Origin: Bacteroidales bacterium
GTDB taxonomy: Bacteria > Bacteroidota > Bacteroidia > Bacteroidales > UBA3824
NCBI GenBank assembly: GCA_017535325.1
Contig: JAFXUC010000024.1
Span: 62,001 to 126,000, forward strand
Direction: 5' to 3'
Length of the DNA: 64,000 nucleotides
The position numbers and the translations under genes are program-made. Below are positions 1 to 64,000 of this stretch, one piece after another. Each line of letters begins with the position of its first letter. Within the stretch, counting starts at the first letter, position 1. The notes beneath the pieces were generated by a model. It made no database searches and was not told where the DNA came from. It was given only the letters and a program-made list of their open reading frames with translations.

Positions 1-696
1 TACAAAAGAATTTGCAAATCTTATCCAATCAATTTCGGGATAAGCCACATTGTGCGCGTTGAAATTACCCGTCGCACCGCCAAACTTAGCCGAATAAGGC
101 ACTAATTTCAAAAGTCCCAACTGATTATGAAGCCTTTCAACATACACTTCAATCTCTTTTCCGAGTCTCGTAGGACTTGCCGGCTGACCATGTGTACGTG
201 CAAGCATCGGAATATCAGCCCATTCGCCCGCTTTGTGGTAAAGTTGCAAGATAACGTTATCAAGTAAAGGATAATATACATTCGTTATTGCAGCCTGCAA
301 AGCATAAGGAATTGAAGTGTTGTTAATATCCTGCGAAGTAAGTCCAAAATGTATAAAGGACTTGTACTGAGGTATATTAAGCGCGTCAAATTTTTCCCTC
401 AAAAAATACTCAACCGCTTTAACGTCGTGGTTTGTGGTCTTTTCGATTTCCTTGATTCTCAGAGCATCCTCTTGTGAGAACCTTCTGTAAATTCCACGCA
501 AGGGCTTAAACATTTGTCTGTCAAAACCTTGCAGTTGCGGTAAAGGGATTTCGCACAGAGCGACAAAATACTCCACTTCTACCAAAACCCTATATTTAAT
601 AAGCCCGAATTCAGAAAAATATTCCGCTAACTCGGCGGTTTTACCCCGATAGCGTCCGTCAACAGGTGAAACGGCTGTCAAATCTGTTAATTCCAT
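1..696 (-). CDS. purB: Adenylosuccinate lyase, N-terminal part (runs off left edge)
   Basis: Adenylosuccinate lyase acts twice in purine synthesis: it splits SAICAR to AICAR and adenylosuccinate to AMP, releasing fumarate. The 232 visible codons begin MELTDLTAVSPVDGRY, the usual N-terminus of the E. coli-type enzyme, and include the T/S-rich segments TTNHDVKAVEY and HFGLTSQDINNT plus LARTHGQPASPT, which carry the substrate-binding and general-acid histidines of the family. The C-terminal half with the flexible signature loop is outside the window. A perfect -7 box at 715-722 lies just upstream, so the gene probably has its own promoter. The identification is secure; only the missing 3' part cannot be checked. 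Confidence 0.95.
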   Translation of the reverse strand, partial: MELTDLTAVSPVDGRYRGKTAELAEYFSEFGLIKYRVLVEVEYFVALCEIPLPQLQGFDRQMFKPLRGIYRRFSQEDALRIKEIEKTTNHDVKAVEYFLREKFDALNIPQYKSFIHFGLTSQDINNTSIPYALQAAITNVYYPLLDNVILQLYHKAGEWADIPMLARTHGQPASPTRLGKEIEVYVERLHNQLGLLKLVPYSAKFGGATGNFNAHNVAYPEIDWIRFANSFV

Positions 697-714
697 CGTT
701 AAAAATTGTTTGCG

Positions 715-722
715 CAAAATTA
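715..722 (-). promoter_or_regulatory. -7 box of purB
   Basis: Minus-strand TAATTTTG fits the Bacteroidota -7 consensus TAnnTTTG and lies about 20 nt before the purB start codon. No clear TTG -33 element was identified. Confidence 0.5.
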
Positions 723-751
723 TAAAAAAATCTTCAAACAAAAAAATTTTT

Positions 752-1402
752 TTACTTCTGCACATCAAATCTCAAACCGTTCCATTTCAAGACAACGCTT
801 TTAGTTTTGCCGTTTTTTTCATAAACAACAGCAGTTATGTCCTTGCCAACACGCGGAAGTGAGTATGTTACAACGCCTTCGCCTGCATCAATATCCACGC
901 CCATATCGTGCCAGTTGATATAACAAAGTTTGTGCGTAGAATTGTTGTAAACGTGAAAAAACACGCCGGTAAATTCAGTTTGAACCGGTTTTCCGTTTTG
1001 AAACACCTGCACCGATTCACCGACGACCTTGTGTTTTGAGTCGGAAGAGTTCCAATAACACATTTCGGTAATGGTTTTAGAACCGTCCTCAGGGAAATTG
1101 CATTCAAAACTTACGAAGCCGTTTTTAGCGTCAACGGTTACTTTTTCGTTTTTTTCGGGGGTGTTTTTTTGATGACGTTCCCACATTTCGGACAACGCGC
1201 CGTAATGTTCGTCTTCCGGCTCAGTAAGCAGCGTTCTTACAAAGTCGTTGATGCCGGGCTTTTGACCGCTGAAAGTTACCGTCAAAGCGTATGCGGCGGT
1301 TTCCGGGTCATCTTCGTCGGCGTAAGGGTTGTTTTGCGCCGAAGCACACAAGCCCGTAAAAAGCATTGCGGCTATACAAACCGCTGATTTAAAAAATTTC
1401 AT
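752..1402 (-). CDS. Secreted protein of unknown function
   Basis: I do not recognise this 216-aa protein. Residues 1-23 form a clear signal peptide (basic start, hydrophobic core, CASAQ cleavage region), so it should be exported to the periplasm or cell surface. The mature part is mostly beta-prone, with alternating hydrophobic strands and an acidic stretch near residues 26-35. No lipobox, catalytic motif or repeat is visible. It begins 24 nt after the stop of the upstream Rpn-type nuclease gene, so the two may be co-transcribed, but there is no functional link in the sequence. Confidence 0.75.
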   Translation of the reverse strand: MKFFKSAVCIAAMLFTGLCASAQNNPYADEDDPETAAYALTVTFSGQKPGINDFVRTLLTEPEDEHYGALSEMWERHQKNTPEKNEKVTVDAKNGFVSFECNFPEDGSKTITEMCYWNSSDSKHKVVGESVQVFQNGKPVQTEFTGVFFHVYNNSTHKLCYINWHDMGVDIDAGEGVVTYSLPRVGKDITAVVYEKNGKTKSVVLKWNGLRFDVQK

Positions 1403-1426
1403 AGCAGTAAAATTTTTAATGTTATT

Positions 1427-2308
1427 TTATACTGTTTCAATTTCTTCGGGGGAAAGCCCGGAAATTTCACAAATATCCTCAACAGAATAACCTTTGCGTT
1501 TCATTTTAACAGCCATTTCAAAGGCTTTTTGTTTCTCGCCTTTTTCGATACCTATTTTCGCGCCTTCGGCACGACCTTCTTCACGGCCTTCCATTCGTTC
1601 TCTTTCGAGAGAGGATTTTTCAGTGCTGACATTAAGCCAATAAAGATTGTATGCAAGCAACTCGCTGTCCGTAAAGGCAGAACGTCTGACAATCTCCAAT
1701 GCCTCTGATGTGTCTTTGTTTGTCAACAATTCGGGGTCGGCATCGTCGGTTTTTTCGTCAATTTCGGTCAGGAATTTCAGCCAAAGATTGTGCATTGTTT
1801 TTTCTGCACGGTTCTGAGGCTTAAAATTCGGTAAAACAATAAACACCATTGAAAGGTCTGTATGACGGTCGTTGGTGTGGTTTTTGTTGGATAGGTAATA
1901 CTCTTGTATATATTCTGTGCCATATTCAGGAAAAGCCGCTTCGTCGTTTACCAAGCACAAGGCGTATACATCGTTTAATTCGCCAAATGCCTTACCTTTA
2001 TTTAACTGTTTGGTGTACATTGACGCGGCGTTAAACAACGTGCGCTGAAAAAATTCAGTATTCCAAATCGACTGCATTTCAACGATAAAATGGCGGTTAT
2101 AGTTATCAACACAAAGCACGTCAACAATAGAATATTTTTTGCCCGGATTTTCGGGTACGTTTTCCGGCGAAAGGTATTCAACGGTTTTTATTTCCATGCC
2201 TTCCGGCAACGGCAAAAGGGCGTTCAAAAGACTCAAAACGAGGTTTGGATGCTCGCCGAAGACTTTTTTGAACGTTAAATCCGCTTTCGGGTCAAGATAT
2301 TTCGACAT
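1427..2308 (-). CDS. Rpn-type PD-(D/E)XK nuclease / putative transposase (copy A)
   Basis: This 293-aa protein belongs to the Rpn / PDDEXK_2 family, whose E. coli members are DNA endonucleases that promote recombination and take part in phage defence. The N-terminus has the family signature DPKADLTFKKVFG. Candidate catalytic residues are D63 (IVDV) and E77-x-Q79 (VEMQ), with Q at the position often occupied by lysine. The C-terminus has a charged G/E/R-rich linker (ERMEGREEGRAEG) and then a small helical domain (GYSVEDICEISGLSPEEIE). I chose the start at MSKYLDP rather than the ATG three codons upstream because two other paralogues start at the equivalent position. The promoter box is at 2337-2344. 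Native role here is not known. Confidence 0.85.
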   Translation of the reverse strand: MSKYLDPKADLTFKKVFGEHPNLVLSLLNALLPLPEGMEIKTVEYLSPENVPENPGKKYSIVDVLCVDNYNRHFIVEMQSIWNTEFFQRTLFNAASMYTKQLNKGKAFGELNDVYALCLVNDEAAFPEYGTEYIQEYYLSNKNHTNDRHTDLSMVFIVLPNFKPQNRAEKTMHNLWLKFLTEIDEKTDDADPELLTNKDTSEALEIVRRSAFTDSELLAYNLYWLNVSTEKSSLERERMEGREEGRAEGAKIGIEKGEKQKAFEMAVKMKRKGYSVEDICEISGLSPEEIETV

Positions 2309-2336
2309 AATTTGCAAGAATTAAAAGTTTCAAGCG

Positions 2337-2344
2337 CAAAGTTA
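2337..2344 (-). promoter_or_regulatory. -7 box of Rpn-type gene A
   Basis: Minus-strand TAACTTTG matches TAnnTTTG exactly, about 28 nt before the chosen start codon. Confidence 0.55.
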
Positions 2345-2370
2345 GGATATTTTTTCGCAATTACAAACAA

Positions 2371-2398
2371 AAAACGGGCGAAAAATAATTTCCGCCCG
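2371..2398 (-). terminator. Rho-independent terminator after lipoprotein A
   Basis: On the minus strand the arms CGGGCG (2393-2398 side) and CGCCCG (2375-2380 side) form a GC-rich hairpin followed by a T-run. It lies about 30 nt after the lipoprotein A stop. The same hairpin follows lipoprotein B at 6950-6975, so it belongs to the duplicated module. Confidence 0.75.
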
Positions 2399-2426
2399 AT
2401 ACATTTTTTTTACAGAATAGTAATTT

Positions 2427-3692
2427 CTACTGCTTAGCACGAACAAAACGAACGGGTATAGGCTGATTTTGCATACGATAATCTTTTATCCAAGAGAACT
2501 GATTAGTCCAACAATAAACATAGTCCCAATTAGTACCAGTTGCACTGCGTGTCCATAAGTTGGCAGAAGTTTCATTGCCCTGATACAATTTCATCTGTGC
2601 GCCAGAACCATTTGGATTGACAAAATAGTTTGTAGTTGAATTATATAGGGATGCTAATTCCTGAAATTCGGGCTCAGAAGGAACTAATGCTCCTTGGTTA
2701 GTTGCTGCTGTCAATGCTGCTGACCTTAAAATGCTATTGCTGTAATTTGACATATACCAATATACACTTGTTCCAAGATCAACGTAATCTGTAGGGACGG
2801 TTATATCGCATGAAGCTGTAAAGTTGCCGTCCTCTGTTGTTGCAACGATAGTAACTTTACCTGTTCCCGTTATCAAAATCTCATTGTCTTCATTTATTGT
2901 CGCATTGTCTGTGGTACACGACCAAGTAACGTTTTTATTTGTTGCATTTTCAGGTGCTACGATTGCTGTAAGTGTAAACGCATCGTTGCCCCAAACTTTG
3001 GTTGTCGGCGGATTGTTAATTGTTACGCCGGTAACAGCCTTGCCTATTGTGTAAAGTTTGCATGGCTCAACGGTTTTGCCTTCAACTTGTGTAGAAATAG
3101 GGAAAACATAATAATTGCCTTGCGTAAAACTTGAAACATTTCCGATTGTCATTTCTTTTGCTCTCTCTACATAAACGTAGAAATTTTGGTCAACCAATTC
3201 AAGTTCGTCAGCACTTGAAGCAAAACTTGTTTTATACGTATGTGCGCAGTTGTTAAGCAAATCATTGAAATCCTCGTCTGTGGTTCTGCCGTCGCCTTTG
3301 GTCTGCGAAAATTCACCTTGCAAAGTAATGCTGCCGTTTTCAAAATCATCAACTTTGTCTTCCGGAACTGATAATTTACCCGAAAACCTGTAACCGTCCT
3401 CATTTATCAAATCCAATGTGCCGCTGATGTCGTTATTGTCCGCACAGGTTACAGATAATTTGACGGTTTCAATATCTGCTGCGTCGAAAGAAATTGTACC
3501 GCCGTCATTAGAAAACGTCACCTTGGAAATCAAATTTTTGTCGGCGTTTTTGACTTTTACCGAAACAGGCACTTCAACCATGCCGTTTTTGTTTTCAACG
3601 TTTTTCTGTTCGTTGTTTTCGTCTTTGCTGCAAGATGCCCAAAGCAAAACTGCTGCCGCAAAGGGCAGAATTTTTACAAAACTCTTCTTCAT
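2427..3692 (-). CDS. Lipoprotein with Ig-like repeat and FISUMP-like C-terminal domain (copy A)
   Basis: This is a predicted 421-aa surface lipoprotein. A signal peptide ends in the lipobox WASC, followed by an acidic spacer (SKDENNEQ). The middle is beta-rich and diverges from copy B. A bacterial Ig-like (Big_2-type) segment near residues 220-300 has the phrase TLTAIVAPENATNKNVTWS. The C-terminal ~120 aa contain TVPTDYVDLGTSVYW, VPSEPEF, NGSGA, WTRS and the end VRFVR, resembling the FISUMP (TIGR02145-like) C-type-lectin-like domain. The start is the ATG of MKKSFVK, with an AAGGAGG ribosome-binding site just before it; the longer in-frame ATG overlaps that site. It lies 17 nt after the small peptide gene and is presumably co-transcribed. 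Ligand unknown. Confidence 0.8.
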   Translation of the reverse strand: MKKSFVKILPFAAAVLLWASCSKDENNEQKNVENKNGMVEVPVSVKVKNADKNLISKVTFSNDGGTISFDAADIETVKLSVTCADNNDISGTLDLINEDGYRFSGKLSVPEDKVDDFENGSITLQGEFSQTKGDGRTTDEDFNDLLNNCAHTYKTSFASSADELELVDQNFYVYVERAKEMTIGNVSSFTQGNYYVFPISTQVEGKTVEPCKLYTIGKAVTGVTINNPPTTKVWGNDAFTLTAIVAPENATNKNVTWSCTTDNATINEDNEILITGTGKVTIVATTEDGNFTASCDITVPTDYVDLGTSVYWYMSNYSNSILRSAALTAATNQGALVPSEPEFQELASLYNSTTNYFVNPNGSGAQMKLYQGNETSANLWTRSATGTNWDYVYCWTNQFSWIKDYRMQNQPIPVRFVRAKQ

Positions 3693-3709
3693 TTTTTCAT
3701 CCTCCTTAT

Positions 3710-3901
3710 TTACCAATTGTTTTCATCGCGGCTGATTGTGCGGAAACTTGTTCCGAAAGTGCCGTTTACCTGACCGCTTGCCGCCAAAAGTTTCGGCGTG
3801 TCTTCGAGGTTGATTACCTCGAAATCGGGTTTAACGTACTTTTTCTTAATTACTTTCTGCGCCGGAAGTATAACCGGCTGATTTTTAACTTTGTCTGTCA
3901 T
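3710..3901 (-). CDS. Small leader-like peptide with variable tail (copy A)
   Basis: This 63-aa gene precedes lipoprotein A by 17 nt. Residues 1-43 are almost identical to the copy at 8291-8485 and contain KKKYVKPDFEVINLED and then KLLAASG. The last 20 residues (QVNGTFGTSF...) share nothing with copy B. A conserved first part and unrelated tail resembles a leader/core layout, but there is no modification enzyme next to it. Small Bacteroidota proteins with a similar Y-x-x-P-x-x-E ... LLAxSG pattern are familiar to me without a known function. There is no signal peptide or membrane segment. The gene sits behind a 190-nt structured leader. Confidence 0.7.
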   Translation of the reverse strand: MTDKVKNQPVILPAQKVIKKKYVKPDFEVINLEDTPKLLAASGQVNGTFGTSFRTISRDENNW

Positions 3902-4131
3902 AATTTATAAAAATTTTAAAATTATTTACAAAAACAAAAATCCCTTGCGGACAGAATTTGTTTTCTGTCTGCAAGGGATTGCATTATCTTTTGAGAAAGT
4001 AAAAAGTAAAGTACTTTTTACCCCCCCCGATTTACATTTTGTAAAGTTTGATATATGTTAGTTTCTTTCATTTCTGTTGTTAGATGTTTTGTTAACACCG
4101 CAAAGTAAAATTAAATAATTTTAACACGCAA
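3902..4131 (-). promoter_or_regulatory. Promoter and structured leader of peptide/lipoprotein A operon
   Basis: The 251-nt gap between the nuclease stop and the peptide start holds no gene. Reading the minus strand: a TTG (4129-4131), 20-nt spacer and TTACTTTG (4101-4108, one mismatch to TAnnTTTG) form a likely promoter. Next come a 6-bp hairpin (4031-4045), eight G (4021-4028), a perfect 10-bp hairpin with arms GTAAAAAGTA (3999-4021) and a 17-bp hairpin (3939-3980) with a T-rich tail. The start codon is 38 nt further on. The region is nearly identical to 8486-8716. Confidence 0.65.
3939..3980 (-). terminator. Attenuator-like hairpin in leader A
   Basis: Arms 3939-3955 and 3964-3980 pair over 17 bp with one G-U pair and an 8-nt loop. 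On the minus strand the stem is followed by TTTGTTTTTG. This is the form of an intrinsic terminator placed between the promoter and the peptide gene, so it could be an attenuator; alternatively it terminates transcripts of the upstream nuclease gene. Confidence 0.65.
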
Positions 4132-4152
4132 AAAATATGTGTTAAATTAAAA

Positions 4153-5139
4153 TTAAGATTCAAAAACTAAACGGCGAAGTTCCATGATTTGGTCAGCAGG
4201 GATTTTCAATACTTCAACGGCTTTGTCAAAATCAAACCCACTGGATATGAGGTTTTTAATGCTTTCAACAAGTTGTTCGGTGCGGCCTTTTTGGATACCT
4301 TTTTCGATGCCTTTCTTCTCTCCTTTCAAAAAACCGATTTCCTCGCCTTCTCTTAATTTTGTATTTAACTGTCCGTGATAGCACATAAAATTATGAAAAC
4401 TGTCATCGTATTGCAGTTGCTGCTGAGGAGTCAGCGCAGAATACGTGGCAAGTTGTTGAAGCCGCATAAACAACGGCTGCTCATCCGTAAAGGCTAAATT
4501 TGTTTCCATAGTTGACATATTTGATAAGTTAAATATCCATTTATCCACACTGTCTTTACAATCGGATTCTTTCATTTCCCGATAAAAAGGCATTTGTATT
4601 TTCCAATACTGAACCACATCGGTATCAACGTAATGTTTCGTTTTTTCCATAAATGCAAAATGAGACAGCGGTTGCGCATGTTTGGGATTTTTATCCTTGA
4701 AATTCATAAAGAAAACTCCGTAAATGTTTTTCAAATGATAATCCCAGTTTTTCTTTTTCTTCTTATTGTCAGCATCAAAGTATTCCAAATAGCCCTTGCT
4801 TTGCTGACGGGAAGCCGCTCTCGCCAAATAAAAAACTATACGTTCTGCAAAAAAATCCTGCGAATCGTTTTGCATTTCAATAACAAACTCTTCGTCCGTA
4901 TCCGTAACGCAATGCACGTCATAAACAACACGGCGGAGATCTTTGCTGGTTTCATCGGATTCTCCGTCGGTAATTTTTACACTTTTGATGTGTACTTTCG
5001 GGTCGTCTTTCTGTAACAAGTCGTTAAGAAAGCCGCGTGTTATTTCCTCGTCTTTAAAAATCCGCTTAAAACCGAAGTCAGTTGCAGGGTCAATATATTT
5101 AGGATGCCACTGTGAGCCGCTGTTTGCAGTTATGTCCAT
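4153..5139 (-). CDS. Rpn-type PD-(D/E)XK nuclease / putative transposase (copy B)
   Basis: This 328-aa Rpn / PDDEXK_2 family protein has the signature DPATDFGFKRIF near residue 18, candidate catalytic D74 (YDV) and E88-x-Q90 (IEMQ), a charged K/G/E linker near residues 265-285 and a C-terminal helical domain. The last 45 residues (from RTEQLVESIK) are homologous to the end of copy C at 8738, although the rest of the two proteins differs. I start at MDITAN because a -7-like box (CATCTTTG, 5158-5165) lies between it and the next upstream in-frame ATG. It stands directly upstream of leader/peptide/lipoprotein A. Likely DNA-binding or cleaving; role here unknown. Confidence 0.82.
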   Translation of the reverse strand: MDITANSGSQWHPKYIDPATDFGFKRIFKDEEITRGFLNDLLQKDDPKVHIKSVKITDGESDETSKDLRRVVYDVHCVTDTDEEFVIEMQNDSQDFFAERIVFYLARAASRQQSKGYLEYFDADNKKKKKNWDYHLKNIYGVFFMNFKDKNPKHAQPLSHFAFMEKTKHYVDTDVVQYWKIQMPFYREMKESDCKDSVDKWIFNLSNMSTMETNLAFTDEQPLFMRLQQLATYSALTPQQQLQYDDSFHNFMCYHGQLNTKLREGEEIGFLKGEKKGIEKGIQKGRTEQLVESIKNLISSGFDFDKAVEVLKIPADQIMELRRLVFES

Positions 5140-5253
5140 AACAATGTGATTTTTACGCAAAGATGAAAACTTTTTAGGAAAAAACAAAATTTTTTACAAT
5201 AATCATTTCTATTTTTTTTCACAAAAAAAACACTTTTTTCAAAAATTTTTCAA

Positions 5254-5261
5254 TACTTTTG
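5254..5261 (+). promoter_or_regulatory. -7 box of the GH35 gene
   Basis: TACTTTTG matches TAnnTTTG and lies about 30 nt before the start codon. No TTG is seen at the expected -33 spacing. Confidence 0.55.
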
Positions 5262-5292
5262 AGGTGTAAAAAAACAATTAAAAACACTAAAT

Positions 5293-6942
5293 ATGAAAAC
5301 ATTTTTTGCATTATTATTTTCTCTGCTTTCCGTTTTTTCCGCCGTTAAAACCACGGCTCAGAACCTGCCGAAAATCATCAGACACGGCAATGCGTATCAA
5401 TTGATTGTCGGCGGCAAACCGTTTTTAATGCGGGCGGGAGAACTCGGAAATTCCAACGCTTCAAGGGCTGAATATTTCAAACACAACGTAGTCCACAAAC
5501 TGAAAAGTCAGGAAATCAACACGGCTTTGATTCCGGTTTACTGGGATTTGATTGAGCCAAAGGAAGGAGAATTTGATTTTTCACTTGTTGACAGCATTAT
5601 AACAATCTCTCAGAGAAACGATTTGAAAATAGTCTTTCTGTGGTTCGGCGCATGGAAAAACTCGATGTCGTGCTACGCTCCCGCATGGGTAAAAAAAGAC
5701 GTTAAACGTTTTCCGAGAGCCGAAAGCAAGGACGGAATAAGACAGGAAATTCTTTCGCCGTACTCCTCAGAAAACCTCAACGCCGACAAAAAAGCGTTTT
5801 GCGCCCTGATGAAATTTATCAAAGAAAACGACAAAAAACAAACCGTCATAATGATTCAGGTCGAAAACGAAATCGCAATGCTGCCCGGTGCGCGTGATTA
5901 TTCCAAAACGGCAGACGCGGTTTACAAATCAACCGTTCCGGCAACACTGACGGACTATCTGTTAAAACACAAAAACGAACTTACCGACTCAATAAAAAAA
6001 TACTGGACAGGCAAAACTTCCGGCTCTTGGCAGGAATTGTTCGGAAAAACGGTCTACGGGGAAGAAATTTTCACGGCATGGAGTTACGCGGTTTATGTCA
6101 ACGAGATTACAAAAGCCGGAAAAGCGGTTTACGACCTTCCGATGTACGTCAACTGCGCCCTCAACCGTCCCGGCAAAAAGCCCGGCGAATATCCCTCCGG
6201 CGGTCCGCTGCCGCATTTGATTGATATTTGGAAAGCCGGCGCACCCGCTCTTGAAATGCTGAGTCCGGACATTTATTTCGGTGATTTCAAGAAATGGACT
6301 TCTGCCTACCGCCGCGCTGACAATCCGTTCTTTGTCCCTGAGCATCAATACGATGCCACGGCAGGCGCAAAGGCTTTGTACGCTTTCGGAGAATTGCACG
6401 CGCTCGGTTTTTCGCCATTTTCGGCAGAGACAAAGCAGGCACAGTTTATGCCGCCGGTTTTAGGCGAAACCATTGACCCAAAAAGCAAAAAAGGTATGCT
6501 CACCGAACTGCCTGCCGCCTACAATCTTATAGAATGTACGGAAGATTACATCATGGAATTTAACGGGACTGACAAAATGCGCGGCGTTCTCTTGGACTCT
6601 ATTAATCAACGCGATACGCTCATAATAGGCGGTTACGAAATTGTTGCAAAACACGATTTTACGCTCGGCTGGTCTCCACTCGCAAAACTTCCAGACTGGA
6701 ACACAGAAAGCGCAATAATAATCAACACTGCGCCAGAGGAGTTCTTATTAATAGGTACGGGCGTTGTTTTGAACTTTTTGCCCAAGGACAAGAAAAACGT
6801 CGGAATACTCGAAGTTCAAGAAATTGACTGCAACGGTAATGTTGTCCGCTATTTAAACGGCGACGAAACGCATCAGGGACGGCACGTCAGAATTCCTGAC
6901 GGAGAATGGTCAATACAAAAATTCAAACTTTACAAATATTGA
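5293..6942 (+). CDS. Secreted GH35-like beta-galactosidase (with DUF5597-type C-terminus)
   Basis: This 549-aa protein looks like a retaining glycoside hydrolase of family 35. A signal peptide (residues 1-23, ending TTAQ) sends it to the periplasm. The TIM barrel starts with GKPFLMRAGELGNSNAS and has ALIPVYWDLIEPKEGEFDF. The likely acid/base is the Glu of IQVENEIAM near residue 191 and the nucleophile the Glu of FFVPEHQ near residue 348. The C-terminal ~150 residues are beta-rich and fit the DUF5597-type extension of Bacteroidota GH35 proteins. Substrate is inferred to be a beta-galactoside of plant or host glycans; no polysaccharide-utilisation genes flank it. It sits between the two copies of the duplicated module, on the opposite strand. 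Confidence 0.82.
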   Translation: MKTFFALLFSLLSVFSAVKTTAQNLPKIIRHGNAYQLIVGGKPFLMRAGELGNSNASRAEYFKHNVVHKLKSQEINTALIPVYWDLIEPKEGEFDFSLVDSIITISQRNDLKIVFLWFGAWKNSMSCYAPAWVKKDVKRFPRAESKDGIRQEILSPYSSENLNADKKAFCALMKFIKENDKKQTVIMIQVENEIAMLPGARDYSKTADAVYKSTVPATLTDYLLKHKNELTDSIKKYWTGKTSGSWQELFGKTVYGEEIFTAWSYAVYVNEITKAGKAVYDLPMYVNCALNRPGKKPGEYPSGGPLPHLIDIWKAGAPALEMLSPDIYFGDFKKWTSAYRRADNPFFVPEHQYDATAGAKALYAFGELHALGFSPFSAETKQAQFMPPVLGETIDPKSKKGMLTELPAAYNLIECTEDYIMEFNGTDKMRGVLLDSINQRDTLIIGGYEIVAKHDFTLGWSPLAKLPDWNTESAIIINTAPEEFLLIGTGVVLNFLPKDKKNVGILEVQEIDCNGNVVRYLNGDETHQGRHVRIPDGEWSIQKFKLYKY

Positions 6943-6949
6943 GGAAAAA

Positions 6950-6975
6950 CGGGCGAAAAAATAATTTTCCGCCCG
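6950..6975. terminator. Bidirectional terminator between GH35 gene and lipoprotein B
   Basis: Arms CGGGCG (6950-6955) and CGCCCG (6970-6975) flank an A/T-rich loop, with a T-run on the plus-strand side and an A-run (T on minus) on the other. It can serve both converging genes and matches the hairpin at 2375-2398. Confidence 0.75.
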
Positions 6976-7002
6976 CCATATTTTTTACAGAATTAATAAT
7001 TT

Positions 7003-8271
7003 CTACAGAGTACGAACAAGCCGGACATAAAACATGTCGCTCCGCAAACTGTTGTTCCAATCCTGGAATGACGAGTAGAAGGTTATGCTCCTACCGCGCT
7101 CCTCGTCGAACTCCGTCCTCGACCAATAAGTCTCGAAGGACCGCAAAGTGATAGACGCTCCTGAACCGTTGTTATTGGTAAAGGTTGCATTAGAATAGGT
7201 AACATTTTGACTCGTCGACAAAAGGTTAAATTCGGCTTCGGAAGGAACATTCCAAGGCGATGGTATATCCGTAGGCTCTCCAAACTTATATGTACCATTT
7301 TCATCAGAGGTTTTCCAATAAACCCCCGTACCAAGGTCTACATAATCTGTCGGGACGGTGATGGTGCAAGTGGCTGTCGTGCCGTCCGCAGCGGTGGCTG
7401 TAATCGTAAAATTACCTGTTCCCTTTACGAACACGGAAAAAGTGTTGCCGTCAGAAGTGTACTCATTATTTTCATTACCGCCCTCATGACTCCACGTTAT
7501 GGTCTGAGCAGGAATAATAGTTGCCGTAACTGTTTGGGTGTTGTTGCCCCATACGATTGTCTTGGAAGTACCCCAATCAAGAGTCAGTGCTGCTTCAATC
7601 GTGTAAATTTGACCTGCAACAGTCGTATTTTTTGTTTTTCCGTCAGCAGTAACTTTTACATCCGCAGGAACGATACAAATTTTTCCTGATGCCAACGATA
7701 CTGCCGCACCGTCGTTCACGCTAACAGAAATTGCCGCAGATTTCTCGTTTTTAACAAAAGCAACATTTACGTTCATTACAATATTGTCCGAAAAATTGAA
7801 ATCGTTTCCTGATGCACTTATCGTAACAGGTTCTGACACTTCGTAAACATCTTTTGCAGCAGCATTAATGTTTTCATACGAACCTGTTACACCTGTCGGT
7901 GCTGTGCCGATAGTTGCAGTAACGGTTTTGCCGTCAAGGTCATAACTTGCATCAGCAGGATAAGACAATTCAACAGTAAAATCTACGGTTGCACCTGCCT
8001 CGGTGTGGAGTGTCGTTTCGCCGTGAATCTTTCCTCCATCGCCTGAAAATACCAAAGTTTCGTTGCCGTCGAAAGTTAAATCTACACCGTTTGCGCACGA
8101 AAGTTTGGAAATATCGGATTTTTTACTCAATGTTCCCGTTACGGTAACGGTTTTCTCTTGTTTTACAACGTTAACTGGTTCGTTGTTCTCGCTGTTTTCG
8201 TCTTTGCTGCAAGAAGTTGCAAACAAAACTGCCGCAGCAAGGGGCAGAACTCTAAAAAATACTTTCTTCAT
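7003..8271 (-). CDS. Lipoprotein with Ig-like repeat and FISUMP-like C-terminal domain (copy B)
   Basis: This 422-aa paralogue of the 2427-3692 protein has the same layout: signal peptide with lipobox FATSC, SKDENSENNEP spacer, beta-rich middle with an Ig-like segment (WGNNTQTVTATIIPAQTITWS), and a FISUMP-like end. Shared blocks are TVPTDYVDLGTGVYW, VPSEAEF, NNNGSGA, YWSR and the terminal VRLVR. The central ~200 residues differ strongly from copy A, while the signal peptide and block motifs are kept. The start is MKKVFFRVLP, preceded by AAGGAGG; a longer in-frame extension would run back through the peptide gene in another frame. It follows peptide B by 19 nt. Probably an outer-surface binding or adhesive lipoprotein. 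Confidence 0.8.
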   Translation of the reverse strand: MKKVFFRVLPLAAAVLFATSCSKDENSENNEPVNVVKQEKTVTVTGTLSKKSDISKLSCANGVDLTFDGNETLVFSGDGGKIHGETTLHTEAGATVDFTVELSYPADASYDLDGKTVTATIGTAPTGVTGSYENINAAAKDVYEVSEPVTISASGNDFNFSDNIVMNVNVAFVKNEKSAAISVSVNDGAAVSLASGKICIVPADVKVTADGKTKNTTVAGQIYTIEAALTLDWGTSKTIVWGNNTQTVTATIIPAQTITWSHEGGNENNEYTSDGNTFSVFVKGTGNFTITATAADGTTATCTITVPTDYVDLGTGVYWKTSDENGTYKFGEPTDIPSPWNVPSEAEFNLLSTSQNVTYSNATFTNNNGSGASITLRSFETYWSRTEFDEERGRSITFYSSFQDWNNSLRSDMFYVRLVRTL

Positions 8272-8290
8272 TTTTCTTTCCTCCTTTTTA

Positions 8291-8485
8291 TTAATCCCAT
8301 GAACCGTTAGAAAGTGCTCTACCCTGAGACATTGTACCACTGACACCTGCTGCAGGTCCGCTTGCCGCCAAAAGTTTAGGCGTGTCTTCGAGGTTGATAA
8401 CCTCAAAATCAGGTTTTACGTACTTTTTCTTAATTACTTTCTGCGCCGGAAGTATAACCGGCTGATTTTTAATATTGTCTGTCAT
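8291..8485 (-). CDS. Small leader-like peptide with variable tail (copy B)
   Basis: This 64-aa protein differs from copy A (3710-3901) by only two residues in its first 43 (MTDNIKN instead of MTDKVKN) and then departs completely after KLLAASG. Its tail is G/S-rich (PAAGVSGTMSQGRALSNGSWD is 21 residues, ending in SWD). The DNA of the shared part carries a handful of mostly silent changes, while the tail DNA cannot be aligned. The reading frame is therefore under constraint in the first part. There is no signal peptide. Function unknown; see the findings for the leader/core idea. Confidence 0.7.
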   Translation of the reverse strand: MTDNIKNQPVILPAQKVIKKKYVKPDFEVINLEDTPKLLAASGPAAGVSGTMSQGRALSNGSWD

Positions 8486-8716
8486 AATTTATAATGTTAA
8501 AAAAAATTATTTACAAAAACAAAAATCCCTTGCAGACAGAATGAAAATTTCTGTCTGCAAGGGATTGCACTATATTTAGGAAAAGTAAAAAGTAAAGTAC
8601 TTTTTACCCCCCCGATTTACATTTTGTAAAGTTTGATATATCTCAGTTTCTTTCATTTTTGTTGTTAGATGTTTTGTTAATGCCGCAAAGTAAAATTAAA
8701 TAATTTTAACACGCAA
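8486..8716 (-). promoter_or_regulatory. Promoter and structured leader of peptide/lipoprotein B operon
   Basis: The gene-free 252 nt repeat the arrangement at 3902-4131: TTG at 8714-8716, 20-nt spacer, TTACTTTG (8686-8693), hairpin 8616-8630, a G-run of seven (8607-8613), the 10-bp hairpin 8585-8607 and the 17-bp hairpin 8524-8566, then the peptide start. Spacings are kept almost to the base. Confidence 0.65.
8524..8566 (-). terminator. Attenuator-like hairpin in leader B
   Basis: Arms 8524-8540 and 8550-8566 pair perfectly over 17 bp around a 9-nt loop; on the minus strand a TTTTTGTTTTTG tail follows. The stem is conserved with leader A while the loop sequence and length differ. Confidence 0.65.
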
Positions 8717-8737
8717 AAAATATGTGTTAAATTAAAA

Positions 8738-9610
8738 TTAAGATTCAAAAGCCAAACGCCTGAGTTCGGGGATTTGGTCAATAGGAATTTCCAAAATCTT
8801 TACAACTTCATCAAAGTCAAAACCTTTGGAAATAAATTTTTTAATGCTTTCAACGAGTTGTTCGGTGCGGCCTTCGGCACGACCTTTCTCTCGACCCATA
8901 TTCTCCATGGTCATATCCCTGTCTTTGCGCAAAAAATCCATGTCCCAAAAACTGTCAAACTGTCGCTGCTCCTCTTCCGTAAGATTGCGGCAAAGTTCCA
9001 ACGCTTCTTTTACGTCCTCATTTTCCAAAAGGTCGTCCGTAACGTTCTCTTCGCCGGTTCTCGCATCAATGGAAGTAAGAAATTGCTGCCACAATTCCAA
9101 CAAAGTCTTTTGACCTTTGTTTTGCGGCACAAATTTAGGCAGTTCAACACACACTATCTCAATGCCTTGGATTACGCTGTTTGGATTGCCAACCTCAGAC
9201 ATTTTGTAATAGTGGTAGTTTTCGGCGGTATCTTTTTGATAGATGTCGTTAAGAATATTAACAGCGAAAACTCTTTTGAGTTTGTAATATCTTTCGCCTT
9301 TGTTATAAAGCGAACAGTAAACCTTTGAACTATTGTACATTACGCGGCGCAAGAAGTCTGACGACCAGCACATCTGCATCTCAACGATAAAATAGTCGTC
9401 ATTCGTATCCTGACAACGCACATCAACAATATTGCTGCGCTTGCCGTCTGTCATAGGGATAATTTCTGACGGCAGGTACTCAACGTCCTTAATTTTATTT
9501 TCGCTGTTCTCCAATTTCAGTACTGCGTTCAACAGACTGATTGTAAGATTTTTATGAGAACCGAACACTTTCTTGAATACAACGTCGGTCTTAGGGTCGT
9601 AATATTGCAT
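8738..9610 (-). CDS. Rpn-type PD-(D/E)XK nuclease / putative transposase (copy C)
   Basis: This 290-aa Rpn / PDDEXK_2 protein starts MQYYDPKTDVVFKKVFG, with candidate catalytic D63 (IVDV) and E77-x-Q79 (VEMQ), so its N-terminal half is closer to copy A (1427) than to copy B (4153). Its last 45 residues, in contrast, match copy B (RTEQLVESIKK...). The protein therefore looks like a mosaic: a copy A-type nuclease domain with a copy B-type tail. An internal ATG run (MTMENMGREKG) just before the C-terminal domain could start a short C-terminal product, as described for E. coli rpn genes, but nothing here proves it. It has its own promoter box at 9638-9645 and lies upstream of leader/peptide/lipoprotein B. 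Confidence 0.85.
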   Translation of the reverse strand: MQYYDPKTDVVFKKVFGSHKNLTISLLNAVLKLENSENKIKDVEYLPSEIIPMTDGKRSNIVDVRCQDTNDDYFIVEMQMCWSSDFLRRVMYNSSKVYCSLYNKGERYYKLKRVFAVNILNDIYQKDTAENYHYYKMSEVGNPNSVIQGIEIVCVELPKFVPQNKGQKTLLELWQQFLTSIDARTGEENVTDDLLENEDVKEALELCRNLTEEEQRQFDSFWDMDFLRKDRDMTMENMGREKGRAEGRTEQLVESIKKFISKGFDFDEVVKILEIPIDQIPELRRLAFES

Positions 9611-9637
9611 AATTTTTATGTTCTAAATTTTCAGCCG

Positions 9638-9645
9638 CAAAGTTA
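9638..9645 (-). promoter_or_regulatory. -7 box of Rpn-type gene C
   Basis: Minus-strand TAACTTTG, a full match to TAnnTTTG, about 28 nt before the start codon. Confidence 0.55.
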
Positions 9646-9701
9646 TGGTATTTTTTTGCAAAAAGCAAACAAAAATTTCGTTTGTTTCAAAAATTTTAAA
9701 T

Positions 9702-9709
9702 ATCTTTGG
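9702..9709 (+). promoter_or_regulatory. -7 box of the Nudix gene
   Basis: TATCTTTG matches TAnnTTTG. It overlaps an upstream alternative TTG start of the Nudix frame, which supports the ATG at 9736 as the true start. Confidence 0.55.
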
Positions 9710-9735
9710 GGGTTAAAAAGAATTTGTTTTTTTCA

Positions 9736-10278
9736 ATGGACAAGACGTTAAAAATTAACAGTTTGGCGGCTGACAACGAGGAAATGCTGCCCGTTTGCGA
9801 CCGCGAAGGCAAAATCACCGGCAAAGCCCTGCGCAGCCTTTGTCATAAGGACAAATCGCTGATTCACCCCGTCGTACACGTACATATTATAAATAAGGCG
9901 GGCGAGGTTTTCCTTCAAAAACGCAGCAAAAAAAAACTGATTCAGCCCGGTAAATGGGACACTTCCGTGGGCGGACACATCACTTTCGGCGAAGAAATTT
10001 CCGAGGCCCTCAAACGCGAGGCTTGGGAAGAAGCAGGCGTGGTTGACGGAAAGTTTGAGCACATAACGGACTATCTTTGGGAATGTCCCTTGGAAACGGA
10101 ATTTATTCACGTCTATAAATGCCGTTACGAAAACCCCGAAATCATTGCAAAAAACGAAATCGACGAAGGCAGATTTTTCCCGTTTTCAGAGATAGAAAAA
10201 CACCTCGGCAAAGAATTTTTCACGCCGAATTTTGAACACGAATTTTTGAGAATTAAAGATGAACTTCGCACAAATTAA
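9736..10278 (+). CDS. Nudix hydrolase
   Basis: This 180-aa Nudix protein contains a complete Nudix box: G-H-I-T-F-G-E followed by seven residues and REAWEEAGV, the Mg2+-binding and catalytic signature. The N-terminal strand region (NEEMLPVCDREGKITGKALR) and HPVVHVHIINKAGEVFLQKRS resemble the isopentenyl-diphosphate isomerase / YfcD-like branch, which acts on nucleoside or prenyl diphosphates; the substrate cannot be settled by eye. The start is ATG 9736 (MDKTLKIN), after the promoter box. The 3' end overlaps the BioB-family gene by 20 nt, implying translational coupling. Confidence 0.85.
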   Translation: MDKTLKINSLAADNEEMLPVCDREGKITGKALRSLCHKDKSLIHPVVHVHIINKAGEVFLQKRSKKKLIQPGKWDTSVGGHITFGEEISEALKREAWEEAGVVDGKFEHITDYLWECPLETEFIHVYKCRYENPEIIAKNEIDEGRFFPFSEIEKHLGKEFFTPNFEHEFLRIKDELRTN

Positions 10279-11239
10279 AGATCTGAAAGACAAAGTCTTA
10301 AACGGTTACAAAATAACCAGGGACGAGGCGGTAAGGCTTGCCGGAACGGAAAATTTGGAATCGCTGTATTACAGCGCAAACCAAATCCGCTCGAAGTTTT
10401 GCGGAGCGTATTTTGAGATGTGGTCGGTTTACCATCAGAACACCGGCCGCTGCGAAAACGACTGTACTTTTTGTCCGATGTCAAGCGTTACAAGGGTGAA
10501 TTATTACGCAACCTGCGACACAACCGGAGTTGAAGGTCAGATAGAATCCATCAGAAACCTCAGCGCGAAAGGCGTGAAAAACTTTGAAATTGACACCACG
10601 CACCGAACCCTCAACGACGAAAAACTCACCGAAATGATTGGCATCTTGAACACGATTCAAAGCAAAACAAACGTAAATTTGTGCGCCTCGTTCGGCTGTC
10701 TGAGTTTTGAACAGTTGAAACGCTTAAAAAACGAAACAAAAATCAAAGCGTATCACTGCAACATCGAGAGTTCAGAAAATTATTATCCCAACACCTGCAC
10801 AACTATTTCACTTTCAGACAAATACGAAACCATAAGAAACGCCAAGTCTCTCGGCTTTTACACTTGCAGCGGCGGCATTATCGGCCTTGGCGAAACAATG
10901 GAAGACAGAATAGACATGGCCATGAAACTCAGGGAATTGAAAGCAGACGCCATTTCGCTGAACATTCTGCTGCCTTTCCCGGGAACTCCGCTCGAAAAGC
11001 ATGCAAGGCTCTCCAATCAGGAAATTTTGACAACTTTTGCCGTTTTCAGGTTCATAAATCCAAAAGCACAACTCCGCTTTGCCCGCGGTCGCACCCTTAT
11101 AAAAATCATCGAAAAAGAGGCTTTGCGTTCAGGTATGAACTCTTCAATCGTCGGCGAACTCGTAGTCAACGCCAAAGACGCTGACATCGACAACGACATC
11201 AAACTTTTTGAAGACGAGGGATTTATAATCAGAAAGTAA
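10259..11239 (+). CDS. BioB-family radical SAM protein (biotin synthase-like)
   Basis: This 326-aa radical SAM protein follows the biotin synthase plan. The CX3CX2C cluster motif is CENDCTFC, followed by PMSS as in BioB. NLCASFG and TCSGGIIGLGET match the segments around the second and third [2Fe-2S] cysteine ligands of classical BioB, and SLNILLPFPGTPLE and RFARGRT match the strand and arginine region near the end. The segment that normally carries the first ligand cysteine reads NFEIDTTHR, with Glu instead. BioB inserts sulfur into dethiobiotin; this version may use a different auxiliary cluster or have another substrate. No other biotin genes are nearby. It overlaps the Nudix gene and converges with an FKBP-type gene 6 nt away. 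Confidence 0.75.
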   Translation: MNFAQIKDLKDKVLNGYKITRDEAVRLAGTENLESLYYSANQIRSKFCGAYFEMWSVYHQNTGRCENDCTFCPMSSVTRVNYYATCDTTGVEGQIESIRNLSAKGVKNFEIDTTHRTLNDEKLTEMIGILNTIQSKTNVNLCASFGCLSFEQLKRLKNETKIKAYHCNIESSENYYPNTCTTISLSDKYETIRNAKSLGFYTCSGGIIGLGETMEDRIDMAMKLRELKADAISLNILLPFPGTPLEKHARLSNQEILTTFAVFRFINPKAQLRFARGRTLIKIIEKEALRSGMNSSIVGELVVNAKDADIDNDIKLFEDEGFIIRK

Positions 11240-11245
11240 AAAAAA

Positions 11246-11689
11246 TTACTGCGCTGAAAAATTATAAACAAGCGTGCTGAACGGCTCAATAACGCCCGTT
11301 CTGTTTTTTCCGTAACCCTTTTTGTAAGGCACAACCAAAATTCCTTCCGAATTTTTTTTGATGTGCTTTAACGCAATTTTCCAGCCTTCAATAAAATCTT
11401 CGCCGGGATAAATTGTGCTGACCGAGGCCTTCGGAGCAAAAGTTACGGGATTTTCCAACGTTCTGCCGGAATAATTAAGTATCAAAGAATCACCGTCTTG
11501 GTATTCTTCTTCGCCTTCGGTTGTCAAGTATAAATATATTCCGTCATATTTTACAAAACAAGTATCACCGTAAGGCTTGAAAAAACTTTCCAAAGCCTCT
11601 TCTTCCGCCTGTCTGCCGTCTTTTTCCTTGGAACACGCGAAAAAAATAAGCGAGGTTAAAACCGTAAATATAAACCAAGATTTCTTCAT
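11246..11689 (-). CDS. Small FKBP-like lipoprotein
   Basis: This 147-aa lipoprotein has a signal peptide ending in the lipobox FFAC. The rest resembles one FKBP peptidyl-prolyl isomerase domain: DSLILNYSGRTLE, PGEDFIEGWKIALKHIKKNSEGILVVP and YGKN...VIEPFSTLVYNF correspond to the core strands and the helix/flap motif of FKBP. Several active-site aromatics of human FKBP12 are not evident, so it may be a folding helper without strong isomerase activity. It is the last gene of the panB-FKBP-FKBP run, 3 nt after its neighbour. Likely envelope protein folding. Confidence 0.72.
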   Translation of the reverse strand: MKKSWFIFTVLTSLIFFACSKEKDGRQAEEEALESFFKPYGDTCFVKYDGIYLYLTTEGEEEYQDGDSLILNYSGRTLENPVTFAPKASVSTIYPGEDFIEGWKIALKHIKKNSEGILVVPYKKGYGKNRTGVIEPFSTLVYNFSAQ

Positions 11690-11692
11690 AAT

Positions 11693-12562
11693 CTATTCAA
11701 AATCAACCATTTCTACTTCAAAAATCAAAGTTGCGAACTTCGGTATGATGCCTTTTCTGCCATCAGGTCCGTAACCCTGTTTTGAGGGAATTACAAACAA
11801 AGATTTTTCACCTTTTTTCATCGAAGAAAGCGCGATTTCAAAACCGGCGACAGTTTTGCCGCTGCCGAGAAGAAACTTAAAAGGCTCTTGTCTTACGTAA
11901 GTATTGTCGAACTCGCGGCCGTCAATAAAATGCGCTGTGTAGTTGACAGTTACCGTTTTACCGGCGGCAAGAACGCTGCCTCTCCCCTCTTTCAAAACCT
12001 GCTTGTAAACGCCCGAATCAATTTTTGCGGCTTGAATATTTTCCCTTTCAAGATAATCTTTTATCATCAAAAGTTCCTGCGCATTCATTTTGTCAATCCA
12101 CTCGTCGATGCCTTTTTGATACTCGTTGCCGTCAATTATATTTTTTAATCTGACATGAAAAGTTAACTTTTCGTCAGGTAAAATATATTGCGGAACATCA
12201 ATTTTTCGTGATTTCTTGAAAAAAGTTTCAGCATCTACCTTAAAAACCGCGCTGTCGCCTTTGTTCATCAAAAGAATACCTTCTTCAACAGAGCCTTCAA
12301 CGGTGTTTTTTTCAGGGACTTTCATCATAAAAGCAGCAGCAACGTCTTTTGAGGTAAACAAAAGCGAATCCGCTGAATTATAATAAGTTATGTCCAAATT
12401 CCAAACATCGCCCGGCTTGCATTCCGTGATATTTTCTGTTTTTTCAACAAAAAGATATTCAAGACCCGAAGGCAGGGTTTCAAAGTTTTTGTTTGGCTGG
12501 TTATCAGCACATGACAAAAACAACGAAACCGCCGCACAAAAATTAATAAGATTCTTCTTCAT
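11693..12562 (-). CDS. FKBP-type peptidyl-prolyl isomerase lipoprotein (two FKBP-like domains)
   Basis: This 289-aa protein has a signal peptide with lipobox FLSC. An N-terminal FKBP-like domain (residues ~45-145: [14 protein letters not shown] ... [20 protein letters not shown] ... [10 protein letters not shown]) is followed by a helical linker and a C-terminal FKBP domain with the familiar [65 protein letters not shown]. FKBPs catalyse proline cis-trans isomerisation and act as chaperones; here it should sit on the periplasmic or outer face of a membrane. Its start overlaps the panB stop by 20 nt. Confidence 0.85.
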
Positions 12563-13358
12563 TAGGATAACTTCCTGATTTAACGTCTGTTACATAGTTT
12601 CCGACCGCCGATTTTATAATTGTGGAAAGGTCGGCGTAACGGCGCAAAAACTTCGGCTTGAACTCGTCATTGATGCCAATCATATCCTGAAAAACAAGAA
12701 CCTGACCGTCGCAGACATTGCCCGCGCCTATGCCGATTGTCGGAATCGAAAGCATTTCTGTAACTTTTTTGGCAAGCGAGGCGGGAATTTTTTCCAAAAC
12801 CACCGAAAAACAGCCCAACTGCTCAACAAGTTTTGCGTTTTCGATAAGGAGTTGAGCCTCAGCCTCTTCCGTTGCCCTCAAAGCGTAACCGCCAAATTTG
12901 TTGATAGACTGCGGCGTAAGTCCCAAATGCGCCATAATCGGAATGCCCGCCGAAAGAATGGCTTTGTAAGACTCCTCGATTTCTTTTCCGCCTTCAATCT
13001 TAACAGCCTGACAACCAGTCTCTTTCATAATTCTGACAGCATTTTTCAAAGCCAGATGCGCGTCGCCCTGATACGAGCCGAAAGGCATGTCAACAACAAC
13101 CATCGCACGCTTTGCGGCTTTTACAACGCTCTGTGCGAAAAAAATCATCTCGTCAACGGTTATCGGCAGCGTGGTGTGGTGTCCGAGCATAACGTTTGCA
13201 GCCGAATCGCCGACCAAAATAGCGTCAATGCCCGCCTGATCCACCAAACGCGCAATGGAATAATCGTAACTCGTTAACATGGCGATTTTTTCGCCATTGT
13301 TTTTCATATTCTGAAAAACCTGTGTCGTAACAACTTTTACTTCTTTATGTACTGACAT
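12543..13358 (-). CDS. panB: 3-methyl-2-oxobutanoate hydroxymethyltransferase
   Basis: PanB (ketopantoate hydroxymethyltransferase) makes ketopantoate from alpha-ketoisovalerate and methylene-tetrahydrofolate, the first step of pantothenate/CoA synthesis. The 271-aa length is typical. Family motifs are [37 protein letters not shown] with the metal-binding Asp, [30 protein letters not shown] and [17 protein letters not shown]. It is cytoplasmic. It is the first gene of a minus-strand run with the two FKBP-like lipoproteins, an arrangement without obvious metabolic logic. The promoter box is at 13381-13388. Confidence 0.95.
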
Positions 13359-13380
13359 TTTTCGTGAATTTTTAACACCG

Positions 13381-13388
13381 CAAAATTA
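13381..13388 (-). promoter_or_regulatory. -7 box of panB
   Basis: Minus-strand TAATTTTG fits TAnnTTTG, about 22 nt before the panB start codon. Confidence 0.55.
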
Positions 13389-13470
13389 CAAAAATTTATA
13401 CAATAAAAAGACTGGTAAAAAATATTTTTAACTATTGTTGACTTTTTTATCTAACAACAATAATTTTTTT

Positions 13471-15036
13471 TTACTTGTCTTCTTCCGCCACCCAATCGAC
13501 AATGTTTTTTTCCGCGCTCGAAAAACTAACGCCTATTTTGATCACTTTGCGATTGTCCATCTTGAAACGTCCGGCGTAGTTTTTAGTGTTGATTTGGGCG
13601 AGGGCGGTCTGGGCGTCTTGGTCTATCTTAAATTCAAATAAATAGACATATTCCTTGTTGACAAGGATGCTGTCGGCGCGGCCTTTGGAGAAGTGAGCCT
13701 CGCTTATTATAAATTCGCCCAAAATGGTGAACACCAAATAGATGACGTTCTGAAAATCGCGCTCAATGAGCCTCAGACTTTTGTCGGTGGCGTAGGGTAG
13801 GGAGCAGAAGAGGGCTTTCATGCGTTCGATGACGCTCTCAATGTCGCCTTTGTGAAAATCATAAAGGAAATCGGAGTAGTTGAAGCCGTTTTGTTCGCTT
13901 GGCGCACCGTAAAACTCCTCGGCAAGCGAGTTAAAAAAACTCGTTTCAACCTCGTAATCGGGGAATCCGAGCACATACAGGCGACCTTCCTCTATGAACG
14001 ATTTTATTGTGAGGTAGCCCGAATAATACAAAAGTGGCACAATGTCTGTTCTGAACTCGTCGTCCTTGTAGTCCTTGAGTTTGTCTTTCGGATATTCGAT
14101 GTCGCCTTTGAGACTTGTGATGTCGAAGGTGGAGTTTTTGATTCTTTTGATTAAAACGGTTGGTGTTCCCGTTTCATACCAATAGTTTTGTAAGTCAGTC
14201 TTTTTCAGAGCGTTAAAAAGACTTACGGGGTTTAAAACCTTGATACCGTCCTCGTGAAACAAGTAACAATCATACCATTTGTTGAGCAACGCGACCATCT
14301 GCTCGGTGGATATTTTTTTCTTGTCGGCGAAGGCTTTGATTTCGTCCGAAAAATATGACATCATTTCTTCATGTGTAATGCCGCAAATTGCCGAAAAATT
14401 GGGATCCAAAGATATGTCGTCGGGTTGGTTGTTACCGCTGAAAATGGATGTCTTGGCAAACTTGGTGACACCTGTCAGGAACACGAACCGGAAATATTCG
14501 TCGTAGTCTTTCAATACCGTAAAAAAACCACGGTATATCTCCTTGTCTTCTTCAAGATGTTTACTGTTGATCAGAGGGTTGTCGTATTCGTCCACTATCA
14601 TTACCGTCTGAAGCCCCGTTTTGTCGAAGACCTCCTCCACGTCGCATTGAAGTCTGATGCCAAGGTCGTCTTCGTTGTCGTTTGTTGCGCCCAAGTATTG
14701 TTTTTCGTATTTTGAGAGGCACTTTGACAGACGTTTGTAAAGGGTTCCCTGTTTGGCAAAATTGCCGCTTGCCAATGGAATGTGCAGCACTGGATATTTA
14801 ATCCAATTTTTCTCCAATTCGCAAATTTTGAGACCTTCGAAAAGTTCCTTCTTGCCCTCAAAAAATGAGCGCAACGTAGTGCATAACAGGCTTTTACCAA
14901 ACCTGCGCGGACGGGCGAGAAAGTATGTTTTGCCGTGGTAAGCAAGATTATACACATAATCCGTCTTGTCCACATAGACACATTTGCTGTTTCTCAAATC
15001 CTCGAAACTCTGTATGCCAATAGGGTAGTTCAACAT
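13471..15036 (-). CDS. AAA-ATPase-like / PD-(D/E)XK nuclease protein (DUF1703 type)
   Basis: This 521-aa protein has the two-domain layout common in Bacteroidota: an AAA-ATPase-like domain (starting MLNYPIGIQSFEDLRN) with a P-loop ARPRRFGKS at residues 41-49 and a Walker B-like VMIVDEYDNP, then a C-terminal PD-(D/E)XK nuclease-like domain (ADSILVNKEYVYLFEFKID, with D and E-F-K). Function is unproven; the family is frequent in mobile and defence contexts. I start at MLNYPIG because a perfect -7 box lies between it and the next upstream ATG. It stands alone between panB and the small-RNA candidate. Confidence 0.82.
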   Translation of the reverse strand: MLNYPIGIQSFEDLRNSKCVYVDKTDYVYNLAYHGKTYFLARPRRFGKSLLCTTLRSFFEGKKELFEGLKICELEKNWIKYPVLHIPLASGNFAKQGTLYKRLSKCLSKYEKQYLGATNDNEDDLGIRLQCDVEEVFDKTGLQTVMIVDEYDNPLINSKHLEEDKEIYRGFFTVLKDYDEYFRFVFLTGVTKFAKTSIFSGNNQPDDISLDPNFSAICGITHEEMMSYFSDEIKAFADKKKISTEQMVALLNKWYDCYLFHEDGIKVLNPVSLFNALKKTDLQNYWYETGTPTVLIKRIKNSTFDITSLKGDIEYPKDKLKDYKDDEFRTDIVPLLYYSGYLTIKSFIEEGRLYVLGFPDYEVETSFFNSLAEEFYGAPSEQNGFNYSDFLYDFHKGDIESVIERMKALFCSLPYATDKSLRLIERDFQNVIYLVFTILGEFIISEAHFSKGRADSILVNKEYVYLFEFKIDQDAQTALAQINTKNYAGRFKMDNRKVIKIGVSFSSAEKNIVDWVAEEDK

Positions 15037-15060
15037 ATTATTTTCGGTTTTAATCCACTG

Positions 15061-15068
15061 CAAATATA
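15061..15068 (-). promoter_or_regulatory. -7 box of the AAA-ATPase/nuclease gene
   Basis: Minus-strand TATATTTG fits TAnnTTTG and lies 24 nt before ATG 15036, downstream of the alternative ATG at 15084, which therefore cannot be on this transcript. TTG occurs 17 nt upstream of the box. Confidence 0.6.
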
Positions 15069-15209
15069 GATATTTTTTTCTCATTCAAAAAAACTTTTTC
15101 ACCTTTATGGTGTCTGTCTTGTGATAAACAGGGCGGGCTTTCTTATAGGCTTCATTATGCGGAACGAGATATTTTTTTAATCTTTTAACATTTATTTGCT
15201 ATTTAGCCG

Positions 15210-15239
15210 TTGGAAATAAAAAAAATATTTGTACCTTTG
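15210..15239 (+). promoter_or_regulatory. Canonical Bacteroidota promoter of a candidate small RNA
   Basis: TTG at 15210-15212, a spacer of exactly 19 nt, and TACCTTTG at 15232-15239 give a perfect match to the TTG-N19-TAnnTTTG consensus. No open reading frame of note follows on this strand. Confidence 0.75.
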
Positions 15240-15245
15240 CCGTAC

Positions 15246-15333
15246 AAAATAAAAGTATTTTTTTTCATAATATAAAGGTTTAGGTTAATAATTAGGCAAG
15301 GGGCAAGTTGTGAAACTTCCCCTTTGTTTTTTT
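15246..15333 (+). ncRNA. Candidate intergenic small RNA (about 88 nt)
   Basis: A transcript starting about 7 nt after the promoter would run to a strong intrinsic terminator at 15298-15333, giving roughly 88 nt. It has no convincing coding potential. The AT-rich 5' half (15246-15290) is probably single-stranded and the 3' half is the terminator hairpin. It lies in a gene-free 302-nt gap between two minus-strand genes. I do not recognise it as 6S, SRP or another named RNA. The start is estimated, not observed. Confidence 0.6.
15298..15333 (+). terminator. Terminator with GUGA tetraloop
   Basis: AAGGGG (15298-15303), bulged C, AAGTT (15305-15309), GTGA loop, AACTT (15314-15318) and CCCCTT (15319-15324) form a strong stem closed by a GNRA loop, followed by TG and a seven-T run (15327-15333). 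The minus strand has no T-run after the stem, so it acts on the plus strand. Confidence 0.8.
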
Positions 15334-15338
15334 CCCTT

Positions 15339-16409
15339 TCAGGAATTAAGTTTTTCCAAATGACAGAGCATCAGTGAATCGTCGGCATTGTGAAGGTGCA
15401 TACCGCCGCCCTCGCAGAATTTGAAGAATTTGCAGTCTTTGCATATACCTTTTTTTGCCCAGTCCCTTACGCGGAATTTTTGAAAGCGGTTTTCCCAGAC
15501 GTCCCAAAAGTCGTCCTTGTAGATATTGCCTTGCGAAAACACCGCCCTGATACCAGGACACGCCGAAATAGAGCCGTCGCTCATCACCGAGGCAACCGAA
15601 ACGCCCGCCTCGCAACTGTAAAAATAGTCCCTGACTTCGCTTTCGTAACGACCCAAAAAGCCTTCACAACTGTAACTTACGTGTTTGCCATCTTTGCGGC
15701 ACTGCTTTATAAACTCCATCAACTCACGCAGTTGAGCCCCGTTCAACTGCAAATCGGGATTGTCCTTTGCCCTGCCAGCCGGAAAAGCCGAAAACACGCG
15801 CCAGTCTTTTACGCCGATGCCAAAGAGTTTGTCTTTCAGTTCATTAAGACCTTTAAGGCTGTGAGGCGTTACGCATGTGGCAACATCAAAAACTATATTG
15901 CCGGAATATTTGCAAAGAAGCGAAATCGCCGAAAAAGCACGCTGCCAACTCTGAGGATTGCCGCGCATAAAATTATGGTCTTCCTCGTTGCCGTCAAGAC
16001 TCACCGTAACACTGCGGAGTCCGCTCAGAATCAAGGCTCTCAGTCTTTCTTCCGTCAACAGCATACCGTTTGTTACCATGCCCCACGGAAAGCCGCGCTT
16101 GTAAAGTTCTTTGCCGACCGCCTCCAAATCGTGCCTTAAAAGCGGCTCGCCGCCCGTAATGATAATCATCGTGTGATTAGGATCTACGTGCGGCGAAACC
16201 GAATCTATAACCTTTAAAAAGTCTTCCGCCGGCATGTCTTTGATTTGACTTTTGTCGAGACACGCACTTCCGCAATGACGGCATTTGAGATTGCAGCGCA
16301 AAGTGCATTCCCAAAACAACTGCCCCAAAACGTGAAGTTTTTTGCGGTTTTCTTTTACCGAGCGCGAGAGCGTAAGTCCGATACGCTTTTTTAAAGATAA
16401 TTCTCCCAT
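15339..16409 (-). CDS. Radical SAM/SPASM enzyme of the rSAM/lipoprotein system
   Basis: This 356-aa protein has the radical SAM motif C39-x3-C43-x2-C46 (CNLKCRHC), the GGEPLL SAM-binding motif, and a cysteine-rich SPASM-like C-terminus (SACPGI, GICKDCKFFKFCEGGGMHLH, LMLCHLE). The CEGGGMHLH phrase and two partner lipoproteins immediately upstream fit the TIGR04133/TIGR04134 'rSAM/lipoprotein system' of Bacteroidota. SPASM enzymes usually carry extra Fe-S clusters and modify peptides or proteins; the reaction of this subfamily is unknown. It starts 6 nt after the second lipoprotein, so it is last in the run. The lipoproteins are the obvious candidate substrates, by inference only. Confidence 0.85.
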   Translation of the reverse strand: MGELSLKKRIGLTLSRSVKENRKKLHVLGQLFWECTLRCNLKCRHCGSACLDKSQIKDMPAEDFLKVIDSVSPHVDPNHTMIIITGGEPLLRHDLEAVGKELYKRGFPWGMVTNGMLLTEERLRALILSGLRSVTVSLDGNEEDHNFMRGNPQSWQRAFSAISLLCKYSGNIVFDVATCVTPHSLKGLNELKDKLFGIGVKDWRVFSAFPAGRAKDNPDLQLNGAQLRELMEFIKQCRKDGKHVSYSCEGFLGRYESEVRDYFYSCEAGVSVASVMSDGSISACPGIRAVFSQGNIYKDDFWDVWENRFQKFRVRDWAKKGICKDCKFFKFCEGGGMHLHNADDSLMLCHLEKLNS

Positions 16410-16415
16410 CTTCTG

Positions 16416-16877
16416 CTAAAACGGTATTCTCGGTGTAAGTGTAAAGTTGAATTCTTTGTTTTCCTGATAACCTTCGCCTTCCTCAGGATAAACAAATTTT
16501 ACGTCAACAGAATCGGAAAGGTAATAGTTTTTGTCGTCCTGAATTACAAAACGCACTCCGAGACACTCGTCAGTAAAACATTCACGATACTCATAAAAAC
16601 CAGATTCATTGGTTTTTATAGTGGTATACGGAATGTAGTTTTCGCCGTCTTCCGTTACTTTTACAATGATGGTGGATTTGATGTTTTGCTGCGCGTCGTT
16701 GATGATATTGCCCTTGACGGAGAGGTCAACAGTTTTGTAAAGTGCCACCATCGGACCATACAAACAAGCGTCGTCCTCACCTGCTTCATGATTGCAGGCG
16801 GCAAAGCCCAATACGCCCAAAATGAGGGTCAAAAACTTAACCCACTTTTGAAGAATTTTTTGTTTTAAGTCTTTCAT
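16416..16877 (-). CDS. rSAM-partnered lipoprotein (second copy)
   Basis: This 153-aa protein starts at MKDLKQKILQKW, matching its paralogue at 16921. It has an unusually long basic n-region, a hydrophobic core and lipobox GFAAC. The mature part begins with an acidic stretch and CLYGPM, the counterpart of the YGxP element of these lipoproteins. A carboxypeptidase-regulatory-like beta-sandwich follows: VDLSVKGNIINDAQQNIKS, TNESGFYEYREC, LTPRIPF at the end. Conserved cysteines occur in FTDECLGVRF. Probably an exported, lipid-anchored substrate or partner of the adjacent radical SAM enzyme. A long upstream extension of the frame lacks signal-peptide character and was discarded. Confidence 0.8.
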   Translation of the reverse strand: MKDLKQKILQKWVKFLTLILGVLGFAACNHEAGEDDACLYGPMVALYKTVDLSVKGNIINDAQQNIKSTIIVKVTEDGENYIPYTTIKTNESGFYEYRECFTDECLGVRFVIQDDKNYYLSDSVDVKFVYPEEGEGYQENKEFNFTLTPRIPF

Positions 16878-16920
16878 GTTTTTAAAAAATTTAAGGTTAA
16901 AAAATAAAAGTAGTCTGTTT

Positions 16921-17367
16921 TTAGAACTCAATACGGGGCGAGAGAGTAAAGTTGAACTCTTCCACTTCATACAAAGTACCGCCGTTGGCATAATTCAGTT
17001 GCAAGTCAACTGAATCCGGCAAATAATAGTTTTTGTCGTCAGATACTACAAATCTGACTTTTTTGCACCTGTCGTAAAAACAATGACTGAAACTGTAATA
17101 ACCGTAATCATTGGTCGTAACGGTTTGGAAAGGTTGGAAATTAACGCCGTCATCAGAAGTTTTTACAGTTATTGTAGACTTAATAACCTGCCCTTGCTCA
17201 TTGATAACATTGCCGTGGACTTTCAAATCTATCTCCTGATATTCATCCGTCGGGCAACCGTACAAATCAGGTCCGTCTCCGATACAGGCACTAAATCCCA
17301 AAAAACTAAGAATGAGGCTGAGACACTTTACCCAAATGTCGAGAAATTTTTGTTTTAAGTTCTTCAT
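16921..17367 (-). CDS. rSAM-partnered lipoprotein (first copy)
   Basis: This 148-aa paralogue of the 16416 protein starts MKNLKQKFLDIWVKC. It has lipobox GFSAC, then DLYGCPTDEYQEIDLKVHG, which carries the Y-G-x-P motif typical of TIGR04134-type lipoproteins, and a regulatory-like beta-sandwich ending FTLSPRIEF. Two cysteines in CFYDRCKKVRF align with those of the other copy. The two copies are clearly a tandem duplication, 43 nt apart. A weak -7-like box (TAATTTCG, minus strand, 17401-17408) may give the lipoprotein/rSAM genes a promoter of their own. Confidence 0.82.
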   Translation of the reverse strand: MKNLKQKFLDIWVKCLSLILSFLGFSACIGDGPDLYGCPTDEYQEIDLKVHGNVINEQGQVIKSTITVKTSDDGVNFQPFQTVTTNDYGYYSFSHCFYDRCKKVRFVVSDDKNYYLPDSVDLQLNYANGGTLYEVEEFNFTLSPRIEF

Positions 17368-17436
17368 GGTTATAAAAAATTTAAGTTATAAAATACACTG
17401 CGAAATTATGTTTTTTTATTAAAATTTCCAAATTTT

Positions 17437-18597
17437 TTAACATCTTTTTTTCATAATGCTGCGCGTTTTCAGCCAGATAAAAAGCCAGCCCAAAACCGGC
17501 AGGTACATCGCCAAAACAATGGGACGTTTCAAAATAGTTTTAACACACTTCTTAAACGAAAATTTCAAAGAATCCTTGCCAATTTTCTCATCGTAATTTA
17601 CCTCAAAATATGTCATCACCAAAGGCCAGAACATGGGGAAATAACGGAAAAACAAGCGGCGGTTTTGCCACATGGATTTCAAAAGACCTTTGATGTCATA
17701 AAACTTTTTGCCGTATTTTTTCTTATAATCAAGAAGTTCTTTTTGCATTATCGTCTGGATTTTCTCAGCCGTCAGTTTCAATTCTTTTTGAGAAAACTCC
17801 TCATACGGCTTGTTTTCAACCATGTCGCTGACCCTGACAGACTTTCCCATCACAAAAGTAAGTTTTGAAGGCAGCGAAACATAAAAAATCCACGGCTGAA
17901 AAACCGCCATAAAAATCACCGGTCCGAAAGGAAAAAACGGCATACCTATTTTTCTGACAATTTTTGTAAGCGGCTTGAAATTATACGCCAAAGGATTGTT
18001 GAACTCTCCGTTAATCGTATAAAAAGGAATTACGTCGCTCTTGTAACGGATTGACATTCTGATAAATGACGTTCTGAATTTTTGCAACTCGTAACGCTTG
18101 TCAAACCCCTTGCCTATTCCGTCGATGCCTTCGGGAAAAATCAGAATGTTTGAGCCGTTGAGTTTCATGCCGGTCTCAAAATTGAGCAGCGTGGCGTTGA
18201 TACAGCCCGCTTTCCACCAAAGACCGTCAATCAAAAACGGACACATATACGGATATTTTGTCAGCATCGGCGAAATCAAGGCACGCACTCCGTCGGGGTC
18301 GGGATATTTTCTGTCGGCGATTTCCGAAACAAAAACTATCGCGTCCCAGGGAAAAGCCATGCCCGAATGATTGGTGGCATATATCAAAGGCGAAGAAGGA
18401 TTGTTGCGCTCTGGCAGAGTGTCAAAACCCACAAACTCAGCCCTGTACCAAACCTTGCGTATAGGATTGAGAATATACTCACAGAAGGTTTCCAAATAGT
18501 TTTTTGAAAACCCCCGCGTATAAGCCTCACGGTTTGCTTCAATTTCTTTATCTGTGATTATCAGACGGTTGCGAATATTCCCGAAGTTTTCCATCAA
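17437..18597 (-). CDS. PlsC-like glycerophospholipid acyltransferase family protein
   Basis: This 386-aa protein resembles membrane-associated 1-acylglycerol-phosphate acyltransferases. The catalytic H-x4-D is NHSGMAFPWD near residues 76-85, and FPEG (LIFPEGIDGIGKG) is the second conserved block. Hydrophobic segments occur near MPFFPFGPVIFMAVFQPWIF and at the C-terminus (LAMYLPVLGWLFIW). The substrate could be lysophospholipid, ornithine lipid or another acceptor; this is not readable from sequence. It begins 4 nt after the SpoIIE phosphatase stop and is followed by the rSAM/lipoprotein genes on the same strand, so a five-gene operon is likely. Confidence 0.8.
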   Translation of the reverse strand: MMENFGNIRNRLIITDKEIEANREAYTRGFSKNYLETFCEYILNPIRKVWYRAEFVGFDTLPERNNPSSPLIYATNHSGMAFPWDAIVFVSEIADRKYPDPDGVRALISPMLTKYPYMCPFLIDGLWWKAGCINATLLNFETGMKLNGSNILIFPEGIDGIGKGFDKRYELQKFRTSFIRMSIRYKSDVIPFYTINGEFNNPLAYNFKPLTKIVRKIGMPFFPFGPVIFMAVFQPWIFYVSLPSKLTFVMGKSVRVSDMVENKPYEEFSQKELKLTAEKIQTIMQKELLDYKKKYGKKFYDIKGLLKSMWQNRRLFFRYFPMFWPLVMTYFEVNYDEKIGKDSLKFSFKKCVKTILKRPIVLAMYLPVLGWLFIWLKTRSIMKKRC

Positions 18598-18600
18598 AAT

Positions 18601-20622
18601 TTAAATTTTAAACGAAAACAGAGAAATATCCTCCGACTGGTCAAGATAGCCTATCCACTCCTCATAAAACCTCTTGAAGCCGGTTTTCTGAACCGACAAA
18701 GGAAATACGTGCTGCTTTAAGATTTCCTTCTTGAAATTGGCGTGGGAAAGTTTTTTGCAGAAAGGTCCGCCGACAATTTCGGTGCAGCCGTCAGAATACA
18801 TGTAAACGATGTCGCCCGGCAAAACCTGAATGTCAACGACACGGAACTGCTTGTCGTCGGTGATTTTGCCGACAGAAAGGTTGTCGCCGAAAAACTCCAA
18901 AATTTCGCCGTTTCTTACGATTATCATCGTACATTTTGAAGCCGCAAAATACGCGCTGAGAGTCTCCGTATTGTACATAAAAAGCGAAATATGAAGACCG
19001 TCGCGGTCGGTGTCGGTTTTCAGTTCGTCGGTTGTGGAGCCGATGATTTTTTTGTTCAGAATGTTCAAAATATAGTCGGGACGTAGTTCCGCAGTCTTTG
19101 CCAAATCTATGGTCTCGTTGAGGAAGAAAACGTCCAAAGCCGAAAGCAGCGAACCCGCTATGCCTCTCAGGTTACAATCGCCTACCGCGGCGAAAATCAT
19201 CTTGCCGACCTTTTTGGCAAAAACGAAATCACCGCCTATTTTTTCCATAAAATGCTGATAAACAAAGAAATCGTGAAAAATATGTTTTGTGGGCGTAGAG
19301 GCAACCATCAAAACACTTTTGAGCCTTAACGCATAATTTTTGCTGTTGAACATTTCGGTATTAGCCTCGTCCAAAAGACGATTGTTGAATTGAAGTTCGT
19401 ACTGCAATTTTTCGATGTTTGACTGATTGTCTCTCAAAGCCTGAGCCTGTTGTTTCAACTGCTCGTTCTGAACAAAAATCCTTACGTTTTTCTTTTCGGT
19501 TTCCTTGTTGCGCTCGGTAATCTGCGTGTTAAGAACCTGAATATTTTCAATCTGGCTTTCGATTTCCTTTTTCTGGTTTGACAACACCTCGTTTTGAGAG
19601 ACAAGTTGCTCCTGTTTTGCCTGCATTTCGGCGTTAAGGTTTTGAAGTTCGGTGCGCTGCGAAAAGAATTTTTCGATATAACCCGCCAAAAATCCGAACT
19701 CAGTCTTGTTTTTGCGCATTTTCTTAACCGCCGTTATATCGTCGTTTTCAAAAATCTTAACCATCGCAAGTATCTGACGGATAACATTCTGACGGATAAA
19801 AACCAACAGCAGAAGAAACATCACAAGCACAATCAGCGTTATCAAAACAAGAACGGGAAGAGTTTTTGAGAAAACCTTCTCAACCTCGTTTTCAGCCGTA
19901 AAATACATGTACGCAATAGAGCGTCCGTACTGGTTTAGAAGTTGGACACTGTAAAAATAATCATCGTAATTTTCTTCTTTCGCCTTCTCCAAAAGGCCTT
20001 CGCTTTTGGCAACATCAACACTTACGCCGCCCAATATTTCGGAATATTCGGAGAGAAGGTCGCTGTCGATTTCCATGACCATAATAAGAAAGCCCGACGG
20101 CGTTTCCTTACGGGTTTCAATATCGTCGGAAGATACAATGCCGTAGCAAAAATACTCAAAAAGTTTTTCGCCTTTGAAATTGAAAAAAATGTTTTTATAA
20201 CCGTTTTTCAAGAGTTGAGAGACCTTAATATCGCGGAAAAACTCGTAATTTTCATAACCTTCGCCAAAAGTGTTGTAAATCAACGCTCCGTCTTCGGTGA
20301 AGACCGAAACATTAGCACCCTCGTAAGAGCCAATCATAGCACCGATATTTTCGTCATACCAGTCCTCGTCAAAATCGTTTTTCTCTACGCGCTCTTTAAA
20401 TTCGTCCCATGCGGAATTTTCGTTGATAATCGCCTCATATTGCTGTTTTTTTATTTTCAAAACGCTTTCAATCATAAGGTTACGCCTTAGGAACGAGAGT
20501 TCTTTGATTTCCTCGTTCTGCTTTTGCTGCACCTTATAATAAAAAAGCATAGTAACAGCAAGTATCAAAATGCAAAGCACCGATATAAGAATCACTCCGT
20601 ATTGTACCGACCGATATTTCAT
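18601..20622 (-). CDS. Membrane sensor with SpoIIE-type PP2C phosphatase domain (divergent active site)
   Basis: This 673-aa protein has an N-terminal transmembrane helix (residues ~8-30), a ~220-aa extracytoplasmic sensor region, a second membrane helix (LPVLVLITLIVLVMFLLLLVFI), a long coiled coil (~330-430) and a C-terminal SpoIIE/PP2C domain. SpoIIE enzymes dephosphorylate serine/threonine on anti-sigma-factor antagonists or similar targets. Metal-site motifs GGDF, MYSDG and a final EDISLF are present, but the usual D-C-T-G-H-G block reads GDCNLRG, so the G-H-G is lost. It may be weakly active or tuned differently. The start is MKYRSV, after the -7 box at 20639-20646. It heads the acyltransferase/lipoprotein/rSAM run. 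Confidence 0.85.
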   Translation of the reverse strand: MKYRSVQYGVILISVLCILILAVTMLFYYKVQQKQNEEIKELSFLRRNLMIESVLKIKKQQYEAIINENSAWDEFKERVEKNDFDEDWYDENIGAMIGSYEGANVSVFTEDGALIYNTFGEGYENYEFFRDIKVSQLLKNGYKNIFFNFKGEKLFEYFCYGIVSSDDIETRKETPSGFLIMVMEIDSDLLSEYSEILGGVSVDVAKSEGLLEKAKEENYDDYFYSVQLLNQYGRSIAYMYFTAENEVEKVFSKTLPVLVLITLIVLVMFLLLLVFIRQNVIRQILAMVKIFENDDITAVKKMRKNKTEFGFLAGYIEKFFSQRTELQNLNAEMQAKQEQLVSQNEVLSNQKKEIESQIENIQVLNTQITERNKETEKKNVRIFVQNEQLKQQAQALRDNQSNIEKLQYELQFNNRLLDEANTEMFNSKNYALRLKSVLMVASTPTKHIFHDFFVYQHFMEKIGGDFVFAKKVGKMIFAAVGDCNLRGIAGSLLSALDVFFLNETIDLAKTAELRPDYILNILNKKIIGSTTDELKTDTDRDGLHISLFMYNTETLSAYFAASKCTMIIVRNGEILEFFGDNLSVGKITDDKQFRVVDIQVLPGDIVYMYSDGCTEIVGGPFCKKLSHANFKKEILKQHVFPLSVQKTGFKRFYEEWIGYLDQSEDISLFSFKI

Positions 20623-20638
20623 ACTGAAAAATTTTTTA

Positions 20639-20646
20639 CAAATGTA
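20639..20646 (-). promoter_or_regulatory. -7 box of the SpoIIE gene and likely operon
   Basis: Minus-strand TACATTTG fits TAnnTTTG, 16 nt before the chosen start; the alternative ATG at 20649 lies upstream of the predicted start of transcription. Confidence 0.55.
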
Positions 20647-20718
20647 CAAAAAAAATCAGAAAAAACTGTGCCGAAAATAATTTTTTTTATTTTTTGATTG
20701 TGCATTTATATATAAAAA

Positions 20719-20847
20719 GAGCCGCAAACATAAAAAAAAGAGCCGCAAACATAAAAAAAAGAGCCGCAAACATATATCAAAAGAGCCGCAAACATATATC
20801 AAAAGAGCCGCAAACATATATCAAAAGAGCCGCAAACATTGCGGCTC
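20719..20847 (-). repeat. Minisatellite of terminator 3' arms (six 21-22 nt units)
   Basis: GAGCCGCAAACAT occurs six times, at 20719, 20740, 20761, 20783, 20805 and 20827, with periods of 21, 21, 22, 22 and 22 nt. Only the last unit is followed by the complementary arm TTGCGGCTC (20839-20847). On the minus strand each unit is the 3' half of the GH3 terminator with its own T-run. Confidence 0.9.
20827..20847 (-). terminator. Intrinsic terminator of the GH3 gene
   Basis: Arms 20827-20835 and 20839-20847 pair perfectly over 9 bp with a 3-nt loop, 11 nt after the GH3 stop, followed on the minus strand by TTTT. Five more copies of the 3' arm with T-runs follow. Confidence 0.75.
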
Positions 20848-20857
20848 TACATGAAAA

Positions 20858-23209
20858 TTATTTTCCCAAAATCTCAAATTCCTGTTTTACTTTCAGGACA
20901 TCGGCGCATTTTTTTGAAAAATCTGTCTGAATATCAACATCTTGCGCTCCTAAAATATTTTCAGAGGAATTGCCCGCAAGAAATCTATAAACGCCTTTTT
21001 CCAAAATCCACGAAGAACTATTTTCATCAAAACTGCACAAAGACGAAAGCGGAATTTCAAACTCCAAAACTTTACTTTCTCCCGGCTGTAAAAGAGGAGT
21101 CTTACCAAAATCTTTCAACTCCCTTATCGGTTTTTTCAAGCCCGTCTGAGGCGCAGAAACATAAAGTTGAACAACTTCTTTTCCTGCCACTTTTCCTGTA
21201 TTTTCAACTTTGACGGAAAGTTTTACGAGGTCTTTTCCGTCATAATCGGCCTTAAAGTCAGAAAACTTAAAATCCGTGTAACTGAGACCAAAACCAAAAG
21301 GGAACATAACTTTTTTGCCGAAAGACGAAAAATATCTGTAACCCACAAAAATATCTTCCGTATAGTTGGTGTAGTCAAGATTTTCGTCGTTTCCGCGCTC
21401 AGTGCCGCGTCCGAACATCGACTTGTTGTTTTCCTGATAGTCATACGGAAAATTTTTAGCGGAAGGATAGTCGAAATAATCCTCGGCAAATGTTACGGGG
21501 AGTTTTCCAGAAGGGCTGACTTTTCCCGTCAAAATGTCGGCAACAGCGTTTCCGCCCTCCTGACCGCCCATCCACGCGAGCAAAACAGCGTCGGGAGTGT
21601 CAATCCACGATTTTGTCTCGATAACGCCGCCGGTGTTAAGAATCACGACAACTTTTTTGCCGAGTTTTCCGAAGGCTTTTTTAACGGAGTTCAAGAGGTC
21701 TTTTTCCTTGTCGGAAAGATAAAAATCCGCAATACGCCTGTCCTTGAACTCGCCGCTGCAACGTCCCAAAGTCAAAAACGCAATGTCGTTGTTTTGAGCG
21801 TACTGAGCCAGATCCTTGTCGGAAATTGCAAAATTTTCAGGCATAAAACGGTAAATAAAATCGTTGTTGCGCGAGGGGTCGGCATCGCGGATTTGTTTCT
21901 GTTTTGCGATTTCAGCCTTGTAAATCTCCGCCAAAGAATTGTCGATTTCAAAGCCGGCGTTTTTAAGACCGTCCATAAGCGAGACTGTATATTCCTCGTT
22001 GACATCGCCTGAACCCGTGCCGCCGGAGACAAACTCGTAACTCGTTACGCCGAAAACAGCAGCCTTTTTAACACCTGAAAGCGGCAAAGCGTTTTTCTTG
22101 TTTGTCAGCAAAACCATACCTTCGGCGGCTGACTGACGGGTTATCGCAGCATGAGCCTTCAAATCCGGCTTGTCGGAATATTTGTAACCTTTGAAACGCG
22201 GCGTTTTGAGAATCAGTTCCAAAACCCGTTTCACGTTTTCGTCAAGTTGCTTTTGCGAAAGCGTGCCGTTTTTCAAGCCTTCTTTAATCTGGTTGTACTG
22301 ACGGTCAATGCCTGGCATAAGCAAATCGTTTGCGGCGTTTACCTGCGCTACGGCGTCAAGACCCGCAAACCAGTCGGTCATCACAAGACCTTTGAAACCG
22401 AAGTCGCCTCTTAAAACATCAATGCTGAGTTCTTTGCTTTCGGAAGTGTACGTGCCGTTAAGATAGTTGTACGAGGTCATAACAGTCCAGGGAGAAGCCT
22501 CGTTCAAAGCGATTTCAAAAGGCTTCAAATAAATTTCCCTCAAAGCCCTCGGCGTAACCCTTGAATCGGTGCTTGTACGGAAAGTTTCCTGATTGTTGGC
22601 GGCAAAATGCTTGATTGAAGTGCCGACTTCGTTTTTTTGAATACCGCTGATGATTGCGGCTGCGGTTTTGCCCGCGAGTACCGGGTCTTCGGAATAGTAC
22701 TCGTAATTGCGTCCGCAGAGAGGATTGCGGTGAATGTTGACGCCCGGACCCAAAATCACGTCCACACCGTACTCCTTAACTTCCTGACCCATAGCCTCTC
22801 CCACTTGGTTTACGAGTTCCTTGTTCCAAGTTGAGGACAGACACGAGGCAATCGGAAAAGCCGTACAATAAAAAGTTTTGTCTAAGGAGTCCCTTTGAGG
22901 CTTGATTCTCAGACCCGCCGGTCCGTCTGCCAAAACCATGGGCGGAATACCGAGCCTTTCAACGCCGTGCGTAGTACCCGCCGCGCCGGGAATAATGTCG
23001 TCCGTTGCGCCTACAACAGCAATCGGCTCGTTGACGTCCTTTTGTCCGCAGCCCAGAAGAAGAAGGACTTTTTCGTCCTCGGTCATAGCCGCAATTACTT
23101 CGTCCAAAGGCGCAGAGCCCAACTGAGGAAGAGTTTTTCCGCCGCCCGAACAGTCTGTCAGCAATGCGGCAGAAGATAAAATACCCATAATTAAATTGTG
23201 TCTTTTCAT
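20858..23209 (-). CDS. Exported GH3 beta-glucosidase
   Basis: This 783-aa enzyme has the full glycoside hydrolase family 3 layout: a TIM barrel (residues ~35-340) with the nucleophile Asp in KGLVMTDWF, KHFAANNQET substrate-binding motif, then an alpha/beta sandwich and a C-terminal fibronectin III-like domain (PFGFGLSYTDFKFSDF onward). The N-terminal signal has LLTDCSGGG, a plausible lipobox, so it is probably a periplasmic or surface lipoprotein. GH3 enzymes release glucose or xylose from the non-reducing ends of beta-linked oligosaccharides; the exact substrate is unknown. No susCD genes are adjacent. Promoter box at 23237-23244. Confidence 0.9.
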   Translation of the reverse strand: MKRHNLIMGILSSAALLTDCSGGGKTLPQLGSAPLDEVIAAMTEDEKVLLLLGCGQKDVNEPIAVVGATDDIIPGAAGTTHGVERLGIPPMVLADGPAGLRIKPQRDSLDKTFYCTAFPIASCLSSTWNKELVNQVGEAMGQEVKEYGVDVILGPGVNIHRNPLCGRNYEYYSEDPVLAGKTAAAIISGIQKNEVGTSIKHFAANNQETFRTSTDSRVTPRALREIYLKPFEIALNEASPWTVMTSYNYLNGTYTSESKELSIDVLRGDFGFKGLVMTDWFAGLDAVAQVNAANDLLMPGIDRQYNQIKEGLKNGTLSQKQLDENVKRVLELILKTPRFKGYKYSDKPDLKAHAAITRQSAAEGMVLLTNKKNALPLSGVKKAAVFGVTSYEFVSGGTGSGDVNEEYTVSLMDGLKNAGFEIDNSLAEIYKAEIAKQKQIRDADPSRNNDFIYRFMPENFAISDKDLAQYAQNNDIAFLTLGRCSGEFKDRRIADFYLSDKEKDLLNSVKKAFGKLGKKVVVILNTGGVIETKSWIDTPDAVLLAWMGGQEGGNAVADILTGKVSPSGKLPVTFAEDYFDYPSAKNFPYDYQENNKSMFGRGTERGNDENLDYTNYTEDIFVGYRYFSSFGKKVMFPFGFGLSYTDFKFSDFKADYDGKDLVKLSVKVENTGKVAGKEVVQLYVSAPQTGLKKPIRELKDFGKTPLLQPGESKVLEFEIPLSSLCSFDENSSSWILEKGVYRFLAGNSSENILGAQDVDIQTDFSKKCADVLKVKQEFEILGK

Positions 23210-23236
23210 AAAAAATGTATTATATTATTTAAAGTG

Positions 23237-23244
23237 CAAAAATA
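23237..23244 (-). promoter_or_regulatory. -7 box of the GH3 gene
   Basis: Minus-strand TATTTTTG fits TAnnTTTG, about 28 nt before the start codon. Confidence 0.5.
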
Positions 23245-23296
23245 TAAAAAATAATTGTCAATATTAACAGAATGTAAATTTTTCTTTCTTTTGCTA

Positions 23297-23325
23297 TTGT
23301 AATCCGAAAAAAATTTCTACCTTTG
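23297..23325 (+). promoter_or_regulatory. Promoter of parAB
   Basis: TTG (23297-23299), an 18-nt spacer and TACCTTTG (23318-23325) precede parA by about 48 nt. Confidence 0.6.
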
Positions 23326-23373
23326 CGCTCGGATAATATTTTATGATTAGACAGTAAAAAAACAACATAAAAC

Positions 23374-24144
23374 ATGTCAAAAGTATTTGCAATTGCCAAC
23401 CAGAAAGGCGGTGTTGGCAAAACCACAACTTCTATTAACCTCGGAGCCTCGCTCGCTGTGCTGGAAAAAAGAATCCTCCTCATCGATGCCGACCCGCAGG
23501 CTAATTGTACATCGGGTTTGGGTTTTGAACTCAAAAACATCGAAAAAAGTATTTACGACTGTTTGACCGATGACGTTGAACCTAAGGACGTTATCCTTAA
23601 AACCTGTACTGACGGACTCGATTTGATTCCCTCGCACATCGACCTCGTAGGCGCGGAAATCGAACTCCTCAACCAAGAGCAGAGGGAATATAAAATGAAA
23701 TCGTTTATTGATAAAGTAAGCAACGATTACGATTATATTATGATTGACTGTTCTCCGTCGCTGGGACTCCTGACAGTCAACGCTTTAACTGCGGCAGACG
23801 CGGTAATAATCCCCGTTCAGTGCGAATATTTCGCTTTGGAAGGCTTGGGAAAACTCCTGAACACCGTAAAAATGATTCAAGCAAGACTCAATCCGCAACT
23901 CCAAATCGAAGGCTTCTTACTCACGATGTACGATTCAAGGCTCAGACTCTCCAACCAGGTTGTTGAAGAGGTAAGGCAGCATTTTCAGGATATGGTGTTT
24001 AAGACACTGATTCTTAGAAACGTACGTCTGTCTGAGGCTCCCTCTTTCGGAAAACCGGTTATTGAATACGACGCGGATTCCAACGGCGCGGTAAACTACT
24101 TAAACCTCGCAAAAGAAATCCTCGAAAAAGACGCAAAAGCCTAA
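23374..24144 (+). CDS. parA: Chromosome-partitioning ATPase ParA (Soj)
   Basis: ParA is the Walker-type ATPase that, with ParB bound to parS, segregates the replication-origin region. The 256-aa length is standard. The deviant Walker A box KGGVGKTTTS is at residues 11-20, with LLIDADPQAN and YIMIDCSPSLGLLTVNAL as Walker A' and B, and VPVQCEYFALEGL further on. It is cytoplasmic and nucleoid-associated. It is followed by parB, the DUF5683 gene and mltD, an order common in Bacteroidota chromosomes. No consensus parS site was found in the window. Confidence 0.95.
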   Translation: MSKVFAIANQKGGVGKTTTSINLGASLAVLEKRILLIDADPQANCTSGLGFELKNIEKSIYDCLTDDVEPKDVILKTCTDGLDLIPSHIDLVGAEIELLNQEQREYKMKSFIDKVSNDYDYIMIDCSPSLGLLTVNALTAADAVIIPVQCEYFALEGLGKLLNTVKMIQARLNPQLQIEGFLLTMYDSRLRLSNQVVEEVRQHFQDMVFKTLILRNVRLSEAPSFGKPVIEYDADSNGAVNYLNLAKEILEKDAKA

Positions 24145-24184
24145 TTTGTTGAATATTAATTAACTTTAACGGCAAAAAAACAGA

Positions 24185-25147
24185 ATGAGCAACAAACCAA
24201 GACTCGGATTGGGACGCGGGTTAAATTCCCTTTTGGCGGACAATTCGACGTTTAATCCCGACCCCGAAGCGGTTGTAAACACCGGCGAAATTGCGGCGGT
24301 AGACATCACTCTTATCGTTCCGAATCCCACTCAGCCGAGAACGGATTTTGACGAGGAAAAAATCGCCGAATTAAGCGAATCCATCAGGGCTTTGGGTATA
24401 ATTCAGCCGTTAACGCTCAGAAAAGTAGACGGCGGAAAATACGAAATCATTTCGGGCGAAAGGCGTTTCAGAGCCTCAAAACTCGCGGGACTTGAAAAAG
24501 TTCCCGCTTACATCACCGAGGCCGACGACATCAAAATGCTTCAAATGGCTCTTGTGGAGAACATTCAGAGAGAGGATTTGAACTCGATTGAAGTAGCCCT
24601 TACCTACAACCGCCTTATAGAAGAGTGCCATCTTACACAGGACGAACTCAGCACACAACTCGGAAAAGGCCGCACAACGATTACCAACTCGCTCAGGCTC
24701 TTGAAGTTGCCGGACCAGATGCAGGCAGCACTCAGAAACAAAAAAATCACTGTCGGACAAATCCGCCCGTTAATCAGCGTGGAAGATCCGGAGATTCAGT
24801 TGGATTTGTTTCAGAAAGTCCTAAACTACCAACTCTCTGCGCGTCAGGTGGAACAACTCGTAAAAGACCCCGACGGTTTTGTTTTCGAGCATGTTGTTGA
24901 CGAGGAAAACCAGGACGAAAATCCGGAGGAAAATCCTGAAAACCAGGAGAAAAAAGTGATGGTAAAAGTCCAGAGGCCGAAACTTTCGGACGAACAGAAA
25001 CAGATTAAAAAGAATTTTACCCAGAAATTTTCGGTGCCGGTAGACCTCAAAACCGACAGCAAAGGCGGCTGCAAACTGACTTTCAACCTCAAAACAGAAG
25101 AGGAATACGGAAGAATCATAGGACTTTTAAACAATATTCAACTCTAA
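24185..25147 (+). CDS. parB: Chromosome-partitioning protein ParB (Spo0J)
   Basis: ParB is the parS-binding CTPase/DNA clamp of the segregation complex. The N-terminal GRGLNSLLAD is the usual ParA-stimulating peptide. The ParB/Srx core has PNPTQPRTDFDEEKIAELSESIRALGIIQPLTLR and YEIISGERRFRASKLAGL, including the GERRFRA box that binds CTP. A helix-turn-helix (THLTQDELSTQLGKGRTTITNSLRLL region) and a C-terminal dimerisation segment follow, separated by an acidic linker (ENQDENPEENPENQ). Length 320 aa. It lies 40 nt after parA. Confidence 0.95.
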   Translation: MSNKPRLGLGRGLNSLLADNSTFNPDPEAVVNTGEIAAVDITLIVPNPTQPRTDFDEEKIAELSESIRALGIIQPLTLRKVDGGKYEIISGERRFRASKLAGLEKVPAYITEADDIKMLQMALVENIQREDLNSIEVALTYNRLIEECHLTQDELSTQLGKGRTTITNSLRLLKLPDQMQAALRNKKITVGQIRPLISVEDPEIQLDLFQKVLNYQLSARQVEQLVKDPDGFVFEHVVDEENQDENPEENPENQEKKVMVKVQRPKLSDEQKQIKKNFTQKFSVPVDLKTDSKGGCKLTFNLKTEEEYGRIIGLLNNIQL

Positions 25148-25152
25148 AAAAT

Positions 25153-25854
25153 ATGTTTAAGGGAAAATTTTTTCTGTTCTTTTTCTTATTGGCATTTTTG
25201 GGCGCGGAGGTTTGCGCCCAGGATTTGGACAGTCTTGACAAACCCGACTTAAACGACCCCGCCGTACAGCAGGGCTACCGTCCTGGCAGGCAGGACACCT
25301 CACGGGCAAGGTTTTCGACAGGCGGCGACGAAGATTATCAATATGTGGAAGACAGCGAATTTCTAAACGACACCGCTTACGAGCCCCCGAAGAAAAACCC
25401 GAAACTCGCCGGCTGGATGTCGTTTGTTCTGCCCGGCTCGGGACAGTTTTATAACGGTCAGTATTGGAAAATTCCGGTCATTTACGGAGCATTCGGTACA
25501 CTTATTTACGTGTCGGAATTTTACAACGTCAGATACAAACAGTTGAAAAACGACGAAAGATACTTTTTAGCACAGCAACTCAACGACACTACCTACACGG
25601 GCAAAACGTTTTACGGGCTTACAAACGAGGCCGACATCGTAAGATATATGAGAAAATACCGCCGTTACAGGGATTTATGTTATCTTGGCACGTTTTTGGT
25701 TTATATAATGAATATATTTGATGCGGTTGTTGACGCGCATATTTATGATTACAATGTTACGGATGACATAACCCTGAGAGTGGAGCCGTACGCACAACCG
25801 GAGATTTTCGGCTGCAGCTCGTCAATGGGTGCGAGATTTGTCATCAGATTTTAA
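25153..25854 (+). CDS. DUF5683 membrane protein
   Basis: This 233-aa protein has an N-terminal signal sequence (ending EVCAQ), an acidic spacer, then the DUF5683 hallmark NPKLAGWMSFVLPGSGQFYNGQYWKIPVIYGAFGTLIYVSEFYN, which includes a P-G-S-G-Q-F-Y-N turn and a membrane helix. A second hydrophobic stretch lies near YLGTFLVYIMNIFDAVVDAHIYDYNV. The family usually follows parAB in Bacteroidota; its role is not established, and envelope or cell-cycle work is only inferred from location. It starts 5 nt after parB, consistent with co-transcription. Confidence 0.88.
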   Translation: MFKGKFFLFFFLLAFLGAEVCAQDLDSLDKPDLNDPAVQQGYRPGRQDTSRARFSTGGDEDYQYVEDSEFLNDTAYEPPKKNPKLAGWMSFVLPGSGQFYNGQYWKIPVIYGAFGTLIYVSEFYNVRYKQLKNDERYFLAQQLNDTTYTGKTFYGLTNEADIVRYMRKYRRYRDLCYLGTFLVYIMNIFDAVVDAHIYDYNVTDDITLRVEPYAQPEIFGCSSSMGARFVIRF

Positions 25855-25904
25855 AAAAAAATATTTTTGTTAACTACTAAATAAAAAAATTCAAAAAAAT
25901 TATC

Positions 25905-27524
25905 ATGAAAAAGTTCTTTTTTACCGTTATGACCGTTTGCTGCGCCGGCGGTGTTTTTGCGCAAGATTTCAGCGAAAACGACTCATTGTCAGTGGATTCT
26001 TTGGTAACGGGCAGCGTTTCGGAAATCCTGATTGAAGAAAATCAGGTTACAAGCGAAATCGACAGCATGCTTGCGCTTTGGTACATTAAAAACACTATCA
26101 ACTCAGAGGCGATAACACGCGACATGGTGTTGGAGACTCCGGTTTATTTCGGCGATTCGGTTTACGAAAGCGTCTTGAAAAACATTCCCACAACATTTCC
26201 GCTGGTCTACAACCAAAAGGTAAAAGACTGGATTGAAATGTATCTCCGCAGAGGCAAATATTTGATTCCGACGTTTTTAGGCCTCTCGCAGTATTATTTT
26301 CCGAAAATTGAGCAGGTGCTTGACCAATACGGCATTCCTTTGGAACTCAAATACTTAACCATCGTAGAATCGGCATTGAACCCGCTCGCAGTATCAAGAA
26401 CGGGAGCAACTGGTCTCTGGCAGTTTATGTACGGCACGGGCAGAATGTACGGTTTGGAGGTTACGACGCTCGTTGACGACAGAAGAGACCCCGACAAAGA
26501 GACAATTGCCGCCGCACAGTTTTTGAAAGACCTCTATTCGATTTACGGCGACTGGGCACTCGTTATCGCGGCATACAACTGCGGACCGGGCAACGTAAAC
26601 CGCGCTATTAAACGCTCAGGCGGCAAAACCTCGTTCTGGGAGATTTACCAATACCTTCCCAAAGAGACACGCGGCTATGTACCCGCTTTCATCTCCGTCA
26701 ACTACATTATGAACAACTACGAGGCTCACGGTTACAAACCGTTCAACGTCAACATGCCGCAATACTCTGACACTGTGATAATTCACGACAAACTGCATTT
26801 CGGACAGATTTCAGGAATGTTGGGCGTAAGTGTTGACGAACTCAGATCGCTGAATCCCCAATACAAAAAAGACATAATTCCGGGCAACATCAAGCCCATG
26901 AGTCTCAGACTTCCGGGCGATTATGCGGCAAAATTTGCTGAAAACGAACAGGCAGTTTACACATATTTGGATTCGGTATATTTTTCACCGCAAAAAAATC
27001 TTGAAATTGCGCGTCAGTCAGTTCCGACAAATCCGTCAAGTTCAAGATATGCGAACTACACTCCCGAACCTTGCGACAATTCTGTTCCCGCAGGTTCGTC
27101 AAAACTGACTTACACGGTTAAGCAGGGCGACACTTTCGGTTTTATCGCCAACTGGTACGGCGTAAAAGTTGCAAAGTTGAAATGCTGGAACAATATTTCA
27201 CGCGACCGTCTTAACGTAGGACAGAAACTTACGGTCTATGTTCCGACCAAAAAACTCAACGCTTACAAAAACATCGACAATATGACTTTTGACCAGAAAC
27301 AGGCTCAACAGTCAAACCAGATTGTAGCGCAGTCCAATACAAACGGCAAGAAATTAGACGCCGGTTATGAATACTACACAATCCGCAAAGGCGACAACCT
27401 CAACACGATAGCATCGCATTATCCTGGAATTTCAGATCAGGACATCATGAAAATCAACGGTTTTACCGCCTCTGACGTGCGCAAACTTCAAATCGGTCAG
27501 ATTATCAAAATCAGAAAAAAGTAA
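25905..27524 (+). CDS. mltD: Membrane-bound lytic murein transglycosylase D with LysM domains
   Basis: MltD cleaves the glycan strands of peptidoglycan to 1,6-anhydromuropeptides. The 539-aa protein has a signal peptide (ending GVFAQ), an N-terminal region, and an SLT domain (residues ~130-260) with the catalytic Glu in IVESALNPLAVSRTGATGLWQFM and the AAYNCGPGNVNRAI motif. A LysM-like segment follows near residue 290 (IIHDKLHFGQISGMLGVSVDELRSLNP), then two clear LysM domains (YTVKQGDTFGFIANWYGV and YYTIRKGDNLNTIASHYPG). LysM domains hold it on the sugar backbone. It belongs to the conserved parAB-DUF5683-mltD group. Confidence 0.92.
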   Translation: MKKFFFTVMTVCCAGGVFAQDFSENDSLSVDSLVTGSVSEILIEENQVTSEIDSMLALWYIKNTINSEAITRDMVLETPVYFGDSVYESVLKNIPTTFPLVYNQKVKDWIEMYLRRGKYLIPTFLGLSQYYFPKIEQVLDQYGIPLELKYLTIVESALNPLAVSRTGATGLWQFMYGTGRMYGLEVTTLVDDRRDPDKETIAAAQFLKDLYSIYGDWALVIAAYNCGPGNVNRAIKRSGGKTSFWEIYQYLPKETRGYVPAFISVNYIMNNYEAHGYKPFNVNMPQYSDTVIIHDKLHFGQISGMLGVSVDELRSLNPQYKKDIIPGNIKPMSLRLPGDYAAKFAENEQAVYTYLDSVYFSPQKNLEIARQSVPTNPSSSRYANYTPEPCDNSVPAGSSKLTYTVKQGDTFGFIANWYGVKVAKLKCWNNISRDRLNVGQKLTVYVPTKKLNAYKNIDNMTFDQKQAQQSNQIVAQSNTNGKKLDAGYEYYTIRKGDNLNTIASHYPGISDQDIMKINGFTASDVRKLQIGQIIKIRKK

Positions 27525-27553
27525 TTTTTCCATAATAAACACGTAAAAAAAGA

Positions 27554-27588
27554 AACGCGAAAGATATAAAAAGTCTTTCGCGTTTTTT
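27554..27588. terminator. Bidirectional terminator between mltD and msrA
   Basis: AACGCGAAAGA (27554-27564) and TCTTTCGCGTT (27574-27584) form a perfect 11-bp stem with T-runs on both strands, placed between two converging genes. Confidence 0.85.
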
Positions 27589-27596
27589 GTTTATGC

Positions 27597-28109
27597 TTAT
27601 TTTCTTGCCTTCGCTTTTTTTGCAAACTCAAAAAGTTCCAACGGAAGATGGCAGTACCCGTCGGGATTTTTGTCAAGATAATCCTGATGATATTCTTCGG
27701 CAGGATAATAGTTTTTGAGTTTTGAGATTTCCGTAACGATAGGTTTGTCGTAAAACTTCTGAACCTCAGCAAAATAATCTCTGATAATATTTTCGTCGCT
27801 CTCATCAACGAAATAAACGCCGGTGCGGTAACGAGTACCCTCGTCATGTCCCTGACGGTTCAATATAGTCGGATCGATGGCGTGAAAAAACATTTCAAGA
27901 AGGAATCTCAAACCGACAATATTTTCGTCGTAAACTACTTTTACGGTTTCGGCAAAACCTGTTTTGTCGGTGTAAACTTCTTTGTACGTGGGGTTTACAG
28001 TGTTTCCGTTGGCAAATCCGGTTTCAGTTTCTTTTACGCCTTCCACCTGCTTGAAAAAATGCTCCGTGCCCCAAAAGCATCCGCCAGCAAAATATATTTC
28101 TTTCATCAT
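27597..28109 (-). CDS. msrA: Peptide methionine (S)-S-oxide reductase MsrA
   Basis: MsrA reduces the S-epimer of methionine sulfoxide in proteins. The 170-aa length and motifs are standard: AGGCFWGTEHFF with the catalytic cysteine and adjacent Phe/Trp/Glu residues, TGFANG (usually TGYAGG), YHQDYLDKNPDGYCH near the end, and FFHAIDPTILNRQGHDEGTRYRTGVYF. No resolving-cysteine tail or fused MsrB is seen. It is likely cytoplasmic because there is no signal peptide. The promoter box is at 28133-28140. Confidence 0.95.
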   Translation of the reverse strand: MMKEIYFAGGCFWGTEHFFKQVEGVKETETGFANGNTVNPTYKEVYTDKTGFAETVKVVYDENIVGLRFLLEMFFHAIDPTILNRQGHDEGTRYRTGVYFVDESDENIIRDYFAEVQKFYDKPIVTEISKLKNYYPAEEYHQDYLDKNPDGYCHLPLELFEFAKKAKARK

Positions 28110-28132
28110 TGTTAATTTTTTTATTTTGTCCG

Positions 28133-28140
28133 CAAAAGTA
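28133..28140 (-). promoter_or_regulatory. -7 box of msrA
   Basis: Minus-strand TACTTTTG fits TAnnTTTG, about 24 nt before the start codon. Confidence 0.55.
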
Positions 28141-28195
28141 GAAAATTATAAGCACAAAAAAAAGAAATTTATCTTTTAGTATCTAAATAAAATAC

Positions 28196-28203
28196 TACCT
28201 TTG
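28196..28203 (+). promoter_or_regulatory. -7 box of the GNAT gene
   Basis: TACCTTTG fits TAnnTTTG, 19 nt before the start codon; TTT rather than TTG is at the expected -33 spacing. Confidence 0.55.
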
Positions 28204-28222
28204 CCGCAAAAACTCTTTAACC

Positions 28223-28768
28223 ATGCACTACAACAAAACCATAACACTAAAAAATTCCACCCTCTGCACCCTTCGCAATGCTGATGAATGCGACGGTGCA
28301 GCGGTGCTTGACGTGTTTTTGTTGACACACCGTCAGACGGATTTTTTGTTATCATACGCAGACGAAAACACTTTTACCGCCGAGGACGAAAGTCGTTATC
28401 TTAAAGCGAAAACCGAAAGCCCCGATGAAATAGAAATCCTTGCTGAAATCAACGGAAAAGTCATCGGTACGGCAGGATTTGAAAAAATCGGCGGACATTG
28501 CAAAGTAAAACACCGTGCTGATTTCGGTATCGGCATCAACGAAGAATATTGGGGCTTGGGTGTCGGCTCGGCACTCACCGCCGCCTGCATCGAATGTGCA
28601 AAAAAAGCCGGTTACAAGCAGTTGGAACTTCAATGCGTCGCCGAAAATAAAAAGGCGTTAAACCTTTATAAAAAATTCGGTTTCGTGGAGTTCGGCAGGA
28701 ATCCGTTGGGCTTTAATTCAAGAAATTCCGGTTTTCAGGAATTGGTGTATATGAGGAAAGAATTGTGA
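28223..28768 (+). CDS. GNAT family N-acetyltransferase
   Basis: This 181-aa protein has the GNAT acetyltransferase fold. The acetyl-CoA loop motif is in GINEEYWGLGVGSALTAACIECAKKAG (Q/R-x-x-G-x-G/A type, here WGLGVGSAL), preceded by a beta-bulge strand (RADFGIGI) and followed by LELQCVAENKKALNLYKKFGFVEFGR, which is typical of RimJ/RimL- and ribosomal-like acetyltransferases. It transfers an acetyl group from acetyl-CoA to an unknown amine. It is cytoplasmic and apparently a single-gene unit. Confidence 0.88.
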   Translation: MHYNKTITLKNSTLCTLRNADECDGAAVLDVFLLTHRQTDFLLSYADENTFTAEDESRYLKAKTESPDEIEILAEINGKVIGTAGFEKIGGHCKVKHRADFGIGINEEYWGLGVGSALTAACIECAKKAGYKQLELQCVAENKKALNLYKKFGFVEFGRNPLGFNSRNSGFQELVYMRKEL

Positions 28769-28802
28769 AGAAAATCTATTTTGATATTTGATAAATATCA
28801 GT

Positions 28803-28810
28803 TATCTTTG
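28803..28810 (+). promoter_or_regulatory. -7 box upstream of the Rpn remnant and defence operon
   Basis: TATCTTTG fits TAnnTTTG. It is the nearest promoter candidate for both the remnant and the three genes at 29094-35280. Confidence 0.55.
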
Positions 28811-28821
28811 CCAAAAACTAA

Positions 28822-29079
28822 AAAGTTTACGAAGATGAGCAACTGCGCGGCGACCTCGACTTGGAGCAATACGTTTGGAACAACCAACTGAAAATGGAAC
28901 GCCGCACACAAGAACTGCAAGGTCGCATCGACGAAATGGGTGCGCAATTATCGCAACAGAAGGCGCAAATCGCCGCCGCTATCAAAGCACTTTCCGCGAC
29001 AAATACGGCGGCTCAAATTGCTCAAATTTTGAATATCAGTCAACAGCAAGTTGAAGAGATTTTGAACTTAGAGGCTTAA
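28822..29079 (+). pseudogene. C-terminal remnant of an Rpn-type nuclease gene
   Basis: From 28822 an open frame encodes EDEQLRGDLDLEQYVWNN, a coiled, Q-rich stretch and a final small helical domain (TAAQIAQILNISQQQVEEIL), the usual end of Rpn-type proteins. The N-terminal nuclease domain with its D and E-x-Q residues is absent. An ATG at 28832 is out of frame and stops after 18 codons, so the 5' end and 3' end appear joined by an internal deletion. In-frame starts are TTG 28861 (72 aa) or ATG 28894 (61 aa). It could be dead, or express a C-terminal fragment only. Confidence 0.7.
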
Positions 29080-29093
29080 AATAACGTAAGACA

Positions 29094-30299
29094 ATGGAAA
29101 TCGGTTGGATAGATTTTTCGGACACGGACAGAAAGAAGGCTTTGAATGTTATCGCTTTGCTCAATGATGAGGGCGCGGTAGATGAAATAGGAATCGGTAT
29201 CGTCAGAGATGCTTTTGCCGATAGATTTTTCCCGGGAACATCAACAATTCAAACTCGTGCGAAATATTTTTTCATCGTGCCGTATGCTATCAAAAAAGCG
29301 TTGCAAATAAAATCGTTGGAAAACTACAAGTTGGTTTTAAGCGAAATAGAAAACAACATCGAAAAGGATTGTGCAAAAAAACTAAAAAAATCCACAAATG
29401 AACGGGAAGGTGTTATAGGTGCAAGGTCTTTGCCGAAATCGTGGGTTTCAAGAAAACCGTCCTCTATCTATTGGAACGGTCTCAAAACCTTTGGAATCTT
29501 CACAAAACTGCACCTTTCGCTTGCGGAATATATTCATTTGGAATTGGAAAACCGTAAAAAGTTTGCCAACCAAAATACCAAATCAAAAAACAAAACGGAC
29601 AACGATGCAAGCGATTTTGATGACGATGATGCCGGAAAAGAACGTTCAGCCACTTTTTGGAATCTGCCCGAATACGATGAACAAAATTGGATGAAAGAAC
29701 TTAAAATCAATTTGACAAAAGCCGAAGCCGGACATTTGCGGAAAATGATTTCCGAAAACTTGCAAGGCTCTTTGTTTAAGTTTTTGCTTGACAACAACAT
29801 AAAACTTAAAGAAAATGCTCCTTTTGAAAGTGTTTTCGAACAGATTTTTGATAAACTTTCACCTGAAAATCAAGAACTTGTACGTTTAGCAAATCTGTTC
29901 AATATTCTTGTCTGTCTGTGCAGAACACGCTACAACATTATACTTTTAGGCGAAAATTCATTCGGTTTGAAAGATAAGTGGGATGGTTATTTCCAACGTG
30001 TTCAAGAATTGGAAAATCTTGACATTGAGCATCTTTTCAAAACACTAAAATTGCCTGTGACGGGAACGACAGTATTTTTGAATAATGCAAAAAGGCTGCT
30101 TTTAGAGAACGACATTCAGGATTTGGACTATGAAATAATAAAGCGGGAGAGGAATCTTAAAGGCGAAAAACGGGCAAAACTGCTCAATAAAAACTCTTAT
30201 ACAGAGCCGGTTGCACAATATGAATTAGATTACCGTCTAAAAACTGCAATCAAAATTTTAAACGATATTTATCAAGGGGAGGAACAAGAAAATGTTTAA
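29094..30299 (+). CDS. DUF6361 family protein of a putative defence operon
   Basis: This 401-aa protein starts IGWIDFSDTDRKKALNVIALL and continues VDEIGIGIVRDAFADRFFPGTSTIQTRAKYFFIVPY, which I recognise as the N-terminal signature of DUF6361. There is no signal peptide or obvious catalytic motif; a lysine/aspartate-rich linker (KSKNKTDNDASDFDDDDAGKE) interrupts the middle. DUF6361 genes tend to occur beside PLD-nuclease and helicase genes, as here, so a role in anti-phage or plasmid defence is inferred. It overlaps the next gene by 8 nt. The base composition is clearly more AT-rich than the surrounding housekeeping genes. Confidence 0.75.
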   Translation: MEIGWIDFSDTDRKKALNVIALLNDEGAVDEIGIGIVRDAFADRFFPGTSTIQTRAKYFFIVPYAIKKALQIKSLENYKLVLSEIENNIEKDCAKKLKKSTNEREGVIGARSLPKSWVSRKPSSIYWNGLKTFGIFTKLHLSLAEYIHLELENRKKFANQNTKSKNKTDNDASDFDDDDAGKERSATFWNLPEYDEQNWMKELKINLTKAEAGHLRKMISENLQGSLFKFLLDNNIKLKENAPFESVFEQIFDKLSPENQELVRLANLFNILVCLCRTRYNIILLGENSFGLKDKWDGYFQRVQELENLDIEHLFKTLKLPVTGTTVFLNNAKRLLLENDIQDLDYEIIKRERNLKGEKRAKLLNKNSYTEPVAQYELDYRLKTAIKILNDIYQGEEQENV

Positions 30300-32091
30300 T
30301 CCGAAATCAAGCAAAGACCGTCAGAATTACGGCGACATAATTGCACCTGAACCCGAATATGTTTTGGTAAACGCAGTAACTACCACATATTCTTTGGATT
30401 TGGAGACATTGACATCTTGCACTCTGTCGTTATCGTTAGGCGAGGCAACCGACAGTCAACTTGTCAGAAATCCGATAAATCTTCTTTATGCCATACATAG
30501 GGCGGCAGGCAGAATTATTGTTTTCTGCGAGTCATCACAGATAAAACTTCCGAAAAAGAAATCAAAACTTTCGGGGCTTTTGGAAAATTCAATAGTTCCC
30601 GTTTCACTGCCTGAAACTAAAAACGGTTTTCCGTCGTTTCATCCTAAAACGTGGATTTTGAAATATGAAAATATTGAAACAAAAGAAGTTAAGTTTCGAT
30701 TCATAGTTCTTAGCCGAAACCTTACTTTCGATAGAAGTTGGGACGTTTCAGTGTGTTTGGACGGAAAAATATCCGAAGACGAAGACCCAAAAACACGTCC
30801 GCTTATAGATTTTTTGTCGTTTTTGAAACAGCAAATTAATGAAAACGGCAGCGCAAAATCAGAAATAATTGGCGGCTTTATAAATGAGTTAAAAAAAGTA
30901 AGTTTTTCGACAGAAGATACTGATTTTACAGATTTTGAAATTTTGCCGCTCGGAATTGGCACTGCTGACATAAAAAACGACCATTTGTTTGCCGGAAAAT
31001 TTAAGGATTTAGCGGTAATGTCGCCGTTTGTTTCAAAATCCGTTATCAACAAGTTTATTTCGCTGAGACAAACATATTCCACTTTAACGTTGATAACAAG
31101 AAAAGAGGAACTTGAAAAAATAAAATCATTGGAATATTGGCGTTTGAATGCTTATTGTCTTAAAGATGAAATAGTTAACGGAGAAAATTTTCTCCCTGAT
31201 TATGAAAATTCTGAAGAAATTGACAACATTCCGCCCTCTGACATTCATGCAAAAATTTATGTAAAAACTACAACAAAAGATAAGACTTATGTTTATTTAG
31301 GCTCTATGAATGCCTCGCAAAACGGTGTAGACCGCAATGTAGAAATGCTTTTGAAATTAAGGAACGATAACTTTACGCCGTCGGCTTTTATTGAAGATTT
31401 AGGTTTGAACGAAGAAAACTCCCTATTTGAAAAAATGGCTTTGTATAACATAAAAACAGAAAAAGAAGAAGTTAAAGATGATAATGAAACTGTTTTAAAA
31501 CAAATTTTACGGCTTCCAATTTCCGCCGAAATTCATCAGGCAAACGGTTGTTACAATGCCGTGTTACGTTTCAAGGATTTTGTTACAACCAATTATGCTG
31601 TAAAAATAGCACCGTTTATGCTCGAAAATTTCAAAAAAGATTTATCGGAAACTATTGTTTTTGACGGATTAAAATTAGAGCAACTTTCGCAGTTATATAT
31701 AATTGAAATTGGTGATTTACAACGTGTTATTATGATTCCAACATTAGGAATGCCCGATGACAGGGAAAAAATGATTATCAAATCTGTGATTTCCAACCGT
31801 CGGAAACTTTCCGAATACATTGCTTTCATTTTAGGTGATGATAAACTACAAACTTTCGCCGAAAACGAAGAAGATATGGAAATGTTGGAAACGGAATTTT
31901 CAGACAATATTTCTTCTAAAAATCAAAATATAATGTTTCCCGTTTACGAAAAAATGTTGAAAGCCGCATATACAAATCCTGAAAGGCTTAAAGAAATTGA
32001 TGACATTATCAAACTGATTGATGACGAAGAAATTATAAATCAAGAGTTTAAAGATATGTATACGACATTTAAATCAACTTTAAAATTTTGA
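30292..32091 (+). CDS. Phospholipase D-like nuclease of a putative defence operon
   Basis: This 599-aa protein carries two HKD-like motifs of the PLD superfamily: FHPKTW near residue 115, followed by SRNLTFDRSWD, and IHAKIYVK near residue 318, followed by the G-S-x-N element GSMNASQNGVDRN. PLD-type nucleases cleave nucleic acid through a covalent phosphohistidine intermediate. There is no secretion signal, so it should be cytoplasmic. The C-terminal third has no recognised domain. It overlaps the DUF6361 gene and ends 3 nt before the helicase gene. A PLD nuclease with a helicase resembles known defence systems such as DISARM (drmC) or Mokosh, but the full gene set differs. Confidence 0.8.
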   Translation: MFNPKSSKDRQNYGDIIAPEPEYVLVNAVTTTYSLDLETLTSCTLSLSLGEATDSQLVRNPINLLYAIHRAAGRIIVFCESSQIKLPKKKSKLSGLLENSIVPVSLPETKNGFPSFHPKTWILKYENIETKEVKFRFIVLSRNLTFDRSWDVSVCLDGKISEDEDPKTRPLIDFLSFLKQQINENGSAKSEIIGGFINELKKVSFSTEDTDFTDFEILPLGIGTADIKNDHLFAGKFKDLAVMSPFVSKSVINKFISLRQTYSTLTLITRKEELEKIKSLEYWRLNAYCLKDEIVNGENFLPDYENSEEIDNIPPSDIHAKIYVKTTTKDKTYVYLGSMNASQNGVDRNVEMLLKLRNDNFTPSAFIEDLGLNEENSLFEKMALYNIKTEKEEVKDDNETVLKQILRLPISAEIHQANGCYNAVLRFKDFVTTNYAVKIAPFMLENFKKDLSETIVFDGLKLEQLSQLYIIEIGDLQRVIMIPTLGMPDDREKMIIKSVISNRRKLSEYIAFILGDDKLQTFAENEEDMEMLETEFSDNISSKNQNIMFPVYEKMLKAAYTNPERLKEIDDIIKLIDDEEIINQEFKDMYTTFKSTLKF

Positions 32092-32094
32092 GAA

Positions 32095-35000
32095 ATGGAC
32101 ATACTTGAAGAGATTAATCAAGCCGAGAATATAGTTTTGCCTCAACTAAAAGATTTTCAAAGGGCTACCGTTGAAAGGGTAGATTACCTTTTCCGTAACG
32201 GGCAGGACAGAGTTTTAGTTGCTGATGAGGTTGGAATGGGTAAAACTCTTATTGCAAAAGGTGTTATAGCCAAGACTGCCAAATTGCGTTACGAGGAAAA
32301 CGATGACCTTTTTAAAGTGGTTTATATTTGTTCTAATCAGAGTATTGCAAATCAAAATCTTGATAAACTTGACATTTTCAATTCCCGTGATATAGACGGA
32401 GAATTATCATCTTGGCGGCTTTCAATGCAGTTTTATGCTATTGCAAGGAGTGAAAAAAAAATCAAAGAGCAGGGTAAATATGTTCAAATGATAACTTTAA
32501 CGCCTGAAACGTCGTTCAAGCAAAAAAGTGGAATCGGAACGGCAAAAGAACGTTTTTTGTTGAAACAAGGTTTAGAGCAACTCATAAAACACGATGACAA
32601 TATCAGTTACACCGATAAAAACTTGTATATGTCAAAACTTGACGGGGTAATGCAAGGCGGTGTCAATCATTTTTCTTGGATAAGTTATTCAAAAGAGTTC
32701 AATGTTTTTAATGTAGTGCCGTATAAGTCTGAAATTCATAAACTTCTTTTATCAGAGGAAGATTTTTTACAAAAAATTTACGAATATCTGAGTAATAAAG
32801 GCTGTTCAAAATATTTTGACAACGACAGCCGTTTTATCAACTTTATCCGCAAAAGTTTTGCAAAGGCAAGTATTAAAATGTTGAATCCCGACCTTGTGAT
32901 AATGGACGAGTTTCAGAGGTTTAATTTCTTGATTAACAGCGATGATGAAGAAAACGACGCCGCTATTCTCGCTAAAAGTTTTTTGACAAGTTCAAATCCT
33001 GATTCCGCTGCCGCTAAAATCAGAGTTTTGTTGCTATCGGCAACGCCGTATAAACTATACACAACGCTTGAAGAATTAGACGAGAAAAATAATGATGAAC
33101 ATTACACAGAATTTAATACAGTTATTAAATTCTTGTACAACAATGATTTAAAATTTAAGAATTATAAAAATGTTTGGAATGATTATTCTGTTGCATTAAG
33201 GGAATTAAAAAATGAAGAAAATGCTGTTTTGGTTTTAAAAACCAACAAGGATAAAGCCGAAAACGTTTTATACAACTGTATTTGCCGCACGGAACGAATA
33301 TCGGTAATGGGCAATTCGGATTTCATAGATGATAGCACCAAAAACAATCCGTTGAAAATAAAAGGCAGTGATATAAATGCGTATCTTCACATCATCAAAA
33401 TCATAGCAGAAAATAATATAAATGTCAAATTTTCAATAGATTACATCAAAAGTAGTCCGTACATACTTTCATTTATGACTATATATGATGTAAAAAAGCA
33501 AATTGTCAATTATTTTAGTCATAATCTTGATAAAAAAACGCTTCTGAAAAGTTCGCTTTTGTGGCTGAACAAAGACGATATTAAAAATTATAAAAAACTT
33601 CCCGAAGTTAACGCACGTTTGGAAAGACTTAAAAATGAGGTTTTTAACTCAAAAACGGATGATGTTAAAAACCGTCCGGATTTGTTTCTTTGGGTAACAC
33701 CGTCTCAACCGTATTACGAGTTTGGCGGAGTTTACCGCGGTAGCGAAGGCTTTTCAAAAATTCTCATTTTTTCAGCATGGTCAATGGTTCCGCGAATGAT
33801 TGGCAGTATGATTTCATACGAAGAAGAACGCCGTACTATTGGGCGGTTAATCCGTCAAAAAAACAAAGAAGGCAAAAAAATGACCGCTGATTATTTTGCA
33901 AATTACCGTTATCCTCAGTCCCGTTTGCCGCTTTCACAAGAAACGGTTTTCACACTACTCTATCCGTCAAAATTTTTAGCGGAGATTTTTGTTCCTGATG
34001 TTTCTAACGGGCTTATGCCGTTGCCGGAATTGGAAAAGAAACTTTATAAAATCATAGAAGAAAAACTCCAACCGTTCATTGAGCAATATGACACAAAAAC
34101 GGGCAACGTTGATAACAGTTGGTATTGGGCTGCGCCTATGATGCTTGACGGTTTTGATTACGGAACACTATGGTTGTATTATTTGCGAAGAAGTAACGAT
34201 GAAGATGCCAAACAATTGACCTCAATGTGTCAAAAAATAGAAGACAAAATCATTCACAAAAATTTTGGCAAATGCCCTGATAAAAAAGAACTTATTAATA
34301 CATTGGTTAATATGACGTTAGGCTCGCCGGCTGTGTGCATTTACAGAAATTTGAAAGAACGTGAATTAGCAGTCAAATTGGCACTCCAATTTAGGAAATA
34401 CTTTAATTCTCCTGAACGCACGGCAATTATAGAACTTTCCGTTATTCAGAAAAAGTATAAAGAAAACGACCATTGGCAGGACGTTTTGGTTTATTGTAAA
34501 AACGGCAATTTTCAGGCTATGATTGACGAGTATATTCATCTTTTGCGGGACACATATTCTGATGCCAACAAATTGTATCAAGCATTTGCAGAGTCGCTAA
34601 CAATTCGTACAGCAGCCTATCAAATAGAAACTTACGATGATTTTGGTAATGAAAACAGTTTACCTCCGAAAATCCGAACTCACTATGCAGTCGGCTTTAC
34701 GGATTCAACAAAAGCGGAAAAAGGTATAGCAAGAAAAGATGTGTTGCGCAAGACTTTTAATTCCCCATTTTGGCCTTTTGTAATGGCTTCTACTTCAATA
34801 GGTCAGGAAGGTTTGGATTTTCATCTTTATTGCCGCAAAGTAATGCATTGGAATTTGCCGTCCAATCCGATAGATTTGGAACAACGAGAAGGTAGGATAA
34901 ACCGTTTTAAGTGCTTGGCAATAAGACAAAACATTGCAGAAAGGTATTCTTCTGTGATTGATTATCAGTCAAAAGGCGATTTGTGGCAAAAGATGTTTGA

Positions 35001-35280
35001 AGCCGCTCACACAGAAAAACCGAAAGGCAAAAGTGATTTAATTCCGTTTTGGTGTTTAGAAGAAAATCAAAAGTACAAAATAGAACGTATTTTGGCTCAT
35101 TATCCTATAAGTAAAGACGAGATAATTTATGAAAGGCTTATCAAAATTCTTTCGCTCTACCGACTCACTTTGGGACAGCCTCGTCAGGAAGAACTTTTAG
35201 AATATGTATTCAGAGAGTTTGGAAACTGCGAAGAGTTGAAAGATTTGTTTATAAATCTAAGTCCGTTCTCAAAAAAATAA
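32095..35280 (+). CDS. Large superfamily 2 helicase of a putative defence operon
   Basis: This 1061-aa protein has SF2/SNF2-like helicase motifs: Walker A in VADEVGMGKTLIAKG near residue 45, a DEAH-like box MDEFQRF near 270, motif III LLSATPYKLY near 315, and motifs V/VI in TSIGQEGLDFHLYCRKVMHWNLPSN and DLEQREGRINRFK near 915-935. The long gap between the two RecA-like lobes (~320-700) holds extra domains. SF2 proteins of this kind translocate on double-stranded DNA or RNA using ATP. It is the last and largest gene of the DUF6361-PLD-helicase operon and probably its motor. There is no visible methyltransferase or kinase domain. Confidence 0.85.
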   Translation: MDILEEINQAENIVLPQLKDFQRATVERVDYLFRNGQDRVLVADEVGMGKTLIAKGVIAKTAKLRYEENDDLFKVVYICSNQSIANQNLDKLDIFNSRDIDGELSSWRLSMQFYAIARSEKKIKEQGKYVQMITLTPETSFKQKSGIGTAKERFLLKQGLEQLIKHDDNISYTDKNLYMSKLDGVMQGGVNHFSWISYSKEFNVFNVVPYKSEIHKLLLSEEDFLQKIYEYLSNKGCSKYFDNDSRFINFIRKSFAKASIKMLNPDLVIMDEFQRFNFLINSDDEENDAAILAKSFLTSSNPDSAAAKIRVLLLSATPYKLYTTLEELDEKNNDEHYTEFNTVIKFLYNNDLKFKNYKNVWNDYSVALRELKNEENAVLVLKTNKDKAENVLYNCICRTERISVMGNSDFIDDSTKNNPLKIKGSDINAYLHIIKIIAENNINVKFSIDYIKSSPYILSFMTIYDVKKQIVNYFSHNLDKKTLLKSSLLWLNKDDIKNYKKLPEVNARLERLKNEVFNSKTDDVKNRPDLFLWVTPSQPYYEFGGVYRGSEGFSKILIFSAWSMVPRMIGSMISYEEERRTIGRLIRQKNKEGKKMTADYFANYRYPQSRLPLSQETVFTLLYPSKFLAEIFVPDVSNGLMPLPELEKKLYKIIEEKLQPFIEQYDTKTGNVDNSWYWAAPMMLDGFDYGTLWLYYLRRSNDEDAKQLTSMCQKIEDKIIHKNFGKCPDKKELINTLVNMTLGSPAVCIYRNLKERELAVKLALQFRKYFNSPERTAIIELSVIQKKYKENDHWQDVLVYCKNGNFQAMIDEYIHLLRDTYSDANKLYQAFAESLTIRTAAYQIETYDDFGNENSLPPKIRTHYAVGFTDSTKAEKGIARKDVLRKTFNSPFWPFVMASTSIGQEGLDFHLYCRKVMHWNLPSNPIDLEQREGRINRFKCLAIRQNIAERYSSVIDYQSKGDLWQKMFEAAHTEKPKGKSDLIPFWCLEENQKYKIERILAHYPISKDEIIYERLIKILSLYRLTLGQPRQEELLEYVFREFGNCEELKDLFINLSPFSKK

Positions 35281-35308
35281 TCATAAATCTGCAGCTTGAT
35301 TTAATTTC

Positions 35309-35409
35309 GATAACTTAGCGGAATCGCCTAAAAAATCACACATTCCGCTAAGTTATCCGCGATAGCATAGCGGAATCTGCAAAAAAAATACACATTCCGC
35401 TATGTTATC
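35309..35409. repeat. Two tandem covarying hairpins (REP-like)
   Basis: Hairpin 1: arms 35309-35324 and 35342-35357, 16 bp, perfect. Hairpin 2: arms 35361-35376 and 35394-35409, 16 bp with one G-U/A-C type difference. Both have 17-nt loops. Hairpin 1 pairs CTTAGC with GCTAAG and hairpin 2 pairs CATAGC with GCTATG, a compensated change. No T-run follows either strand. They fill the 178-nt gap after the helicase gene. Confidence 0.85.
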
Positions 35410-35458
35410 TAAAAAAATCAACTTCTCTCTTGTAATATTTGCACCATTTAATTTTCTA

Positions 35459-35848
35459 TTAGCAAACAATTAAACTTTTAATCGTTTTTTTCCCCATCAC
35501 CTTAAAAATCCCGAAAACGCAAATAATTCCAATCGTATACGCCAATAAATCAATCCATAAAAAACCTTGACCAAGCATCATGTGTCCTACAAATGTCTTG
35601 CGAAACGCAACCAAAAACGGCCATGTTATCAACTGCGAAAACTCCACAAGAAAAGCACTTATCAAACTGATAAGTGCGATTGTTGAAAGTTTTTTTCTAT
35701 GCAAAATAATACGCCATATACAGAATACCATCATCGCCCAAAGAGCATCGCCTATTTCATTTGGAATTGAGCCAATTTGTCTTGAAATTAATCCCAAAGG
35801 CATCAAAACAGCAATTCCGATTAGAGATATTATGATATTGCGTTTCAT
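35459..35848 (-). CDS. DUF2809 family membrane protein
   Basis: This 129-aa protein has four predicted membrane helices and the DUF2809 signatures GDALWAMMVFCIWR, LVEFSQLITWP, GHMMLGQGFLWIDLLAYTIGI. Function of the family is unknown; it is an inner-membrane protein, distantly reminiscent of VanZ-like proteins. It is transcribed on its own from the box at 35893-35900, opposite in direction to the defence operon. Confidence 0.85.
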   Translation of the reverse strand: MKRNIIISLIGIAVLMPLGLISRQIGSIPNEIGDALWAMMVFCIWRIILHRKKLSTIALISLISAFLVEFSQLITWPFLVAFRKTFVGHMMLGQGFLWIDLLAYTIGIICVFGIFKVMGKKTIKSLIVC

Positions 35849-35892
35849 TTTTTGGGTGGCAAAATATCATTGTTAATTTTTTTATTTGTCTG

Positions 35893-35900
35893 CAAAGGTA
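35893..35900 (-). promoter_or_regulatory. -7 box of the DUF2809 gene
   Basis: Minus-strand TACCTTTG fits TAnnTTTG, about 45 nt before the start codon. Confidence 0.5.
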
Positions 35901-35925
35901 GAAAAATTCTAATCATAAAAAAAAT

Positions 35926-35961
35926 AAAAACGGAATTGTCTAAAAAGGCAATTCCGTTTTT
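35926..35961. terminator. Bidirectional terminator after the outer-membrane barrel gene
   Basis: Arms 35926-35940 and 35947-35961 (core CGGAATTG / CAATTCCG) form a long stem with T-runs on both sides, 10 nt after the minus-strand stop at 35971. Confidence 0.85.
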
Positions 35962-35970
35962 TTTTTATCA

Positions 35971-38931
35971 TTAAAATCTCGGAGGCTGACCGCCGCCGAA
36001 TCCGCCGCGTCCGCCCTGAAATCCTCCGCGTCCGCCGCCAGGGAAACCGCCCGGTCCAAAACCTCCGGGTCCGCCGTGTCCGTTGCGGGAATCCTTGTTG
36101 CCAAAAATGTTCAAACGGTAGATGATATGCAACATAACGTATGAATTGATTGTGTTGTATTCAATATCACTGCGCTGCATTGCCGAAATACTGCGGCTGT
36201 AACTGCTCAGTTGCTGCAAAATGTCAAAAAACTGAACAGAAACCGTAAGGGCTTTCCCTTTTAAGAAACTCTGCGAAATCTGTGCATTCCAGACAACCTC
36301 ATCGGTATTCATAGAATTGTCGCTGTAACCGCGGCGGCACTGATTGTGAACCTCGTTCGTAATGCTTGTTCCCCAAGGCATATAAATATTGAAAGAGCCT
36401 CCGTAAGAAAACTGCTTGGTGTCAAGATTGCTCTGTTTCTGCAACTCGTTGTTGGTGTGCGTATAATTAATGCTTCCGTCAAGAGAGATTTCCACCCAGC
36501 CTTTGCGCCAAGTACCTTGCAAACGCTCCATCACAGTTGTTGTATGAGTAGTGTTCTTTTTTGAAACCATGTCCTGATAAAGATAGCCCACATAATTATT
36601 GTAGTTTAACATGGTGAAAGTATTAACGTTCCATACGCCCGCTGTGTCAAGAGCCGTATTAAACATAAAACCGGAATTGATTCCCCAGTTGCCGTTGATG
36701 TTTTCGGGGCGCATAATGCGTCCGCCAGTCTTTTCATTGTAAGTTACCATGTTTGAAATGGAATTTTTCGTATTGTTCATATTTACAAACGTCATAATAG
36801 TGCGCATGTGCTCACGGATATACGTGTTGTAATTAAGACGAAGATTGTTGGTAAACGAAGGTTTCAAACCGGGATTGCCTTTGGTAATATTCAACGGGTC
36901 GCTGTCATCGGTGATGTCAAGCAAATCGCTCATGGAAGGCTGAGAAGTGCTTCCACGGTAAGTGATTTCCAAGCGGGTAAGGTCGTTGAGATTATAACGG
37001 TACTCAAAAGTAGGCGTTACGTTAAAAACGCTCCTTGTAGTGTCGGTATAAACGCCCTGATAATTCTGAATAAATTTGGTCTGCTGAGGCTGCATCATCG
37101 CACCGACATTGAGTTGGTATTTGTCGCGTACCATGCGGAAATTAACGTTCATGTCGTGAATGTAATTTTTGTACTCCGAAAAACGGCTCAGCGACTCGTC
37201 ATAGTAAGCATCGCCGAAGGGAGCGTTGACGTGCGCCAAAAAGTTGTCCCACTTGCGGTACTCAGGCGTTACGCCGGAGAAAGGATTCTGATTAAAACGA
37301 CTGTAATCGTATGTGGAACGGTCGCTCTTGCTGTATTTGTACTGAAATTGATAACTGAACTGCAAGTATGTGCGTTTCCACAACGGTTCGCTGTATGAGG
37401 CCTGAACCGCATAGTTCCAGTTGTCGGTAGGCGTAAGATTATAACGGCTTGTGTAATATGTTGAATCGTTGCCAGCAGCCGTCTGAATCTGATACAGAAT
37501 AACATCGCTTGTGGTGATTTGTTTGCTTTCAGAATCGGAATAACCGCCCTCGCCTCGGAGAGTTACGTTGCGTCCCTCGTTGCTTAATTTGCGGTTGAAC
37601 TGCAATGTTCCGTTAAGACGTTTGTCAGAGCCGTATGTAAGATTGCTGTTGCTGCGGTAATTGACCATCATCTGGTCTGCGGCAAGACTTTCTATGGAAG
37701 AAAGTTCCAAGGGGTCAAAAACATAAAGGTAAGGATCGTCGGTATAAGAGGCAGAAAGACTTCTGACTGTTCCGTCATTGGTGGAAAACTGCGCCGTAGG
37801 TCTGAACAAAATGTTGGTCATGGAATCCGGCTGCCATTCCAAACGTCCCTGAAAATTCCAACTGTCGGCGCACGAGTACTTTTGGTTTGTTGAATTTGAA
37901 AACGCGCCGGCTTTGCTGACAAAACTTTCTATCGACTGTCTGCTGAAAATGTCGCCGTCACTGTGGTTCCAACGCACGCTGCCGTCAATTTTCAACTTGT
38001 TTTTTTCCTCAAAATTATAATTAAGACCGGCCATTTTAGTAGCGTTGAGACCGTTGCCGTTACCGCCGAAACGGGGACGTCCTCCGAATCCGAAACCACG
38101 GTCGTTGATGTTGTTGGCATTGGTCATAATCATAATGCGCTGTTTGTCAGCGAAAAACGCACCCATACCGCGCCAAGAATAACGGTCTTTGGTTCCAAGT
38201 CCCAAATCAAGATTTGTGAACATACCTTTGTTCATTCCCGGTTTCAAACCAAAATCAAGCACGGTTTCCTCGTTGCCGTCCTCAATACCGGTAATACGCG
38301 CCATGTCGCTTTTTTGGTCGTATGCTTTTATCTTGTTGACTATGGAAGTCGGGAGGTTTTTCATGGCTGTTTTTGTGTCGCCTGTCATAAACTCTTTGCC
38401 GTCAACGAGAATTTTTTTCACTTCCTTGCCGTTGATTGTGATTTTTCCGTCGTCGTCAATTTCCGCGCCGGGAAGTTTTTTTACAAGTTCCTCTATCGCA
38501 GAGCCTTCGGGGGTGCGGAAAGCGTCGGCGTTATAAACAAAAGTGTCTTGCTTTACCGTCATTTTGGCAGCGTATGCCGTTGCCACAGCCTCTTCCAATT
38601 CTACGGACGAAGGTTTTATCACAAGTTTGCCGAGGTTGACATTTTTAGCCTGCTTTATAGAAACCGCTTTTACGAGCGGCTCAAAACCAACGCTTGTTAC
38701 TTTTATCACAAAATCACCGTCTGAGGGAGCGTTCATTTTGAATGCGCCCCGATCATCACTGATGGCACCCGTTACCAAAGAACTGTCGGTTTTCAACAGT
38801 CTGACCGTTGCCTGATACGCAGGCTCTTTGGTGTCGCCGTCAATCAAAATACCTGAAATTTCTCTTTCCTGAGCCAATGCTGAGACCGACACAAAAATCC
38901 ACAGGGCCATCAGCCAAAAAACTTTCTTCAT
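35971..38931 (-). CDS. Outer-membrane beta-barrel protein with carboxypeptidase-regulatory-like domain (TonB-receptor-like)
   Basis: This 986-aa protein has a signal peptide (ending SALAQ), a carboxypeptidase-regulatory-like beta-sandwich at residues ~22-110 (EREISGILIDGDTKEPAYQATV), a plug-like region (PEGSAIEELVKKLPGAEIDDDGKITINGKEVKKILVDGKEF) and a long barrel with many aromatic-rich strands (OMP_b-brl_3 type). The C-terminal ~45 residues after the last strand are extremely rich in Gly with Arg, Phe and Pro (GGRGGF, GGFPGGG), an unusual tail outside the barrel. Family members import or export unknown ligands; there is no partner SusD gene, so substrate is unknown. Confidence 0.85.
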   Translation of the reverse strand: MKKVFWLMALWIFVSVSALAQEREISGILIDGDTKEPAYQATVRLLKTDSSLVTGAISDDRGAFKMNAPSDGDFVIKVTSVGFEPLVKAVSIKQAKNVNLGKLVIKPSSVELEEAVATAYAAKMTVKQDTFVYNADAFRTPEGSAIEELVKKLPGAEIDDDGKITINGKEVKKILVDGKEFMTGDTKTAMKNLPTSIVNKIKAYDQKSDMARITGIEDGNEETVLDFGLKPGMNKGMFTNLDLGLGTKDRYSWRGMGAFFADKQRIMIMTNANNINDRGFGFGGRPRFGGNGNGLNATKMAGLNYNFEEKNKLKIDGSVRWNHSDGDIFSRQSIESFVSKAGAFSNSTNQKYSCADSWNFQGRLEWQPDSMTNILFRPTAQFSTNDGTVRSLSASYTDDPYLYVFDPLELSSIESLAADQMMVNYRSNSNLTYGSDKRLNGTLQFNRKLSNEGRNVTLRGEGGYSDSESKQITTSDVILYQIQTAAGNDSTYYTSRYNLTPTDNWNYAVQASYSEPLWKRTYLQFSYQFQYKYSKSDRSTYDYSRFNQNPFSGVTPEYRKWDNFLAHVNAPFGDAYYDESLSRFSEYKNYIHDMNVNFRMVRDKYQLNVGAMMQPQQTKFIQNYQGVYTDTTRSVFNVTPTFEYRYNLNDLTRLEITYRGSTSQPSMSDLLDITDDSDPLNITKGNPGLKPSFTNNLRLNYNTYIREHMRTIMTFVNMNNTKNSISNMVTYNEKTGGRIMRPENINGNWGINSGFMFNTALDTAGVWNVNTFTMLNYNNYVGYLYQDMVSKKNTTHTTTVMERLQGTWRKGWVEISLDGSINYTHTNNELQKQSNLDTKQFSYGGSFNIYMPWGTSITNEVHNQCRRGYSDNSMNTDEVVWNAQISQSFLKGKALTVSVQFFDILQQLSSYSRSISAMQRSDIEYNTINSYVMLHIIYRLNIFGNKDSRNGHGGPGGFGPGGFPGGGRGGFQGGRGGFGGGQPPRF

Positions 38932-39041
38932 CTTTTATTTTATTTTTATCCAATTTTCTTAACAAGTATTAATTTGACACTTGACAAAGAAAAAAGTTTA
39001 ACCAAAGAAGGAATAATTTTGGTTTTCCCGCAAAAAAAATC

Positions 39042-39049
39042 TAATTTTG
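39042..39049 (+). promoter_or_regulatory. -7 box of the SGNH/O-acylation operon
   Basis: TAATTTTG fits TAnnTTTG, about 23 nt before the first SGNH gene. Confidence 0.55.
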
Positions 39050-39072
39050 CAGTTTCAAAAAAATATTGAAAA

Positions 39073-40641
39073 ATGGTAAAACCGGAACGGACACTGATTT
39101 TTTTTGTTTTCATTCTGATTTTTTTAGGACTTTTGACGGTGGTTTTCCCGAAAAACGGCATAAAAATCGGAAATGACGTAACTTTACATTTCCCTGATTT
39201 AAAGGAATTTATGGCGGAAAGTCTGCCAAAGGCGGATTCTGTGGATTCTACAAAGGCAATTTTTATTGCCGACAACGATTTGGCGGTTATCGAACAAGAT
39301 ACGGCGCAGTTTGTGGAACACGAGGAAGTGATTGATTCTGCGGTATTTGAGTTTAAACCGAGGGCTATTTCAACAGATTCGTTAAGACAGCCTTTGGATT
39401 TGCCAGCCTCTGGCGTAAAATGTCTGGAAAACCTTTTTGCCGCACTCATCGACCCCGACGAATTGAAACACGTTGTCCGCATAATGCATTATGGTGATTC
39501 TCAGATAGAAACGGACAGAATAACGAATTATTTGCGCTATAAATTGCAGCAACAGTTCGGCGGTTCGGGTCCCGGTCTTATCCCCGCAAAAACCGCTTAC
39601 GACTACAAATCACCGTGCGCCGTTACCAATTCTGAAAACTGGAAACGCTACACGGTGTTCCCCGCAATAGACTCAACGGTAAAACATTCAAACTACGGCG
39701 TTTTGGGCGCGTTCTGCACTTTCGGACCGTTAAGAAAAGTAACCACGGAACACACCAAAAAAGCGGAAAATGATTCGACTCAAACCGCTGATTCCATGCC
39801 AGTTGTCGCAGAAACAGAAGAAGTGGAAAAACCAAAAGAAATGCTAACGGGAACAATTTCTTTTACGCCGTCAACGCTGAGACAAAATCTCAAAGTGATA
39901 AAAAAATGCAGACTTTTTTACGGCAATACCGGCGATGTCTGCGGCGTTAAAGTTTTTGACGGAGAAACGGTTTTGTACGATGAAAAACTGAAACCGACGG
40001 AATTTTACTCGTCAAAACTTTTCAATTTTTCAGAGCCGCCAAATGATTTGAAAATTGAATTTTCGTCGCCGCAAAGCCCTGAAATTTACGGTTTTGCACT
40101 TGACGGCAACAGCGGCGTGGCGGTTGACAATATCGCGCTCAGAGGTTGCAGCGGAACGATTTTCACGAAAATCAACGGCAAAATGCTGGCGCAAATGTAC
40201 AACGAACTTAATGTCAAATGCGTGATTCTCCAATTCGGCGGAAATGCCGTGCCGTACATGACCGAAGAACGCCTGAACGCTTTTAAAAGTATGTTCGCCG
40301 CTCAAATACGGTATATAAAACGGCTTTGTCCGAAAATGTCAATCATCGTTGTAGGCCCTGCCGACATGAGTACAAAGGTCGAAGACAGATACGAAACTTA
40401 CGAAATTTTGCCGCCTTTGGTTGAAGCGTTGAAATCTGCGGCTCTGAGCAACGACTGTGCGTTTTGGGACATGTACGCGGCAATGGGCGGCGAAAATTCC
40501 ATGCCAGACTGGGTTTATCACGACCCTCAGTTGGCGGAAAAAGATTTCGTACATTTTACGCCCAACGGCGCAAATATTATGGCAAGAATGCTTTATACCG
40601 CGATAATTTCAAGGTATAATCAATGGTTAAGAAAAAAATAA
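39073..40641 (+). CDS. Membrane-anchored SGNH-like hydrolase/acyltransferase (first)
   Basis: This 522-aa protein starts with a single N-terminal membrane anchor (residues ~7-26) and a low-complexity acidic stalk, then an SGNH-type catalytic domain: MHYGDSQIETDR (block I, GDSQ) near residue 140, VILQFGGNAVP (block with Gly/Asn), and DFVHFTPNGANIM (block V, D-x-x-H) near the end. Such proteins move or remove acyl groups on surface glycans. It heads a run with a second SGNH protein and an MBOAT protein, the usual partner that moves acetyl groups across the membrane. A toxin-antitoxin pair lies between the two SGNH genes. Confidence 0.78.
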   Translation: MVKPERTLIFFVFILIFLGLLTVVFPKNGIKIGNDVTLHFPDLKEFMAESLPKADSVDSTKAIFIADNDLAVIEQDTAQFVEHEEVIDSAVFEFKPRAISTDSLRQPLDLPASGVKCLENLFAALIDPDELKHVVRIMHYGDSQIETDRITNYLRYKLQQQFGGSGPGLIPAKTAYDYKSPCAVTNSENWKRYTVFPAIDSTVKHSNYGVLGAFCTFGPLRKVTTEHTKKAENDSTQTADSMPVVAETEEVEKPKEMLTGTISFTPSTLRQNLKVIKKCRLFYGNTGDVCGVKVFDGETVLYDEKLKPTEFYSSKLFNFSEPPNDLKIEFSSPQSPEIYGFALDGNSGVAVDNIALRGCSGTIFTKINGKMLAQMYNELNVKCVILQFGGNAVPYMTEERLNAFKSMFAAQIRYIKRLCPKMSIIVVGPADMSTKVEDRYETYEILPPLVEALKSAALSNDCAFWDMYAAMGGENSMPDWVYHDPQLAEKDFVHFTPNGANIMARMLYTAIISRYNQWLRKK

Positions 40642-40647
40642 AGAATT

Positions 40648-40896
40648 ATGAGCAAGGATACTTTAACCGGACTGAGAGATTATCTTTTTGCAACATTGTC
40701 GAAAGATAACATATTGTGGCTGGCTTTTGAACTTCAAAACTATGTCAAAAAAGAACAGGAATTGAAGCCCTACACAACAGACGAAATCAGACAAATGATT
40801 GAGGAAGGCGAAAAACAGGTCGAAAGAGGTGAATATTATACAACAGACGAGGTTTTCCGCAAGTATGAAAAATATATGCAATTGGAAACGGCATGA
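40648..40896 (+). CDS. Antitoxin of a ParE/RelE-type pair
   Basis: This 82-aa acidic protein (GLRDYLFATLSKDN ... YTTDEIRQMIEEGEKQVERGEYYTTDEVFRKYEKYM) precedes a RelE/ParE-like toxin and overlaps it by 4 nt. The C-terminal half is charged and helical, as expected for a toxin-wrapping tail. The N-terminal half has no confident Phd, RHH or HTH match by eye. The call as antitoxin rests on position, size and charge. It begins 6 nt after the SGNH gene with no promoter of its own visible. Confidence 0.72.
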   Translation: MSKDTLTGLRDYLFATLSKDNILWLAFELQNYVKKEQELKPYTTDEIRQMIEEGEKQVERGEYYTTDEVFRKYEKYMQLETA

Positions 40897-41213
40897 AAGT
40901 AATCTGGAACAAAAACGCTGACAGAACGTTGCAGCAGACCGCTGATTATATCATGTCGGAATTCGGAGAAAAATCTATGGCAAAATTTCTGCGTGAAGTT
41001 TACCATATCGCCGACCTTTTGCAGTTTAATCCGAATATGGGACGCATTGAACCACTTTTGGACGGTTTTTCAAAAACGTACAGAAGTTTTGTCGTAACCC
41101 AGTACAACAAAATGGTTTACTATATTGACGGCAACAGAATCATCATAACCGCTTTTTGGGATATGCGGCGTGAACCCGGCAAATTAACCGGTGAAATTGA
41201 AAAAAATAATTGA
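40893..41213 (+). CDS. ParE/RelE superfamily toxin
   Basis: This 106-aa protein has the RelE/ParE fold pattern: VIWNKNADRTLQQTADYIMSEFGEKSMAKFLREVY (strand, two helices), FNPNMGRIEPLL, YRSFVVTQYNKMVYYI and IIITAFWDMRREPGK. The final R-x-x-P motif and the W-D-x-R segment are typical. ParE toxins act on gyrase and RelE toxins on ribosome-bound mRNA; the sequence suggests ParE-like but does not settle it. It overlaps the antitoxin gene and ends 2 nt before the second SGNH gene, so the pair is embedded in the O-acylation operon. Confidence 0.85.
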   Translation: MKVIWNKNADRTLQQTADYIMSEFGEKSMAKFLREVYHIADLLQFNPNMGRIEPLLDGFSKTYRSFVVTQYNKMVYYIDGNRIIITAFWDMRREPGKLTGEIEKNN

Positions 41214-41215
41214 AA

Positions 41216-42457
41216 ATGAAAAAATATTTTTTTACACTGATTTTAACGTTTCTGTGTCTTGGAAAATTATCCGCACAGGATTATCCTTTTGACATAACTT
41301 ATTATCCCTTTGTGAATTACAAAGGAGGAAAACTAATTTTCTCAAAAGACTCGGCAAAATTTGAAAGAATTTTTCAAAAGACGGACTCTTTGATAAAATT
41401 CGGTAAAGGAAAACTGAATATCGTTCAAATCGGGGCTTCTCACACTCAGGCGGACATATTTTCGCACCGCATGAGAGTCAGACTCCAAACTTTTCACCCC
41501 GGATTAGTCGGAGCACGCGGCTTCGTCTTCCCGTACAGAATGACAAAATCCAACAACCCGTCAAACTATATTATCTCTTATTCAGGCTTTTGGACAACAT
41601 GCCGGAACGTTGAATGGAAACGCTCTTGCGAACTCGGTATCTCCGGCGCGTCTGCCACAACACTCGACGTAAACGCCAGAATATCAATCTCTATGAACCC
41701 AAACAACCAAGTAAAATACGATTTCAACGAGGTAAAAATCTTTACCGCTCCACATTTGGGACAGTTTGAAATCGTCCCTGATATAGAAATGGGAAATTAC
41801 ACGGTTTCAAAAATTGACAGTCTCGGCTATATCGACATAAAATTTGAAAAATATCAGGAAGTCGCAAAATTCCACTTTGAAAAAACAGACGAAAGCCAGC
41901 AGAACTTTACACTTTACGGCTTTTCGTTGGAAAACGACAATCCGGGCGTAACTTATTCAGGTTTAGGCATCAACGGCGCAAGTTTTTCGTCGTGGCTCGG
42001 CTGTGCGCATTTTGAAAAACAACTTCAAATGCTCAATCCGGACTGGTTTGTGATTTTCTTGGGCGTTAACGATGCAAACACTGCGCATTTCGACGAAAAT
42101 TTCTACTACAACAATTACGTAACTTTTATCGAAAGGGTCAAAAGGTACTGTCCGAATGCGGTTTGGACGTTTGTAGTGCCGAATGATTTTTACCTTTTCC
42201 GCCGCCGTCCTAACCCCGCAATGGAAAAAGAGGAGGAAGTCGTAAAAAAATTAGTGGAAAAATACGGCGAATCCATGTTCAGCATTTACGACGTTATGGG
42301 CGGTTACGGCTCGTCTCTGACATGGGTTAAAAACGGTCTTATGGCATACGACAAAGTACACATGACTGCAACCGGTTACACGTTTTGCGCCGATATGTTT
42401 TTTAACGCTTTTTTACAGAGTTACAGCAATTATTTGGATGCGAAAAAGCGTTTTTAA
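41216..42457 (+). CDS. Secreted SGNH-like hydrolase/acyltransferase (second)
   Basis: This 413-aa protein has a signal peptide (MKKYFFTLILTF... ending SAQ) and an SGNH-like domain: VQIGASHTQADIFSHR (block I with GAS instead of GDS, serine kept), FLGVNDANTAHF (block III), and YDKVHMTATGY (block V, D-x-x-H). It is related in plan to the first SGNH protein but not closely similar. I start at ATG 41216, 2 nt after the toxin stop, because the upstream in-frame TTG overlaps that stop codon. A periplasmic role in O-acylation of a surface glycan together with the MBOAT protein is inferred. Confidence 0.78.
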   Translation: MKKYFFTLILTFLCLGKLSAQDYPFDITYYPFVNYKGGKLIFSKDSAKFERIFQKTDSLIKFGKGKLNIVQIGASHTQADIFSHRMRVRLQTFHPGLVGARGFVFPYRMTKSNNPSNYIISYSGFWTTCRNVEWKRSCELGISGASATTLDVNARISISMNPNNQVKYDFNEVKIFTAPHLGQFEIVPDIEMGNYTVSKIDSLGYIDIKFEKYQEVAKFHFEKTDESQQNFTLYGFSLENDNPGVTYSGLGINGASFSSWLGCAHFEKQLQMLNPDWFVIFLGVNDANTAHFDENFYYNNYVTFIERVKRYCPNAVWTFVVPNDFYLFRRRPNPAMEKEEEVVKKLVEKYGESMFSIYDVMGGYGSSLTWVKNGLMAYDKVHMTATGYTFCADMFFNAFLQSYSNYLDAKKRF

Positions 42458-42469
42458 ACAAAATTTCAT

Positions 42470-42477
42470 TAACTTTG
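42470..42477 (+). promoter_or_regulatory. -7 box of the MBOAT gene
   Basis: TAACTTTG fits TAnnTTTG and lies 19 nt before the MBOAT start, so the acyltransferase can be transcribed apart from the toxin-antitoxin genes. Confidence 0.55.
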
Positions 42478-42495
42478 CACCGAAATTTTTAAGTA

Positions 42496-44679
42496 ATGGA
42501 AAACTTTTTTTCATTTGAATTTATAGAAAGCCTGTTTACATACAATCCGCTGAGACCGCTGCTGTTTACGCAGTTTTATTTTTGGGGATTTTTTGTAATC
42601 GTTTTGGCATTGTACACCACCGTTTACAAAAAAACAGCGATGAGAAACCTCTACCTCTTGGCGGTGAGTTTCTTCTTCTATTACAAAACCGGCGGAATTT
42701 TTGTCATTCTGCTGTTTTTCACGATTTTAACCATTTATTACATAACAAACTGGCTGCACAAAACACCCGACGGCTTAAAACGGAAACTTATTCTCGCACT
42801 CGGCGTTACGGTAAACCTTTTTGTGCTGTTTTATTTTAAATACGCGGCGTTTATCGTCAACTCAATCAACGATTTTTGCGGAACTGATTTTCACGTCGTC
42901 AACTATTTTTCACTTGCGGCAAACGGACTTTTCGGAACAGACTTCGTTACCGACAAAATCATTCTGCCGGTGGGAATCTCGTTCTTTACTTTTCAGGCGA
43001 TAAGTTATTGCGTGGACGTTTACAGACGGCAAATCGAACCCGTAAAATCCGTCTGGGATTTCGGTTTTTACGTGTCGTTTTTTCCGCAGTTGGTGGCTGG
43101 ACCGATTGTCCGCGCCTCTGAATTTGTGCCGCAGATTTATAAGCCCTATTCCCTCACAAAACAGGAGTTCGGAATGGCAATCTTTATGATTTTGAAAGGC
43201 TTAATTAAAAAAGTTTTTATTTCGGACTACATTTCGATAAACTTTATCGACAGGGTTTTTGACTCGCCCGGAAAATACTCAGGCTTTGAAACTCTGATGT
43301 CGCTTTACGGCTATTCGTTGCAGGTTTACACGGATTTCAGCGGGTATACCGACATCGCAATCGGACTCGCGCTTTTGATGGGTTTCCGCCTGAGCATAAA
43401 CTTCAACTCGCCTTACAAAGCAAAATCTACGGCTGAATTTTGGCACCGTTGGCACATTTCTCTGTCAACTTGGCTGAAAGATTATCTCTACATTCCAATC
43501 GGCGGAAACAGAAACGGCTCTGCCGGCGGTTATATTTGCTGGGTGGTTATCCTGCTGGTAATCACAATGTTATCGTCAAGCCTTTTGGTCGGCGCGATAT
43601 TGTTCGGAATTATGGCAGTTTTGGCAATTATCGCGTATTTCAAGCCGGATTTCAAACTCACGCTGACAACTTCGATGAACAATTTTATCACGATGTGGCT
43701 CGGCGGTCTATGGCACGGTTCAAGTTGGATGTTCGTAACCTGGGGCGCGTACAACGGTATCGGTCTTGTCATCTACAAACTCTGGAAAAAAGAAACGCAG
43801 GTTGTCCGCTGGATTGTTTTCGCTGTCCTGAACATTGCCGCGTATATCACTTATAATCAGAATCTCTGGCACAGTCAAAACGGCGTGGTTTTGTGGGGAA
43901 TTTTGGATTTTATTTTCCTCTACGCATATTTTGTCTGGGTGGTAAAATGGTCGCAAAAAGATTTAAGCGCAGTAAAAAATATTCTCGGACTTATTTTAAT
44001 CGCGTTTTTTTCGCTTTGCGCAGTAGTGCTGACAGGTTTTTGGAACAGCGACGTAAAATATACTTCATGGCTGATACTCACAATGTTGACGGCGGTAACA
44101 TTTTTCATCGCCGACAATTTTGACTGTTACATAAACCAGGAGGAAGAAAAAGGAAAAAATCTGCCGTGGAATATTTTTGTTTGGACAAATTTTGTTGTAT
44201 CTTTGGGATTTTGTTTCTGGGGCTGTACAGGCACGTGGAATTTGATTTGGATGTTTTCAGGCGTGGTTTTGCTCGCGGCGCATTTGTTTTACATCACCAA
44301 AAAACAAATAAAAGAGCCGAACAAATTTATTGTGTACATCTGGGGTATCTTCTTGACGTTCAACTTTATAACGTTTACGAGGATATGGTTCCGCGCTCCC
44401 GATACAGAAACAGTCAGCGGTATTCTTGACAGGCTGCTCAACGGCTGGACGGACATTTCGCTGATCCCGACAATGATGATGAGTTATAAGAAAGTCTTTG
44501 CAGTAATTCTTTTTGGAATGATTGTGCACTGGTTTTCCGCTAATTATAAGGAAAGATACACAAACTGGTTTATCAACACTTCCGTTTGGGTAAAAATCCT
44601 TATCTGCATCGGAGTAGTTTTTATGCTGTATCAGGTTAAAGCATCTGATTTGCAGCCGTTTATATATTTCCAATTCTAA
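42496..44679 (+). CDS. MBOAT family O-acyltransferase (long form)
   Basis: This 727-aa polytopic membrane protein belongs to the MBOAT family (AlgI/DltB type), which carries acyl groups across the inner membrane for O-acylation of polysaccharides. Typical blocks are the repeated hydrophobic N-terminus, SFFTFQAISYCVDVYRRQ, FPQLVAGPIVRASEF, the H-R-W-H-I-S-L-S-T-W segment near residue 317, and the catalytic His in GGLWHGSSWMFVTWGAYNG near residue 410. AlgI-type proteins are usually near 480-580 aa; here extra membrane segments occur between the H-R-W-H block and the catalytic His and again in the C-terminal 250 residues. Partner SGNH genes are directly upstream. Confidence 0.88.
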   Translation: MENFFSFEFIESLFTYNPLRPLLFTQFYFWGFFVIVLALYTTVYKKTAMRNLYLLAVSFFFYYKTGGIFVILLFFTILTIYYITNWLHKTPDGLKRKLILALGVTVNLFVLFYFKYAAFIVNSINDFCGTDFHVVNYFSLAANGLFGTDFVTDKIILPVGISFFTFQAISYCVDVYRRQIEPVKSVWDFGFYVSFFPQLVAGPIVRASEFVPQIYKPYSLTKQEFGMAIFMILKGLIKKVFISDYISINFIDRVFDSPGKYSGFETLMSLYGYSLQVYTDFSGYTDIAIGLALLMGFRLSINFNSPYKAKSTAEFWHRWHISLSTWLKDYLYIPIGGNRNGSAGGYICWVVILLVITMLSSSLLVGAILFGIMAVLAIIAYFKPDFKLTLTTSMNNFITMWLGGLWHGSSWMFVTWGAYNGIGLVIYKLWKKETQVVRWIVFAVLNIAAYITYNQNLWHSQNGVVLWGILDFIFLYAYFVWVVKWSQKDLSAVKNILGLILIAFFSLCAVVLTGFWNSDVKYTSWLILTMLTAVTFFIADNFDCYINQEEEKGKNLPWNIFVWTNFVVSLGFCFWGCTGTWNLIWMFSGVVLLAAHLFYITKKQIKEPNKFIVYIWGIFLTFNFITFTRIWFRAPDTETVSGILDRLLNGWTDISLIPTMMMSYKKVFAVILFGMIVHWFSANYKERYTNWFINTSVWVKILICIGVVFMLYQVKASDLQPFIYFQF

Positions 44680-44693
44680 CTTATACTAAAAAA

Positions 44694-45779
44694 ATGGCAG
44701 AAAAAGAAAAAATTGTTCAGACAACCACGGTAACGACGACCACCGTTACCACGACAACGGAGACGAAGAAAAAAGGCGGCTGGTGGTCCGGCCTTAAAAC
44801 GGCTGTAAAAGCCTTATTGATTGCTTGTTGTGTGCTTGTTGTAGCGGGTGCGGTGCTGCTGATAGTTTTCGGCAGGGCAAAAAACGTGTCCTCGTCTATG
44901 GAGGCGACAATCGGCAAAAACAGCAAAGTGTTTTTCAACCGTTTTTCAACGCCCGAAGCCTTGGATGTAGTAGTTTTCAGACACCCCGAAACCGACAGTG
45001 TAGTACCTACCGCACATGACAAAAATTATTACAAAATGTGCAGAATGTACGGTCAGAACTGGTGCTCTAAAAATGAGGTCGTTTATCAAAAACTTAAAAA
45101 ACGTCCGATTTATTTGTCAAGAGTCTACGGTACGCCGGGAACAATCATCGAAATCAAAAACAACGTCGTGTACTTAAACAATGCGCCGGTTGCCGACCCC
45201 GACAGCACAAAATATCCGTTTATCGTTGCCAACGACAGGGTTGTAAGCAAAACGATGCTTGACTCGTGGGGCTTGAAAAAAGAGGATATGACAAGCGAAG
45301 AAGATTACGCGGAGACTTTTATCGGACTTTACCGCAACAAAATCGCTTCAAGTTCCAACCTCGCAATATACAGTCTCAACGAAAACTCCGCCGACAAACT
45401 TTCAAAATTTTCGGCAATAAACAAGGTTGAAAAAATCGTACTTCCCAAAGACTTGTTTGAGCCGACAGTGTTCCCGTATTTGGAGACAAAACACTGGAAC
45501 CAAAGCAATTTCGGACCCGTTGCAATACCTCAAAAAGGCAAAGTCTTGAAACTTTCTGTCAACACGCTTCCGCTTTACCGCCGCTGCATAGAAGCATACG
45601 AAGGCAACAAAGTAGAAGTTAAAAACGGCAAAATTTTCATCAACGGCAAAGAAGAGTCTTCTTACCGTTTTACGAAAGATTATTACTTTGTTTTGGGCGA
45701 CAACCGCTCCGGCAAAGACGATTCAAGATATTTCGGATTTTTGCCCGATGACCATATTTTAGGCGTAGCATGCGAATAA
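44694..45779 (+). CDS. Signal peptidase I-like protein lacking the catalytic lysine
   Basis: This 361-aa protein resembles type I signal peptidase (S26). It has a threonine-rich cytoplasmic N-terminus (VTTTTVTTTTETKKK), one membrane helix (~residues 36-58), the serine block NVSSSMEATI, DVVVFRHPE, YGTPGTIIEIKNN, and a box D-like GDNRSGKDDSRYFGFLPDDHILG near the end. In active enzymes the general-base Lys lies in the K-R-x-x-G-x-P-G block; here this reads LSRVYGTPG, with Ser in place of Lys. It may be an inactive relative, use another base, or be a paralogue with a new role. It follows the MBOAT gene by 14 nt. Confidence 0.82.
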   Translation: MAEKEKIVQTTTVTTTTVTTTTETKKKGGWWSGLKTAVKALLIACCVLVVAGAVLLIVFGRAKNVSSSMEATIGKNSKVFFNRFSTPEALDVVVFRHPETDSVVPTAHDKNYYKMCRMYGQNWCSKNEVVYQKLKKRPIYLSRVYGTPGTIIEIKNNVVYLNNAPVADPDSTKYPFIVANDRVVSKTMLDSWGLKKEDMTSEEDYAETFIGLYRNKIASSSNLAIYSLNENSADKLSKFSAINKVEKIVLPKDLFEPTVFPYLETKHWNQSNFGPVAIPQKGKVLKLSVNTLPLYRRCIEAYEGNKVEVKNGKIFINGKEESSYRFTKDYYFVLGDNRSGKDDSRYFGFLPDDHILGVACE

Positions 45780-46936
45780 AATTTTTAACACATAAAAACA
45801 CGGTTTGTAGAGACGCGATTAATCGCGTCTCTACATTTTTTATATTGTTTTTTTCAACGCTGACACTAAACGCACAAACCACATTCCTAAAAAATAGCGA
45901 AAATTTCAGCGTTTGCAGCGAAAGTTATGATTATAAGACTAATACAATCAGTTTCAAACCCTACAAAGATTCCCTCAACACTTGTGCCTTATGGTTTCGT
46001 TTTGGCATAACGGGGTATAGAAAAGACACCGTTTTGACTGTTAAAAGCGTCTTTGACGAAAGCAGTTACAATCCAAGTTTTTTGGTTTTCAGTTATGACA
46101 ACAAAGAGTTTTTTCCGATGAGAAACCGTTACAAAAACAAACATCTTGAAGCCGCTTTGAAGCCGGAAAAAGACACGGTTTTCTTTGCGACGGGCTATCC
46201 TTACAGTTACGAAAACCTTAAAAAATTTCTCGACGAAAACACCCCGCACAAAAACCTCGTCAAGACGGAAAATCTTGACACTGCGTCAGAGTTTTACATT
46301 CCGCTGCTGACTATAACCTCAAAAAAAGATTCGCCAAAAAAGAAACTCGTCTGGATAATCTGCCGTCAGCACGCTTTTGAATCGGTTGCAAATTTTGTCA
46401 TGGAAGGCATGTTAAAATACTTGTTGTCAGAGGATTGCAACAAAAAACTGCTGAAACGCTACATTTTCAAAATTGTTCCGATGACCGACGTTGAAAATGT
46501 AGTTTCGGGACTTTCGGGCAGAATGTCAAAGCCGAGGGACTACAACCGCGACTGGGACTCCCCTATCCGGGACCGCATAAAAATACTTGAAAACAAAATC
46601 GCTGAAACGGCAAAAGAATATCAGTATTATATGTTTTTTGATGTTCACGGAACGTTTCCTTGCGGCATCATAGGATCAGGTGATTTTTCGTTTTTTGATT
46701 TGAAAGGCAACATGCAAAAAAGTCAGGATTTAAGAGATTATTTCCACAAAATTTCCGTGAAATACTTCCGACCGATTCCCGACAATCAACAGTCATACGG
46801 CGGCATGACCGCAGACTGGTGGAATTACTTGAATTTCAAAGAATTAAAGTTTTCGACAACGGTAGAAATCGACTGGATTGAAAATTATGAAACCTATTAC
46901 AAAATCGGCGAAGAAATGATAAAGGGGATTTTTTAA
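45770..46936 (+). CDS. Secreted M14-family zinc carboxypeptidase
   Basis: This 388-aa protein has an N-terminal signal segment (FFILFFSTLTLNAQ), a beta-sandwich region and an M14 peptidase domain. The zinc motif H-x-x-E is RQHAFES near residue 206, the third ligand His is in FFDVHGTFP, and the catalytic Glu fits TTVEIDW near the end. M14 enzymes remove C-terminal residues from peptides or modified amino acids such as peptidoglycan stems. The frame begins 10 nt inside the signal-peptidase-like gene and reads through a 28-nt palindrome (45807-45834), giving CRDAINRVST before the hydrophobic core, so the true start is uncertain. Confidence 0.78.
   Translation: MRIKFLTHKNTVCRDAINRVSTFFILFFSTLTLNAQTTFLKNSENFSVCSESYDYKTNTISFKPYKDSLNTCALWFRFGITGYRKDTVLTVKSVFDESSYNPSFLVFSYDNKEFFPMRNRYKNKHLEAALKPEKDTVFFATGYPYSYENLKKFLDENTPHKNLVKTENLDTASEFYIPLLTITSKKDSPKKKLVWIICRQHAFESVANFVMEGMLKYLLSEDCNKKLLKRYIFKIVPMTDVENVVSGLSGRMSKPRDYNRDWDSPIRDRIKILENKIAETAKEYQYYMFFDVHGTFPCGIIGSGDFSFFDLKGNMQKSQDLRDYFHKISVKYFRPIPDNQQSYGGMTADWWNYLNFKELKFSTTVEIDWIENYETYYKIGEEMIKGIF
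45807..45834. repeat. 28-nt perfect palindrome, REP-like
   Basis: GTAGAGACGCGATT followed directly by its reverse complement forms a perfect 28-nt palindrome, then a T-run. This motif is familiar as an intergenic repeat in many bacterial genomes. It sits between the end of the signal-peptidase-like gene and the M14 signal peptide and could also act as a terminator. Confidence 0.85.
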
Positions 46937-46941
46937 TCCCC
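46924..46941. terminator. Hairpin spanning two converging stop codons
   Basis: GGGGATT (46924-46930) and AATCCCC (46935-46941) pair around TTTT. Both stop codons of the converging genes at 46936 (+) and 46933 (-) lie inside it. The T-runs are short, so termination is only likely. Confidence 0.5.
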
Positions 46942-47511
46942 TAAAATGATTTTCGGCGTTTTAACAGCCTTGAAAATTTCCGCCTCATTGTTTTCTGTCG
47001 GCGAAAATTCACACGCGCTGTCAGTTACCTTTGTGATTTTGTACTTGCCAGAAATGTTGTCCATCAAAAACTCGTTTTTGTCGGTTTCGAGACTCTTTTC
47101 CTTTCCGTCAAGAGTGTAAAAAACTGTAAACGGTTTTGAGCCAGAAAGCGTTATTTTCAGCGGTTCACCGTAGCAGACTGCTGAATTTTCAAAGGCTACT
47201 GACGGGGCTTTTTTGCGCTTAACGATATAAACAACAGTTTCGGAAGTACAATTAGTTTCGGTGTTTTTGCCGTAAACGCTAAGCGAGCCTTCGCCTTCGG
47301 TATCGTCCCATGTAACGGTGATTTCTGCGCCCGTGTTGCTGCTCAAAGTGCCGCCTGAAACTTCCCAATGATAAACGGTGTTTTCTTCCGTCTCCTCTAC
47401 GCCGTAAGTTTTTACCGAGGAGGTGCAAACGGGTGATAATTCCGCCGTTTGCGAATTTGCGGCGTTAAAACCAAGCACCGCAAAAAATGTTAATAAAATT
47501 TTACTTTTCAT
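46933..47511 (-). CDS. Secreted Ig/PKD-like surface protein
   Basis: This 192-aa protein has a signal peptide (ending ANSQ) and two beta-rich Ig/PKD-like segments. The first reads PVCTSSVKTYGVEETEENTVYHWEVSGGTL and the second SAVCYGEPLKITLSGSKPFTVFYTLDGKE, patterns common in Bacteroidota surface adhesins and gliding-motility-associated proteins. The C-terminus (KTPKIILGD) has no clear type IX sorting domain. It starts 2 nt after the upstream PKD protein stop, and is very likely co-expressed with it. Binding partner unknown. Confidence 0.72.
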   Translation of the reverse strand: MKSKILLTFFAVLGFNAANSQTAELSPVCTSSVKTYGVEETEENTVYHWEVSGGTLSSNTGAEITVTWDDTEGEGSLSVYGKNTETNCTSETVVYIVKRKKAPSVAFENSAVCYGEPLKITLSGSKPFTVFYTLDGKEKSLETDKNEFLMDNISGKYKITKVTDSACEFSPTENNEAEIFKAVKTPKIILGD

Positions 47512-47513
47512 GT

Positions 47514-48824
47514 TTATTGTGTTTCAATTACTTTCGGGGATTTTGGGTGCGGATAAATTTCAATATCCGTTTCGTATTCGTCTTTGCCGTCAATCAAAAG
47601 TTTAACTTTATAACTGCCGGATTTTTTGTATAAATGCGACGGAGAAATTTCGGTTGAGGTTTCACCGTCGCCAAAATTCCACAAAAAAGTTTTCACGCCG
47701 GAAAAATTTTCTAACGAAAAATCAATTCTGTCACCCAAACAGGAATTTTCAGCAGAAATTTTAGGAGTACAGGTCTGTTTTGAAAACCACGTAGAAACAA
47801 AATTCAAACTTTGATTATAAACACGTTTTGATAATGAAAGAAAAAGTTCCGGCTCTTTTGAATTGCCATTTTCGTCAAAACCGATTCTAAAAACTTTTTG
47901 TTGGGACATCAACGATACATAAATATTGCCGTCTAATCCGCAATACATAGAACATCCGGCAAGTACCCCCTTGATTTTACTCAAAATTTCAAGTTTTTTG
48001 TAATGCTCAAAATCAGGAATTTCCGATTTTATATCAAACTCCAATAAATCAAGTTTATCTCCGCTGCTCATCAAATAATACAATTTGGAATTATCAGAAG
48101 AAAAACAAGTCCCATAACAAGGGGAATATTCACTAAAATTATGTTCGCTGATAAGTTTAAAATTAGAATCATTACGGTCTAAGACTCCAAAAAATACCTT
48201 ACAATTAATATTCCCTTTAAATGATGACCAAAATTTACAATCAGAAGACAAACGCCAATAATCTCCATCCAATTCGTTTGGATATTGCTCTATTGAATTT
48301 TTAGTTATCAGATAAACAGAATTACCGTTTACAAACCAAATATCATTACAATTTTCATGATGAAATAATACAGGAGAGTAATTATTATTATTCCAAATAT
48401 TGGAATTTATTTCAATTGCTTTTTTTTGTCTTAAATCAATCAGTGCATATCCTGTATTAAAAATTAAATAAACATAATTTTCGTCGTAAGATCGGGGAAC
48501 AAAAACAGCCCCGATATTTATGGCGATATTTTCTAAACCTTCTATACTGATATTATCGCCTTCATCTGTAACATAATAAACACATCTATCCGCTTTACTA
48601 TAAACTAATTTCAATTTACCGTCAGAATCAGTATAAAAAATATCATTGTATCCGTTATAATTATGTGGTTCAGGTTTGGCAGGAACTTCATTAAAATTAA
48701 TACAATATTCTCCAATATACCAACGAGAAGCGTGTTTGCTTTGCGCAAAAACAAAATTTGAAAGCATCATTTGGAGCATTACACCCCAAATGATGCTTTT
48801 TATATAAATATTTTTCATTACCAT
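47514..48824 (-). CDS. Secreted PKD-domain protein with propeller-like region
   Basis: This 436-aa protein has a signal peptide (ending FVFAQ), then ~300 residues with repeated blades of the form 'xVYxxxDxx', 'DGNIYVSLMSQQKVFRIG', which suggest a beta-propeller, and a C-terminal PKD domain (SFLWNFGDGETSTEISPSHLYKKSGSYKVKLLI pattern, with the WNFGDG and H-x-Y-K-x-S-G marks). Such proteins act at the cell surface in adhesion. The start may be the ATG two codons further in (MKNIYIK). Promoter box at 48857-48864. It leads a two-gene operon with the Ig/PKD-like protein. Confidence 0.78.
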   Translation of the reverse strand: MVMKNIYIKSIIWGVMLQMMLSNFVFAQSKHASRWYIGEYCINFNEVPAKPEPHNYNGYNDIFYTDSDGKLKLVYSKADRCVYYVTDEGDNISIEGLENIAINIGAVFVPRSYDENYVYLIFNTGYALIDLRQKKAIEINSNIWNNNNYSPVLFHHENCNDIWFVNGNSVYLITKNSIEQYPNELDGDYWRLSSDCKFWSSFKGNINCKVFFGVLDRNDSNFKLISEHNFSEYSPCYGTCFSSDNSKLYYLMSSGDKLDLLEFDIKSEIPDFEHYKKLEILSKIKGVLAGCSMYCGLDGNIYVSLMSQQKVFRIGFDENGNSKEPELFLSLSKRVYNQSLNFVSTWFSKQTCTPKISAENSCLGDRIDFSLENFSGVKTFLWNFGDGETSTEISPSHLYKKSGSYKVKLLIDGKDEYETDIEIYPHPKSPKVIETQ

Positions 48825-48856
48825 TTTTGTTATTTATTTGCTTTCGTTTTCCGCCA

Positions 48857-48864
48857 CAAAAATA
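48857..48864 (-). promoter_or_regulatory. -7 box of the PKD operon
   Basis: Minus-strand TATTTTTG fits TAnnTTTG, about 33 nt before the start codon. Confidence 0.5.
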
Positions 48865-48880
48865 TACAAAAAATTTCGGA

Positions 48881-48940
48881 AAAAATTTACCCTTTCGGGT
48901 AATTTTTCACTGAAACGTAAAAATTACCCTTTCGGGTAAT
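48881..48940 (-). terminator. Two tandem terminators with GAAA loops
   Basis: On the minus strand two hairpins with stem TTACCC / GGGTAA and a GAAA tetraloop (48887-48902 and 48924-48939) occur about 37 nt apart, each followed by T-rich sequence. They follow the stop of the FISUMP gene at 48963. Confidence 0.75.
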
Positions 48941-48962
48941 CAAAACCTTAAAAGAAGCGGTT

Positions 48963-49688
48963 CTATTTGTTTCCAACTATTTTCTTACGCACGGCGCGAA
49001 TTGAAATGCCGTAAAATCTGTTGTTGCTGACAACTCTGCAACCGCCGCTGTTAAAACTCACAAACCGAGCGTAAGAAGAATTGTTTTTGTCAAGGGACGA
49101 CGACCAATAATCGCCGGTCAAATTGCCCTGATAAAAAAAATTCTTGTCATAAAAGCCCGCCGCCGGCAAAAAAATATATGCGTCTTTTTTATATCTGTTA
49201 GCGACAATATACCCCGCAACCGAAGTGTTGTTGTAATTGTCCGTCCAAGTCCACTGACATTCGTCCAATAATTCCTGCCACTGCTCCTCTGTCGGGATTT
49301 GCCATTTTCTGCCCATAATGACATACGCCGCATCGTCTTCACAAGAGAGCAAAACGCGGTAATCGGTAAAGCCGCCTTCGCCATACTCTTCCTGACAACA
49401 ATATTTTGTAAGTTGTTTGAAACTGAGATTGCAATATTTATAATTTGCCCAACAATATCCGTAACAGCCTTCTTTTAAGGGCTGAGACCATTTGCCGTTA
49501 TAAAAATGCGGCACTGTTTCGCCCCAGCCGAAATAGCCGCCGCTTTGTTCGGGAGACTCTGCGCCGACATTACAAGCCGCCCAAAGCGTTCCGCTGCTCA
49601 GTCCGAGGTTTACATAATCTTTTTTGCCTTGCGCCATAATGCTTAAAGAAAACATCATAACGAAAATCAATAACAGAAGTCTTTTCAT
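48963..49688 (-). CDS. Secreted FISUMP-domain protein
   Basis: This 241-aa protein has a signal peptide (ending SIMAQ) and a full FISUMP-type domain (Fibrobacter succinogenes major paralogous domain, TIGR02145-like): YVNLGLSSGTLWAACNVGAESPEQSGGYFGWGE, KWQIPTEEQWQELLDEC, IFLPAAGF, GDYWSSSLD and the final SIRAVRKK. The domain adopts a C-type-lectin-like fold and is expanded in Bacteroidota surface proteins; ligands are unknown. The C-terminal parts of lipoproteins A and B are distant relatives. It starts 7 nt after the lipoprotein gene at 49696 and is followed by two tandem terminators. Confidence 0.85.
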   Translation of the reverse strand: MKRLLLLIFVMMFSLSIMAQGKKDYVNLGLSSGTLWAACNVGAESPEQSGGYFGWGETVPHFYNGKWSQPLKEGCYGYCWANYKYCNLSFKQLTKYCCQEEYGEGGFTDYRVLLSCEDDAAYVIMGRKWQIPTEEQWQELLDECQWTWTDNYNNTSVAGYIVANRYKKDAYIFLPAAGFYDKNFFYQGNLTGDYWSSSLDKNNSSYARFVSFNSGGCRVVSNNRFYGISIRAVRKKIVGNK

Positions 49689-49695
49689 AATGTTT

Positions 49696-50400
49696 TTACA
49701 ATTTTTCTTTTATATACACCTGAGTCGGAGGTTTTGCGAATTTGCCTGAGGTGTCGCTTTCGTTATAAACGGCAATAAGTTTTTTCCCTGAAATCAAAAA
49801 TTTTTTAACCGGCTCTATGACAAACGGTTCCAAATCCTCTGACGATAAATTAACCCTTATATCGCAATTCTGCCGCTCCACGGTTATTAATGAAGCCTCC
49901 GTTTTGTCAGCCTCCTCCAACTGAAATTTTGCAGAATAATCCGCTATTTCAATGGTTTTAACGTCTTCATCTTCAATCACATAGTTTCCTTCCTCGTCAG
50001 TTTCGTCATAGAAAAGCATTTTGTCGGTTTTGATAAGCCAAGGCACGTACATAGTATCGGGTTTGTTTTTCAAATAGCCCGGAATAAGGGAAATTTTGAG
50101 ATGGATTTTGTTTTTTTCGCTCTGAGGCAGATATTCAACGGAAGAAGAATCGTGAAAAATATATTTTTCCGGAGTCAGTTTTACGGAATCGCCTATAACA
50201 TAATAATTTCCGTACAAGTTGACCTCGCCCGCCATTTCAGAAGAGTACCAATAAGTAAACGTGCCGTCAGAATGGAAATTATAAATAAAACAATCCGTGG
50301 CGTAACCGTCGCAGTTTTCGCTGTGATAAATGCCCAAAATCTTTTTCGGCGTACAAGAGACAACCGACAGCAACGCCGTCAAAAAACACAAAACCCTCAT
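49696..50400 (-). CDS. Putative lipoprotein of unknown function
   Basis: I do not recognise this 234-aa protein. The signal peptide ends in LLSVVSC, a lipobox, so it should be lipid-anchored. The mature part is beta-rich and hydrophilic (KILGIYHSENCDGYATDCFIYNFHSDGTFTYWYSS), like small lipocalin-type Bacteroidota lipoproteins with a first strand G-x-Y/W and repeated short strands. No catalytic motif is visible. It starts 18 nt after the phosphotransacetylase-family gene and precedes the FISUMP gene by 7 nt; the three may form an operon. Confidence 0.7.
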   Translation of the reverse strand: MRVLCFLTALLSVVSCTPKKILGIYHSENCDGYATDCFIYNFHSDGTFTYWYSSEMAGEVNLYGNYYVIGDSVKLTPEKYIFHDSSSVEYLPQSEKNKIHLKISLIPGYLKNKPDTMYVPWLIKTDKMLFYDETDEEGNYVIEDEDVKTIEIADYSAKFQLEEADKTEASLITVERQNCDIRVNLSSEDLEPFVIEPVKKFLISGKKLIAVYNESDTSGKFAKPPTQVYIKEKL

Positions 50401-50418
50401 CTTCTTTTAGAAAAACAA

Positions 50419-51321
50419 TCAGATAACGCCCGTTGCCAAAGACAAAAGAATCGAATAGTATTTTGATTCTATGCTGTCGGCACGCGAGGTTAAGATTACG
50501 GGACATTTTACGCCCGCCAATATCGACGCCATAAGCGAATTTGCGATTTTGGTGTTTGCCTTGTAAAAAGCGTTTCCCGCCTCAATGTTCGGAAAAATCA
50601 GACAATCGGCATCGCCTTTTATAACGCTTTTAACTTCCTTTATTTCAGAGGCTTCCTTGTCGATTGCAACATCAAGACCGAGAGGTCCGTCAACAATGCA
50701 GCCGAGTTGTCCGCGCTCCGACATTTTTGAAATTATCGCGGCGTCGTGTCCGGCTTTTATAGCCATCGAAACGAGTTCCGTAGCCGCAATAAGAGCCACT
50801 TTCGGATTTTCGTTGCCGAGTTTTTTCGCCATTTTAACAAGCGAGGAAAGGATTCTGAGTTTTTGTTTGAAATCAGGCTCAGGCAAAACCGCCGCATCAC
50901 CGAAAATCAAAAGCCTGCCAAGATTTTTATTGTCGATAATTCCGATGTGGCTTATTGTGCTGTCAAGGGTCAAAAGTCCTGAACTTCTGCTTAATACGGC
51001 TTTCAAATAACGCTCCGAACTTATAAGGCCTTTCATAAGAATATCCGCCCTTCCAGACGAGACTTTTCTGACGGCGGCCTCCAAAGCGTTGTCGTCGTCT
51101 GAGGCGTCAATGACTTCGTAATTGTCCAAAGAAATACCGCTTTCAAGAGCCGCTTTTTCGATTTTACTCTTCTGACCGACAAAAGCAGCGTCAATAAGCG
51201 AGGCATTGCGGGCTTTTTCAACTGCACGCAAAGTATGTGAATCGTAAGGACAAGCCACGGACAGTTTTTTTTTGCCCGCCTCCTGCGCCAAAGAAAATAA
51301 TTGCGAAAATTCAGTTACCAT
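50419..51321 (-). CDS. Phosphate acetyl/butyryltransferase family protein
   Basis: This 300-aa protein belongs to the phosphotransacetylase/phosphotransbutyrylase fold, which exchanges CoA and phosphate on acyl groups. Motifs are LSVACPYDSHTLRAVEKA, ADILMKGLISSERYLKAVLSR, GIIDNKNLGRLLIFGDAAVLPEPDF, LIAATELVS, CIVDGPLGLDVAID, CLIFPNIEAGNAFYK, and CPVILTSRADS, close to Ptb and to Bacteroidota 'bifunctional enoyl-CoA hydratase/phosphate acetyltransferase' proteins. Butyrate or branched-chain acid metabolism is possible; no butyrate kinase is adjacent, so the substrate is open. The start is MVTEFSQLF because the -7 box at 51347-51354 lies between it and the upstream ATG. Confidence 0.82.
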   Translation of the reverse strand: MVTEFSQLFSLAQEAGKKKLSVACPYDSHTLRAVEKARNASLIDAAFVGQKSKIEKAALESGISLDNYEVIDASDDDNALEAAVRKVSSGRADILMKGLISSERYLKAVLSRSSGLLTLDSTISHIGIIDNKNLGRLLIFGDAAVLPEPDFKQKLRILSSLVKMAKKLGNENPKVALIAATELVSMAIKAGHDAAIISKMSERGQLGCIVDGPLGLDVAIDKEASEIKEVKSVIKGDADCLIFPNIEAGNAFYKANTKIANSLMASILAGVKCPVILTSRADSIESKYYSILLSLATGVI

Positions 51322-51346
51322 CTTTTCTACGAATTTTTTTAATGCG

Positions 51347-51354
51347 CAAAGGTA
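51347..51354 (-). promoter_or_regulatory. -7 box of the phosphotransacetylase-family gene
   Basis: Minus-strand TACCTTTG fits TAnnTTTG, 26 nt before ATG 51321. Confidence 0.55.
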
Positions 51355-51380
51355 ATATTTTTTTGCAAAAAAAAAAAATA

Positions 51381-51452
51381 TTGCTAATATTGCGGCTAAT
51401 TTAACGCCGGTTAATTTAACCGCCGTTAAATTAACTCCCATTAAATTAATTG
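51381..51452. repeat. 15-nt tandem repeat with TTAA-rich palindromes
   Basis: Units begin at about 51381, 51396, 51411, 51426 and 51441. Three carry TTAATTTAAC or TTAAATTAAC followed by a GC-rich pentamer (GCCGG, CGCCG, TCCCA). The array fills the gap between the phosphotransacetylase-family promoter and a broken ATPase gene. Confidence 0.8.
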
Positions 51453-51458
51453 AAAATT

Positions 51459-51713
51459 ATGAAATTCTACGACCGCGAAACTGAGATTAAACTTTTGAAC
51501 GACAATGAGTTGTTGTCGCAAGAAAATGCCGTGTTCACCGTTATAAGCGGACGGCGCAGAATCGGTAAAACGTCGCTTATTCTCAAAAGTCTCGAAAATA
51601 AAACAATTCCGGCAACGAGATTGACATAATCGCCGTTAACGAAGAAAGAGTTTTCCAAATTCAAGTTTGAATTTAAAGGTCTTTCGCTGGAAGATTTAAA
51701 ATCCGCACAATAA
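51459..51713 (+). pseudogene. Remnant of an ATPase_2/DUF234-type ATPase gene
   Basis: ATG 51459 opens MKFYDRETEIKLL and reaches a P-loop, SGRRRIGKTSLILK, then stops at 51627. In another frame follows NEIDIIAVNEERVFQIQV, and in a third FKFEFKGLSLEDLKSAQ, both characteristic of the C-terminal PD-(D/E)XK/DUF234 end of these ATPases. So the first ~50 and last ~40 codons survive, with most of the middle deleted and frameshifts in the rest. No function expected. Confidence 0.8.
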
Positions 51714-51837
51714 AAATTTTGCACTTTAACAAAAAAACAGAAACACAATCCAAAGTCGTTGAAGAAGGATATTTGAACCTAAAATGCGAAACCGACGTTT
51801 CGGAAATGATGATTTCGCAACTTAAAATTATACATTT

Positions 51838-51930
51838 TACCAAAAGTCGTAGGAAAAAGTGTGATAATATTACAAAAAGTCGTGGGAAAAAGTGTAAGAA
51901 ATCGCAAAAAGTCGTACAAGAAAATGTAAA
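51838..51930. repeat. Three diverged copies of an AAAAGTCGT-type repeat
   Basis: AAAAGTCGT followed by a purine-rich tract and AAAATGT or AAAAGTGT occurs three times (about 51841, 51876 and 51909) with period 33-35 nt. The region lies between two pseudogenes; a 96-aa open frame runs through it but has simple, repeat-driven sequence. Confidence 0.6.
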
Positions 51931-51959
51931 AAAGATTTGTTTATTAAGAAAAAAGAACA

Positions 51960-51967
51960 TATATTTG
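51960..51967 (+). promoter_or_regulatory. -7 box of a broken ATPase gene
   Basis: TATATTTG fits TAnnTTTG, 23 nt before ATG 51990 of the DUF4143-type remnant, so the promoter survives though the gene does not. Confidence 0.5.
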
Positions 51968-51989
51968 CCGAAAATTAAAACGGATTACT

Positions 51990-52175
51990 ATGTACAGAAA
52001 GATAATTGAAGACCTCAAAATATGGAAGGAATCTCCAAGCCAAAAGTTTGAAGTATTTCCGCGAAAAATTCGCCATACCGCTTTCTATAAGGTTTTCGTT
52101 GGCAAACTAGGCCTTACAAACATTCCGCTGTTTGGGGCGTTGAATCTGACAAAGTATCTAAGCACAACTAATTAG
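51990..52175 (+). pseudogene. Remnant of a DUF4143-type ATPase gene
   Basis: MYRKIIEDLKIWKES is the typical start of AAA_14/DUF4143 ATPases. After ~17 codons the DNA continues in another frame as LKYFREKFAIPLSIRFSLAN, then frame-shifts to LGLTNIPLFGALNLTKYL, both typical of the C-terminal end of the same family. The P-loop and the ~350 central codons are missing. One in-frame stop near 52113 and frame changes confirm decay. Confidence 0.8.
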
Positions 52176-52195
52176 TGAATTATTTCAACATTTTT

Positions 52196-52226
52196 TTGCA
52201 ATATCCGCAAAAAAATTATAAGTTTG
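52196..52226 (+). promoter_or_regulatory. Promoter of a 43-codon open frame
   Basis: TTG (52196-52198), 20-nt spacer and TAAGTTTG (52219-52226) precede ATG 52257 by 30 nt. Confidence 0.5.
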
Positions 52227-52256
52227 CCGTATCGAAAACCATAAAAACAAAACGCT

Positions 52257-52388
52257 ATGCTCACAGCAGAAATAGAAACCGCCCCAATCAACGATGATGA
52301 CGACATTGCAATCGACCTTGAATTACTTATCTCGGCATCCTCCAACACTACAATAAAAACTCTTCTCGCAATGTCTCTCCTTTGGTAA
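52257..52388 (+). pseudogene. 5' fragment of an unidentified gene
   Basis: Behind a good promoter, ATG 52257 encodes 43 residues (MLTAEIETAPINDDDDIAID..., acidic then apolar) and stops at 52386. The frame runs head-on into the TIR-like fragment of the other strand, so it is probably a truncated 5' end. A genuine micro-protein cannot be excluded. Function unknown. Confidence 0.45.
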
Positions 52389-52547
52389 GTTTGCTTTATA
52401 AGGGCACAAGCCGTCTTTGTCCCTTTCGTATTGGATTCCATTATCATTCATCACTTGACAAACATCAAGTACATCCTGCTCTACGCCGTCACGCCACGCG
52501 TAGGAGATGTACACGTGATTGTCAGGGTTTATAATTTCTACACTCAT
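52323..52547 (-). pseudogene. N-terminal fragment of a TIR-domain protein
   Basis: MSVEIINPDNHVYISYAWRDG followed by VEQDVLDVCQVMNDNGIQYERDKDGLCPYKANL matches the first two strands and helix of a TIR domain (F/Y-I-S-Y-A-W-x-D box). After about residue 52 the sequence no longer fits TIR and the frame ends at 74 aa, with no catalytic Glu region or effector domain. TIR proteins of bacteria are often NADases in defence. A promoter box at 52570-52577 is retained. Broken. Confidence 0.7.
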
Positions 52548-52569
52548 AATTGATGATTTGTTTTCACGC

Positions 52570-52577
52570 CAAAGTTA
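52570..52577 (-). promoter_or_regulatory. -7 box of the TIR fragment
   Basis: Minus-strand TAACTTTG fits TAnnTTTG, 23 nt before the fragment's ATG. Confidence 0.5.
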
Positions 52578-52607
52578 ATCAATCTTCCATATCCTACCAA
52601 ACTTTTT

Positions 52608-53699
52608 TCAACAATTTCTCACCTCATACTCCAAATTCCTCACCCCGCCTTCTTTCGCTTTCAAAACTCCTCGCTCTACCAAATCTGCAATGTCCCTCAA
52701 TGCCGTGTCAAGGGATTTTTTGGAAAGTTTTGCCCAATTCTTGGCTGTGAGTTTGCCGTCGTAACCGTCAAGCCATATATTGAGCATATCCTTCTGACGT
52801 TCAGACATTACCACTTGACTGTGTTGCTGCCAAAATATAGATTTCTTTAAGACAAGCGAAAGAGTGTCGTTTGACTTGTCGATTGCACGCTCCATACACG
52901 ACAGATACCACACAAGCCATTCTGTAATGTTGCCGTCGCCTTTTTGTGTGCGTTCGAGAATGTCGTAATAATGCTTTTTTTCGGCGTTTATTTGGTTTGA
53001 CATACTGAAAAACCGCATCTTGGAATTGTCTGCCTGCGACAGAGCCATGTCGCTGATTGCCCGCGCCATACGTCCGTTGCCATCGTCAAACGGGTGAATA
53101 CTTACAAAATATAAGTGCGCAATCGCCGATTTGAGATATGTAACATTTTGATTGTCTGCATCAAACCATTGCAAAAACTTAGTCATCATTTCAGGAATCA
53201 AAGCGGCTTCGGGTGCTTGGTAATGCACTTTTTCACGTCCCCACGAGCCTGAAACAACTTTCATTCCCGTTGTGCGGTATTTGCCGACGGTAATCTCTGT
53301 TATGCCACTTTTCTGCAAAGGGAACAAAGCACAATGCCACGCAAACAATCGTTTTTCTGTCAACGGGTTGGAATAATTGGCGGTGGCATCAAGCATCATC
53401 TCCACAATACCGTCTATATAATGGGTTGGCTCTTTGTGTTTTGGAAGTTCTACCCCCAATTTCCTCGCCACCGACGAGCGCACCATATCACTGTCAAGAT
53501 TTACGCCCTCGATTTTGTAAGAGTCTATTACATCGTTAGTTATAGTGTCAGTCATAGCACGGAGACACGAGTCAAAACCAAGCGCACTAAGCCTTCCCGA
53601 CAAAAACCCGGCTTTCTTATTCACCGAAATCAATTTGTCGGACACCAAATCCTTGTCCCAAACGAACTTTGTCCAATTCTCTGTTTCGTATATCCACAT
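52608..53699 (-). CDS. Fic family protein with DUF4172 N-terminus
   Basis: This 363-aa protein begins MWIYETENWTKFVWD (DUF4172) and has the Fic AMP-transferase motif HPFDDGNGRMAR near residue 202. Upstream, S60-Y-K-I-E64-G65 fits the [S/T]-x-x-x-E-[G/N] inhibitory helix motif of class II Fic proteins, placed N-terminal of the Fic core, so activity is probably auto-inhibited. A C-terminal winged-helix-like region (LTAKNWAKLSKKSLDTALRDIADLVERGVL) suggests DNA binding. Fic proteins transfer AMP from ATP to target proteins; target unknown. Promoter box 53751-53758; a palindrome lies in the 5' leader. Confidence 0.9.
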   Translation of the reverse strand: MWIYETENWTKFVWDKDLVSDKLISVNKKAGFLSGRLSALGFDSCLRAMTDTITNDVIDSYKIEGVNLDSDMVRSSVARKLGVELPKHKEPTHYIDGIVEMMLDATANYSNPLTEKRLFAWHCALFPLQKSGITEITVGKYRTTGMKVVSGSWGREKVHYQAPEAALIPEMMTKFLQWFDADNQNVTYLKSAIAHLYFVSIHPFDDGNGRMARAISDMALSQADNSKMRFFSMSNQINAEKKHYYDILERTQKGDGNITEWLVWYLSCMERAIDKSNDTLSLVLKKSIFWQQHSQVVMSERQKDMLNIWLDGYDGKLTAKNWAKLSKKSLDTALRDIADLVERGVLKAKEGGVRNLEYEVRNC

Positions 53700-53716
53700 T
53701 GCAATTTGCGTCTTAT

Positions 53717-53737
53717 AATTCGCAAATTTTGCGAATT
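53717..53737. promoter_or_regulatory. Palindrome in the fic leader, possible operator
   Basis: AATTCGCAAA and its exact reverse complement flank a single T (centre 53727). It lies between the predicted start of transcription and the fic start codon. The Fic protein has a C-terminal winged-helix-like region, so autoregulation is conceivable. Confidence 0.45.
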
Positions 53738-53750
53738 AATTTTTCTGTTG

Positions 53751-53758
53751 CAAATGTA
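53751..53758 (-). promoter_or_regulatory. -7 box of fic
   Basis: Minus-strand TACATTTG fits TAnnTTTG, about 52 nt before the start codon. Confidence 0.5.
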
Positions 53759-53811
53759 AAAAAAGCCTTAGGATTATGCAAAAAAATCTTAATTATTTAG
53801 GTAGAATATTT

Positions 53812-53841
53812 TTGCTAACCTTGATATTTTCGTTAACTTTG
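53812..53841 (+). promoter_or_regulatory. Canonical promoter of the GlsB-like / S8 / folC genes
   Basis: TTG (53812-53814), spacer of exactly 19 nt and TAACTTTG (53834-53841), a full consensus match, 27 nt before the GlsB-like gene. Confidence 0.75.
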
Positions 53842-53867
53842 CGGCGTAAAACAAAACATTAAATAAA

Positions 53868-54170
53868 ATGGATACAACTACACCTGCACCCACCACAAGT
53901 TTTTTAGGACTTGAAAATATGGAACATCCGGTTTTGTTCATCTTAATCGGAATCGCCGCCGGATACGTTGCGGCAAAACTCATGACAAAAGAAAAACACG
54001 GCTTAGGTCTTATCGTAAACTGTGTAATCGGTATTTTGGGAAGCCTCCTCGCCGGATGGCTGTGCCCTCTGATAGGCATAAAATTTGCCGACGCTTGGTA
54101 CGGCGATTTTCTTCAAGCCCTCGTGGGCGCAATAGCAATTTTAGCAGCAATAAATTTCTTAAAACGATGA
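53868..54170 (+). CDS. GlsB/YeaQ/YmgE family membrane protein
   Basis: This 100-aa protein has a short polar N-terminus and three hydrophobic helices with glycine-rich turns: LFILIGIAAGYVAAKLM, GLIVNCVIGILGSLLAGWL and LVGAIAILAAINFL. The GLI..C.IGILGS pattern is typical of the GlsB/YeaQ/YmgE (transglycosylase-associated) family, small inner-membrane proteins often induced by stress; molecular function is unknown. Its stop overlaps the start of the S8 protease by 4 nt. Confidence 0.85.
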   Translation: MDTTTPAPTTSFLGLENMEHPVLFILIGIAAGYVAAKLMTKEKHGLGLIVNCVIGILGSLLAGWLCPLIGIKFADAWYGDFLQALVGAIAILAAINFLKR

Positions 54171-55585
54171 AAACAATAAAAAAATTTTTAATCTTAACAG
54201 CGGCGTTAACCTGCTCTTTTGCAGTAAATTCCGAGGCTCAGTACAAAGTTTCGCCGAAGAAATACGCCGTTAAGTTCACTGACAAAGACAACAACGCCTA
54301 CACTCTGGAAAAACCGTCAGAATTTCTCTCGCAAAAAGCACTCGACAGACGCGAAAAATTCTCTATCGGTCTTGACAGCAGGGATTTGCCCGTTACAGAA
54401 AAGTATGTTGACTCACTGAAAAGTCTGGGTTTTGGTATTCAGGGCGTTTCAAAATGGCTCAACTGCGCCGTCGTTATCTGCGACTCCGCTCAGTTGGAAA
54501 AGTTGAAACCGCTCTCTTTTGTCGACTACGACTATGTATGGCGCAAACAAGACAGCACCGGCAAACCCAAAGCACAGCCCGAAAATCTCAGCCGCCCGAA
54601 AATTAAGCGTAAAAACAAACCCGATTTTACGGTTAAACTTCCTTACGGAAAAGGCGAAAATCAGGTTCAAATGCTTAACATTCAGGCTCTTCACAATGCC
54701 GGTTTCAAAGGCGAAGGCGTAACGGCGGCACTTCTTGACGCCGGTTTTTACAAAGTTGACAAACTCAACAGTTTTAAACCCATGCTTGCAAAAGAGCATG
54801 TTCTGGGCACATGGGATTTTGTTGACAAGGAAGAAAGCGTTTATGAAGACGACACTCACGGCATGAACGTTCTCTCCTGCATAACAGGTCATGATCCGGA
54901 GCATTTGATCGGCACTGCGCCTGAGGCTCAGGTTTATCTTTTCAGGACGGAAATCGGAAAATCAGAAAACATCATCGAGGAATTTCTCTGGGCAATGGCG
55001 GCAGAAAGAGCCGACAGTCTCGGTGTTGACCTCATACACAGCAGTCTGGGTTATCACAAATTCGACGACGAAACCAAAAGTTACAAATACAGCGAAATGG
55101 ACGGCAACACGGCAATCAGCACGATAGCCGCCGACATTGCCGCAAGCAAGGGCATTTTGGTAACCGTAAGCGCGGGCAACGAGGGCGACAATTTTGTCTG
55201 GCCGTGGATAACAGCACCCGCTGACGGAGACAGCGTCTTGACGGTAGGCGCAGTGGACAAAGACAGAAAAATTGCGTATTTTTCTTCAAACGGACCTTCT
55301 TACGACGAGCGCGTAAAACCCGATGTCTGCGCAAAAGGTTATGACGCAGCCGTTCAGGGAACTTCCAACCACATAACTTATTCCAACGGAACGTCGTTTT
55401 CAGGACCGATAATGGCAGGCGCGTGCATCTGTCTTATGCAGGCTCACCCGAAAGCACCGGTTATGACTTTGATAAAAGCGATTAAAACGGCAAGTTCACA
55501 ATTCGACAAGCCCGACACTGTTTACGGCTACGGCATACCCGATTTTGAACTCGCTCACCAAATCCTTATAAAAGAAGGCTATTAA
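54167..55585 (+). CDS. Secreted S8 (subtilisin-like) serine protease
   Basis: This 472-aa protein has a signal peptide (ending NSEAQ), an N-terminal propeptide-like region (~25-170) and a subtilase domain. The catalytic triad fits Asp in GVTAALLDAGFY, His in DDTHGMNVLSCITG and Ser in SNGTSFSGPIMAGACICLMQAHP. The usual V-L-D-T-G around the Asp is L-L-D-A-G. There is no C-terminal type IX sorting domain. It starts at ATG 54167, overlapping the previous gene by 4 nt, and its stop overlaps the folC start (TAATG), so the three genes are coupled. Confidence 0.88.
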   Translation: MKTIKKFLILTAALTCSFAVNSEAQYKVSPKKYAVKFTDKDNNAYTLEKPSEFLSQKALDRREKFSIGLDSRDLPVTEKYVDSLKSLGFGIQGVSKWLNCAVVICDSAQLEKLKPLSFVDYDYVWRKQDSTGKPKAQPENLSRPKIKRKNKPDFTVKLPYGKGENQVQMLNIQALHNAGFKGEGVTAALLDAGFYKVDKLNSFKPMLAKEHVLGTWDFVDKEESVYEDDTHGMNVLSCITGHDPEHLIGTAPEAQVYLFRTEIGKSENIIEEFLWAMAAERADSLGVDLIHSSLGYHKFDDETKSYKYSEMDGNTAISTIAADIAASKGILVTVSAGNEGDNFVWPWITAPADGDSVLTVGAVDKDRKIAYFSSNGPSYDERVKPDVCAKGYDAAVQGTSNHITYSNGTSFSGPIMAGACICLMQAHPKAPVMTLIKAIKTASSQFDKPDTVYGYGIPDFELAHQILIKEGY

Positions 55586-56880
55586 TGAATTTAAGTTACA
55601 AAGAGGCTGAAAATTATCTGTTTACGCAGTTGCCGGTTTTTGAAAAAACGGGAGGCGACGCCTACAAACCCGGTCTGAACACGGCAACTGCGTTGGATAA
55701 TTTTTTCCGCAATCCGCACAAAAACTACAAAACCGTACACATCGCCGGCACCAACGGCAAAGGTTCGGTTTCAAACTTTTTGGCGTCAATTTTTCAAGAG
55801 GCGGGCTACAAAACGGGGCTTTTTACTTCGCCACATATCGTTGATTTCAAAGAGCGTGTAAGGGTCGACGGCGAAAAAATCAGCGCGGATTACGTAACGG
55901 ATTTTGTAAACCGTTACGCCGAAAAATTTGCGTATTTAAAGCCGACTTTTTTTGAACTGACAACCGCGATGGCGTTTGAATATTTCAGCGGAAAAAAGGT
56001 TGACGTCGCAGTTATCGAGACCGGCATGGGCGGACGTCTTGACTCTACAAACATCATAACTCCCGTTGTCAGCACGATAACAAACATCGCCCTTGACCAC
56101 TGTCAGTTTCTCGGCTCCACGCTCAAAGAAATCGCCGCCGAAAAAGCGGGAATCATAAAACGCGGAATTCCGGTCGTAATCGGCGAAAGCGACAGCCGCA
56201 CAAACTCCGTCTTTCTTGACAAAGCCTCCGAACAAGAATCACCTATAATCTTGGCTTCCAACAAGTTGCAGGCAACGTGCGGCGGAATGACCGATGACGG
56301 AAAAATGATTTTCAACGTCTTTAAATGCGGAGAGCCGTATTTTACTGGCATAAAATGTTCCCAACTCGGCGCGTACCAGCAAAAAAACATCGTTACCACT
56401 CTCGCCACAATAGAACTTCTTGAAAAACAAGGCTTTAAGATTTCAAAAGAGAATATTTACGACGGTTTTGAAAACGTCAACCGCAACACCGGTTTTTACG
56501 GCAGATGGCAAATCCTGAAAACCGAGCCTCTGACGGTTTGCGACACGGGACACAACCCCGCCGGAATGAAATACGTTACGGAGCAGTTGTCAGCGCAAAA
56601 GTTCAAAACGCTGCGCATTGTTATCGGCTTTGTCTCAGACAAGGACGTTAACACGATTTTGAAAATGCTGCCTCAAAAAGCGGTCTATTATTTCTGCAAC
56701 GCGCAGAGTAAAAGGGCGTTGCCGGCTGAAAATCTGAAAGCCGAGGCAGAAAACCACGGTCTTAAAGGCACGGCTTTCGGGAGCGTGAAAGAGGCTTTTC
56801 AAGCGGCTCAAAACGATGCTGAAAAAGACGATTTCATATTCTTGGGCGGCAGCAACTACGTAGTTGCCGAAGCGTTATAA
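55585..56880 (+). CDS. folC: Bifunctional folylpolyglutamate/dihydrofolate synthase
   Basis: FolC adds glutamate to dihydropteroate and to folates. The 431-aa protein has the Mur-ligase-type P-loop HIAGTNGKGSVSNFLASI near residue 55, LFTSPHIVDFKERVRVDG, the DVAVIETGMGGRLDSTNI block with metal-binding residues, and the C-terminal domain with CDTGHNPAGMKYV. Length is normal. It is cytoplasmic. The start overlaps the stop of the S8 protease gene by one base. Confidence 0.93.
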   Translation: MNLSYKEAENYLFTQLPVFEKTGGDAYKPGLNTATALDNFFRNPHKNYKTVHIAGTNGKGSVSNFLASIFQEAGYKTGLFTSPHIVDFKERVRVDGEKISADYVTDFVNRYAEKFAYLKPTFFELTTAMAFEYFSGKKVDVAVIETGMGGRLDSTNIITPVVSTITNIALDHCQFLGSTLKEIAAEKAGIIKRGIPVVIGESDSRTNSVFLDKASEQESPIILASNKLQATCGGMTDDGKMIFNVFKCGEPYFTGIKCSQLGAYQQKNIVTTLATIELLEKQGFKISKENIYDGFENVNRNTGFYGRWQILKTEPLTVCDTGHNPAGMKYVTEQLSAQKFKTLRIVIGFVSDKDVNTILKMLPQKAVYYFCNAQSKRALPAENLKAEAENHGLKGTAFGSVKEAFQAAQNDAEKDDFIFLGGSNYVVAEAL

Positions 56881-56891
56881 AAAAAGAAAAA

Positions 56892-56932
56892 GAGTTGCCG
56901 AACATGCCGAAAAATCCGCATCAAGGCAACTC
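56892..56932 (-). terminator. Terminator of dnaA
   Basis: On the minus strand GAGTTGCC (56925-56932 side) pairs with GGCAACTC (56892-56899 side) across a ~25-nt loop and is followed by TTTTTCTTTTTTT, 34 nt after the dnaA stop. The large loop makes it weaker than usual. Confidence 0.6.
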
Positions 56933-56965
56933 CATATCTAAAATAACTCGACTAAAATCTTGTTG

Positions 56966-58426
56966 TTAATTTTTCTCTCCTTCTTTGATTTTTTCTTCCA
57001 AAAACAAAACTGTTTCCTTGAATTTCGGGTCTGTTTCAACGGCTTTTGCAACCGCTTTGCAGGCGTGGAGAACGGTGCTGTGGTCTCTGCCGCCAATCTT
57101 CTCTCCTATCGTCTTGTAAGGCAGACCGGTAAACTGTTTGGAAAAATACATCGACAACTGACGCGCCGAGGCAATATCCTTTGCCCTTGATTTTGAACTC
57201 AAAACGCTTTCCTTAATGCCGAAATGCCCGCAAACCGTCCTGACGATAAAATCCACTGAATATTCGGGGTCGCTTTCCCTGACGATTTTGCCCAAAAGGT
57301 TTTGCGCGGTTTCCAAAGTCAAATCGCACCTTGTAAAAGTGCTTGCCGCCAAAAGTGAAATCAGCGTTCCCTCCAATTCGCGGACGTTTGAGACCACCGT
57401 ATGAGCAATATATTCCAAAATGTCGTCCGGAATTTCCATTCCGTCGTTGTAGACTTTTTTCTTTAAGATGTTGAGCCTTGTCTGAAAGTCAGGGGCTGAA
57501 ACCTCCGCCGTCAAGCCCCAGCGGAAACGGCTCAGAAGTCTGTCGTTCAAGCCTTTGAGTTCTGACGGCATTGTGTCGCACGTCAAAATTATCTGCTTTC
57601 CTGACTGGTGAAGTGAATTGAAAATCGCAAAAAACGTATCCTGAGTGCCGACCTTTCCCGCAAACTCCTGAACATCGTCAATTATCAACAAATCAAGCAT
57701 TTGATAGAAATGAATGAAATCATTTCTCGTATTGTTGCGGCAGGCGTCGGAATACTGTGTCTGAAACTTGTTCGCCTCAACATACAAAACCAATTTTTCG
57801 GGGTACATCTCTTTCACGGAATTGCCGATAGCCTGCGCCAAATGCGTTTTGCCGAGACCCGAATTTCCGAAAATCATAAAAGGATTGTAAGGCGTTTTGC
57901 CCGGTTTTTTGGCGATACTCTCCGCCGCCGAGCGTCCCAACTGGTTGCATTTTCCGACAACAAAATTGTCAAGCGTATAATTGGAATTGAGTTGCGGGTC
58001 TATTTTGGGCATTTTCAAGCCCGGAAAAGTGTACGGATTGTACGGCAGGTTGGGCTGCAAATGCTGCGAGGCGGCAGCCTTGTTGTCGGGCTGCGAAATT
58101 ATCTTGCCCGGCACGGTGTAACCCTGCTGCTGAAAAGGTACGGGACGTTTTGCCGCCGCCCTGCCCGCGTCAACGACAATACTGTAAACGAGTTTTGCCT
58201 GAAAACCCAAGTTTTTTTGCAACGCCGAGCGCAACAGCCCGACGTAATTAGCCTCCAAATACTCGTAAAAATACGCCGAAGGAACTTGAATTTTAAGAAT
58301 ATTGCCGTCTATTTTAAGGGGTACAATCGGGGTAAACCATGTCCTGAAACTCGATTCGGGAACATTGTCCTTTATAAAATCCAAACACTTATTCCATATA
58401 GAACTGACGTTATTTTCCATTTCCAT
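56966..58426 (-). CDS. dnaA: Chromosomal replication initiator DnaA
   Basis: DnaA binds origin boxes and opens the DNA as an ATP-dependent oligomer. The 486-aa protein has domain I (SSIWNKCLDFIKDNVPESSFRTWF), a linker, the AAA+ domain III starting YTLDNFVVGKCNQLG with Walker A GNSGLGKTHLAQAIG and Walker B LLIIDDVQEFAG, sensor regions, and the domain IV signature GGRDHSTVLHAC that reads DnaA boxes. The start may also be the ATG two codons further (MENNVS). No cluster of DnaA boxes is visible next to the gene, so the origin is probably elsewhere. Confidence 0.96.
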   Translation of the reverse strand: MEMENNVSSIWNKCLDFIKDNVPESSFRTWFTPIVPLKIDGNILKIQVPSAYFYEYLEANYVGLLRSALQKNLGFQAKLVYSIVVDAGRAAAKRPVPFQQQGYTVPGKIISQPDNKAAASQHLQPNLPYNPYTFPGLKMPKIDPQLNSNYTLDNFVVGKCNQLGRSAAESIAKKPGKTPYNPFMIFGNSGLGKTHLAQAIGNSVKEMYPEKLVLYVEANKFQTQYSDACRNNTRNDFIHFYQMLDLLIIDDVQEFAGKVGTQDTFFAIFNSLHQSGKQIILTCDTMPSELKGLNDRLLSRFRWGLTAEVSAPDFQTRLNILKKKVYNDGMEIPDDILEYIAHTVVSNVRELEGTLISLLAASTFTRCDLTLETAQNLLGKIVRESDPEYSVDFIVRTVCGHFGIKESVLSSKSRAKDIASARQLSMYFSKQFTGLPYKTIGEKIGGRDHSTVLHACKAVAKAVETDPKFKETVLFLEEKIKEGEKN

Positions 58427-58509
58427 GTACGCTCAACCTTTGCGAAATCCGTTGTAAAATTAAAGAAAAATTCCGAATAAAACAAAAATTTTAATGCACA
58501 TTTTAATGC

Positions 58510-59001
58510 TTAACGCGGCAATTCGCAGATTTCCAAATCTTTAATATCGCTTCCTGAAATTATAAATTTTAACGCCGTGCGCTTAACCTGCTGTCCGTAC
58601 CAGCCTGCCGCGCCCGGATTCATTACTAAGCAGCCGTATTTTTCGTCGTACATCACTTTTAAGATGTGCGAATGTCCGCAGACAAAAATTTTCGGCGGAT
58701 TGGTTTTCAAGACCTCACGCGCCTTTACGGAATATTTTCCAGGATAACCGCCGATATGAATCATAAAAACGTCAACATTTTCAACCGTAAAACGCTGCGT
58801 CTCAGGATAAACAAGCCGCGTTTTGTAATCGTCAATATTTCCGTAAACGCCTCTCAGCGGTTTAAAATGTGAAAGTCTGTCCGCCAAATCCAAAGTTCCG
58901 AAATCTCCCGCGTGCCAAATCTCGTCGCAGTTTTCAAAAAAGTTTAAGAATCTGTCGTCCAAACTGTTATGAGTATCAGAAAGCAAACCTATCGTTTTCA
59001 T
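58510..59001 (-). CDS. YfcE/MJ0936-type metallophosphoesterase
   Basis: This 163-aa protein has all five calcineurin-like phosphoesterase motifs: D-x-H in LLSDTHN, GD in HAGDFG, GN-x-D in YGNIDD, H in MIHIGG and G-H-S-H in VCGHSHI. Two metals are expected. Relatives hydrolyse phosphodiesters or small phosphorylated molecules; the in vivo substrate is unknown. It overlaps xseA by 4 nt and is the last gene of the divIC-xseA-phosphoesterase run. Confidence 0.88.
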   Translation of the reverse strand: MKTIGLLSDTHNSLDDRFLNFFENCDEIWHAGDFGTLDLADRLSHFKPLRGVYGNIDDYKTRLVYPETQRFTVENVDVFMIHIGGYPGKYSVKAREVLKTNPPKIFVCGHSHILKVMYDEKYGCLVMNPGAAGWYGQQVKRTALKFIISGSDIKDLEICELPR

Positions 59002-60248
59002 TTTTTTATTTCTTTTATCTCTGAGAGGACTTCTCCGTCATAAAAATAAGTGGTAATCCTCTCACCGCTTTTTGCATCCAAGGCACTTTTCAACAATTTT
59101 CCGTCTTCGGTTTTGGTTATCGTGTAGCCTTTTTTCAAAACGGCCTGCGGCGAATTGAGTTCTATTTTGGTCTCAACCTGCTGCAAAAGGTGCTTTTTTT
59201 GGCTGATATGATTCTGCAAAAGCGAAATTATACGGCTGCGGACCTGCTCCAAACGGCTGAGATTAAGCGGACAGACATTCTTTAAAAAACTGAAATATTT
59301 GATTTCTATTTCAGAAATTCGTCTGTTGTTGTAATCGAAAACGTTTTGGAAACCGCGCTTCAAATTTTCAACCGTCTGATTAAACTGAAAGGCGCACGAA
59401 GCCGTTCTGTCAATAAAAAACTGAGCCGTTGCGGTCGGAGTTTTAAGGCTCAGAAAAGCCGTCATGTCCGCGATTGACTCGTCTCTGTCATGACCGATAC
59501 CCGTTATCACCGGCAAAGGAAACTGACAGATATTCTGACAAAGTTCGTAAGAGTCAAAACACGTCAAATCCGTTTTTCCGCCGCCGCCGCGTATTATCAC
59601 CACGCAGTCAAAAAGAGACATCTTTTCAAAAATTCTGTCCAAAGCATGAATAATAGACGGCACAGCCTCCTGTCCCTGCATAAAGGCTTCAAAAAGTTCG
59701 CATGAGAATTTATAACCGTAAGGATTTTCGTCCAAATGTTTCAAAAAGTCGCCGTAACCCGCCGCCGTAGAAGACGAAACCACCGCAATACGCCTTACCA
59801 AAGAAGGCAGCGAAAGGGATTTGTTCATCTCGAAAACGCCGTCCTTTTGGAGTTGCTCAATAGTTTTTTTGCGCTGCAAAGCCATTTCGCCGATTGTGTA
59901 TTCGGGAAGAATGTCGGTGATGTTGAGGCTGAGACCGTAAAGTATATGATACGAAACGCTGACTTTCACCATAATCTTAATGCCCGCGGCAAGAGTGCAG
60001 CCCGTCAGAGACTCAAAATAAGGTTTCAAAAGACGGTATTTTGAAGCCCAGACTGTTGCCCTTATCTGCGAGATGATTTGAGAGCCGGAAGAGTCCTTTT
60101 CTATCAGTTCGAGATAGGCGTGTCCGCTGCGGTTCTGGTTTATCGACTGAATTTCAGCAACCACAAAATAAGACTGCGGCAAAGCGGCTTCTACTGCGGC
60201 TTTTATTTTCAGCGACAACTCCGAAAGCGAAAGTGCGTTTTGTGTCAT
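58998..60248 (-). CDS. xseA: Exodeoxyribonuclease VII large subunit
   Basis: XseA is the nuclease subunit of exonuclease VII, which degrades single-stranded DNA from both ends. The 416-aa protein has an N-terminal OB-fold (SYFVVAEIQSINQNRSGHAYLELIEK), the active-site domain with VSSSTAAGYGDFLKHL, FDCVVIIRGGGGKTDLTCFDSYELC and PVITGIGHDRDESIADMTA, and a C-terminal coiled-coil region ending KGYTITKTEDGK. The start is MTQNALSLSEL; longer forms would overlap divIC. The small subunit gene xseB is not next to it. Confidence 0.93.
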   Translation of the reverse strand: MTQNALSLSELSLKIKAAVEAALPQSYFVVAEIQSINQNRSGHAYLELIEKDSSGSQIISQIRATVWASKYRLLKPYFESLTGCTLAAGIKIMVKVSVSYHILYGLSLNITDILPEYTIGEMALQRKKTIEQLQKDGVFEMNKSLSLPSLVRRIAVVSSSTAAGYGDFLKHLDENPYGYKFSCELFEAFMQGQEAVPSIIHALDRIFEKMSLFDCVVIIRGGGGKTDLTCFDSYELCQNICQFPLPVITGIGHDRDESIADMTAFLSLKTPTATAQFFIDRTASCAFQFNQTVENLKRGFQNVFDYNNRRISEIEIKYFSFLKNVCPLNLSRLEQVRSRIISLLQNHISQKKHLLQQVETKIELNSPQAVLKKGYTITKTEDGKLLKSALDAKSGERITTYFYDGEVLSEIKEIKK

Positions 60249-60258
60249 GTTTTTTGTC

Positions 60259-60570
60259 TTATTTTTCCTGAACAATAAAAACGTCCTCGTCAGCCGCACG
60301 CATATAATATTGCTCGCGGGCAAATTTTACGAGGTTTTCGTCGTTTGTTTGAAGTTCTTCGAGCATTTTTTTGTAATTGTCGATTTTTTCAACGTAATCA
60401 TTTTTTTCGCGCTCGTAATTATTGCTCCGGCGGTAATCCTGAATTATACGGTATATACTGTGCTGGTCCAAAAACGAAATCCACACCACAAAAAGCACAA
60501 ACGTACACAAGTACGGATGGCGTTTTATGCAGCCCCAGCATTTTTTTAAAAAAGAATATACGTTTGACAT
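60259..60570 (-). CDS. DivIC/FtsB-type septum formation initiator
   Basis: This 103-aa protein has a short cytoplasmic N-terminus, one membrane helix (PYLCTFVLFVVWISFL), and a periplasmic coiled coil (RRSNNYEREKNDYVEKIDNYKKMLEEL) followed by ENLVKFAREQYYMRAADEDVFIV, a hallmark of the FtsB/DivIC family with Bacteroidota-type E-x-x-x-R-E-x-Y-x-M. It works in the divisome as partner of FtsL and FtsQ. It lies 10 nt upstream of xseA on the same strand. Confidence 0.85.
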   Translation of the reverse strand: MSNVYSFLKKCWGCIKRHPYLCTFVLFVVWISFLDQHSIYRIIQDYRRSNNYEREKNDYVEKIDNYKKMLEELQTNDENLVKFAREQYYMRAADEDVFIVQEK

Positions 60571-60667
60571 TTGTTTTTTTTAAGTTTTATTTTTAAGTTT
60601 GCAAACTTAATACTTTTTTTGCACTTTTACAAGTTTTCAACAACGATTTTTCTCAAACTTAAAAAAA

Positions 60668-62152
60668 ATGCTCAAAAAACTTATTACATATACGGTGTGT
60701 TTGCTGCTGCCGCTTATAAGTCCGGCAAAGAATTATGACAGGCAAATCCAAAACAGTGATATAAACACGGTTACGGTAACGCTGTGCATCATAACCACGG
60801 CGACAACTTTTTTGGCTGCCTATATGTACCATAAACAACACAGAAACCACAAACTGCTCAAACTCAAAACCAAACTTTTGGAAAGGAAATCCCGTCAACT
60901 TTCAAATAAGACCCACGAACTCGAAAATACCTGCCGCGAGTTGGAAAAACTCTCCATCGTAGCGCAACTAACCGACACGGTGATTGTGCTGACCGACCCG
61001 GAGGGAAACATCACTTGGATTAACGACGCCTTTGTCAAGCACTCCGGATTCAAAATCAAGGATTATCTCGAAATAAACGACAGAAGTGTCTTCAAGGCCG
61101 CCGCATGCGACATAGACCTTAAAAGTTACTACGAAAAAATCAAAGAAACCAAACACTCTGTCTCTTTCAGCACTCCTATAAGCAATATAAAAGGCAACGG
61201 CTGGATGCAGGCCGAACTCACACCTACTTTCGACAAGGACGGAAACATAACGCAAATTATCGCTGTCTATTCCGACATCACCGAGTTGAAAAAAGCGCAA
61301 AACAAAATAGAACAACAAAATGCCGAAATTCAGCAGTCGCTTGACTACGCAAAAAAAATTCAAGACGCGATAAAGCCTATGAAAATTTTCGTTGACACGG
61401 TTTTGAACGGTTATTTCATCGTCAACATGCCTAAAAATACCGTCAGCGGCGACTTTTACTGGGTGGACTACCGCAAAGGCTGCACAATAACAGCCCTTGC
61501 CGACTGCACCGGACACGGCATTCCGGGCGGTTTTATGTCAATGCTCGGACAGGTAACGCTCTCAAACACAATCGCAAAGTCCGACAACATAAAACCCTCG
61601 GTAATTCTCAACGAAATCCGCACCCGCACAATAAAACTTCTGCACCAAAGGGGCAAAATCGGCGAGCCTCAGGACGGAATGGATTTGAGCATGTGCGTTA
61701 TCAACCACAGCGAAAAAATTTTGAGTTTTGCCGGAGCGTACTCTTTTACGTACCTTGTCAGAAAAGGCATACCGAATGAGGAAATAATAAACCTCGCGAA
61801 AGAAGGACGCATAAAACTCAATTTTCCGCCGGACAAAAATTCGTTTCTGATATATTTCAAACCCGACAAAATGCCGATTGGAATACATACGAAAGACAAC
61901 ATACCTTTTTCGCAAATTGACATAAAATTTCAAAAAGGCGACATTATTTATATGACAACCGACGGTTTTTCAGATCAGTTCGGCGGCGAAAACTGCAAAA
62001 AACTTCACACCAGAGCGGTCGAAAAAATGTTTCTGAAAATCAGCAGTCTGCCGATGCCGGAACAAAAACGCGAACTCGAAACCTTTATCACCGACTGGAA
62101 AGGCAACAACGATCAGGTGGACGATATTCTGATTTTTGCGACAGAGTTGTAG
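60668..62152 (+). CDS. PAS-domain SpoIIE-type PP2C phosphatase
   Basis: This 494-aa protein has a signal/anchor region (~1-55) with a membrane helix (TVTVTLCIITTATTFLAAYMY), a coiled coil (KTKLLERKSRQLSNKTHELENTCRELEKL), a PAS domain (residues ~100-215, VIVLTDPEGNITWINDAF), a second coiled coil, and a SpoIIE/PP2C domain. The metal and catalytic motifs are complete: SGDFYWVD, LADCTGHGIPGGFMSMLG, TTDGFSDQFGG and a final NDQVDDILIF. It should dephosphorylate a partner-switch protein in response to the PAS signal. It is transcribed away from divIC. Compare the divergent SpoIIE domain at 18601-20622. Confidence 0.9.
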   Translation: MLKKLITYTVCLLLPLISPAKNYDRQIQNSDINTVTVTLCIITTATTFLAAYMYHKQHRNHKLLKLKTKLLERKSRQLSNKTHELENTCRELEKLSIVAQLTDTVIVLTDPEGNITWINDAFVKHSGFKIKDYLEINDRSVFKAAACDIDLKSYYEKIKETKHSVSFSTPISNIKGNGWMQAELTPTFDKDGNITQIIAVYSDITELKKAQNKIEQQNAEIQQSLDYAKKIQDAIKPMKIFVDTVLNGYFIVNMPKNTVSGDFYWVDYRKGCTITALADCTGHGIPGGFMSMLGQVTLSNTIAKSDNIKPSVILNEIRTRTIKLLHQRGKIGEPQDGMDLSMCVINHSEKILSFAGAYSFTYLVRKGIPNEEIINLAKEGRIKLNFPPDKNSFLIYFKPDKMPIGIHTKDNIPFSQIDIKFQKGDIIYMTTDGFSDQFGGENCKKLHTRAVEKMFLKISSLPMPEQKRELETFITDWKGNNDQVDDILIFATEL

Positions 62153-62169
62153 TTTTCAAATAAAAATAC

Positions 62170-62177
62170 TAACTTTG
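62170..62177 (+). promoter_or_regulatory. -7 box of the membrane protein / recR genes
   Basis: TAACTTTG fits TAnnTTTG, 23 nt before the start at 62200. Confidence 0.55.
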
Positions 62178-62199
62178 CGCCGGAAAAAAAGCATTTATA

Positions 62200-62943
62200 A
62201 TGGAATTAACACAATGGATTTTAGGCGGTAACGGCGGGCTTTTGGTGCTTGAACCCCTGACAGCCCTGACAGATTTTATCGTAACGGCAGTCTGCATTCT
62301 GGGACTTGTAAAATTCTCGCGCCACAAAGAGACAGAAAAACGTCAGTTGCGGGTTTTTGCATGGTTTTTCCTTTTTATGGGACTCGGAACATTGTTTGCG
62401 GGACTGTTTACCCACGCCTTTTCATACTTTTTTTATCCTGAAAGACTTTCAAAAGAGGCTCTTTCGGTGCTTTGTTATGACGAAAAACTCTCATACAACC
62501 TTCACAATCTTCCGAACTGGGTTTTCAACGTTGTCTCGGTAACGCTGTTTGAAGTTTCAAATATCATAATGACAAAAAAATATCTGCCAAAACTCAACAC
62601 CGGGCTGTATTATGCGGTAATTGCGGTGGAAAGCCTTGCGGTTTATGTTTTGCTTTTAACGGTTTTGAAATACGACATTGCAATAGCGCATATCGGTTTT
62701 GCACTATATTTAACAGCGTTGCCGCTGCAAATTGCGGTTTACAGAAAACACCGCTCACAATATTCAAAGTATATGATTTCGGGCATTTTGATAATGCTGA
62801 TAACGCCGCCGGTGATGGCTTTGAAGTTTGAATTTTGCAAATGGTTCAATTTCAATGACATATCACATGTTGTTATAGCGGTGACGATGTATTGTTTTAT
62901 GCTTGCGGGTGAAGAATTTGTTGAAGAAAAATTAGAAAAATAG
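62200..62943 (+). CDS. Polytopic membrane protein of unknown function (DUF6962-like)
   Basis: This 247-aa protein has about seven predicted membrane helices, starting with LTQWILGGNGGLLVLEPLTALTDFIVTAVCILGL, and short charged loops (SRHKETEKRQLR). It looks like the DUF6962 group of Bacteroidota, seven-helix proteins without known activity, though the match is from memory of the N-terminal EPxTAxTD pattern. No catalytic residues are evident. It ends 3 nt before recR and is presumably co-transcribed, without a clear functional link. Confidence 0.65.
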   Translation: MELTQWILGGNGGLLVLEPLTALTDFIVTAVCILGLVKFSRHKETEKRQLRVFAWFFLFMGLGTLFAGLFTHAFSYFFYPERLSKEALSVLCYDEKLSYNLHNLPNWVFNVVSVTLFEVSNIIMTKKYLPKLNTGLYYAVIAVESLAVYVLLLTVLKYDIAIAHIGFALYLTALPLQIAVYRKHRSQYSKYMISGILIMLITPPVMALKFEFCKWFNFNDISHVVIAVTMYCFMLAGEEFVEEKLEK

Positions 62944-62946
62944 AAA

Positions 62947-63558
62947 ATGGATTACATACCTTCCAAACTGCTTTCAAATGCGGTAGACCAGTTTTCGCGG
63001 CTTCCGGGCATCGGTAAAAAAACGGCTTTGCGGCTTGTGCTTGATGTCATAAAACGCGACGAAAACACGGTTGAAAATTTTGCGAACTCACTTACAAACC
63101 TCAAAAAAAACATTCACGAGTGCAAAATTTGCGGCAACCTTTCTGACGGGGAAATCTGCACGATTTGCGGCAATCCTCAGCGCAGACAGTCAGTAATCTG
63201 CATTGTTGAAAATATCCGCGATGTCATTGCGATAGAGCAGACCGGCACATACAAAGGCACTTACCATATTCTCGGCGGTTTGATTTCGCCGGTTGACGGA
63301 ATAGGTCCGTCAGACCTGAACATCGAACAGTTGAAATCAAGGATTGAAGAAAACGAGGTTGAAGAACTGATTTTTGCCCTCAGCGCAAACATGGAAGGCG
63401 ACACGACGTGTTTTTATCTGAGCCGTCTGTTTTCGTCAAAAGTCGGCAAAATCAGTCAGATAGCCCGCGGCGTAGCCTTTGGCGGCGACCTCGAATACAC
63501 CGACGAAGTAACCCTCGCCCGCTCATTGGAAACAAGGACGGTTTATAATGCGGAATGA
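62947..63558 (+). CDS. recR: Recombination protein RecR
   Basis: RecR acts with RecF and RecO in loading RecA on single-stranded gaps. The 203-aa protein has the N-terminal helix-hairpin-helix (FSRLPGIGKKTALRLVLDVI), a C4 zinc finger (CKICGNLSDGEICTICGN), and a Toprim domain with VICIVENIRDVIAIEQTGTYKGTYHILGG. Length and order are normal. It follows the membrane protein gene by 3 nt. Confidence 0.95.
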   Translation: MDYIPSKLLSNAVDQFSRLPGIGKKTALRLVLDVIKRDENTVENFANSLTNLKKNIHECKICGNLSDGEICTICGNPQRRQSVICIVENIRDVIAIEQTGTYKGTYHILGGLISPVDGIGPSDLNIEQLKSRIEENEVEELIFALSANMEGDTTCFYLSRLFSSKVGKISQIARGVAFGGDLEYTDEVTLARSLETRTVYNAE

Positions 63559-63571
63559 TTGGTTTTTAAAA

Positions 63572-63589
63572 GCGGGCAGAGATGCCCGC
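63572..63589 (-). terminator. Terminator of the RidA gene
   Basis: GCGGGCA (63572-63578) and TGCCCGC (63583-63589) pair over 7 bp with a 4-nt loop; on the minus strand TTTTAAAAA follows. It is 14 nt after the RidA stop at 63603. Confidence 0.65.
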
Positions 63590-63602
63590 AATCCATAAGT
63601 TC

Positions 63603-64000
63603 TTACCAGTCTTTTAAGCCTTCATTTTTTCTCTCCGCCACCGCCACGCACTCCATTTCGATAAGCCAAGTCGGACGGCAGACAGGCGCAAGAGTTATGA
63701 CACGCGGAATGTCAGGAAAACGCTTGTCAAAAATCTCTTTAACTGTTTGATAATCCGCAATATCACGAAGATAAACAATAATCTGCGCAACGTCGTTAAA
63801 ACCGCTGTCAGCCTCTTTTAAAAGCGCGTTGACGTTTTCAATCATGCGCTCTGTCTGCCTCTTGATGTCGCCGATATAAAGAACGTTTCCCTTGTTGTCG
63901 ATGCTTGCCGTACCCGAAATGTAAATCTCGGCCCGGTCGCCAAACTCTACGCAAGTGCCGCGCTCAAATGTTACGCCGTATTCGTATGTAGGATTCAGAT
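63603..64000 (-). CDS. RidA/YjgF family protein, C-terminal part (runs off right edge)
   Basis: The visible 132 codons encode a RidA (Rid/YER057c/UK114) domain: AEIYISGTASIDNKGNVLYIGDIKRQTERMIENVNALLKEADSGFNDVAQIIVYLRDIADYQTVKEIF and the C-terminal PRVITLAPVCRPTWLIEMECVAVA, with the catalytic Arg in the C-R-P segment and the final E-x-E region. RidA proteins deaminate reactive enamines/imines; other branches have different substrates. The frame is open to the edge of the window and continues beyond it, so the N-terminus and any extra domain are unseen. Confidence 0.88.
   Translation of the reverse strand, partial: LNPTYEYGVTFERGTCVEFGDRAEIYISGTASIDNKGNVLYIGDIKRQTERMIENVNALLKEADSGFNDVAQIIVYLRDIADYQTVKEIFDKRFPDIPRVITLAPVCRPTWLIEMECVAVAERKNEGLKDW

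Follow-up and report, generated by a model that had tools for sequence, protein, structure and literature searches.

Repeat-containing leader ORFs followed by terminators: candidate phase-variable attenuators of surface-protein genes in a genus of ruminant-gut Bacteroidales

The window analyzed here, a 64,000-nucleotide stretch of a Bacteroidales bacterium assembly (GCA_017535325.1, contig JAFXUC010000024.1), carries on its minus strand two modules of identical order, each made of an Rpn-family nuclease gene, a leader of about 250 nt, a gene for a peptide of 63–64 aa, a lipoprotein gene and a 3' hairpin (Table 1). The original prediction, which described a duplicated four-part module whose leader is nearly identical in the two copies while the flanking genes have diverged, was confirmed. 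Nucleotide identity between the copies is 65.6% in the nuclease body, 77.5% in its last 45 codons (dS 0.88), 93.5% in the leader, 93.8% in the first 43 codons of the peptide (dS 0.26, dN 0.02), 66% in the peptide tail, 78% in the first 35 codons of the lipoprotein and 62–64% in the rest of it, so that the leader is indeed less diverged than the flanking genes, although the low-divergence block also includes the conserved half of the peptide. Two corrections are nonetheless needed. First, the leader, taken to be a structured non-coding element, is not simply non-coding, as it holds a mini-ORF with a G7 or G8 tract followed by a terminator. Second, the assignment of the lipoproteins to FISUMP is weak, because the two lipoproteins of the window do not reach TIGR02145 at E 0.1 and lipoproteins of sister genomes hit this model only below its cut-off, whereas one window copy has a Big_2 domain. 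The nuclease, on the contrary, belongs to the Rpn family: in profile searches against PF12784/TIGR01784 the window nucleases scored above the curated cut-offs over the full domain, with 102–135 bits (cut-off 27.4) and 73–117 bits (cut-off 52.1). These are full-length members of the family to which E. coli RpnA belongs, with a variable C-terminal helical domain, and the last 45 codons shared by the two copies fall in that region.

Table 1. Features of the two modules, in coordinates of the window
Module	Feature	Position	Strand	Description
1	Nuclease gene	4153..5139	-	Rpn-family PD-(D/E)XK nuclease (PF12784/TIGR01784), ending just upstream of the leader
1	Leader	3902..4152	-	
1	Promoter-like boxes	4101..4132	-	Bacteroidales-type, TTTG..20 nt..TTACTTTG; -7-like box 37 nt before the mini-ORF ATG
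1	Leader mini-ORF	4018..4071	-	MKETNIYQTLQNVNRGG*, present (short, predicted OFF) frame; stop 40 nt before the hairpin
1	G8 tract (SSR)	4021..4028	-	Followed directly by TAA; ortholog in a sister genome has G11
1	Hairpin	3993..4028	-	Starts in the G tract; possible RNA-polymerase pause or slowing element
1	Intrinsic terminator	3939..3980	-	Hairpin followed by T run, between mini-ORF and peptide gene; covaries across 28 leaders
1	Peptide gene	3710..3901	-	63 aa, KKKYVKPDFEVINLEDTPKLLAASG core and variable tail; no known family
1	Lipoprotein gene	2427..3692	-	Surface lipoprotein with Big_2 domain and FISUMP/Lcl_C-like C-terminus
1	3' hairpin	2371..2400 (about)	-	Terminator-like, shared with module 2
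2	Nuclease gene	8738..9610	-	Rpn-family nuclease
2	Leader	8486..8737	-	
2	Leader mini-ORF	8576..8656	-	MKETEIYQTLQNVNRGGKKYFTFYFS*, longer frame; stop 12 nt before the hairpin
2	G7 tract (SSR)	8607..8613	-	
2	Intrinsic terminator	8524..8566	-	Hairpin followed by T run
2	Peptide gene	8291..8485	-	64 aa
2	Lipoprotein gene	7003..8271	-	Surface lipoprotein (Lcl_C-like C-terminus, weak)
2	3' hairpin	6950..6978	-	Terminator-like

Whether the leader is confined to these two places had been named beforehand as the observation that would reduce the finding to a single recent duplication, and this turned out not to be the case. Pattern searches of the 3.72-Mb assembly returned about 20 leader or peptide matches, many of them at contig ends, as expected for repeats that break assembly, and further matches across the genus; named relatives are ruminant-gut Bacteroidales MAGs. 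The assembly holds at least 13 complete copies with poly-G or GCATC repeats, plus AACGC copies cut at contig ends. The peptide occurs in 16 of 18 genomes of the genus and in almost no other genus of the order. It has no Pfam or NCBIfam family, and structure prediction gave only a low-confidence model (mean pLDDT 64); the idea that it might be a RiPP precursor, suggested by YxxP and LLxxS motifs, was left aside because no modification enzyme is evident among the neighbors listed. No leader or peptide was found in the viral contigs searched, and hence no link to phages emerged. Similarly, no Rfam family reached its gathering threshold in positions 2300–9700 of the window.

When the DNA upstream of all peptide copies was read, every complete leader was found to have a promoter-like region, an ATG-started mini-ORF, a simple sequence repeat (SSR) within that ORF, and then a hairpin with a T run. 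The repeat is a G tract in one set, GCATC units in a second, and AACGC units in a third. In the window, the frame set by G8 in copy 1 and that set by G7 in copy 2 stop at different distances from the hairpin, while a third phase would read through the hairpin and stop after the T run. An ATG-to-SSR frame is open in 37 leaders, although translation itself was not shown; the ATG-to-SSR distance is fixed per family (43, 46, 31 and 28 nt in most members), and TAA follows the G tract in nearly all poly-G leaders. All 37 have at least one short frame and at least one frame ending near, in or past the hairpin, and 30 are assembled in the short phase, 4 near, 1 inside and 2 through. With random phases about 18 short ones would be expected (by hand calculation), which points to an OFF bias or, alternatively, to shared ancestry. 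Frame geometry alone, however, is weakly informative, as dinucleotide shuffling gave nearly the same result (short plus long frames in 18/18 leaders against 15.1 expected, P = 0.04), and openness through the hairpin was not above chance. Moreover, a synonymous/non-synonymous test of the mini-ORF showed no purifying selection on its amino acids.

Four other lines of evidence carry the argument. First, the repeats are almost confined to leaders. In this genome (GCATC)3 occurs at only 4 places and (AACGC)3 at 5, all of them leaders or cut leader halves, and 9 of 14 G tracts of 7 or more are leaders; the non-leader tracts set aside were a 16S rRNA-like one (C130; here and below, C and L labels designate individual contigs or loci), a ManA-like coding stretch (C109:59.9k), C3 and C88:33.9k, whereas contig C57 of this genome seems to have a classic coding G11 tract. 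Across the genus, GGGGGGGTAAAA was found at about 60 sites in 18/18 genomes against 2 for the reversed control, while in 291 genomes of other genera the figures were 111 against about 74 (counted by hand). Second, of the SSR sites chosen without looking for a terminator, 22/35 have one within 130 nt, against 4.5% of random positions, which were the only control used, and none of 30 sampled poly-G sites outside the genus has one; we therefore make no claim beyond the genus. Third, the hairpin covaries strongly, with 96.6% of cells paired, 11 of 18 pairs with double-sided changes, 0 of 500 shuffles as good, and slid controls below 50% paired. Fourth, SSR length differs in 6/9 ortholog pairs at ≥92% identity against 7/60 A/T runs (P = 0.0009). 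These comparisons are between sister species rather than strains, and rest on consensus sequences of metagenome-assembled genomes, without reads; relatedness among leaders also reduces the independence of the counts. Some of the differences, such as G8/G11 at copy 1 and 4/7 GCATC units at C133, keep the frame, but those of C117/L176 and L326/L335 do not.

The genes downstream of these leaders mostly encode secreted or surface proteins, including lipoproteins with Big_2 or FISUMP-like ends, BspA-type LRR_5 proteins (C15, L339, L342), a collagen-repeat lipoprotein (L353), a Listeria-Bacteroides-repeat protein (L326) and a T9SS-sorted protein (L340). C137 precedes what looks to us like an MBOAT acyltransferase, although this is a fragment without a family hit, and one odd case precedes a UvrD helicase (L346). 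The peptide is optional. We also considered that the terminator might close a separate small RNA or micropeptide gene, with the peptide and lipoprotein operon relying on its own promoter further downstream, as the leader does have its own promoter-like box and terminator, and the mini-ORF could be an independent micropeptide. This is very unlikely, however, because in almost all leaders only 23–53 nt separate the T run from the next start codon, with no good TAnnTTTG box there (the promoter consensus itself was not tested), because mini-ORF residues are not conserved as protein, and because the repeats recur almost only before surface genes. Expression of the downstream genes should then depend on read-through.

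Based on these results, the explanation that we consider likely is that the leader is a phase-variable transcription attenuator. In this view, transcription starts at the leader promoter and a short ORF is translated that contains a slippage-prone repeat (G7–G11, or GCATC or AACGC units). In one reading phase the ORF would stop about 30–60 nt before the intrinsic terminator, the hairpin would form, and the peptide and lipoprotein genes would be off. When slipped-strand mispairing shifts the frame, the ORF would be read to the edge of, into or through the hairpin, the ribosome would prevent it from folding, and transcription would continue into the surface gene, although a stop 12 nt before the hairpin, as in copy 2, may not suffice to open it. 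The anatomy, its recurrence, the hairpin covariation, the SSR length variation between orthologs and the absence of a clear second promoter box after the terminator are all seen directly in the sequences, whereas translation of the mini-ORF, terminator activity, switching in vivo and the ON/OFF assignment are our inference; there are no expression, termination or translation data. Used in front of many lipoproteins, LRR proteins and other secreted proteins, such a switch would give combinatorial surface variation.

Alternatively, attenuation might operate in a fixed frame, with the short peptide always ending at the TAA after the repeat and with RNA polymerase or ribosome slippage on the G tract yielding a constant fraction of read-through rather than heritable switching. 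The TAA after nearly all G7–G11 tracts, the ortholog length differences that are multiples of 3, and the 30/37 leaders in the short phase would be compatible with this possibility, and part of the length variation may indeed preserve one frame. Nonetheless, we regard this alternative as unlikely, since the pentanucleotide repeats GCATC and AACGC occupy the same place and are not typical transcriptional slippage sites, and since out-of-frame ortholog differences exist (C117/L176, L326/L335 and L191/C92).

The layout described here is that of the pil1/pil3 attenuator of Streptococcus gallolyticus. For pil1, Danne et al. 2014 (PMC3894217) showed that changes in a GCAGA repeat alter a leader peptide, that longer peptides raise transcription in a translation-dependent manner through a premature terminator, and that the distance of the stop codon predicts expression, with a short stop 39–49 nt before the hairpin giving low expression and one 4 nt before or inside it giving high expression. 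Both systems have a promoter, a leader-peptide ORF with a slippage-prone repeat, a premature intrinsic terminator and a surface-structure gene, and we therefore consider these leaders to work like the pil1 attenuator, although the effect of leader peptide length on downstream transcription was not measured here. What differs is the phylum, the presence of many loci per genome rather than two, the use of three repeat types including mononucleotide G tracts, the control of lipoproteins and LRR proteins rather than sortase pili, and the shorter repeats (4–13 units against the 22 GCAGA units of pil1). Our literature searches found only that work and one review of the same species for this mechanism, and no report of it outside S. 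gallolyticus or of its use on a whole surface repertoire. SSR contingency loci in coding regions of Neisseria, Haemophilus and Campylobacter share the frame switching of surface genes by slipped-strand mispairing of G tracts or short repeats, spread over many loci; here, however, the repeat lies in a separate leader ORF and would act on transcription termination, not inside the surface gene. The invertible promoters of Bacteroides likewise provide combinatorial ON/OFF control of surface genes in Bacteroidales, but by site-specific DNA inversion, whereas here the variable element is a repeat and no promoter inversion is needed. No inverted repeats of ≥25 nt bracket the promoter in the window, but as shorter ones were not sought, this does not settle whether an invertible promoter is present. 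A 2025 review (PMC11868660), in the parts that we searched, cites Bacteroides phase variation in terms of invertases or inversion.

The linkage of the nuclease, the other point on which the idea of a lone duplication had been made to depend, is also far above chance. PF12784 genes number 22 in this genome and lie within 3 kb of 8 of 20 leader or peptide loci (4% expected, P = 5e-7). Across the genus, a nuclease of the kinds searched ends within 300 nt upstream of 34 of 76 leaders, a set that includes some SSR sites without a detected terminator, and in 31 cases it lies on the same strand, with a spacing that depends on leader type. Tandem modules are present in L185. Close nucleases precede leaders of different types (87% aa identity between those of L184, type A1, and L237, type C; 89% between those of L179, type A3, and L353, type C), so the parts reassort between copies. 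The interpretation that a mobile or self-diversifying surface-protein cassette involving the nuclease lies behind the duplication is thus supported only in part: there is a system, but it was not recognized that the conserved logic of the leader is a repeat-containing mini-ORF plus terminator, which explains leader conservation better than mobility does, and a role of the nuclease in driving mobility or diversification was not supported. It could be argued that the leader is conserved only because it is an arm for recombination or gene conversion, that the nuclease drives the spread of the whole unit by single or repeated duplication, and that repeats and terminator are incidental. The low-divergence block flanked by dS values of 0.6–0.9, the nuclease adjacency and the reassortment would fit this reading, which we consider improbable. 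Leaders of unrelated sequence keep the same ATG-SSR-terminator order and often lack any nuclease or peptide, leaders at loci without a nuclease, which if conserved and functional would speak against such a scenario, being already seen in the sequence, and the hairpins covary, so the RNA structure is under selection. Recombination, by which modules are shuffled, can be true as well, but does not explain this anatomy. Rpn nucleases are reported as proteins of RecA-independent horizontal transfer (PMC5350276) and as intragenic toxin-antitoxin anti-phage proteins (PMC10327210), and a linkage to a surface-gene switch is not described for them in the literature consulted. Whether the nuclease promotes reassortment, serves phage defense or simply hitch-hikes is not decided by our data. 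A more far-reaching and only tentative possibility is that a whole genus runs its surface-protein repertoire through one switch design with several interchangeable repeat types, and that the adjacent nuclease actively promotes exchange of leader and surface-gene cassettes, joining stochastic ON/OFF switching with recombinational shuffling.

In the literature consulted, phase-variable attenuation rests on one species, S. gallolyticus. Finding the same logic in another phylum, at a dozen or more loci per genome and with different repeat types, would make it a general way to diversify surfaces. Because phase variation in Bacteroidales is described mainly as DNA inversion, our finding points to an overlooked SSR-based route in gut commensals. 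Furthermore, the switch state can be read directly from repeat length in metagenomic reads, so that host, phage or diet selection on surface variants becomes testable without cultivation.

In the same genome, a G11 tract was also seen near the N-terminus of a long secreted-protein-like ORF that is out of frame in the assembly, and this locus looks like a classic coding phase-variable gene. In several AACGC-type modules, as well as at contig ends, a GC-rich, palindrome-rich repeat (GGGGTTCACACCCCCGTCTATTATGTATCACCCC...) of about 200-280 nt sits between the terminator and the peptide gene, and is probably a dispersed repeat element. One peptide gene of this genome carries an internal TAA (LL*ASG) and is apparently broken.

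Positions of the additional features, by locus (L), contig (C) and genome (G)
Feature	Location	Positions
G11 tract	L232 (own genome C57:54456)	3457
GC-rich repeat	L055	140-400
GC-rich repeat	L056	110-430
GC-rich repeat	L170	
GC-rich repeat	L174	
Third PF12784 nuclease gene	window	1427-2317
AAA-ATPase-like gene	window	13471-15084
Shared last 45 nuclease codons	window	4153-4290 and 8738-8875
Peptide gene with internal TAA	L067 (own genome C52)	116-280
Two tandem modules	L185 (G016:C122)	1-5000

The window also contains a third PF12784 nuclease gene and an AAA-ATPase-like gene resembling the kind found beside another module (on contig C115), although we saw no leader of this type at either. The codons shared by the two nucleases fall in the region reported for E. 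coli Rpn as a separately translated C-terminal antitoxin (RpnS), and it is possible that the boundary of similarity is a domain-swap point. At L185, two nuclease-leader-peptide-lipoprotein modules lie in tandem, head to tail, and represent the clearest case of local module amplification.

Follow-up and report, generated by a model that had tools for sequence, protein, structure and literature searches.

Protein profiles and gene order point to an intact copy of the Azaca (ZacABC) anti-phage system, with a predicted HKN-type ZacB, in a Bacteroidales genome

Introduction

Azaca stands among the anti-phage systems of Millman et al. 2022, work that is cited in PMC10121019, and listings of defence systems credit it with a PLD domain part (PMC10952713) and name ZacC as its helicase (PMC12278908). 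Its mechanism is still given as unknown in papers of 2023 and 2026 (PMC10482375, PMC12926258). Some other described systems are assembled from comparable parts. DISARM, in its class 1 form with DrmD, also has an SNF2-like helicase and a PLD protein, to which it adds a methyltransferase, the helicase DrmA and the DUF1998 protein DrmB, while Mokosh has a helicase and a PLD-type nuclease. Hachiman (HamAB) pairs a helicase with a nuclease in two genes, and includes a DUF1837 protein; its helicase recognises abnormal DNA and releases the nuclease, which then destroys all DNA (PMC12278908). Within the PLD superfamily, TDP1 belongs to the HKN branch, with two H-K-N triads (H263/K265/N283 and H493/K495/N516) and a histidine nucleophile (PMC11405833).

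In this work we compare with these systems a three-gene locus found in a 64-kb stretch of Bacteroidales DNA, hereafter referred to as the window.

Layout and Identity of the Locus

The three genes lie on the forward strand as intact open reading frames: zacA (29094–30299, 401 aa, matching the PADLOC ZacA profile and Pfam DUF6361), zacB (30292–32091, 599 aa, a PLD superfamily member by the PADLOC ZacB profile and its predicted fold) and zacC (32095–35280, 1061 aa, an SF2, SNF2-like helicase/ATPase by the PADLOC ZacC profile and helicase motifs). The initial annotation had described a tightly packed operon that is AT-rich relative to its neighbours, and both points hold, with exact coordinates, an overlap of 8 nt between zacA and zacB, and a spacing of 3 nt between zacB and zacC. 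The trio belongs to an AT-rich block of approximately 6.9 kb (29080–35966) that also contains a DUF2809 gene and was delimited by blastn and by reading the junctions against the matching locus of a sister species (L029). The GC content of this block is 35.0%, which falls below the minimum of 38.3% among 88 other same-size windows across the 64 kb (mean 41.8%, sd 1.6), and third-position GC is 0.31–0.37 in the block vs. 0.47–0.54 in the nearby ParA, ParB, MltD, outer-membrane and GDSL genes. The surroundings of zacABC in the window are housekeeping genes, with no defence island.

Each protein matches its Azaca profile in PADLOC-DB over essentially the full length. ZacA aligns through residues 3–396 to positions 5–394 of a 396-position profile (E 2.8e-85), ZacB through residues 1–597 to positions 1–581 of 586 (E 2e-135), and ZacC through residues 11–1059 to positions 6–1018 of 1019 (E 9.7e-286), and the genes are adjacent and co-directional in the order A-B-C. 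On the strength of these protein profiles and the gene order, the trio is almost certainly an intact copy of the already described Azaca system: all three full-length components are present in the same order and on the same strand, in genes that overlap or nearly touch, and the difference is one of sequence divergence only, with no extra gene needed. The view that this is probably a defence system is supported, since all three proteins match one named system and relatives recur beside defence genes. Of the two options that had been left for it, a distinct system or one catalogued under a name that could not be confirmed, the second is correct and the profile search that had been proposed supplies the name, while the supposed novelty gives way to the match with a described system, the very outcome that the initial annotation had named as refuting it. 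The locus in the window is a new copy of a known system, and hence no discovery in itself.

The exclusion of DISARM and Mokosh by the initial annotation was also correct. Neither the trio nor its nearest neighbours include a methyltransferase, a DrmA helicase or a DrmB protein, and the cross-matches to the DrmA, DrmC and DrmD models are short, at only about 40–60 residues; those of ZacC to DrmD and of ZacB to DrmC are weak and local. With an E limit of 0.1, the PADLOC search gave no Mokosh model for any of the three proteins. Hachiman can be set aside as well, with no match to DUF1837 (HamA) or HamB in the Pfam and PADLOC profiles, and it differs in having two genes where the trio has three, with a nuclease of another superfamily, yet its pairing of a helicase with a nuclease provides a useful mechanistic analogy. 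Other helicase systems among the PADLOC profiles cross-match the trio over short motif stretches only.

The window holds further elements near the trio. The DUF2809 gene encodes a membrane protein on the reverse strand (35459–35848, Pfam E 3.1e-25), and has a third-position GC of 0.354, like the trio; it has no PADLOC match and lies outside Azaca as PADLOC models it. Directly after zacC, a repeat search found two tandem 50-nt inverted repeats (35308–35409) with the core AGCGGAAT, part of which has a few close copies elsewhere in the genome. A perfect 22-bp repeat (28105–28126 and 35866–35887) was considered as an insertion footprint and rejected, as its positions differ from the block ends and it sits at the starts of two genes, msrA and the DUF2809 gene; it is probably a shared Bacteroidota promoter or leader. 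Farther away, at 15339–16409, a radical SAM/SPASM protein gives a moderate match to the PADLOC viperin models (2.5e-17), although an ordinary maturase of the radical SAM type is the likelier identity.

Component Proteins

The description of the third gene product as an SF2 helicase of 1061 aa with full motifs is well founded. The Pfam matches of ZacC to DEAD, ResIII and Helicase_C all exceed their cut-offs, and motifs I (GKT), II (DEFQ), III (SAT) and VI (QREGRxxR) are invariant across 20 homologues. The families nearest to ZacC are SNF2-like, namely DrmD, DpdE and RapA, with weak matches to DrmD and RapA, and Dicer-related helicases also match the ZacC profile weakly (E 3.6e-04 and 8.4e-04).

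The first gene does encode a DUF6361 protein, as had been read from the sequence (Pfam E 2.2e-22). The predicted structure of ZacA is all-helical with a pLDDT of 77, and its most conserved stretch is FPGxSTxxTRxxY at residues 46–58. No sequence relative was found among solved proteins (best E 0.37), and the fold search returned nothing significant (best Foldseek E 0.52, best VIA-align Z 3.9), a result that does not amount to a new fold. A role as adaptor, sensor or regulator seems probable for ZacA.

The second protein had been described as a PLD protein with two HKD-like motifs, of which the PLD fold and the two sites stand and the HKD assignment does not. The Pfam matches of ZacB to PLDc_2 (3.8e-05) and RE_NgoFVII (2e-04) are both slightly below the curated cut-offs. 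Its two half-sites have the form HxK...N, made up of H117/K119/N143 and H319/K321/N340, and both triads are invariant among 19 proteins. The HKD motif in its classical form would require HxK(x)4D at each half-site and is not found: HxK is present in 19/19, and the motif aspartate occurs in 0/19 at site 1 and 2/19 at site 2. The structure predicted for ZacB (pLDDT 77, pTM 0.80) places a two-lobed PLD fold at residues 1–396, the alignment rows for the structure predictions having been kept free of plasmid-derived sequences. The two H-K-N triads thus occur within one chain that has a two-lobed PLD fold, as expected of the HKN type.

The best fold match of residues 1–396 is yeast TDP1 (Z 21.8, 300 aligned residues, rmsd 3.8), which shares with ZacB two HxK...N triads without a conserved aspartate. 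The two proteins differ in sequence, with about 16–17% identity over the aligned residues, and ZacB, unlike TDP1, carries an additional C-terminal region of ~210 aa. Further PLD folds match at Z 18–21, within 1–3 Z units of TDP1, including a phospholipase D at Z 20.7. Because phospholipases and phosphatidylserine synthase score this close to TDP1, the substrate of ZacB cannot be read from its fold. Weak sequence matches include the DNA restriction PLDs of BfiI type (2c1l) and NgoAVII (4rct). Taken as a structural model, ZacB is predicted to be a PLD-superfamily phosphodiesterase of HKN type; in an incomplete search of the literature, we found no paper stating this.

Relatives and Arrival of the Locus

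Besides the window, 18 of the loci that we read contain three complete zac genes, and the A-B-C order is kept in every relative where it is readable, from Bacteroidota, Actinobacteria and Pseudomonadota to a haloarchaeon. Plasmid-borne copies occur in Haliscomenobacter, Halomarina (an archaeon), Cronobacter, Bradyrhizobium, Mesorhizobium, Phaeobacter, Methylocystis and Janthinobacterium, and further zacABC loci come from a genome of Serinicoccus and from other members of the Bacteroidota. Five loci are incomplete, three at contig ends (L024, L025, L053; the rest of zacC from the L025 genome lies on L004) and two on plasmids with broken genes, zacA being in pieces in L041 and zacB split in L042. 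The trio is sparse, with 4/18 genomes in the genus, and with 2/393 at the order level and 4/395 at the class level (about 1% at these two levels). The identity of ZacC is 56% to the nearest congeners and about 31–33% to the best plasmid-borne relatives. A scan with ZacA, ZacB and ZacC alignments confirmed no relatives on viral contigs. The one near-full-length match filed as bacteriophage (L013, MT835621.1), in which zacABC comes after a type I restriction locus with an integrase, is probably a misfiled bacterial contig.

The initial annotation had also proposed asking whether the trio recurs next to known defence genes, and several relatives do adjoin restriction, AddAB-like or AbiE genes. 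Type I restriction genes adjoin zacABC in L011 and L013, and in L011 the trio lies within the restriction operon, with the S and R genes on either side; AbiE adjoins it in L015. On four plasmids, from Bradyrhizobium, Mesorhizobium, Agrobacterium and Methylocystis, zacABC is directly adjoined by an AddAB-like pair of a PD-(D/E)XK nuclease and a UvrD-helicase (L015 1–4945, L039 1–4852, L042 1–4842, L043 11739–17506), which may be a recurrent Azaca partner. A different neighbour was seen in genome G173, where a 1499-aa DpdF-like helicase (L028 11763–16262) is divergent from zacABC with a 2OG-Fe(II) oxygenase-like gene in between.

The arrival of the trio can be followed by comparison with a sister species (G008), which at this site has an MltD 96% identical and an outer-membrane protein 87% identical to those of the window. 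The two flanking genes are ~1.2 kb apart in G008 vs. 8.4 kb in the window. By blastn and reading of the junctions against L029, the ~6.9-kb block is missing at the matching site, and zacC is absent from the G008 genome. What lies between the flanking genes there is a single intact gene for a 328-aa protein (L029 4883–5869), of which the window retains a decayed copy on the forward strand (28783–29073; 72% identity to residues 216–326, with in-frame stops). This gene is multi-copy, with 11 matching places in the window's genome, and its intact G008 copy matches no family of Pfam at E up to 0.001 and none of NCBIfam at E up to 1; Rpn-type nuclease/transposase, a name suggested by appearance only, is not claimed for it. 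The block runs from directly past the stop codon of the remnant up to the outer-membrane gene. G008 likewise lacks, at this site, the msrA and GNAT genes (27535–28760). Azaca is present in three congeners with a ZacC only about 56% identical, and in one of these (G002) it lies on a contig separate from both flanking genes. The absence of the block from the matching site in G008, together with its low GC, suggests that zacABC was gained recently in the window lineage, at a variable chromosomal site. Gain in the window lineage is the simplest reading, and loss of the block in G008 is a less likely source of the same pattern.

Discussion

A scheme in which the ZacC motor feeds foreign nucleic acid to ZacB for phosphodiester cleavage, and ZacA serves as an adaptor or regulator, seems the most reasonable account of the system, and we give it a probability of roughly 0.55–0.6. 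The SNF2-like ATPase ZacC would bind and translocate on foreign nucleic acid or abnormal DNA ends and pass the nucleic acid to ZacB, in which the two HxK...N half-sites of the single chain would form one active site and cut phosphodiester bonds via a covalent histidine intermediate, with no metal required. The helical ZacA would connect or license ZacB and ZacC. The ZacB triads and ZacC helicase motifs are invariant across phyla and in an archaeon; the substrate, the division of labour, the trigger and the outcome for the cell are inferred. DNA is the more likely target than RNA, because the motor is SNF2-like and ZacB has matches to DNA enzymes.

That preference bears on a rival account, in which Azaca would be an RNA system: the ATPase of ZacC would depend on RNA, and ZacB would be an RNase acting on phage or host transcripts, so that the infected cell is shut down. 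Both SF2 helicases and PLD enzymes are capable of acting on RNA and the ZacC profile does reach Dicer-related helicases, but the better of its weak matches are the SNF2-type dsDNA translocases RapA and DrmD, and for ZacB the TDP1 DNA enzymes are the best folds and the weak sequence matches include the DNA restriction PLDs of BfiI type and NgoAVII; we consider this account decidedly unlikely. Unlikely as well, if less strongly so, is a sensor of damage or DNA ends modelled by analogy on Hachiman, whose helicase would detect abnormal DNA and free a nuclease that destroys all DNA and kills the cell. The broad list of parts is indeed equal to that of Hachiman, yet HamA, a D-E(X)K nuclease of the DUF1837 family, has no counterpart in the trio, and ZacB is an unrelated PLD enzyme.

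It is also conceivable that the trio is inactive as defence in this genome, being silent, decaying or devoted to DNA repair, and its isolation among housekeeping genes and the broken plasmid copies elsewhere would agree with this. The three frames in the window are intact, however, with every invariant catalytic residue present, and the rare, patchy distribution fits defence rather than repair, which makes inactivity very improbable. There is a small chance that ZacB is an HKN phosphodiesterase similar to TDP1 and acts on DNA ends or protein-DNA linkages, such as those of phage terminal proteins or trapped topoisomerases, which the ZacC motor would supply. If this were true, Azaca would be a defence that targets ends or adducts, and not a general restriction nuclease.

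Specific mutants and substrates with which the mechanism of Azaca can be approached are suggested by the invariant residues, together with the predicted HKN/TDP1-like fold of ZacB, and the HKN reading of ZacB adds a useful, testable detail to a known system. The window species and the empty site in its sister species G008 form a natural pair for a comparison of phage susceptibility.
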